Part shown: one piece after another, positions 1 through 23,458 of the stretch
Numbering within the stretch: position 1 is the first letter of the stretch
How the letters are laid out: each line of letters begins with the position of its first letter
Origin: a virus
Reading direction: 5' to 3' (one strand)
Virus record (IMG/VR): IMGVR_UViG_3300050821_000402
Span: 1 to 23,458 of that record
DNA: 23,458 bases
Notes under the pieces: model-generated
Seen by the model: only the letters and a program-made list of their open reading frames with translations
Databases searched by the model: none
Told to the model about the DNA's origin: nothing
Program-made: the position numbers and the translations under genes

Positions 1-75
1 AGGTGCTAACCTTTTACGGAATGTTTGAATTTCTGGGCACTATTCAGCTTCGTAGCTGAGAAAGGTTAGCAGCCT
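1..75 (+). repeat. Inverted repeat enclosing the integrase leader
   Basis: Bases 1-14 (AGGTGCTAACCTTT) are the reverse complement of 61-75 (AAAGGTTAGCAGCCT) apart from one extra base. Between the arms is a small hairpin at 44-59 with stem CAGCT/AGCTG and loop TCGT. The right arm contains AAAGG (61-65), the likely ribosome binding site of the gene starting at 77, so the pairing could hide it. It could instead be a recombinase binding site or part of an attachment region. The left arm begins at the window edge, so the full extent is unknown. Confidence 0.55.
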
Positions 76-76
76 C

Positions 77-1312
77 ATGGCTCTCAAGAAACAGCACTTC
101 GATCCAGAATCAGAAATCCCCATCTTCAACAACGCCTTGGTTTATGTTCGGGATGGTCACTGGCAGTTTCGGATGTATGTTGCTGCTGAGAAGAAATACG
201 TGGTTCGGTCCCTGAAGACTCGCAATCGAGCCACAGCCATTTCAAAAGCTGAGGACATGTATCACGAAATCCTGATGGAAGTGAAGAGTGGTAAGAAGCT
301 CTTCTCCATCACCACAAAAGAAGCTGTTACTGATTACCTCAAGTATCGGCACAAAGACATTGCCACAGGGGGAATTGTTGTTGGCAGGTTCACAACCATC
401 ACATCTCATCTGAATCATTTTCTGGATTTCGTCGGAAAAGATACCCGAATGAAAGATTTGGGTGTGGACGATATGGAAGATTATTACGGGTTTCGTTTGG
501 GAGAGAAAGCCAGTCAGTCAACGGTCTTCAATGAGCAGTCCACAATCAACGCCATGATGAAATGGCTTTTCAGGAATGGAAACACTAACTTTGAATCGTT
601 TATCTATAGACCTGTTAAGAAGATTGACACGAGAGCAGAGGACATTCGTAAAGCAACCATCACAGACGATGAATACACGGCCCTCTTTACAGCGGCACGA
701 TCCTATGTGAAACGTGTGGAGGGCGAAGAGTATCTTGAAAGGGAAATTGCACGTCACTGGATTCTGATAAATGCCAACTGCGGGATGAGGAACGGAGAAG
801 CCCGACAACTGAAAGTCAGTGACACTGAAATCCTCACAGTGAAGGCAAGCAACGAACTGGACAGGACTTTGGTAAGACTGAACATTCGTGCGGCAACCTC
901 TAAATGGGGAACATCACGAACCGCTGTATGTCGCGGTGGTCAATACTTCGAACGGCTGAAAGACATTCTGAAATCCAAGGGCGATGATCTGGTCTTTTCC
1001 GTGGACGGAACAACACCATTCACTGAGAAGCGATTGCTAAAGCATTTCTATGCAATGTGTGGACTGGCTAAAATCAAGGATTTCAGAGAACGTGGTGTTT
1101 CACCTTACTCACTCAGACATTACATGATTACGGAACGTGTTCGGGCTGGACTCAATATTATTTCTGTTGCCGACATGTGTGGCACATCCATCAAGGAGAT
1201 CGAGGCCACATACCACCACATGTTTGATGATGTTCGGATTGCTAATGCTTTGATTCCGTCACGCCGCAGAGACAAGAACAGCAGAACAAACAAAATGACT
1301 GACGGCGACTAA
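77..1312 (+). CDS. int: Tyrosine recombinase / phage integrase
   Basis: A 411-residue protein of normal size for a phage integrase. The N-terminal ~75 residues resemble an arm-binding region (VYVRDGHWQFRMY), residues ~80-180 a core-binding SAM-like domain, and ~195-390 the catalytic domain. Catalytic positions visible are Arg238 in CGMRNGE, Lys276 in ATSKWG, Arg347-His348 in YSLRH, and the nucleophile Tyr379 in EATYHH. The two usual histidines are replaced (Tyr344 in SPYSLRH, Thr370 in CGTS), a variation I recall in phage integrases ending GTS...YGH. The protein would cut and rejoin DNA at att sites to integrate or excise the genome. The SD (AAAGG, 61-65) sits inside an inverted repeat. A strong terminator follows. 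No repressor or excisionase is visible nearby, so a temperate lifestyle is likely but not proven. Confidence 0.9.
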   Translation: MALKKQHFDPESEIPIFNNALVYVRDGHWQFRMYVAAEKKYVVRSLKTRNRATAISKAEDMYHEILMEVKSGKKLFSITTKEAVTDYLKYRHKDIATGGIVVGRFTTITSHLNHFLDFVGKDTRMKDLGVDDMEDYYGFRLGEKASQSTVFNEQSTINAMMKWLFRNGNTNFESFIYRPVKKIDTRAEDIRKATITDDEYTALFTAARSYVKRVEGEEYLEREIARHWILINANCGMRNGEARQLKVSDTEILTVKASNELDRTLVRLNIRAATSKWGTSRTAVCRGGQYFERLKDILKSKGDDLVFSVDGTTPFTEKRLLKHFYAMCGLAKIKDFRERGVSPYSLRHYMITERVRAGLNIISVADMCGTSIKEIEATYHHMFDDVRIANALIPSRRRDKNSRTNKMTDGD

Positions 1313-1339
1313 CTAAGCCACTTCTGACCTCTGATTCTT

Positions 1340-1367
1340 AAGGCCATCCAAATTTGGATGGCCTTTT
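1340..1367 (+). terminator. Rho-independent terminator after integrase
   Basis: A perfect 26-base palindrome (AAGGCCATCCAAA followed by its reverse complement, 1340-1365) runs into TTTT. It starts 27 bases after the integrase stop codon and separates that gene from the next unit. Because the stem is symmetric with a T/A-rich flank, it could act on both strands. Confidence 0.85.
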
Positions 1368-1370
1368 ATG

Positions 1371-1507
1371 TTGGACTCGAAAAGTAGTGGTGGTTTTAAG
1401 CTATTGATTCTAAAGGGGAAAGACTTACAACTTATATATAATTTTGCAAATTTAGGTGTTTTCGTGTGTCTCAGGTCGTTAAGGTTGAAAATTGTTTGAT
1501 TTTGTTC
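1371..1507. other. AT-rich intergenic stretch
   Basis: The sequence between the integrase terminator and the promoter at 1508 is markedly AT-rich and has no open frame I can support. It includes a TTATATATA run near 1433-1441 and TTGATT at 1405-1410. The spacing between them is too long for a convincing sigma70 promoter. No clear operator repeat was seen. Confidence 0.4.
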
Positions 1508-1537
1508 TTGACTGTTAATAGAAGATTGTGATATACT
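1508..1537 (+). promoter_or_regulatory. Sigma70-type promoter with extended -10
   Basis: The -35 box TTGACT (1508-1513), an 18-base spacer and the -10 box TATACT (1532-1537), preceded by TG at 1529-1530, make a near-consensus housekeeping promoter. Transcription should begin near 1544, about 30 bases before the ATG at 1574. It is the best classical promoter in the window and implies that the two genes after it are expressed by host polymerase without phage factors. Confidence 0.75.
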
Positions 1538-1548
1538 ATCTATGTAAT

Positions 1549-1565
1549 GCCGCGAGGCAGAAAGG
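1549..1565 (+). promoter_or_regulatory. Leader mini-hairpin plus RBS (first copy)
   Basis: GCC-GCGA-GGC (1549-1558) can fold into a 3-bp stem closed by a GNRA tetraloop and is followed by AGAAAGG, the ribosome binding site for ATG 1574. A matching element lies before the next gene (1976-1992). Its presence in the leader argues for translation starting at 1574 rather than at the ATG at 1547, which lies almost on the predicted transcription start. Confidence 0.45.
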
Positions 1566-1573
1566 AATTACAA

Positions 1574-1957
1574 ATGTATAAACCAAATTGGAAAAGAAAT
1601 GCAATTCATTATGCAGCTATGCAAATTGCAGGTGCAGATTCACACACTGAAATGTTCAATGCCATCTGCTTTGCTCCGAATGCAACGATTAGTGGAATTA
1701 GAGATGGACAATTCTTTTCTCTGTCGCCTAATCAAGCCAAAGAGACTCTAAAGCAACGAATTATCTCTTGCGTAAAAATGATGAAGCCATATATGCATAG
1801 CGGCGTGATCGGTTATTCATTGGTGTCTGTTTCTGAATTAGAAAAGGCACTTGATGTTATTTTCTCCACACCAAACAAGTATCAAAAGTTAGTTAATGAC
1901 ATTAATGAATACTTTCTTGCAAACGACCACAGAAATGCCAAGGTTGTCTTGGTCTAA
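1574..1957 (+). CDS. Unrecognised protein, first gene of AT-rich unit
   Basis: A 127-residue protein that I do not recognise. It starts MYKPNWKRNA, has no transmembrane segment or signal peptide, and appears to be a small mixed alpha/beta cytosolic protein with several Met/Ile-rich helices. ATG 1574 is preferred over ATG 1547 because AAAGGA stands 7 bases before 1574 and the predicted transcription start is near 1544. It is visibly more AT-rich than the structural genes. It forms a two-gene unit with the gene at 2000, bounded by its own promoter and a terminator. That arrangement is typical of phage morons, which often carry host-modifying or exclusion functions. No function can be assigned. 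Confidence 0.75.
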   Translation: MYKPNWKRNAIHYAAMQIAGADSHTEMFNAICFAPNATISGIRDGQFFSLSPNQAKETLKQRIISCVKMMKPYMHSGVIGYSLVSVSELEKALDVIFSTPNKYQKLVNDINEYFLANDHRNAKVVLV

Positions 1958-1975
1958 CAACATAATCCATCAACC

Positions 1976-1992
1976 GCCGACAGGCAGAGAGA
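1976..1992 (+). promoter_or_regulatory. Leader mini-hairpin plus RBS (second copy)
   Basis: GCC-GACA-GGC (1976-1985) followed by AGAGAGA repeats the arrangement at 1549-1565: same stem, a GNNA loop, a purine-rich ribosome binding site, and 14 bases (versus 15) to the ATG. The match is 13 of 17 bases. It could be a shared recognition element for translation control of the two genes. Confidence 0.4.
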
Positions 1993-1999
1993 TAATAAT

Positions 2000-2524
2000 A
2001 TGAAGAATCAATACAATCCACATAGAGCAGCAAGGAGAGCAGCACAACGGTCTACTGCTAAGGCACAACACTTGAACGAATTGGGACAACAGTTCCAAGC
2101 ACAAGCCAGCAAATTAGTGAAGTCTGGATATGCTGGCATCGGCTACATGTTGGGACGTAAGTCTAACGGGAAGAACCGCCTCGGCGGCTACGGTGATTTC
2201 ATCAAGCGGGTCGCATCCGATGAAGAATCGGGGAAAGAAATGGATGCTTGGATGTTACTCCGAATCTCTCAAGGATATATGCCACTGTTCCGTTATTATT
2301 TCTCCGAGTCAGATATTACAAACAAGACTTTCAAGAATCATACTGTCTACCGTGGAAGGATGAATAGTTACTATACCGTTGTTGAAGTCGTCCCAACAGA
2401 TTCCTTCAATGGAACATCAAAAAATGTGTCACGACTTTTTGATGAACTTTATGATGACTTGGGACGAGAACGAGCAGCAGATGAATTGTCATCTACTATA
2501 GGTATGAAACTGATGTATTTCTAA
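2000..2524 (+). CDS. Unrecognised basic protein, second gene of AT-rich unit
   Basis: A 174-residue protein that I do not recognise. The first ~45 residues are rich in Arg, Ala and Gln (HRAARRAAQRSTAKAQ) and look like a basic helix able to bind nucleic acid. A Gly/Tyr/Lys-rich stretch follows (GYAGIGYMLGRK ... RLGGYGDF), then a tyrosine-rich section (YYFSESD, SYYTVVEVV) and an acidic C-terminus. No membrane segment, signal peptide or metal-binding motif is seen. The RBS is weak and purine-rich (AGAGAGATAA) and follows a mini-hairpin like that of the gene before it. The unit ends at the terminator 27 bases downstream. The unit structure suggests a moron; the function is unknown. Confidence 0.75.
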   Translation: MKNQYNPHRAARRAAQRSTAKAQHLNELGQQFQAQASKLVKSGYAGIGYMLGRKSNGKNRLGGYGDFIKRVASDEESGKEMDAWMLLRISQGYMPLFRYYFSESDITNKTFKNHTVYRGRMNSYYTVVEVVPTDSFNGTSKNVSRLFDELYDDLGRERAADELSSTIGMKLMYF

Positions 2525-2550
2525 TCAAGGTAACAACAACTCACTCAAAC

Positions 2551-2579
2551 AAAGCCAGCCCTAATAAGGCTGGCTTTTT
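2551..2579 (+). terminator. Rho-independent terminator before dpdA operon
   Basis: A 10-bp stem AAAGCCAGCC / GGCTGGCTTT (2551-2560 and 2568-2577) with loop CTAATAA runs into TTTTT. It ends the two-gene AT-rich unit and means that the next operon needs its own start of transcription between 2580 and 2632. Confidence 0.9.
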
Positions 2580-2603
2580 CGTGCCTAAAAGCCATTCTGA
2601 AAG

Positions 2604-2631
2604 CACCTCACCTAAATATCTCTGAGGTGAG
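2604..2631 (+). promoter_or_regulatory. Hairpin able to mask the dpdA ribosome binding site
   Basis: CACCTCA (2604-2610) pairs with TGAGGTG (2623-2629). In a second register CTCACCT (2607-2613) pairs with AGGTGAG (2625-2631). The right arm is the dpdA Shine-Dalgarno sequence GAGGTGA, so either fold would block initiation. The motif CTAAATAT lies in the loop. If transcription starts just after that motif the left arm is not in the RNA, and only read-through RNA would be silenced. Confidence 0.5.
2612..2619 (+). promoter_or_regulatory. CTAAATA motif upstream of dpdA (putative phage promoter)
   Basis: CTAAATAT ends 13 bases before ATG 2633. It is the only promoter-like sequence between the terminator at 2551-2579 and dpdA, and no -35 box stands at the right distance. 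It resembles the T4 late core TATAAATA; a start 6-7 bases downstream would leave a short leader holding GAGGTGA. Confidence 0.45.
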
Positions 2632-2632
2632 T

Positions 2633-4159
2633 ATGAACGACAGAACAGTAGCTCAGGACGATCTAACTGCAAAGCTGTTAGGCACTGATGGGCTACCAAA
2701 ATACGCTGTATACCTTCCAGCCATTTCCAATTTCTTTGCGGGATACATCGGACGCCAGCGATACATGTCGCGAGGATGCATCGATGACGAACGCATGCCT
2801 ACTGCGTTCGAAAGAGGCATTGAAGGGTTGAACTGGATGAACAAGGCAGAAGGATACTTCTACTACAAGCACAACCTATACAGTGCAGGTCACGCCAATC
2901 TCGATACAACCAAGCACAGCATAAAAGAAGCGATGATTCGCGAACGCAACCGCACTGATAGCTGGCTGTTAGGTGATTCTGGCGGATTCCAGATCGGCAA
3001 AGGAGTATGGCAAGCAGATTGGAAAGACCCAAACTGTCCCGCTGCACTGGCGAAGCGAAAAGAGGTGCTGGCATGGATGGAGGCATACATGGATTACGGC
3101 ATGGTTCTCGACATTCCTGCATGGGTGCGCAAGACAGAGAGAGGCCGTGCAGCTTCAGGCATCAGCACGTTCGGCGAAGCCATACAGGCGACCAGCATCA
3201 ACAACGAATTCTTCATGCGGAACAGAACAGGCGCTTGCAAGTTCCTGAATGTGATGCAGGGCGGCAATCACAAGGAATCCGAAGACTGGTATCAACGCAT
3301 GAAGAAGTTCTGCGATCCAAAGCAGTATGAAGCGCCGTTCAACGGATGGGCCTGTGGAAGCCAAATCGCTTGTGATCCGCACTTGACGTTGAAGCGGCTC
3401 ATTACCTGTCGTTTTGATGGATTGCTCGAACCCGGTTTGCACGACTGGATTCACGTCCTCGGCAACAGCGACATGGAATGGGTTCTGCTTCTGTCTGACA
3501 TGCAGAGAGCAATCCGCAAATATCACAATCCCCAAGCTGACGATCAGCTACGACTGTGCCAGAGCCCATTTGTCGCGACAGTCCACGGCCAGCTCTACAA
3601 CGACATCATTGGCAACAACCCAAAGCACTGGAGATTCCCAAATGAATGGGCCATCGACGACAAGAAATACGCAAATGACAATCGCCCTTTCAAGGATGTC
3701 GCAGAGCAAGACGAACATTTCGCGAGATTTGTTGACAGTCCAATTTCAGCTCGATTAAAGATTAGCGATGTTTGCGTCTACAGTTCTGGCGATCTGAACA
3801 AGCTCGGGAAGGTAAGCAAGAACAGTTGGGACAGTTTCAGCTATGCGCTGCAAATGGCCCACAACGTCTGGATGCACACAGAGACGACGCAGGAAGCCAA
3901 CAGACGCTATGACGCTGGCCTGTATCCGTCGGTGATGACGACAGCAACGTCAGGCCGAAAGAGCACGTTGTATTTTGACCGCCTCTATTGCAGCGACATC
4001 ATCAACGACATTTGGGAAACCAGCGACTACGGCAAAGCCATGAAGCTGATTGACCACTACAGCAGTTATTGGATGAACTTCCGAGGTGTGCGTGGGAACT
4101 TCGGACCTAAAGCAAAGAACTCGCTAACGGCGTTCGATCACATATTTCAAGAGGCATGA
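2633..4159 (+). CDS. dpdA: DpdA, TGT-like 7-deazaguanine DNA transglycosylase
   Basis: A 508-residue member of the tRNA-guanine transglycosylase superfamily, most like phage DpdA, which exchanges guanine in DNA for a preQ0-type base. In order: DSGGFQ (115-120), the substrate-pocket motif of TGT enzymes; LDIP (159-162), whose Asp matches the second base-binding Asp; NVMQGGN (206-212), like VQGG of TGT; GWACGSQ (238-244), like the GGL segment; and DWIHVLGNS (271-279). The C-terminal zinc motif (CxCxxC...H) of tRNA enzymes is absent, as expected for DpdA. Where I would align the nucleophilic Asp the sequence reads LRLCQSPF (~306-313); an alternative aspartate is in NSWDSFSYA (~397-405). ATG 2633 is chosen over GTG 2627 because GAGGTGA overlaps the GTG. 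It is followed after one base by queD, so the two are translationally coupled. The family call is firm; substrate and activity are inferred. Confidence 0.85.
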   Translation: MNDRTVAQDDLTAKLLGTDGLPKYAVYLPAISNFFAGYIGRQRYMSRGCIDDERMPTAFERGIEGLNWMNKAEGYFYYKHNLYSAGHANLDTTKHSIKEAMIRERNRTDSWLLGDSGGFQIGKGVWQADWKDPNCPAALAKRKEVLAWMEAYMDYGMVLDIPAWVRKTERGRAASGISTFGEAIQATSINNEFFMRNRTGACKFLNVMQGGNHKESEDWYQRMKKFCDPKQYEAPFNGWACGSQIACDPHLTLKRLITCRFDGLLEPGLHDWIHVLGNSDMEWVLLLSDMQRAIRKYHNPQADDQLRLCQSPFVATVHGQLYNDIIGNNPKHWRFPNEWAIDDKKYANDNRPFKDVAEQDEHFARFVDSPISARLKISDVCVYSSGDLNKLGKVSKNSWDSFSYALQMAHNVWMHTETTQEANRRYDAGLYPSVMTTATSGRKSTLYFDRLYCSDIINDIWETSDYGKAMKLIDHYSSYWMNFRGVRGNFGPKAKNSLTAFDHIFQEA

Positions 4160-4160
4160 C

Positions 4161-4598
4161 ATGGAAATAACTACAGCAACACGATTTCACGACTTTTCAG
4201 CGGGTCACCGGGTTCATGGGCACGAAAGCAAATGCAGCAATTTGCATGGGCACAATTACAGAGTCACCTTCACCTGTCAGGCGCACAAGCTCGACAGCGT
4301 GGGCCGAGTGATCGACTTCAGCGTTATCAAAACTGAGCTTTGCGACTGGTTAGAGGACAACTGGGATCACAACTTTCTGCTTTGGGAGAAAGACGATTCA
4401 GTGATTGCACAATTGTTGAATTGCTCGCATGGGTTCTTTGGCGTCATCCGCGTTCCATTCAACCCAACAGCGGAGAACATGGCTTCGCATTTGCTACAGG
4501 TCGGCAACAGGCTACTGAATCCCAAAGGCATTCAGGTTGTGAAAGTTGTTGTAGAGGAAACACGCAAATGTTCAGCAGCGGCAGAACGTTGCGCATAG
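4161..4598 (+). CDS. queD: QueD, 6-carboxy-tetrahydropterin synthase
   Basis: A 145-residue protein of the 6-pyruvoyl-tetrahydropterin synthase family. It converts dihydroneopterin triphosphate, the FolE product, to 6-carboxy-5,6,7,8-tetrahydropterin in the route to preQ0. Zinc ligands His16, His29 and His31 (AGHRV, LHGHNY) and the catalytic Cys25 in KCSNLHGH are present, as are DHNFL, NPTAEN and the C-terminal VVEET that binds the pterin. All key residues seem intact, so this enzyme should work. Its start is one base after the dpdA stop, with AAGAGG inside the dpdA end as RBS. Placed between dpdA and folE, it points to 7-deazaguanine DNA modification rather than folate or biopterin metabolism. 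Confidence 0.92.
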   Translation: MEITTATRFHDFSAGHRVHGHESKCSNLHGHNYRVTFTCQAHKLDSVGRVIDFSVIKTELCDWLEDNWDHNFLLWEKDDSVIAQLLNCSHGFFGVIRVPFNPTAENMASHLLQVGNRLLNPKGIQVVKVVVEETRKCSAAAERCA

Positions 4599-4626
4599 AT
4601 TACAGCGTTTTATAGGAGAGCACGAA

Positions 4627-5341
4627 ATGTCACTGGATATAAAGAAAACAGACGCAGAGTTAGGCAAGCAAATAGAAGCACATTTGAAGGCGAAAGGTGT
4701 AAACACCCCGACCGTTACCCCATATATGACTAACGAGTCAGGCAACAAGGCGCGATGGCCCGAAGGCACGGACTTTGAGCTTGTTCAGATTGCAGAGCGA
4801 TTCGAACAGATCATGACAATCCTTGGACTGGACATCACAGACGACAGCTTGCGCGAAACACCGACACGTGTTGCAAAGATGCTTCTACAAGAAACGATGT
4901 GGGGCCTGAAGCCAGCCAATTTCCCAAAATGCACGACAGTTGAAAACAAGATGGGCTATGACGAAATGGTTGTTGAAAAGAACGTCACAGTGCAGTCCCG
5001 TCTGTGAGCATCATTGGGCAATCATCGACGGTCACGCGACGATAGCATACATTCCATCGACCAAGATTATCGGTCTGAGCAAGCTCGGCAGAATTACGGA
5101 GTATTTCGCACGTCGCCCACAGATTCAAGAACGTCTGACTGAGCAAGTGTTCCACTCGCTCTCATACATTCTGGAAACCGACAATATCGCCGTGCTCATT
5201 GAGGCTGACCACTACTGCGTGAAATCACGAGGAATTCAGGATCAAAACAGCAAAACGGTCACAAGCAAGCTCGGCGGTCTGTTTCGATCTGATCCACGAA
5301 CACGCGAAGAGTTTATGAGCTTGGCTCGCAGAATCGATTGA
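4627..5341 (+). CDS. folE: FolE, GTP cyclohydrolase I, with +1 frameshift
   Basis: Two overlapping frames together encode one GTP cyclohydrolase I, which turns GTP into dihydroneopterin triphosphate. The first frame (4627-5007) ends ...NVTVQS then TGA shortly after. The second frame resumes exactly in register with [19 protein letters not shown] and runs to 5341. The 715-base span is 237 codons plus stop plus one extra base. Joined, residues ~124-129 read SVCEHH, aligning with STCEHH of E. coli FolE; the second zinc cysteine is in HYCVKSRG. The shift maps to TCC-C at 4996-4999. It may be a real mutation, a programmed +1 frameshift, or a base error in CCC. The RBS AGGAG (4614-4618) is good. 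The first frame alone lacks the zinc site and would be inactive. Confidence 0.85.
4996..5007 (+). other. Frameshift site in folE
   Basis: In the upstream frame the codons are TCC CGT CTG TGA; skipping one C gives TCC GTC TGT GAG, which restores Ser-Val-Cys-Glu. The zero-frame stop comes two codons after the shift point. No RF2-type internal Shine-Dalgarno is visible just upstream, so programming is possible but unsupported beyond the TCC-C context. Confidence 0.7.
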
Positions 5342-5349
5342 GTAAATAG
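5342..5349 (+). promoter_or_regulatory. GTAAATA motif upstream of small gene 5360
   Basis: GTAAATAG lies directly after the folE stop and 10 bases before ATG 5360. The 15 bases 5336-5350 (GATTGAGTAAATAGA) recur with one change at 6103-6117. GGAG follows as RBS. Confidence 0.4.
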
Positions 5350-5359
5350 AGGAGAACAT

Positions 5360-5611
5360 ATGAACACATTAGAAGTAGATGACAACCTTGTAGAAGAGGC
5401 ATTTGATAAAGGCTACATAAATCAATGGGAATGCAACTTCGTTCTGAATCTGGTCAATTTCGCAACCCTATCCGACAAGCAGACCGCAAAGCTAAAGCTG
5501 ATCGTGAAGAAGATCGCCAGAGGATTCCAAAGAGAACAGCTTGCACATGAGCCTGTTGCATCGCAGGAGCCTAAACGCTGTCCAACCTGTCGTCAGATCA
5601 TACACACATAA
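5360..5611 (+). CDS. Small protein with C-terminal CxxC, unrecognised
   Basis: An 83-residue protein with a good RBS (GAGGAGAAC). Residues ~1-60 look helical (EEAFDKGYINQWECNFVLNL, TAKLKLIVKKIARGF), and the tail has RCPTCRQIIH, half of a zinc ribbon or the remains of one. Phage proteins of this shape occur near replication genes, where helices like these cap a zinc finger. This is a general resemblance and not an assignment. It follows folE by 18 bases but has its own upstream TAAATA motif. No function can be given. Confidence 0.7.
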   Translation: MNTLEVDDNLVEEAFDKGYINQWECNFVLNLVNFATLSDKQTAKLKLIVKKIARGFQREQLAHEPVASQEPKRCPTCRQIIHT

Positions 5612-5627
5612 AGGAAGGCACTCGTTT

Positions 5628-6077
5628 ATGGCTATCCCGTCGCAATATAGCAAGGATCGCAAGACACTAAACGAAATGCAGTCATTTCGCACCAGACTCA
5701 AGGACACCTACGCCCGACTTAAGAAAAGCGGCGCAGACTCCGACGCACTTAACGAGATTCTCGCATGCAGAGCACTCGTGTCAGCATACACTTGGCCAAC
5801 TCATTTGGAACAGGTCGAGTCAATTCTGAGGAAATATCAATCTCCTGTTGCACGAGAACGTCGAGAAGGGCTGACAGGCGATTCTTCTGACATCGAGGTT
5901 GTTTTCGGAGCGACTGAGACAACGGACGAATACAGAGCAATGATTAGGACACGTCAGGAGAAGGCACGTATAAAGGGCGGCCGATTTCGCAAGCTCAGCT
6001 TTCAATATGCGCTGCATAACGTCAGGGTTGGATTCGATGAGTCGATTCTGGCTGCGATGCCTGATGATCAGTTTTAG
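5628..6077 (+). CDS. Unrecognised 149-residue protein
   Basis: It starts at ATG 5628 (MAIPSQYSKD), with AAGGAAGG 9 bases before it. A longer reading from 5541 would overlap the previous gene's coding region and is rejected. The protein is charged and mainly helical: an N-terminal helix with MQSFRTRLKDTYARLKKSG, a middle section with LEQVESILRKYQ, and a basic section RTRQEKARIKGGRFRKLSF near the end. No cysteine motif, membrane segment or signal peptide. The basic C-terminal part could contact nucleic acid. It is 16 bases after the previous gene and probably in the same transcript. I do not recognise the family. Confidence 0.75.
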   Translation: MAIPSQYSKDRKTLNEMQSFRTRLKDTYARLKKSGADSDALNEILACRALVSAYTWPTHLEQVESILRKYQSPVARERREGLTGDSSDIEVVFGATETTDEYRAMIRTRQEKARIKGGRFRKLSFQYALHNVRVGFDESILAAMPDDQF

Positions 6078-6108
6078 GCCATTAACGGCACCAAATTGCG
6101 TTGATCGA

Positions 6109-6116
6109 GTAAATAG
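6109..6116 (+). promoter_or_regulatory. GTAAATA motif upstream of small gene 6141
   Basis: GTAAATAG within GATCGAGTAAATAGA (6103-6117), near-identical to 5336-5350. It ends 24 bases before ATG 6141, with CAGGAGAAC as the RBS between. Here the motif lies in an intergenic gap, not in a stop codon. Confidence 0.4.
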
Positions 6117-6140
6117 ATGTGTGGCAGGAGAACGATATAC

Positions 6141-6308
6141 ATGAGCACACAGCTATTGAATGATTACGAAACAATCAGAAGGAAGAGGGTGGATTATGCA
6201 AAAGAATGGGGTGACTATTGGAGGTCGCTTAGTCTGGGAATCCATGTAGACAGGCCAACAATCAAGCACATTAAGATCAAGCAAACGCCCGGTTACGACA
6301 AATACTAA
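6141..6308 (+). CDS. Small basic protein, unrecognised
   Basis: A 55-residue protein starting MSTQLLNDYE, with AGGAG placed 8-9 bases upstream; a longer start at 6117 would lack this RBS. It is rich in Lys, Arg and aromatic residues (RRKRVDYAKEWGDYW; IKHIKIKQTPGYDKY) and has no recognised motif. Small basic phage proteins like this often bind nucleic acid or a host protein, but nothing here decides it. Its TAA stop is part of the TAAATA copy at 6305-6312. Confidence 0.65.
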   Translation: MSTQLLNDYETIRRKRVDYAKEWGDYWRSLSLGIHVDRPTIKHIKIKQTPGYDKY

Positions 6309-6312
6309 ATAC
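6305..6312 (+). promoter_or_regulatory. CTAAATA motif at end of small gene 6141
   Basis: CTAAATAC overlaps the stop codon at 6306-6308. The next gene starts 77 bases later (6390), a longer distance than at the other copies, and the leader between contains the two-part hairpin at 6333-6371. Confidence 0.3.
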
Positions 6313-6332
6313 AGATATCGTTCCCACCACAA

Positions 6333-6371
6333 GCGAGAGATGCGGAACTCTTCAGTGGGTTCCCCTCTCGC
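6333..6371 (+). ncRNA. Two-part stem-loop in a leader
   Basis: An outer stem GCGAGAG (6333-6339) pairs with CTCTCGC (6365-6371). An inner stem GGAACTC (6344-6350) pairs with GGGTTCC (6357-6363) with one G-T wobble, and the loop is TTCAGT. The internal loop is lopsided (ATGC against C). No T-run follows, so it is probably not a terminator. It lies 18 bases before ATG 6390 and may be a regulatory leader element or a small structured RNA. Confidence 0.5.
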
Positions 6372-6389
6372 GATCAACGGGATATACAT

Positions 6390-6557
6390 ATGGCGCAAGA
6401 CAGCGTGAAGATAATGACACAAGAAAGCGAATTGCTGAATATCCTCGAAACGATTGCGGACAGGTTGCAGTCGATTGATAAGGGCCTCGCTCAGTTAACC
6501 TCTTACAACCACATAGTCGGCAAAGCAGCAATCAATAGACGCGTAGAGACGCGATGA
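6390..6557 (+). CDS. Short helical protein before HNH gene, unrecognised
   Basis: A 55-residue open frame from ATG 6390 to TGA 6555-6557, starting MAQDSVKIMT. It reads like an amphipathic helix or coiled-coil protein (ESELLNILETIADRLQSIDK). The stop overlaps the start of the HNH gene as ATGA (6554-6557), which is strong support for translational coupling and for the frame being real. The RBS is poor (AACGGGATATAC). Short coiled-coil proteins just before the HNH/terminase genes are common in HK97-like phages. No function can be assigned. Confidence 0.65.
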   Translation: MAQDSVKIMTQESELLNILETIADRLQSIDKGLAQLTSYNHIVGKAAINRRVETR

Positions 6558-6895
6558 ACAATGCAGCAAAACGGTTCTGCAACTACTTTGGTTGCGGAGT
6601 CCTCGTTGACAACGGGTATTGCGAGAAGCACAGGAAGAGCGAAGCACAGCGGCAGTATCAGGCCGACAAAGAGCATCGTGGGCAATACGACCGACGATGG
6701 CGGTCCTTTCGATTGTCCTATCTCAGAGAGCATCCATTGTGCGTTGACTGTCAGCAGGCTAACAAGATGTCGCCAGCATACGAGGTCCACCACATCAAGA
6801 AGCTGAGAGACTATCCAGACCTGAAGTTCGATGATGCCAACTTGATGGGACTGTGCAAGCCTTGCCACTCGATCAGGACTGCGCGAGGAGAGTAA
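6554..6895 (+). CDS. HNH endonuclease next to terminase
   Basis: A 113-residue HNH nuclease. The N-terminus has a Cys-rich finger (FCNYFGCG ... GYCEKH, residues 8-26) typical of terminase-linked HNH proteins. The core has the zinc cysteines Cys63/Cys66 (CVDC) and Cys101/Cys104 (CKPC), the catalytic His pair at 79-80 (VHHIKKL), Asn96 and His105. In cos-type HK97-like phages such an HNH protein works with the terminase to cut concatemers at cos and is needed for packaging. Its place just before small and large terminase agrees. It is coupled to the previous small gene by ATGA. The alternative, a free-standing homing endonuclease, is less likely in this position. Confidence 0.9.
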   Translation: MNNAAKRFCNYFGCGVLVDNGYCEKHRKSEAQRQYQADKEHRGQYDRRWRSFRLSYLREHPLCVDCQQANKMSPAYEVHHIKKLRDYPDLKFDDANLMGLCKPCHSIRTARGE

Positions 6896-7012
6896 AAGCA
6901 ATGCCAACGGCATGGGATAGGCCCATCCAAAATATTATATGGTGGGCCGCGTTGACCGCACGCCCATCACACGCAAAACAAAGCAGTTTAAACGTTTCGA
7001 CCTAAATACACT
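6896..7012 (+). other. Structured gap before terS, possible cos region
   Basis: A 117-base gap in an otherwise tight operon. ATGGG (6912-6916) can pair with CCCAT (6922-6926); alternatively GGCCCATCC (6920-6928) pairs with GGTGGGCC (6941-6948) with one bulged base. The two folds exclude each other. A GC-rich stretch (6945-6977) and the palindromic AAACGTTT (near 6991) follow. With an HNH gene and terS on either side, this is where a cos site would be expected. That is inference; no cos ends can be read from the sequence. Confidence 0.4.
7002..7009 (+). promoter_or_regulatory. CTAAATA motif just before terS
   Basis: CTAAATAC ends 3 bases before ATG 7013, in an intergenic gap. If it acted as a T4-like late promoter the transcript would begin at or inside the start codon. 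This copy therefore fits a promoter role poorly, unless terS is translated leaderless. Confidence 0.35.
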
Positions 7013-7498
7013 ATGCCAAATCATGCCACTCCGACAGCCATCCGCATCGCTCAGGGCAATCCATCAGGCAGACCCTTGCCATTGAACGAGCCAAAAGCGG
7101 CCACAGGTGCTCCACCGATGCCGTTGGATTTGTCACCCGCCGCTCAGACGGTCTGGCATGACATCGTGCCAGTTCTTTTGAGTATGGGAACCCTCACAAC
7201 CTCTGACGGCGATGCATTGGCCGCACTGTGCGTTCAAAAAGCTCTCTATCAAGAGGCGGTTGAACATTACACGCGCAATGGGTTGGTCATTCAGTCGTCA
7301 CAAGGCATGAAGAAAAATCCCGCCGTGACGATTGCTGACGCTGCATTGAAGCAGTATAGAGCCTTGCTGGGTGAGTTTGGGCTGACTCCTGCGTCGCGAA
7401 CACGTATTCAGGCAGACCATCCAGACTTGGAAAGCCCATTATCAAAACTCCTAAACGAGAGACAACGCATTAGAGGCGTCATGTTCGAAGCAGAGTAG
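7013..7498 (+). CDS. terS: Terminase small subunit, P27 family
   Basis: A 161-residue protein with the P27-type N-terminus (PTAIRIAQGNPSGRPL) and the helical body typical of this family (LSPAAQTVWHDIVPVLLSMGTLTTSD; a stretch near TRIQADH at the end). It binds the packaging start on phage DNA and hands it to the large subunit. The ATG at 7013 is supported by the conserved N-terminus, although no Shine-Dalgarno is seen before it; the start may depend on an unusual leader. TerL follows after 27 bases. Length is normal for the family. Confidence 0.9.
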   Translation: MPNHATPTAIRIAQGNPSGRPLPLNEPKAATGAPPMPLDLSPAAQTVWHDIVPVLLSMGTLTTSDGDALAALCVQKALYQEAVEHYTRNGLVIQSSQGMKKNPAVTIADAALKQYRALLGEFGLTPASRTRIQADHPDLESPLSKLLNERQRIRGVMFEAE

Positions 7499-7525
7499 GC
7501 ATGACACCCAAAGAGAAAGCAGGAC

Positions 7526-9226
7526 ATGAATGAAGCAAAGATCACAAAGCACCCTGCCGAACAATACATAGAAGACGTTCTGGCTGGAAAGAGCATTACA
7601 AATAGATGGGTTCGACTTGCAGTTGAGCGCCACGTTGACGATCTGAAGAATGCCGATGCAAAGGCCATTTGGTTCAATCGTGATGCTGGCATCTGGGCCT
7701 GTGATTGTTTTCCTAAACTGTTCAGACACTTCAAAGGCGCACTGGCGGGTCAGCCATTCGAGTTGATGCCGTGGCAAGCCTTCATTGTGTATTCCCTCTT
7801 TGGTTGGATGAAGACGGGGACAGCCCTTCGCAGGTTCCGCCGCGCCTACATCGAAGTGGCGCGTAAGAACGGCAAAACAACGCTTCTGGCTGGAATCGCG
7901 ATCATCATGTTTCTGCTGGATGGCGAGGCTGGAGCACGAGTCTACAGCGCAGCAACCAAACGGGACCAAGCAAAAGAGGTCTGGGACTGCGCTCAGAAGA
8001 TGATTCGCACCAGCCCCGCGCTGAGAGGCAGAGTCACCATTTGCCACAACAGCCTTGCTGATCCTGCCTTTGGATCAACATTCATTCCCCTATCAGCCGA
8101 TGCCAACACGCTTGATGGGCTGGACATTTCAGCGGCAGTCGTTGATGAGCTTCACGCGCATCCAACCTCGGCCGTTTGGGATGTTCTCGACACAGCCACA
8201 GGCGCACGAGAACAGCCATTGATTTGTGCGATTACGACAGCGGGATTCAGCCAAGTTGGAGTCTGCTTCGAACTGCACAACATGATCATCGAATTGCTAA
8301 ATAGAAATGTAGAAAACGATTCTTGGTTCGGCTTTCTAGCTGGCCTCGATGACGACGACGCATTCAGCGATGAATCGGTTTGGGAAAAAGCAAACCCGAA
8401 CATACGATTCATTCCAACGTTGCTTGCCGACCTCCGAGAAAAGTCCATCCGTGCTTCGCGTAGTGCGTCTCAGATGAACAACTTTCTCGTGAAGTGCATG
8501 TGCCGCTGGACCTCACAAGGCAAGCGTTGGCTTCAGGTCGAACATTGGGACAAATGCAAGGCAAGAGAACCTTTCGACAGCGAAGCCATGAAGGCACGTC
8601 CAGCGTTCGGTGGAATCGACTACGCAGAAAAGTTGGATTTGACGGCCATTTGCCTGTGTTTCCCGCCATATGGCGATGACAAGAAATGGCGCTACCTCTG
8701 GAGGTTCTACCTGCCAGAAGACACAGTTCAGCAGCACACGGATAACGGGGACCATCGCTGGCAGCAGTGGGTTGCATCAGGCGAATTGATCGCCACCTCT
8801 GGCGCAGTGACAGACCAGCAGGTTGTGCGCGAAGACCTCATGAACTGGGCGGAACAGTTCGACTTGAGGCAAGTAGGGTTCGACCCTTGGCACATGCGAA
8901 CGTTCGCTTCGCGGCTGTTGGAAGACAGCTTGGAAATGGTTGAGGTGCCGCCATTCCCAAAGGACTTGGCTGAGGCCACAAAGGAATTCGAAGCACAGGT
9001 TGTAACGCAAGGGTTGCAGCATTACAGTGGCTCACTCATGCGCTGGCAGATCGACAACGTAACGCTAAAGTCAGACAATCGCGGCAACGTGACGCCACAG
9101 CGCAACAAGCGAGACGCAAACACAAAGAAGATTGATGGCGTTATGGCCGCAGTAACGGCGCTCAGCTTAGCAATTCGACACCCGATAGAAGACTCAGAGA
9201 CAAGCTACGCAGTGTTTTCCCTGTAA
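7526..9226 (+). CDS. terL: Terminase large subunit
   Basis: A 566-residue packaging motor and nuclease of the HK97/P27-associated type. The ATPase part has the Walker A ARKNGKTT (112-119) and Walker B AAVVDELH (203-210, Asp207-Glu208). The C-terminal RNase H-like nuclease shows its acidic residues in GGIDYAEKLDLT (first Asp), VGFDPWHM (second) and KIDGVMAAV near the end (third). It pumps DNA into the prohead through the portal and cuts the concatemer. The RBS AGGA lies shortly before ATG 7526. All key residues are present, so it should be functional. A CTAAATAG copy sits inside the gene at 8297-8304. Confidence 0.95.
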   Translation: MNEAKITKHPAEQYIEDVLAGKSITNRWVRLAVERHVDDLKNADAKAIWFNRDAGIWACDCFPKLFRHFKGALAGQPFELMPWQAFIVYSLFGWMKTGTALRRFRRAYIEVARKNGKTTLLAGIAIIMFLLDGEAGARVYSAATKRDQAKEVWDCAQKMIRTSPALRGRVTICHNSLADPAFGSTFIPLSADANTLDGLDISAAVVDELHAHPTSAVWDVLDTATGAREQPLICAITTAGFSQVGVCFELHNMIIELLNRNVENDSWFGFLAGLDDDDAFSDESVWEKANPNIRFIPTLLADLREKSIRASRSASQMNNFLVKCMCRWTSQGKRWLQVEHWDKCKAREPFDSEAMKARPAFGGIDYAEKLDLTAICLCFPPYGDDKKWRYLWRFYLPEDTVQQHTDNGDHRWQQWVASGELIATSGAVTDQQVVREDLMNWAEQFDLRQVGFDPWHMRTFASRLLEDSLEMVEVPPFPKDLAEATKEFEAQVVTQGLQHYSGSLMRWQIDNVTLKSDNRGNVTPQRNKRDANTKKIDGVMAAVTALSLAIRHPIEDSETSYAVFSL

Positions 9227-9249
9227 AGCAATGTCACTAGGAAGGACAA

Positions 9250-11031
9250 GTGGGACTATTCAACGATGAAATAACTACATTGGGCATTACAGAGTTTAGA
9301 GGCGACCCGCTCGACAACCCCAGTATTCCTTTAAGCTCTCCTGCCGCATGGGAACTGTTCGGCGCCTCCTACCAAACAGAATCAGGCGAAGTCATCAATG
9401 ACCGAAATGCGCTGTCCATCGTGACAGTGTGGGCCTGTGTAAACAGAATCGCTCAAACGGTTGGGTCATTGCCATTGAAGCTGATGGAGCGCACAGATAC
9501 AGGTCACAAAGAGGCAGTTGAGCAAAACTTATATTACCTTCTCGGCTCAGAGCCTAACCCTGATATGGACGCGTCCATATTCTTCGAAACGCTCACAGGA
9601 TGCACGGTTCTGACAGGTAATGGATACGCACAGATTGAACGAAACGATGCAGGACAGCCTATCGCACTGTGGCCGTTGCACCCATTCAAAACTACCCCTA
9701 AACGCGACCCCCGCACACTTGCCATCTATTACGAAACATCGGACGGGATGCCAGCAGGTCAATTGAGACGTGTATCAGATGACGATGTGTTGCATTTCCG
9801 CATGCTTTCTTTGGACGGGTTAAAGGGCATTTCACCGATTGATGCATGCCGCAGAACCCTCGGACTGGCAACCGCGCAAGAGAAGTCTGGTGCTCGCTAT
9901 TTCGGCAATGGCTCCAGACCTGGCGGTCTGCTGATCAATAAAGGCAACAAGCTGGAAGGCAAAGCACTTCAAGAAATGCGCCAGTCATGGGAGGCGCAGC
10001 AAGGCGCAATCAATCAGGGCCGCATCGCAGTCATTCCGAATGGCGATTGGAGCTATCAGTCTCTTTCAATCAGCAACGAGGCTTCCCAGTGGCTCCAGAG
10101 CCGTCAATTCAGCCAGTCTCAGATTGCTCAAGGCATCTTCAATGTCCCACCTCACATGGTCGGCGACATGAGCAGACTGAGCGGCAGCAATTCAGAGCAA
10201 ATGTCCTTGCAGTTCAGAACATCGTGCATCCAGCCCTATTTGAGTCGCATTGAAGGCGAAATAGTTCGCAAACTGATTCCACGAATGGGACGGAAGGCAA
10301 ACAAGTTCTTCGTTCGTTTCGATGATGCTCAGCTATTGCGCTGCGACTTCAAGACAACAATGGAAGGCTACTCCGCTGGCATCATTGGCGGCTGGTATTC
10401 AGCCAATGACGTTCGCCGTAAGCTCGGCGAGAATCCCGGTGGGCCTGAACTCGATGTATACAGAGTGCCAGTCAACTACCAGAATGCAGAGAACATCGTA
10501 ACGGCGGACACAGAAGCAGAAGCACCAATGCTGGACGACGATGATTCGGGGCCAGACTCGCCCACCGATTCAACTGGCGACGATGCTTCAACTCAGACAG
10601 CAAATGCTCAGCGCAAGCTATTAGGGGCCTACAAAACGGCCTATTTCCCGCTCTATCACGATGCATTCAACCGCATTATGAGGCGTTCCAAGCGAGATTT
10701 AGACGCCTTTAGCATCACCTTCCGCGCCGTTCTGGAGTGCATTTCCTGCATGGCAATTGGTTTCAGAGATGGAACAGTCGATGGAATCGACAACGACGTG
10801 ACAACGCAAGTCGTTAATGACGTTCTGAAATCGATGACGAAAAGAGCAAGCAAATGGCCTGTGCAGGTTTCTGAACAGGAAATGCAGTCGATGATCGTGA
10901 ACGAGTTCAACAAGGCAGTTCGAAGCATCCACATCGCTGTGTCAAAAACAATCGCAGCTTCGAAAGCCAGTCAGGAGCTAATAGACGATACCGAAAAGCT
11001 AAATAGAGTTGAGGATCAGAATGAAGAATAG
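9250..11031 (+). CDS. Portal protein, HK97 family, with extended C-terminus
   Basis: A 593-residue portal protein. Residues ~1-410 match the phage portal family (NALSIVTVWACVNRIAQTVG; NGNGY-type segment LTGNGYAQIERN; a DVLHFRM segment; GSNSEQMSLQF). It forms the dodecameric ring at one capsid vertex through which DNA passes. Residues ~430-593 are an added acidic linker (DDDDSGPDSPTDSTGDD) and a helical tail, longer than the ~420 residues of HK97 gp3. The start is GTG 9250, supported by AGGAAGGA at 9239-9246. The 3' end overlaps the protease gene by 11 bases. Confidence 0.93.
   Translation: MGLFNDEITTLGITEFRGDPLDNPSIPLSSPAAWELFGASYQTESGEVINDRNALSIVTVWACVNRIAQTVGSLPLKLMERTDTGHKEAVEQNLYYLLGSEPNPDMDASIFFETLTGCTVLTGNGYAQIERNDAGQPIALWPLHPFKTTPKRDPRTLAIYYETSDGMPAGQLRRVSDDDVLHFRMLSLDGLKGISPIDACRRTLGLATAQEKSGARYFGNGSRPGGLLINKGNKLEGKALQEMRQSWEAQQGAINQGRIAVIPNGDWSYQSLSISNEASQWLQSRQFSQSQIAQGIFNVPPHMVGDMSRLSGSNSEQMSLQFRTSCIQPYLSRIEGEIVRKLIPRMGRKANKFFVRFDDAQLLRCDFKTTMEGYSAGIIGGWYSANDVRRKLGENPGGPELDVYRVPVNYQNAENIVTADTEAEAPMLDDDDSGPDSPTDSTGDDASTQTANAQRKLLGAYKTAYFPLYHDAFNRIMRRSKRDLDAFSITFRAVLECISCMAIGFRDGTVDGIDNDVTTQVVNDVLKSMTKRASKWPVQVSEQEMQSMIVNEFNKAVRSIHIAVSKTIAASKASQELIDDTEKLNRVEDQNEE
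10999..11006 (+). promoter_or_regulatory. CTAAATA motif before protease gene
   Basis: CTAAATAG, inside the end of the portal gene, ends 14 bases before ATG 11021; GTTGAGG follows as RBS. The spacing is like that at dpdA. Confidence 0.35.
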
Positions 11032-12058
11032 AGTCGAACACAGAACAATCAAATGTGAGTTTAGAGTAGACGGCGACACAGGCAAGCCGACGATCTATGG
11101 CTATGCTGCCAAATATAACGTTCGATCCTCTGACCTCGGCGGATGGGTGGAGGTCATTGCTCCAACTGCTTTCGACAACCATCTGAAGTCGAATCCAGAT
11201 GTGCGAGCACTCTTCAATCACAATCAGGATGTTGTGTTGGGACGCACTACCGCTGGCACGCTGAAAATCAATAGCGACAGCACAGGCCTTGCGTATGAGG
11301 TCAACCCACCTGACACGCAAGCAGCCCGGGACTTGATCACTTCGATGAAGCGCGGCGACATAAACCAGTCGTCGTTTGGCTTCATCTGCCGTAATGCGAA
11401 GTGGTCCACGGACGCTGACACTGGCCTCGACATGAGAACAGTGAACGAGGCAGAACTGTTTGATTGTTCTCCTGTTACATATCCTGCATACCCGCAGGCC
11501 ACATCAGGCGTTCGCTCGCTTCCAGAAGACATGCCAATGGAAGTCCGCAGCCGATTGCAGAAGCGTGATTTGGTTGATGGCGATCCCGTTGAAGGCGAGG
11601 ACGTGCTTGGCGATGTAGTCGGTGAAGACAAATGCCAGTGCCAGTGCGCACAGTGCCTTGATGGAGACTGCGCAGATTGCAGCAATCCAGACTGCGACGA
11701 CCCGAATTGTAGCGATGACAACGACATGGAACAAAACAGCCGACGGATGACGACCACAAAGTCAGTCGATGGCGAAAACCTGACAGCCGATGATTTCTTG
11801 ATCGTTGGCGACCCTTCGAAGACTGACACATGGCACTTGCCTTGGAAGTTCAGCACCGAAGAAAAGACCGTTTCACATCTTCGCGATGCGCTTTCCCGAT
11901 TCAATCAGGTTGAAGGTGTCAGCGATGAAGTAAAGAAAGCTGCTTGGGACAAGTTGGTGAAGCTCTGCAAAGAGCACCAAATAGATGTCTCGACCGATGA
12001 CGATGCGACGCGCACATTGAAGATTCGCGTGATGCTTGCATCTCTCAACAGCCTATAG
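11021..12058 (+). CDS. Prohead protease (HK97 type) with Cys-rich linker and extra C-terminal domain
   Basis: A 345-residue protein. Residues ~10-165 are an HK97-type prohead protease (peptidase U35/S78): IYGYAAKY, the catalytic His67 in LFNHNQD, Ser118 in NQSSFGF and the acidic residue in EAELFDCSPVTYPAYP (~145). It trims the capsid delta domain during maturation. A cysteine-rich stretch follows with eight Cys between 205 and 230 (CQCQCAQC ... CADCSNPDC ... C). From ~254 comes a domain like DUF6582 (LTADDFLIVGDP; HLRDALSRFNQVEGV; KLVKLCKEHQI). The start is ATG 11021 with GAGG 7 bases before it; a TTG at 11009 is less likely. The Cys stretch could bind metal; this is inference. Confidence 0.9.
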   Translation: MKNRVEHRTIKCEFRVDGDTGKPTIYGYAAKYNVRSSDLGGWVEVIAPTAFDNHLKSNPDVRALFNHNQDVVLGRTTAGTLKINSDSTGLAYEVNPPDTQAARDLITSMKRGDINQSSFGFICRNAKWSTDADTGLDMRTVNEAELFDCSPVTYPAYPQATSGVRSLPEDMPMEVRSRLQKRDLVDGDPVEGEDVLGDVVGEDKCQCQCAQCLDGDCADCSNPDCDDPNCSDDNDMEQNSRRMTTTKSVDGENLTADDFLIVGDPSKTDTWHLPWKFSTEEKTVSHLRDALSRFNQVEGVSDEVKKAAWDKLVKLCKEHQIDVSTDDDATRTLKIRVMLASLNSL

Positions 12059-12199
12059 ACATTAGTTTTACTCACTCCGACTAGGCCACTTGATGGCTGT
12101 GTTCAGTCACATCTCGTCGAGGTGATGTAGCGAAGCACTGTAACGGCGTTACTTGCTGTCCTATACACCATAACTCCATACATTAGAGGACATATAGCA
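12059..12199 (+). promoter_or_regulatory. Structured gap before the major capsid gene
   Basis: The 141 bases have no open frame I can support. There is a perfect inverted repeat GTAACG-G-CGTTAC (12140-12152), and ACATC...GATGT with CTCG-T-CGAG inside (near 12110-12128). TATACA at 12162-12167 is a possible -10 without a good -35. AGAGGA (12185-12190) is the RBS for the capsid gene. The short-spaced repeat looks like an operator or a processing/stability element for the abundant capsid mRNA. Confidence 0.45.
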
Positions 12200-13414
12200 A
12201 TGACTAAGCAAGAAGTATTAGATAAAGCAACAAAGCTGATGGTCGATGCGCGTGACATCATGAGCGGCAGCGACATCACAACCGAGAAGCGTTCAGCAGT
12301 AGACAAGATGCTTAACGACGCAGAAGCACTCCGTGCAGACGCTCGCAGAATGGAAGCAGTCGAGGTCACCTTCGACAGCACTCGTTCTATTCCACGCGGA
12401 ACTCCCGGTGAAGCAGTAGCAGCTACCGATAACCGCAGCCACGACGAACGCAACGCAGCAGCAAACAAGGCAATTCGCAGCTACCTCCGTGGCGACCGTT
12501 TTGAAGCTCGCGACTTGACAGTTGCGGCAGATGGCGTGTTGATCCCAACTGGCGTAGTTGATGCAAAGATTGCATTGAAGAGTCCGGGCAATGTTTATGA
12601 CCTTGTTCAGAAGCTCAAGACAGCAACAGGCGAACCAGTCAAGTTGCCTCTGATTAACGACACCACAAACACGTTCGTTCTTAACAGTTCGAACATTGCG
12701 ACCACTGATCCAAGCATCAGCAGCGTGACAATCTCAATTGACGATCTGCGTATGAATCCAATTCTGATCGACAACTCGTTGATTCAGGATTCTGCATTCG
12801 ACTTGGTTTCATACGTTGCGGACGCAACTGTTCAGCGTTACGGATGGGCAATGGGAACATACATTACTCAGGGTGACGGAACAAACATCCAAGGCCTGAA
12901 CGCAATCACGTCAAATGTCACCACAGGTGCAAACTCAGCAATCACCTACACCGACTTTGTGTCGCTCTTTGCTGCGCTCGAACCTGCCTACCAGACTGGC
13001 GCTGTGTTCACAATGAACAACAGCACTCTCGCAAATCAGGTGATGAACATCAAGGACAGCCAAGGTCGTCCAATCTTCCTTCCATACATGGATGGCGGAA
13101 ACTCTGGCTTCGCTGGAACAATCTTTGGCTACCCAGTCAAGATCAACCAATATCTGTCCAATTTCGGGGCTGGCAACATCTGCGTTCAGTTCGGCAACTT
13201 CCAACAGGGTTATACCCTTCGCGAAGTTGTGCCTTCTGTTGATGCTGCATACGCAGGTGCTCAGATGGTTGGCGGAATCCCAGTTGTTCTTCGCAGACTT
13301 GGCGAACGCTATGCCGAGTTGAACAAGACTGGCTTCGTCGCGTTTGCTCGTGTTGGTGGTGCTTTGACCGATGCGGGAACTCACCCTCTCTGGAACTTGG
13401 TCGGACACGCATAA
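12200..13414 (+). CDS. Major capsid protein, HK97 fold
   Basis: A 404-residue HK97 gp5-type major capsid protein. The first ~100 residues are a charged coiled-coil delta (scaffold) domain (DKATKLMVDARDIMSG; MLNDAEALRADARRME). The mature part starts near LTVAADGVLIPTGVVD (~105-120), the usual context of prohead protease cleavage. The rest follows the family: NVYDLVQKLKT (N-arm), LRMNPILIDNSLIQDSAFDL (E-loop and spine helix), GWAMGTYITQGDGTN, and the C-terminal P-domain and A-domain (IFGYPVKINQYL; VVLRRLGERYAELNKTGFVAFAR). It builds the icosahedral shell. It follows the protease, as in HK97. A good RBS lies 9 bases before the ATG. Confidence 0.95.
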   Translation: MTKQEVLDKATKLMVDARDIMSGSDITTEKRSAVDKMLNDAEALRADARRMEAVEVTFDSTRSIPRGTPGEAVAATDNRSHDERNAAANKAIRSYLRGDRFEARDLTVAADGVLIPTGVVDAKIALKSPGNVYDLVQKLKTATGEPVKLPLINDTTNTFVLNSSNIATTDPSISSVTISIDDLRMNPILIDNSLIQDSAFDLVSYVADATVQRYGWAMGTYITQGDGTNIQGLNAITSNVTTGANSAITYTDFVSLFAALEPAYQTGAVFTMNNSTLANQVMNIKDSQGRPIFLPYMDGGNSGFAGTIFGYPVKINQYLSNFGAGNICVQFGNFQQGYTLREVVPSVDAAYAGAQMVGGIPVVLRRLGERYAELNKTGFVAFARVGGALTDAGTHPLWNLVGHA

Positions 13415-13435
13415 ACCATAGACCCATGAATAGAT

Positions 13436-13461
13436 TGTGGAAGCTCGTAAGGGCTTCCACA
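13436..13461 (+). terminator. Hairpin after major capsid gene
   Basis: A 9-bp stem TGTGGAAGC / GCTTCCACA (13436-13444 and 13453-13461) with an 8-base loop lies 21 bases after the capsid stop. Only a weak T-rich tail follows, so it is better read as a leaky terminator or RNA 3' end protection that raises capsid output relative to downstream genes. Confidence 0.55.
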
Positions 13462-13500
13462 CCTTATATCAGAACCAAAGCACGAATGAAGGCAGCATAA

Positions 13501-14181
13501 ATGTCGAACGTGATCGCATATAAAGACCTCACTGCGCCAGCAGCAGAGCCAGTCACACTTGCACAGGCGAAGAGCCAGCTCGTTGTTGATTCCAGCTTCA
13601 CTGCCGATGACGCATTGATTACGAGCCTGATTGTAGCGGCAAGACAGCATTGCGAGAACATCATGCAACGAGCGGTCTTCAACCGCACAATGCAGATGAA
13701 CTACGACTTCTTTCCGTATCCATACTTTCGGTCGTCAATCGGCATCAACGACAGGCACACGCTGTATGGCCTGTATTGGCGTCAGTTTGCAATCAAACTG
13801 GCACGTCCTGCCTGTGTGTCGGTTACCTCGATCACGTATATCGATTTGAACGGTGTCACACAAACGGTAAGCCCTTCGCTTTATTACGTAGATGCAATGT
13901 CCGAGCCAGCCCGTATTGTCCCAAATCCCGGCCTCTACTGGCCGTATTCACAAGCATATTTGCCCGGTTCAGTGAAGGTTACATACACAGCAGGGACATG
14001 GGGCGATGGAGTGACAGTGAACACCTGTCCGCAAACCATCTGTCAGGCCATGTTGCTGCTGATCAGCTACTACTACAATCACCGCGATGCAGCAGAGTCG
14101 AATCCGCCGAAGGCCATCGAGTTCAGTGTGGATGCTCTGCTCTCCCCTTACAAGTTCGATACATTTGGTTTCTCTGAATAA
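13501..14181 (+). CDS. Head-tail connector, gp6-like
   Basis: A 226-residue protein of the phage head-tail connector (HK97 gp6 / SPP1 gp15) family. The family hallmark is the N-terminal helical part AEPVTLAQAKSQLVVD ... DDALITSLIVAARQHCENIM (residues ~12-60). The C-terminal half has LLLISYYYNHRDAAES, a typical closing helix. It docks under the portal as the first ring of the connector. It is longer than the ~100-residue HK97 gp6 and includes a central beta-rich part. AAGG lies 8-9 bases before the start. The end overlaps the next start by one base (TAATG). Confidence 0.88.
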   Translation: MSNVIAYKDLTAPAAEPVTLAQAKSQLVVDSSFTADDALITSLIVAARQHCENIMQRAVFNRTMQMNYDFFPYPYFRSSIGINDRHTLYGLYWRQFAIKLARPACVSVTSITYIDLNGVTQTVSPSLYYVDAMSEPARIVPNPGLYWPYSQAYLPGSVKVTYTAGTWGDGVTVNTCPQTICQAMLLLISYYYNHRDAAESNPPKAIEFSVDALLSPYKFDTFGFSE

Positions 14182-14546
14182 TGCCTGACCCACTACAACT
14201 CCAAGCTGGCGATCTACGCCACAGCATCACCATCACAGAGGCGAGTTCTACTCGTGACTCATATGGGCAACCGATCTCAACGTGGAATACAGTTCTGACG
14301 ACTCGTGCCAAGATCGAAGGCACCACCTCAAATACTTATAAGCAGTTGATCCAAGCTGGCGTTGTGTCCGCAGATACAACAGACATCATCACTATTCGCT
14401 GGCCGGGTTCGGCTGTGTTCCTCACGCCAGACATGCGAGTTGCATTTGGCGACCAAACATTTCTGATTCAAGGCATCGATAATGTCCTTCGCAGAAACAG
14501 AGTTGTGAAGCTCTTCTGCATGGCAATCGATCAGGCGTCGCAATAA
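14181..14546 (+). CDS. Head closure / head-tail adaptor protein
   Basis: A 121-residue protein of the phage head-tail joining family (SPP1 gp16-like). The start DPLQLQAGDLRHSITI, with LRHSITI, is the family signature. STRDSYGQPISTWNTV and the beta-rich end (MRVAFGDQTFLIQGIDNV) match too. It forms the plug ring below the connector that keeps DNA in and receives the tail. It is tightly coupled to the previous gene (one-base overlap). Normal length. Confidence 0.85.
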   Translation: MPDPLQLQAGDLRHSITITEASSTRDSYGQPISTWNTVLTTRAKIEGTTSNTYKQLIQAGVVSADTTDIITIRWPGSAVFLTPDMRVAFGDQTFLIQGIDNVLRRNRVVKLFCMAIDQASQ

Positions 14547-14551
14547 ACGTT

Positions 14552-15034
14552 ATGGCAGACCTACAACTCAACTTCGATACATCCAAATTCGAGGCAGCAC
14601 TGAGGGCACTTCCAGAGAAGATGTCGAAGAAGTATGTTGACAGTGCTTTGCAAGCTGGCGGTGACGTAATCCTTGCCTCAATGAAGGAACTTGCACCAGA
14701 AAGAACAGACGAGGCAACACCTGACGGCACATCGCTTCCACAGGGGATTCTACGAGAGGACTTGCACACACAAGTCACCGTAAGCAGTGACGGAGCTTCG
14801 CGGGTCAAGATCGGGCCAACCGACATTGCTGGACACGTTTGCCGCTGGCAGAACAACGGATGGATGTTGACAAGCCATGGCAAGAGCAAGGCTGGGCGAA
14901 AGCAGATAAAGCAGATTCCCGGTAAGCACTTCATTGAAGCCGCAATGGACGAGGCAGGGCAAGCAGCCGTTGACGCATTAGTGCACAGTTTGGCTGAATC
15001 GCTCTCGCTAAATACTGACATGGGTAACGACTAA
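14552..15034 (+). CDS. HK97 gp10-like neck/tail protein
   Basis: A 160-residue protein of the HK97-gp10 family. It starts with a short beta strand and a helix (LNFDTSKFEAALRALPEKMSKK is the typical pattern, split here at residues 6-27) and has the ALQAGGDVILASMKELAPERT element. The end carries PGKHFIEAAMDEAG, also characteristic. It is a small tail-joining component placed at the head-tail interface. The gene ends in a TAATG overlap with the next, and a CTAAATAC copy lies in its last codons. Confidence 0.85.
   Translation: MADLQLNFDTSKFEAALRALPEKMSKKYVDSALQAGGDVILASMKELAPERTDEATPDGTSLPQGILREDLHTQVTVSSDGASRVKIGPTDIAGHVCRWQNNGWMLTSHGKSKAGRKQIKQIPGKHFIEAAMDEAGQAAVDALVHSLAESLSLNTDMGND
15008..15015 (+). 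promoter_or_regulatory. CTAAATA motif before tail completion gene
   Basis: CTAAATAC within the end of the gp10-like gene, ending 18 bases before ATG 15034. It is read in frame as Leu-Asn-Thr, so chance is possible. Confidence 0.3.
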
Positions 15035-15432
15035 TGGCTGATCTATTTCAAGGGCTTGTTGCATATTTATCGCTTACAGCCAATGTCACGGCGTTTTGTG
15101 GCAGCCGCATTCAGCCGATTCCTGCTCCTGCGAACCTTGAGGAGTATCCAGCTCTGACGATGCAAACAGCGTCAGATGTGAGCGGATACACCCTAACAGG
15201 TTCGGACGGCGTTACAACATCACGTGTGGTGTTCAACTGCATTGCTCAACAATATGGCGATGCACGCGGATTGGCTCTGGCAGTCAAAGCAGCATTATCA
15301 GGCTATTCGGGAACACTGCCGAACGGGACACAGATATTTCAAAGCCGCATTGTCAACATGCAGGACGGATACGACGACGGCTCACGACTCTCAACCAGTT
15401 CTGTCCACGCTCTCATAGCATATTCAGACTAA
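15034..15432 (+). CDS. Tail completion protein, DUF3168 type
   Basis: A 132-residue protein like the DUF3168 / gp17 tail terminator group. The helical start LFQGLVAYLSLTANVTAFCGSRIQPIPAP, seen in two parts (4-21 and onward), leads into EEYPALTMQTAS and a beta-rich middle. RGLALAVKAALSGYSG is the usual central helix and the end is a strand pattern with the sequence SSVHALIAYSD. It caps the tail tube where the tail meets the head. The position between gp10-like and tail tube genes is as expected. Confidence 0.82.
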   Translation: MADLFQGLVAYLSLTANVTAFCGSRIQPIPAPANLEEYPALTMQTASDVSGYTLTGSDGVTTSRVVFNCIAQQYGDARGLALAVKAALSGYSGTLPNGTQIFQSRIVNMQDGYDDGSRLSTSSVHALIAYSD

Positions 15433-15450
15433 TAGTAAAGAACCACATAT

Positions 15451-15457
15451 CTAAATC
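15451..15457 (+). promoter_or_regulatory. Variant CTAAATC motif before tail tube gene
   Basis: CTAAATC in a 38-base gap, 13 bases before ATG 15471, followed by GAGGTAAC as RBS. The final A of the motif is C here, so it is only a degenerate copy. Confidence 0.25.
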
Positions 15458-15470
15458 GAGGTAACTAACA

Positions 15471-15929
15471 ATGAGCACAAAGGCATATACGGGAGTAGGC
15501 GCTACCCTCACAATCGGTAACGTGGCAATCTCCCAGCTAAAAGTCACAACCTTTACTCCGCCAAAAGTAAAGTTCGAGAATGTAACCAACCTTGGAAGTT
15601 CAACAAACGCTGGCGGTATCGTTGTTGAGGAACAAATTCCTTCTTCAATCGTTCCCGGTGATATTTCAGGCGAAGCCCTGTATCTTCCAAACGATGCGGG
15701 ACTTGCTGCACTTCGCACAGCATTCAACAATAACACACTCAGTGCATTCGTTCTAACGCTTGATCCAGACAAGAGCGGAAATACTCAGCTAACCACTGGC
15801 GATACGTTCTCATTCAGCGGATTCGTGTCAGACATGCCAATTCCAAGCGCAGTTGACCCAATGAAGCCTCTCACATACAAAGTGGCTGTCACCATCAACA
15901 CGCTAATCACAGTCACATCAGGCAGCTAA
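15471..15929 (+). CDS. Major tail tube protein
   Basis: A 152-residue beta-rich protein starting STKAYTGVGATLTIGNVAIS, the usual start of a siphovirus tube subunit. Supporting segments are FENVTNLGSSTNAGGIVVEEQ, read in two pieces (36-56), VPGDISGEALYLPND, FVLTLDPDKSGNTQLTTGD and FSFSGFVSDMPIPSAVDP, the last typical of the family. It stacks as hexameric rings along the tail. A hairpin with a weak T tail follows, like the one after the capsid gene, in keeping with high expression. Confidence 0.87.
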   Translation: MSTKAYTGVGATLTIGNVAISQLKVTTFTPPKVKFENVTNLGSSTNAGGIVVEEQIPSSIVPGDISGEALYLPNDAGLAALRTAFNNNTLSAFVLTLDPDKSGNTQLTTGDTFSFSGFVSDMPIPSAVDPMKPLTYKVAVTINTLITVTSGS

Positions 15930-15966
15930 CAGCTAGAGAGCCGTTGTCACTTACCTCGAATGAGAT

Positions 15967-15985
15967 GGCAGTCACAATGACTGCC
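15967..15985 (+). terminator. Hairpin after tail tube gene
   Basis: GGCAGTCA / TGACTGCC (15967-15974 and 15978-15985), an 8-bp stem with a tight CAA loop, followed by CTTTCAT. The T tail is short, so it is probably a partial terminator or RNA-stabilising hairpin that separates tail tube output from the chaperones. Confidence 0.55.
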
Positions 15986-16006
15986 CTTTCATCATAAGGA
16001 CTGAAT

Positions 16007-16363
16007 ATGAATCCAATTAAACCGTCAGTAGAAGTGACGCTTCGCAAGCAGACTTTCCAGCTTGTGTTTGATTACGACGCGATTGCATTGGCAGAAGAGT
16101 TGACTGGAAAGGCATTGATACTGGGAATGCCACGAGAGGCCTTTGATGCCCCAACGATCAACCGAGTTCGTGCGATGTTCTACGCATGCACTCGTGCCAA
16201 ACATCCTGATATCACGTATGAACACGTAAAGGCACTCATAAACAGTCCGCAGGTTCAGGCGTCCGCATGGGTTGCAGTGATCGATGTCTGGAATCGAGAC
16301 GCCAAACAGCTTGAAGCAGATGAGGCAGAAGCGAATACGGACCCCACTCAAGACCAGAAATAG
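16007..16363 (+). CDS. Tail assembly chaperone G-like
   Basis: A 118-residue protein in the position and style of lambda G / GTA chaperones: LVFDYDAIALAEELTGKAL and a helical body, with an acidic tail (ADEAEANTDPTQDQK). It binds the tape measure during tail assembly and is not kept in the virion. RBS TAAGGA precedes the ATG. Its last ~13 codons overlap an open -1 frame that continues the protein into the T-like part (see next entry). Confidence 0.82.
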   Translation: MNPIKPSVEVTLRKQTFQLVFDYDAIALAEELTGKALILGMPREAFDAPTINRVRAMFYACTRAKHPDITYEHVKALINSPQVQASAWVAVIDVWNRDAKQLEADEAEANTDPTQDQK

Positions 16364-16686
16364 GCCCACGTGATGCGTGGCAATATCTCTGGTCACAAGC
16401 AAGAATCGATCTAAGCCTAACCGAACGAGAGTTCATGTCGATGACTCCTCGCACGTTCTCATTCATGGTCAAGCGATACAAAGACCAAGTGAAGCGTCAG
16501 GAACTTTCGGCAGGCATCATTGCTTCCACGATTGTCAATTATTCCATGGCTCGCCCTGAAGACGGTGCATGCCCCGCTGACTATATGCCAAGCGAGATAG
16601 CGTCACGTAAGCAGATGTCAGATACAGAGAAGCTGCGACGTGATCTGTTCGCCGCGATACAAGCGCAGAATCCTCGCAAACGTTAA
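16324..16686 (+). CDS. Tail chaperone T-like extension, reached by -1 frameshift
   Basis: The -1 frame is open from 16324 to 16686. Before the ATG at 16435 it encodes RPEIGPRDAWQYLWSQARID and then LSLTEREF, typical of the second half of GT chaperones, so translation from 16435 alone would lose conserved sequence. No start codon or RBS serves this frame earlier, which points to -1 frameshifting from the G-like gene between 16324 and 16360. The best slip point I can see is CCCC at 16342-16345, where tRNA-Pro can re-pair perfectly. A hairpin GCCCACG / CGTGGC (16364-16381) lies downstream. The fusion product would be ~225 residues. Confidence 0.75.
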   Translation, partial: GRSEYGPHSRPEIGPRDAWQYLWSQARIDLSLTEREFMSMTPRTFSFMVKRYKDQVKRQELSAGIIASTIVNYSMARPEDGACPADYMPSEIASRKQMSDTEKLRRDLFAAIQAQNPRKR

Positions 16687-16690
16687 ATAG
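16683..16690 (+). promoter_or_regulatory. TTAAATA motif before tape measure gene
   Basis: TTAAATAG covers the TAA stop of the chaperone frame and ends 9 bases before ATG 16700. No clear Shine-Dalgarno stands between (GGTTCCAAAC). Confidence 0.35.
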
Positions 16691-16699
16691 GTTCCAAAC

Positions 16700-19039
16700 A
16701 TGGCAAACCAACAGAAAGTAGCTGAGATTTACGCCTCACTTGTGCTCCAGACTGCCGAGCTAAAGGCAGGGCTGAACGAGGCCAACTCCGAAATCAAACG
16801 CTTCACTGCGCAGACTCGTGCCGAAATGAATGAGGCAAAAGGTGCAATGGCGTTGCTGGGTGACGAAATAGGTGTTCGTCTTCCACGCCATCTCAGAGGT
16901 TTTGTTGCAGAGCTACCGGGTGTTGCCAGTGCAATGAGTGCGGCGTTTAACGCCATCGCAGTCATCGGCCTTATCAGCATTGTTGTCGAGGCTGGCAAGA
17001 AGGTCTATGAGTTTGTAGAGAAAACGGAAGAAGCCGCAAAGAAACATGCAGAGGCATGGCAAAGCACCATTCAGCCGATCAACGACACCAACGACAAGTT
17101 GGAGCTTACCAAAACCAAGCTTGACAATGCCATCGCAAAGATGGAGCACAAGCCGCAGAACAAGATAAAGGAAGCAATCGAAGAGGCAACTGTTGCGGCT
17201 GATGAATTGGGTCGCCACCTCGATGCTGACATCAAAAAGATTGCTGACACTCTGAAGGGGCAAGAGCACAACAAGATTTCACAACTGCTCCTTCATCAGA
17301 CGGGCGGAATCGGCGCTGCCGACATTGCCAGCGATGTTCAGGACAAATTCAACCAAATCTCTGCTGGAACATTCAAAGGCACTGGCGACCAAACAAAGGA
17401 TAGAGACGCAGTAATTCAGAAGGCCATTGATGAGGCATTCGAGAAGCTGCGCCCTGCCCAAATAATGGCGGACAGGATCACTGCGAACTTTGGCGGAAAA
17501 GCACCAGCAACAAGCTCATCTGTTCAAGATGTTAAAGCCTACAGCGAGTTGATTGCTGGCCTGAAGGGATTGCAGACTCAATCGGCATTGACTCAGGGCA
17601 TCAATACGGACAAACTCCAACTGGGAAAAGACACGGACGCGAAAGATGCATCTGATGAGCACCTGAAGGCCCTCGAAAAGCAGATGAAGGAAGAGAAGGC
17701 ACACCATGAGGTGAGTATCAGTCAGGAAGCTCTTTTCTGGAGTCGTCACATTGCCGATTTCGCAAAAGGTTCGGACCAATACGATTCCGTGATAGAGAAG
17801 GCGAGCCAAGCCAATCAGAAGGTATTGGAGAACTACTGGTCGGCTGGCAAACTCGCCAGCGCAAAAAAGCAATGGAGCCTTCAGGACGAGGCTGCACCGA
17901 AACAGCTTGGAAACACTGATTCTCAGGGCGAAAAGCAACTGGAACAAGCACAGCTACGGTCTGCTGAGTCTCAGGCAAAGATCAATGCTCAATACACAAT
18001 CGCCGTAGACAGAATCAATCTTGCGACAGGAGCCATATCCGCTCATACGTTGGCTATGGACGAAGCTGCGGCCCATGCACTCGACTACAAACAGCAACTT
18101 GCCGCATTGACTGCCCAACTTGATGAACTGCACAAGAATGACTGGATGGGTGACAAAGCCAACACCGCTCAGGAAGTTGGTCTGCAAACGCAGATAAACA
18201 GCATAACCAATACAGCAAAGATTCAGGAGATGCAAGACGCCCAAAATGTCCTCAATACAACGTGGAAGGGCATGATCGATTCCGTCTTTGACGAGATGAT
18301 CAAGAAGTCTCAGGATACATCTTCTCAAGTGAAGGCTATTGCAGCACAGACAATCGACGGGATCAACTCTGAACTGGCAAAGGGCATGACAGGCCAGAAG
18401 ATGACTTTCGCTCATGTATTTCAGAACTCAGCACAATCACTGGCCAAAACATCTCTCGAAAAGGTTGAAGGGTTCGGCCTGAAAGCTCTTGGCCTTGGTG
18501 GTGGCAAGAGGGACGGAAGCTCATCGCAACAGGCCCTATTTGTAGAAATGGCTGGGGGTAAGGTAGGCGGCGATATTGGCATACCAAAAGATGTTGCTGA
18601 TCTATTCGGCGCCAAACTTCCTAAAGTAAACGGGCCAGCAGGAGCAGGAACGAACTCACTCATCAGTGGCGCATCCAAAGGTCTGCTTGGCATGCTGAAC
18701 GGTTCGAACTTCTTTTCCAGCCTTATGGGTGGAAAGCTTTTCGGTTCAGGTTCGCTGTTCGGCGGCGGATTCGCGGCTGGCGGCGATGTCATGGGTGGAG
18801 TTCCGATCGATGTAGGGGAGCTTGGAAAGGAACGATTTGTCCCGTATACCAACGGTCGAATCATTCCACACAACCAGATGGGCAGCAATGGCCCAACAAT
18901 CGGCACTATCGATGCTCGTGGCACTGATCCAGCAATGGTCAATGCCGCTGTCTACCACGGAATGCGCCTTGCACATGCTCAGGCCGTTCATGACTCGCAG
19001 CAGTCAATGCGTGAGCGTGCAATGAGAACGGCACACTAA
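16700..19039 (+). CDS. Tape measure protein
   Basis: A 779-residue protein, the longest in the window, with the tape measure pattern: an N-terminal coiled coil (LQTAELKAGLNEANSEIKRF), a hydrophobic segment at ~75-97 (AMSAAFNAIAVIGLISIVVE) that may act as a membrane-entry helix, and long charged helices up to ~600. A Gly-rich C-terminal part (GSGSLFGGGFAAGGDVMGG) ends in ELGKERFVPYTNGRII, a common tape measure ending. It sets tail length and may help DNA enter the host. By the usual rule of ~1.5 angstrom per residue the tail would be about 115 nm. It follows the G/GT chaperones, as always in siphoviruses. Confidence 0.92.
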   Translation: MANQQKVAEIYASLVLQTAELKAGLNEANSEIKRFTAQTRAEMNEAKGAMALLGDEIGVRLPRHLRGFVAELPGVASAMSAAFNAIAVIGLISIVVEAGKKVYEFVEKTEEAAKKHAEAWQSTIQPINDTNDKLELTKTKLDNAIAKMEHKPQNKIKEAIEEATVAADELGRHLDADIKKIADTLKGQEHNKISQLLLHQTGGIGAADIASDVQDKFNQISAGTFKGTGDQTKDRDAVIQKAIDEAFEKLRPAQIMADRITANFGGKAPATSSSVQDVKAYSELIAGLKGLQTQSALTQGINTDKLQLGKDTDAKDASDEHLKALEKQMKEEKAHHEVSISQEALFWSRHIADFAKGSDQYDSVIEKASQANQKVLENYWSAGKLASAKKQWSLQDEAAPKQLGNTDSQGEKQLEQAQLRSAESQAKINAQYTIAVDRINLATGAISAHTLAMDEAAAHALDYKQQLAALTAQLDELHKNDWMGDKANTAQEVGLQTQINSITNTAKIQEMQDAQNVLNTTWKGMIDSVFDEMIKKSQDTSSQVKAIAAQTIDGINSELAKGMTGQKMTFAHVFQNSAQSLAKTSLEKVEGFGLKALGLGGGKRDGSSSQQALFVEMAGGKVGGDIGIPKDVADLFGAKLPKVNGPAGAGTNSLISGASKGLLGMLNGSNFFSSLMGGKLFGSGSLFGGGFAAGGDVMGGVPIDVGELGKERFVPYTNGRIIPHNQMGSNGPTIGTIDARGTDPAMVNAAVYHGMRLAHAQAVHDSQQSMRERAMRTAH

Positions 19040-19043
19040 ATAC
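19036..19043 (+). promoter_or_regulatory. CTAAATA motif after tape measure gene
   Basis: CTAAATAC covers the TAA stop of the tape measure gene and ends 19 bases before ATG 19063, with CGAGGTAGAGGG as purine-rich RBS sequence between. Confidence 0.35.
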
Positions 19044-19062
19044 GAGGTAGAGGGCTTAGATT

Positions 19063-19458
19063 ATGGCTTCGATCACAATTTCATCAGCGAATGTAGCTGG
19101 TTGGCAGGGAAATTCAACTGGTGTGCAACTCCGCATATACACCAATTCCTCATTCACTGCGAGCAGCGGCAATCTATATCCGCAGACCATGGGCAATCCA
19201 GCAAGTCTGGGATCGTTCTATCAAGTCTATAGCTGCTCTGTGAGCGGATCAACGCTGACACTTCCACCCGTGCACTTGGATTCAACTACAGATAGCATCG
19301 ATAACCCATCGGCGACATTCTCAGCAGTGCTGTGGGATAGCGTCTCAGGGAAGCCAATTCAGGTCTTTGGCACTGAATCGACATTTGCTCTGGCACCATC
19401 ACCGACTACAACATCATGGGGCAACGTCTTTGCGGCTGATCTTGACGACATAGATTAA
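19063..19458 (+). CDS. Unrecognised beta-rich tail-region protein
   Basis: A 131-residue protein rich in Ser, Thr, Asn and Gly, without charged clusters except an acidic end (ADLDDID). It appears to be all-beta (GVQLRIYTNSSFTASSG; SFYQVYSCSVSGSTLTLPP; ATFSAVLWDSVSGKPIQVFG), similar in texture to small carbohydrate-binding or fibre-associated domains. It has no signal peptide. The place between the tape measure and tail tip genes suggests a virion component. I do not recognise a family. Confidence 0.75.
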   Translation: MASITISSANVAGWQGNSTGVQLRIYTNSSFTASSGNLYPQTMGNPASLGSFYQVYSCSVSGSTLTLPPVHLDSTTDSIDNPSATFSAVLWDSVSGKPIQVFGTESTFALAPSPTTTSWGNVFAADLDDID

Positions 19459-19470
19459 GGAAACAAACTA

Positions 19471-20217
19471 ATGATTCGTAAACTTCTTGTCTTTGGTTCA
19501 CTGCTGCTTTGTGCTCTGGGAGCACACGCACAGCTCGTAGCAATATCTGCTTCTTCGGTCGTTGATGCGGGAGGCCGACCACTGTCGGCAGCGAAGTTGT
19601 GCTTTCAGCCCGTTGACGCAACAGAGACTCCAGCAGGTTTCCGCAACGGTTCCGATCAGGTTGCCATTGTTCCAGTTTGCTCGCTAATCGTAGATGGCGT
19701 TATGGAACCCAATCGTTCGGTTGTCGCAACAATAACAGGCATCTACTACCATATCTGGCTTGCAAATGTGCGCACAAATGCCGTCATTCGCGACTACGGT
19801 ATGACGTCGATCACAGGTTCAAGCTGGTCGCTGGATACCTACGATCCGAGCATGGCAATCATCCCGGTCGAGACTTTAACAGTCGGCACCGTTACGGAGC
19901 TTTCACCCGGGTCATCGCCAACCGCAACGATAACTGGATCAGGCCCATATTTGCTGAATCTCGGAATCCCTCAAGGCGAACCCGGTTTCGGAGGATCCAG
20001 AACGGCGTTCATCTCTCTTGCGCCATCAGCAGGGGGAAACTTTCAGGTCGCCCACGGACTGCCATCAACGCCTATCGCAGTTGTCATTCAAAACGCGTGT
20101 AGCAGTGGGGGGATTTGTGGCGAGATTTGGTTACAACACACGCCGTTCGACGGCACATACCTATATTTGGTCGCCTCAGACTCTGGAGTCACTGGCACGG
20201 CAATTGTCCTCTACTAA
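19471..20217 (+). CDS. Secreted or membrane-exported fibre-like protein with signal peptide
   Basis: A 248-residue protein with a clear Sec signal peptide: MIRKLLVFGSLLLCALGAHA then QL, with an AHA cleavage site near residue 20. The rest is beta-rich (ISASSVVDAGGRPLSAAKLC; VDGVMEPNRSVVATITGIYY). In the middle, TVGTVTELSPGSSPTATITG leads to LNLGIPQGEPGF, the fibre-like 'PQGxxG' motif found before collagen-like parts. The C-terminal ~70 residues form a compact domain with one Cys pair (NACSSGGICG). A signal peptide is unexpected in a tail module gene, since virion proteins assemble in the cytosol. RBS AAGGAA is good. It may act at the host surface, or keep a host-derived leader. Confidence 0.75.
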   Translation: MIRKLLVFGSLLLCALGAHAQLVAISASSVVDAGGRPLSAAKLCFQPVDATETPAGFRNGSDQVAIVPVCSLIVDGVMEPNRSVVATITGIYYHIWLANVRTNAVIRDYGMTSITGSSWSLDTYDPSMAIIPVETLTVGTVTELSPGSSPTATITGSGPYLLNLGIPQGEPGFGGSRTAFISLAPSAGGNFQVAHGLPSTPIAVVIQNACSSGGICGEIWLQHTPFDGTYLYLVASDSGVTGTAIVLY

Positions 20218-20252
20218 CGTAGCGAGATGCAGCACTGGTTCAACGAAGAAGA

Positions 20253-20897
20253 ATGTCTATATTAACAACATTCAACGGGGTCAACATCATTGGATTGCCA
20301 TGCGACACGATTGCAGGCGTCACAGCGCCATCGTCGATTCAGTGGGACCCGCAAGAGGCCGTTGCTGTATCGGTGTCGGGTTTTACAGGCCAGACTCAAT
20401 CCTACGACTGGCAAGCCTCATGGTGGGAAGGCCAAATTAGCTTTCCTCAAATGTCACGTTACGATGCTGACGCATGGAGCGCATTCATTCTCCAATGCCG
20501 AGGACAGTCGAATGCATTCATGTTCGGCGATCCGAAAGCTGTTTTGCCGAAAGGAAGTGCTCTCGGCTCTCCAGTGGTAAATGGAGGGAGTCAGTTTGGA
20601 TACAGCCTCAATACTCGTGGCTGGCAAGCCAATGCCATTTCGATCCTTCTACCGGGTGATTACATCCAGATCGGCTACAGGCTCTACAAGGTATTGAATC
20701 CCGTAAACACTGACGGCAGCGGGAATGCAACGCTCGCAATCTGGCCCAATCTGCGGGACATGCCAGTAGACGGAACAACCATCCAAATAAAGAACTGTAA
20801 GGGACTCTTCTCATTAAAAACGAATTCAGGAAACAAATTCAGCGTCAATGTCGGACTATACGGACTCACAGGCATTGCGATTCGGGAGCGATTGTAA
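20253..20897 (+). CDS. Tail protein, distal tail / baseplate type
   Basis: A 214-residue protein like the phage tail proteins that follow tape measure genes. Supporting segments are YDWQASWWEGQISFPQMSRY and DADAWSAFILQCRGQSNAFM (the 'W..FL..LRG..g.F.lgdP' pattern), then GSALGSPVVNGGSQFGYSLN, LLPGDYIQIGYRLYKVLNPV, and WPNLRDMPVDGTTIQI. It likely forms a ring at the end of the tail tube. RBS is weak (GAAGAAG). It overlaps the next gene by one base (TAATG), so they are made together. Confidence 0.8.
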   Translation: MSILTTFNGVNIIGLPCDTIAGVTAPSSIQWDPQEAVAVSVSGFTGQTQSYDWQASWWEGQISFPQMSRYDADAWSAFILQCRGQSNAFMFGDPKAVLPKGSALGSPVVNGGSQFGYSLNTRGWQANAISILLPGDYIQIGYRLYKVLNPVNTDGSGNATLAIWPNLRDMPVDGTTIQIKNCKGLFSLKTNSGNKFSVNVGLYGLTGIAIRERL

Positions 20898-21538
20898 TGC
20901 CTCGATCAATGACAGCAGCGATGGCGACAGCCCTGGCTGCGCCTGTTCTCTATCCAGCATTGTTGTGTCAAATGAACTTCGCAAATTCGAACGTCAACGT
21001 CTGGTCTGGCCTTGGAAATGTCGCATGGAACGGAAACACCTATACAGGGCTTGGTGATTTCGCAGGAATCAGCACAATATCTGAAGACTCAACTGTTGAG
21101 GCAAAGAATGTGACGCTCGACCTGTCAGGCGTTCCACTGAACATCATCAGCACTGAGACTACTCAAGACTTGTATTTGGCTCTATACGAACTGAACGTAT
21201 TGCAGCCCTGTCAGATTTACTTGGCCTTACGATATGCCAACGGCGCAATCATATCCGATCCAATTCTTAGCTACAGAGGAATGATGGACAAAGGCACAAT
21301 TGACATTGGCGCAACCACGATGTCTCTGTCGATTTCTCTGGAAAACATTCTTGTGGACCTGAACAGGCCATCTGAAAGACGGTTTACTGCTGATGACCAA
21401 AAAATGGACATGCCATACCTGACAGCTAAATATGGCCTGTCGGCAAACACCGTAGACAATGCATTCAACTTCGTCGCTGGACTTCAAGAGCAAACGGTCT
21501 ATTGGGGTGTGACGCCGAAGAGCACGAACAACGTTTAA
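20897..21538 (+). CDS. Tail-tip hub-associated protein
   Basis: A 213-residue protein of a group seen upstream of NlpC/P60-like and J-like genes in HK97-type phages and prophages. Typical segments are LLCQMNFANSNVNVWSGLGN and the 'WNGNTYTGLGDFAGI' pattern, IYLALRYANGAIISDPILSY, ERRFTADDQKMDMP and FVAGLQEQTVYWG near the end. It begins with a mildly hydrophobic helix. It probably belongs to the tail-tip cone. The one-base overlap with the previous gene and 13-base gap to the next support a single tail-tip operon. Confidence 0.78.
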   Translation: MPRSMTAAMATALAAPVLYPALLCQMNFANSNVNVWSGLGNVAWNGNTYTGLGDFAGISTISEDSTVEAKNVTLDLSGVPLNIISTETTQDLYLALYELNVLQPCQIYLALRYANGAIISDPILSYRGMMDKGTIDIGATTMSLSISLENILVDLNRPSERRFTADDQKMDMPYLTAKYGLSANTVDNAFNFVAGLQEQTVYWGVTPKSTNNV

Positions 21539-21551
21539 AGCATAGAGAACG

Positions 21552-21968
21552 ATGATTAGATTAGACAACTGGCAATCACGCCTTAGCGACTACATCATTG
21601 GACGAGCACAGCAACCATTCAAATACGGCGTGATGGACTGTGGTCTATTCGTTGCTGGTGCCATCGAAGCCATGACCGCAGTAGATGTCGCCAATGACTT
21701 GAAAGGCCACTACTCCAGCAGGAAAGAAGCATTCGACACGATAAAGGGTGTTTGCGGCAAAGGGACGGTAAAGGCTATCGCAGACCATATTGCTGCTAAA
21801 TACGGCATATCAGAAACACCTGTTCTCTGTGCCCAACGTGGCGATCCAGTGCTGTTGACATCAGGACTCGGAATCGTTGACATGAACGCAGGATTCATAC
21901 TTACACCATATAAGCGTGGCCTACTTCGGTTGCCTCTATCGAGCGCATTGAAGGCATGGCATATCTAA
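21552..21968 (+). CDS. NlpC/P60-like (DUF6950-type) tail-tip protein
   Basis: A 138-residue protein with RLSDYIIGRAQQPFKYGVMD followed by CGLFVAGAIEAMT, the FxYGxxDCxLF pattern of DUF6950 proteins, related to NlpC/P60 cell-wall peptidases. The Cys at residue ~35 would be the nucleophile. The end has DPVLLTSGLGIVDMNAGFIL and RLPLSSALKAWHI, the usual finish. I do not see the catalytic His where NlpC/P60 enzymes have it, so hydrolytic activity is uncertain. In siphoviruses this gene lies just before the J-like host-specificity gene, as here. Confidence 0.8.
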   Translation: MIRLDNWQSRLSDYIIGRAQQPFKYGVMDCGLFVAGAIEAMTAVDVANDLKGHYSSRKEAFDTIKGVCGKGTVKAIADHIAAKYGISETPVLCAQRGDPVLLTSGLGIVDMNAGFILTPYKRGLLRLPLSSALKAWHI

Positions 21969-21981
21969 ACGGAATCACAAG

Positions 21982-23458
21982 ATGGGAAAGGCGGTAACAG
22001 AAATAGCGATTGGAGCGGCGGCCATTGGTGCTGCGTTCCTTATTCCCGGTGGTGGAATAGCGATAGGCAGTCTGCTGCTCTCGCATGCTGCTGCCGTTGG
22101 AGCACTAGCCAGTATAGCTGGCTCCGAAGTATTGGCTGGTATCGGTGACGCTCTCAATAGACCTCACGGTGGCGTTGCTGTTGCAACGTCTTCCCCGATT
22201 GGTCCATGGATGTATGTCTTTGGAACGCAAAAAATCGGAGGGATTCTACTTTACCAAACTGAGAATTCTTCACAAGGAACGAGCAATAACAAAGAACTAC
22301 ATAGAGTCTACGCTCTGGCCTGTCATCCATGTGCTCTTGGAAGCTGGCAACTCCGCATCGATGGCAAAGCAGTTCCGATGATTCCGTCAGGCTCAGGATA
22401 TGCGAGCCACTCGCCAACGCAGATTACTGAGAACATCACCTCGATTAGCGTCTCGGGTGGAGTCGCAACAATTGTTCTTGCCGCTGGTATATCTGGTCTG
22501 GACGGACAGACGTTGTTGATTCGTAGTGTTGCGGATAACACGCTGAACGGGACATGGACGGTCACACAGCCAAATCCAGCCGATAATACGACATTCACCT
22601 ATATATGTGGCGGGATCAATCGCACAAGTTCTGGCGGAACCGCAAAGACAACCTATCCGAACTACTCAAACAAGGTCTATGTTGAGTTCACCACAGGCAC
22701 CACGAATTCAACCTTTGCAGGACTGTTGGCAAGCGGCACTGCATGGGATTCAACCTGTATCGGACTTGGCCGAACCCTTGCATACGTGAGACTCGGTTAC
22801 GATTCGGCTTACTTTCCAACGTCCGTTCCAAACATCTCATTCGTAATCGACGGCAAGAACGACATTCTGGACCCTCGCACAAACACAAGAGGATTCACAA
22901 ACAATGCGGCTCTATGCATTGCTGACTTTCTGAGCCTTCCTGCGACAGAAGGCGGATTCGGTCTACAAATCGGGACTGATATTCCTACAGCAAGCCTGAT
23001 CGCCGCTGCGAACATCTGCGATGAAGCAGTGGCATTAGCAGCGGGTGGCACCATTCCACGCTACACCTGTAACACAACGATTCTATGCAATCAGGGTCGT
23101 GGCCAAATTCTTCAACAGATGTTGGCTTCGTGTGCTGGCCGAATCAGCTATCAAGGCGGAACATACAACATCGTTCCCGGTTCATGGGTTTCCCCGTCAT
23201 TCTCATTGACTCAGAACGACATTCTGAGCATCAAGGGAAACCCAAACGTGGGGATGCGTGATATCTGCAATGCTGTCAAGGGTGTGTATGTATCGCCCGA
23301 GAATGACTACCAGCAAGCGGACTTCCCAGCCTACATGCAGGATTCAGAGCATGGCTTCGTGTCAGACACTTATTTGGCACAAGACAAGGGAATCAGGCTC
23401 TACAAAGACATAAACCTTCCATGCACTGACAATTCAGCAACAGCACAGCGGCTCGCGA
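21982..23458 (+). CDS. Tip attachment protein J-like, cut by window end
   Basis: A frame open from ATG 21982 to the end of the window (492 codons, no stop). The first ~55 residues are hydrophobic and Ala/Gly-rich (IAIGAAAIGAAFLIPGGG), like the N-terminus of lambda J / gp I-J proteins. After ~60 comes the hub-like part (GPWMYVFGTQKIGGILLYQT; AYVRLGYDSAYFPTSVPNIS; DILDPRTNTRGFTNNAALC), followed by the tail-component block with RGQILQQMLASCAGRISYQG and NAVKGVYVSPENDYQQADFP. An Ig-like insert (~155-205) is suggested by VATIVLAAGISGLDGQ and TLNGTWTV. It would form the tail tip and define the host receptor. The start follows the previous gene by 13 bases. Confidence 0.85.
   Translation, partial: MGKAVTEIAIGAAAIGAAFLIPGGGIAIGSLLLSHAAAVGALASIAGSEVLAGIGDALNRPHGGVAVATSSPIGPWMYVFGTQKIGGILLYQTENSSQGTSNNKELHRVYALACHPCALGSWQLRIDGKAVPMIPSGSGYASHSPTQITENITSISVSGGVATIVLAAGISGLDGQTLLIRSVADNTLNGTWTVTQPNPADNTTFTYICGGINRTSSGGTAKTTYPNYSNKVYVEFTTGTTNSTFAGLLASGTAWDSTCIGLGRTLAYVRLGYDSAYFPTSVPNISFVIDGKNDILDPRTNTRGFTNNAALCIADFLSLPATEGGFGLQIGTDIPTASLIAAANICDEAVALAAGGTIPRYTCNTTILCNQGRGQILQQMLASCAGRISYQGGTYNIVPGSWVSPSFSLTQNDILSIKGNPNVGMRDICNAVKGVYVSPENDYQQADFPAYMQDSEHGFVSDTYLAQDKGIRLYKDINLPCTDNSATAQRLA

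Follow-up and report, generated by a model that had tools for sequence, protein, structure and literature searches.

A recurrent start-associated mini-hairpin heads both genes of a putative accessory cassette beside the integrase gene of a siphovirus

Two genes, here named A and B, lie between the integrase gene (int) and the next operon of an int-bearing siphovirus, and a short hairpin of similar sequence precedes each of their start codons. A sequence-only reading had described the pair as an AT-rich moron, suggesting expression independent of the phage programme, as in lysogeny, and a translational control shared by both genes. This raises the question of whether A and B really form a separate unit of this kind and of what their leaders reveal about it. 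The window analysed here is the whole IMG/VR virus record IMGVR_UViG_3300050821_000402 (23,458 bases), which is possibly a fragment.

The first gene of the window is int (77-1312), followed by A and B, then by a gene encoding a 510-aa protein (2627-4159) and by the gene of QueD. Downstream are found a frame-broken FolE gene, small genes including an HNH gene, the small and large terminase genes, then those encoding the portal, the protease, the major head protein, connectors, a tape-measure-like protein and a lambda-J-like tail protein. The 510-aa protein adjoins QueD and FolE (2627-4598) and is presumably, from this context, a DpdA-like enzyme of 7-deazaguanine DNA modification. Relatives of this protein are encoded in 207 viral stretches; 12 members of the family gave no Pfam match and their profile gave no PDB match. 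The reading frame of FolE (GTP cyclohydrolase, 4627-5341) is broken near 5005, and a relative found in locus L003 (2474-3181) matches both halves within one frame. At the other end of the window, a large imperfect hairpin (5-70) lies directly 5' of the int start codon; the fold of positions 1-85 reaches -30.3 kcal/mol (z -3.7), and this structure could be an attachment site or a regulatory structure.

The borders of the A-B unit are formed by predicted transcription signals, all on the + strand. On the left, a terminator following int (1340-1365) combines an 11-bp stem with a T-run (-18.9 kcal/mol, none of 200 shuffles being as good); since int thus has its own terminator, the unit is sealed at either end. 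On the right, the terminator that had been described as strong is indeed so, with a 10-bp stem (2551-2577) and a T-run extending to 2579, a folding energy of -16.6 kcal/mol and, again, no equal among 200 shuffles. Between them, a sigma-70-type extended -10 promoter is predicted at 1508-1537 (TTGACT-N18-TATACT with a TG before the -10 hexamer). It had been called almost perfect, which is slightly generous since each hexamer has one mismatch. Nevertheless, it is the top site of the window, with 10 of 12 consensus bases plus TG and a score of 12 on an in-house scale, the runners-up scoring 9 on the + strand and 11 on the - strand. When the 208-nt non-coding stretch underwent 2000 dinucleotide shuffles, this score was matched in 7 cases. 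Shuffling the whole window gave an equally good promoter somewhere on the + strand in 19 of 100 cases, so that the location of the site matters to the argument. The A-B transcript would be expected to start near 1544.

The segment 1508-2579 is more AT-rich than its surroundings, as had been noticed, with 40.4% GC against 49.6% for the window; int is likewise low (45.9% GC). Genes A and B have the lowest GC3 values among 30 gene calls (0.352 and 0.417, respectively), yet their codon preference lies within the range of the other genes of the phage. A foreign origin is thus weakly suggested, the codon use being phage-like.

Separate control of A and B also fits the distribution of the hexamer TAAATA, mostly found as [CG]TAAATA. 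It occurs 12 times on the + strand (2613, 5343, 6110, 6306, 7003, 8298, 11000, 15009, 16684, 19037, 21427 and 21797) and once on the - strand, whereas 200 shuffles gave a mean of 2.2 and a maximum of 6. For [CG]TAAATA, the 11 occurrences on the + strand compare with 0.78 expected, the most extreme value of 798 strands compared. Eight of the 12 copies lie 9-31 nt 5' of gene starts and the other four 84-952 nt 5'. The first one, at 2613, is just past the A-B terminator and none precedes int or A-B. The element resembles the T4-like late promoter, described as TATAAATA and, in the cyanophage S-PM2 version, as NATAAATA (PMC2984593), although it would here be carried by an int-bearing siphovirus whose record may be incomplete. 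A 7-bp stem (2607-2631) surrounds the first TAAATA, just 5' of the start at 2633; 4 of 200 shuffles fold equally well. With its own promoter, flanking terminators, a position adjacent to int and no TAAATA element, the A-B unit is predicted to be transcribed apart from the neighbouring operons, in agreement with the independent transcription first proposed; these are predictions from sequence, and a promoter and terminator of its own are what a moron should possess.

The second part of the question concerns the leaders. A 16-nt element, GCCGNNAGGCAGARAG, precedes the ATG of both A and B, and its two copies are as had been described (GCC-GNNA-GGC followed by AGARAG). The first (GCCGCGAGGCAGAAAG, 1549-1564, + strand) is a GCC-GCGA-GGC mini-hairpin with a GNRA loop, followed by AGAAAG that runs into the Shine-Dalgarno sequence AAAGGA. 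The second (GCCGACAGGCAGAGAG, 1976-1991, + strand) is a GCC-GACA-GGC mini-hairpin followed by AGAGAG; its loop is GNYA and not GNRA. The copies are alike at 13 of 16 positions and are exactly the two that the record holds, the next-best matrix score elsewhere in the window being 3.5 against about 25 for the leaders. The likeness is not due to chance: this pair is the most similar of 435 pairs of gene starts, and its similarity was reached by 13 of 20,000 shuffle pairs. It does not reflect a shared peptide either, because the elements start 25 nt (A) and 24 nt (B) 5' of the ATG and are thus in different frames. The hairpins end 14-15 nt before the ATG. The folds are weak, with a 3-bp stem, z values of -1.4 and -1.7, and 20 and 15 of 200 shuffles folding equally well; the energy of the 10-nt stem is -3.4 kcal/mol, against -0.5 for one broken-stem form. 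No match at the gathering threshold of Rfam 15 was obtained in the window or in 8 other element-bearing loci, and the four weak matches in positions 1-2700 of the window (E 2.8-4.9) do not cover the leaders.

The same leader recurs in other viruses. A scan of viral contigs for GCCGNNAGGCAGARAG-N6..12-ATG found at least 120 stretches, against 29 for a single control arm (listed completely) in which the 3' arm GGC was replaced by the non-pairing CGG; for comparison, the word AGGCAGA is about 1.6 times commoner in the background than the control word. Each site was then classified by two features: an upstream frame of at least 50 open codons that continues across the hairpin, and an ORF of at least 50 codons beginning at the ATG. 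Of the 121 real sites listed, 52 are free of such a long frame and head an ORF of this length, as against 1 of the 29 control sites; a further 25 of 121 listed and 4 of 29, respectively, are free of a long frame but head no such ORF. Among the ORF-opening sites, 34 real ones (of 86 in the matches listed) and 13 control ones lie inside long frames, and these 34, as possible coding coincidences, were left out of the count of 52.

The 52 sites among the matches listed precede members of 41 protein families (blastp, 1e-4) and lie on contigs whose GC content spans 37-62%. The repeat is thus tied to the starts of unrelated genes, outside coding frames, and the shared translational signalling proposed for A and B, which their matched leaders support, may extend to these 41 families. 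The loop is GNRA in 36 of the 41 families. It is also GNRA in 70 of the 81 first real sites, but composition explains much of this bias since the control itself gives 21 of 29; a loop preference beyond composition is modest. Covariation is not visible because the search pattern fixes the stem. Thirty of the 41 family representatives were scanned against PHROGs and 12 matched at 1e-5, among which a major head protein, a small terminase, a holin, an ATPase and a lipoprotein. The presence of major head protein, small terminase and holin among these matches indicates that the element also marks the starts of core genes. Therefore, the leader lends no support to an expression of A and B in lysogeny.

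Some contigs carry two or three copies of the element, each before a different gene. With a looser pattern, 16 of 20 element-bearing records contain one hairpin and 4 contain two or three, five of these 20 having been chosen for a multi-copy locus. The element is rare: with a relaxed pattern, unselected loci gave one intergenic match in 160 viral loci (2.2 Mb), ahead of a presumably Hok-like gene, and none in 80 bacterial loci. The leader of the unselected loci L109, L113 and L124 is not among the 121 sites, and the gene that follows it is presumably Hok-family-like. Exact searches for GCCGNAAGGCAGAAAG-N4..12-ATG in bacterial genomes returned 0 in 12 and 0 in 398 genomes (one genome being common to both sets); as the viral rate is too low and the amount of sequence covered too small, these zero counts do not prove a depletion. 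When named phages were searched by BLAST with a 30-nt consensus and with two leader-bearing genes, no convincing named example emerged. Three of 81 matching records were inspected: the Microviridae match looks coding, that of Klebsiella phage KLB29 lies inside a gene, and the copy of Vibrio phage BONAISHI lies between two annotated genes, more than 300 nt from the next annotated start. No description of such a hairpin was found in the open PMC literature. The leader is therefore a rare, recurrent start-associated mini-hairpin of bacterial viruses, and it does not single out genes of lysogeny.

A second conserved leader, GCCC-N3-GCCGG-GAT-GGGC-T-CCGG, was seen in 9 of the 120 leader-bearing contigs listed (L258, L261, L288, L289, L318, L320, L330, L333 and L342), with 11 copies, 8 of which are shortly 5' of the ATG of an ORF. 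Its arms could form a pseudoknot. It was found neither in the window nor in the unselected loci, and 8 of the 9 contigs (all but L258) gave no Rfam match.

The products of A and B give few clues to their role. Both genes are on the + strand and coding according to the phage's own codon statistics; A (1574-1957) encodes 127 aa and B (2000-2524) 174 aa, both orphans. An alternative in-frame ATG of A exists at 1547, and the Shine-Dalgarno sequence serves 1574. The two genes are in the same frame, with a single TAA at 1955 and no other stop before the ATG of B, an arrangement that chance could explain. Neither protein has a usable relative in Pfam, PHROGs, NCBIfam, PADLOC or PDB (the PADLOC and NCBIfam profiles giving zero matches), so the exclusion, anti-defence or fitness roles once suggested for them found no backing. 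The best Pfam match of B is Phasin_2 (E 0.0016, below the family cut-off), and the best PHROGs match aligns part of A with a 65-aa family of unknown function (E 0.0006). A PDB match of A to chain Ika8, which we take to be a designed propeller (E 7e-10 for the whole chain), was rejected, being the sum of eight near-identical repeats of 3-5 bits each; no single repeat passes alone and the matching stretch of A has no Pfam match. An HTH-like look of A is unsupported by any profile. Single-sequence AlphaFold models are poor (pLDDT 57.7 for A and 39.6 for B). The A model is helical with low confidence; a Foldseek search with it was empty at E 0.001, and the rows given by VIA-align, globin-like ones and others, had Z of at most 4.0. 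The B model has a long N-terminal helix, with very low confidence and an unreliable fold.

Related phages bring little more. Scans with exact 8-mer patterns retrieved no close relative of A, int or the large terminase (TerL) from viral contigs, nor of B from viral and genome contigs, and comparison of B with 150 genomes, in a search without a positive control, gave 0 matches. No tblastn match to int was obtained in 50,697 phage records at E 1e-5. The best identity of the large terminase is 41% among the matches listed and, since the TerL figures cover only these, closer phages may have escaped detection. Neither the exact 8-mer scans nor the matches listed yielded a relative with synteny. Genes at 5360-6305, the tape measure gene and several genes of the tail region are likewise matchless in the 247 compared loci. 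Because other genes of the phage are matchless too, and TerL reaches at most 41% among the matches listed, the orphan status of A and B says little. Judged from their position, the likeliest class of role would be a lysogeny-stage host function or a superinfection function.

The reading preferred here, to which a probability of about one half can be given, is that A and B form an accessory cassette of a temperate siphovirus, transcribed by the host polymerase, in which a recurrent start-associated hairpin opens each cistron and shields its Shine-Dalgarno sequence. This two-gene cassette would occupy the space between int and the following operon; from its anatomy, host RNA polymerase is predicted to transcribe it, starting at the sigma-70 promoter of the unit and stopping at its terminator. 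Each cistron would be headed by one copy of a hairpin with a 3-bp stem (GCC/GGC) and a loop of the GNNA type (usually GNRA), abutting the Shine-Dalgarno sequence. Once formed in the mRNA, this hairpin would block upstream RNA from pairing with the Shine-Dalgarno sequence and, by keeping it clear, could allow each cistron to be initiated separately. The hairpin might alternatively serve as a landing mark; an action in the mRNA by shielding appears the most likely.

A different view of the genes themselves is that, rather than being a moron, A and B belong to the early, lytic or regulatory genes, for instance as a control of integration. Host-type promoters also drive early phage genes, int is adjacent, codon use is phage-like and the leader also heads core genes. 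However, neither protein matches a regulator or excisionase family and the terminator seals the unit from the next operon. This view is rather unlikely, if less so than the other alternatives.

The accessory-cassette reading has a serious rival as regards the leader: this could be an mRNA site whose sequence is recognised by the ribosome or by an RNA-binding protein of the host or the phage, A and B being thereby co-regulated and pairing being secondary. The stem is only 3 bp long, and in 240 unselected loci GNRA hairpins, whatever their stem, were no more frequent before starts (48) than at a control position (63). Recurrence of the sequence before 41 gene families points the same way, though the search pattern fixed most of it. 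Nevertheless, such a reader would have to be widespread, since the 52 sites span contigs of 37-62% GC and unrelated gene classes, and we know of no widespread reader of such a leader. This explanation is unlikely, if still worth serious attention. A broader proposal, which can be made tentatively, is that GCC-GNRA-GGC-AGAAAG represents an undescribed family of cis-acting RNAs of bacterial viruses, a portable start hairpin that unrelated phages would use for core and accessory genes and that would be read by a widely conserved host factor or by the ribosome. In the window, it would serve twice, in a two-gene cassette driven by the host polymerase.

It is improbable that the leaders are gene-boundary repeats at which recombination between copies brings in or takes out cargo genes, A being the cargo caught between two copies. 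A is indeed flanked by one copy before and one after it, and a 53-nt block containing the element is identical in contigs L297 and L284, whereas the following genes differ. Upstream, the two contigs share similar DNA (93% over 1188 nt), which stops 28 nt short of the element in L284 but 312 nt short of it in L297, the latter having about 284 nt extra there. A parallel is offered by gene 14 of phage Corndog, reported with a 17-bp direct repeat on its flanks (PMC4351075). However, the copies of the window agree at just 13 of 16 positions, the searches made brought up no relative without A, and boundary repeats would need neither a hairpin nor a Shine-Dalgarno sequence. As a separate observation, the intercistronic element blocks of L297 and L353 share 92% identity over 91 nt, between different genes and with a variable small stretch before them.

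Finally, a coding artefact, in which upstream gene ends would encode Ala-x-Arg-Gln-Lys by chance, is very improbable: although 34 of the 86 ORF-opening real sites among the matches listed are in a long frame and a homologous set around L319 and L255 has the element before different genes, 52 of the 121 sites listed, against 1 of 29 in the control, open an ORF with no long frame through the hairpin, and no long frame enters either copy of the window from upstream.

If the element is functional, it would be a compact start signal common to unrelated phages, which could help to locate true gene starts in viral dark matter and point to a host factor exploited by phages. It could also provide a 16-nt insulator for synthetic ribosome-binding sites. 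Furthermore, the matched leaders of A and B would then be explained without any special link between these genes and lysogeny.

Comparison with known systems concerns both the unit and its leader. Like the moron loci described in PMC7067206, the A-B unit is predicted to have its own promoter, apart from the lytic programme, and consists of small unknown genes. Unlike them, as they are presented there, it has a phage-like codon use and lies on the same strand as the neighbouring operon. The moron identity appears only partly supported: the unit looks self-contained in transcription beside int and encodes proteins that are orphans in the searches made, but its codon use is phage-like. The leader shares with the operator of T4 gene 43 the organization of a short hairpin with a conserved loop in a phage mRNA leader (PMC3014915). 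According to this source, the T4 operator is an 18-base hairpin-loop that lies about 40 bases ahead of a single autoregulated gene, whereas the present hairpin has 10 nt, precedes many unrelated genes and has no known repressor.

From its description, the closest known system is the SAS of Cluster K mycobacteriophages, likewise a short conserved repeat found at the ribosome-binding sites of some of the phage genes, which belong to different families (PMC3203893). The SAS (GGGATAGGAGCCC, 13 bp) is reported to occur in nearly one orientation, mostly before ATG starts, with an outer GGG/CCC symmetry and no exact copy in the host genome; its function is given as unknown, a role in translation initiation being proposed (PMC3203893). 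It contains the Shine-Dalgarno core, 3-7 bp from the start, and is present in 11-19 copies per genome within one cluster (PMC3203893), whereas the hairpin described here is located 5' of the Shine-Dalgarno sequence, ends 14-15 nt before the ATG and is found in 1-3 copies on diverse contigs. Since sequence and layout differ, the leader of A and B is not a member of the SAS, though it is the same kind of thing.
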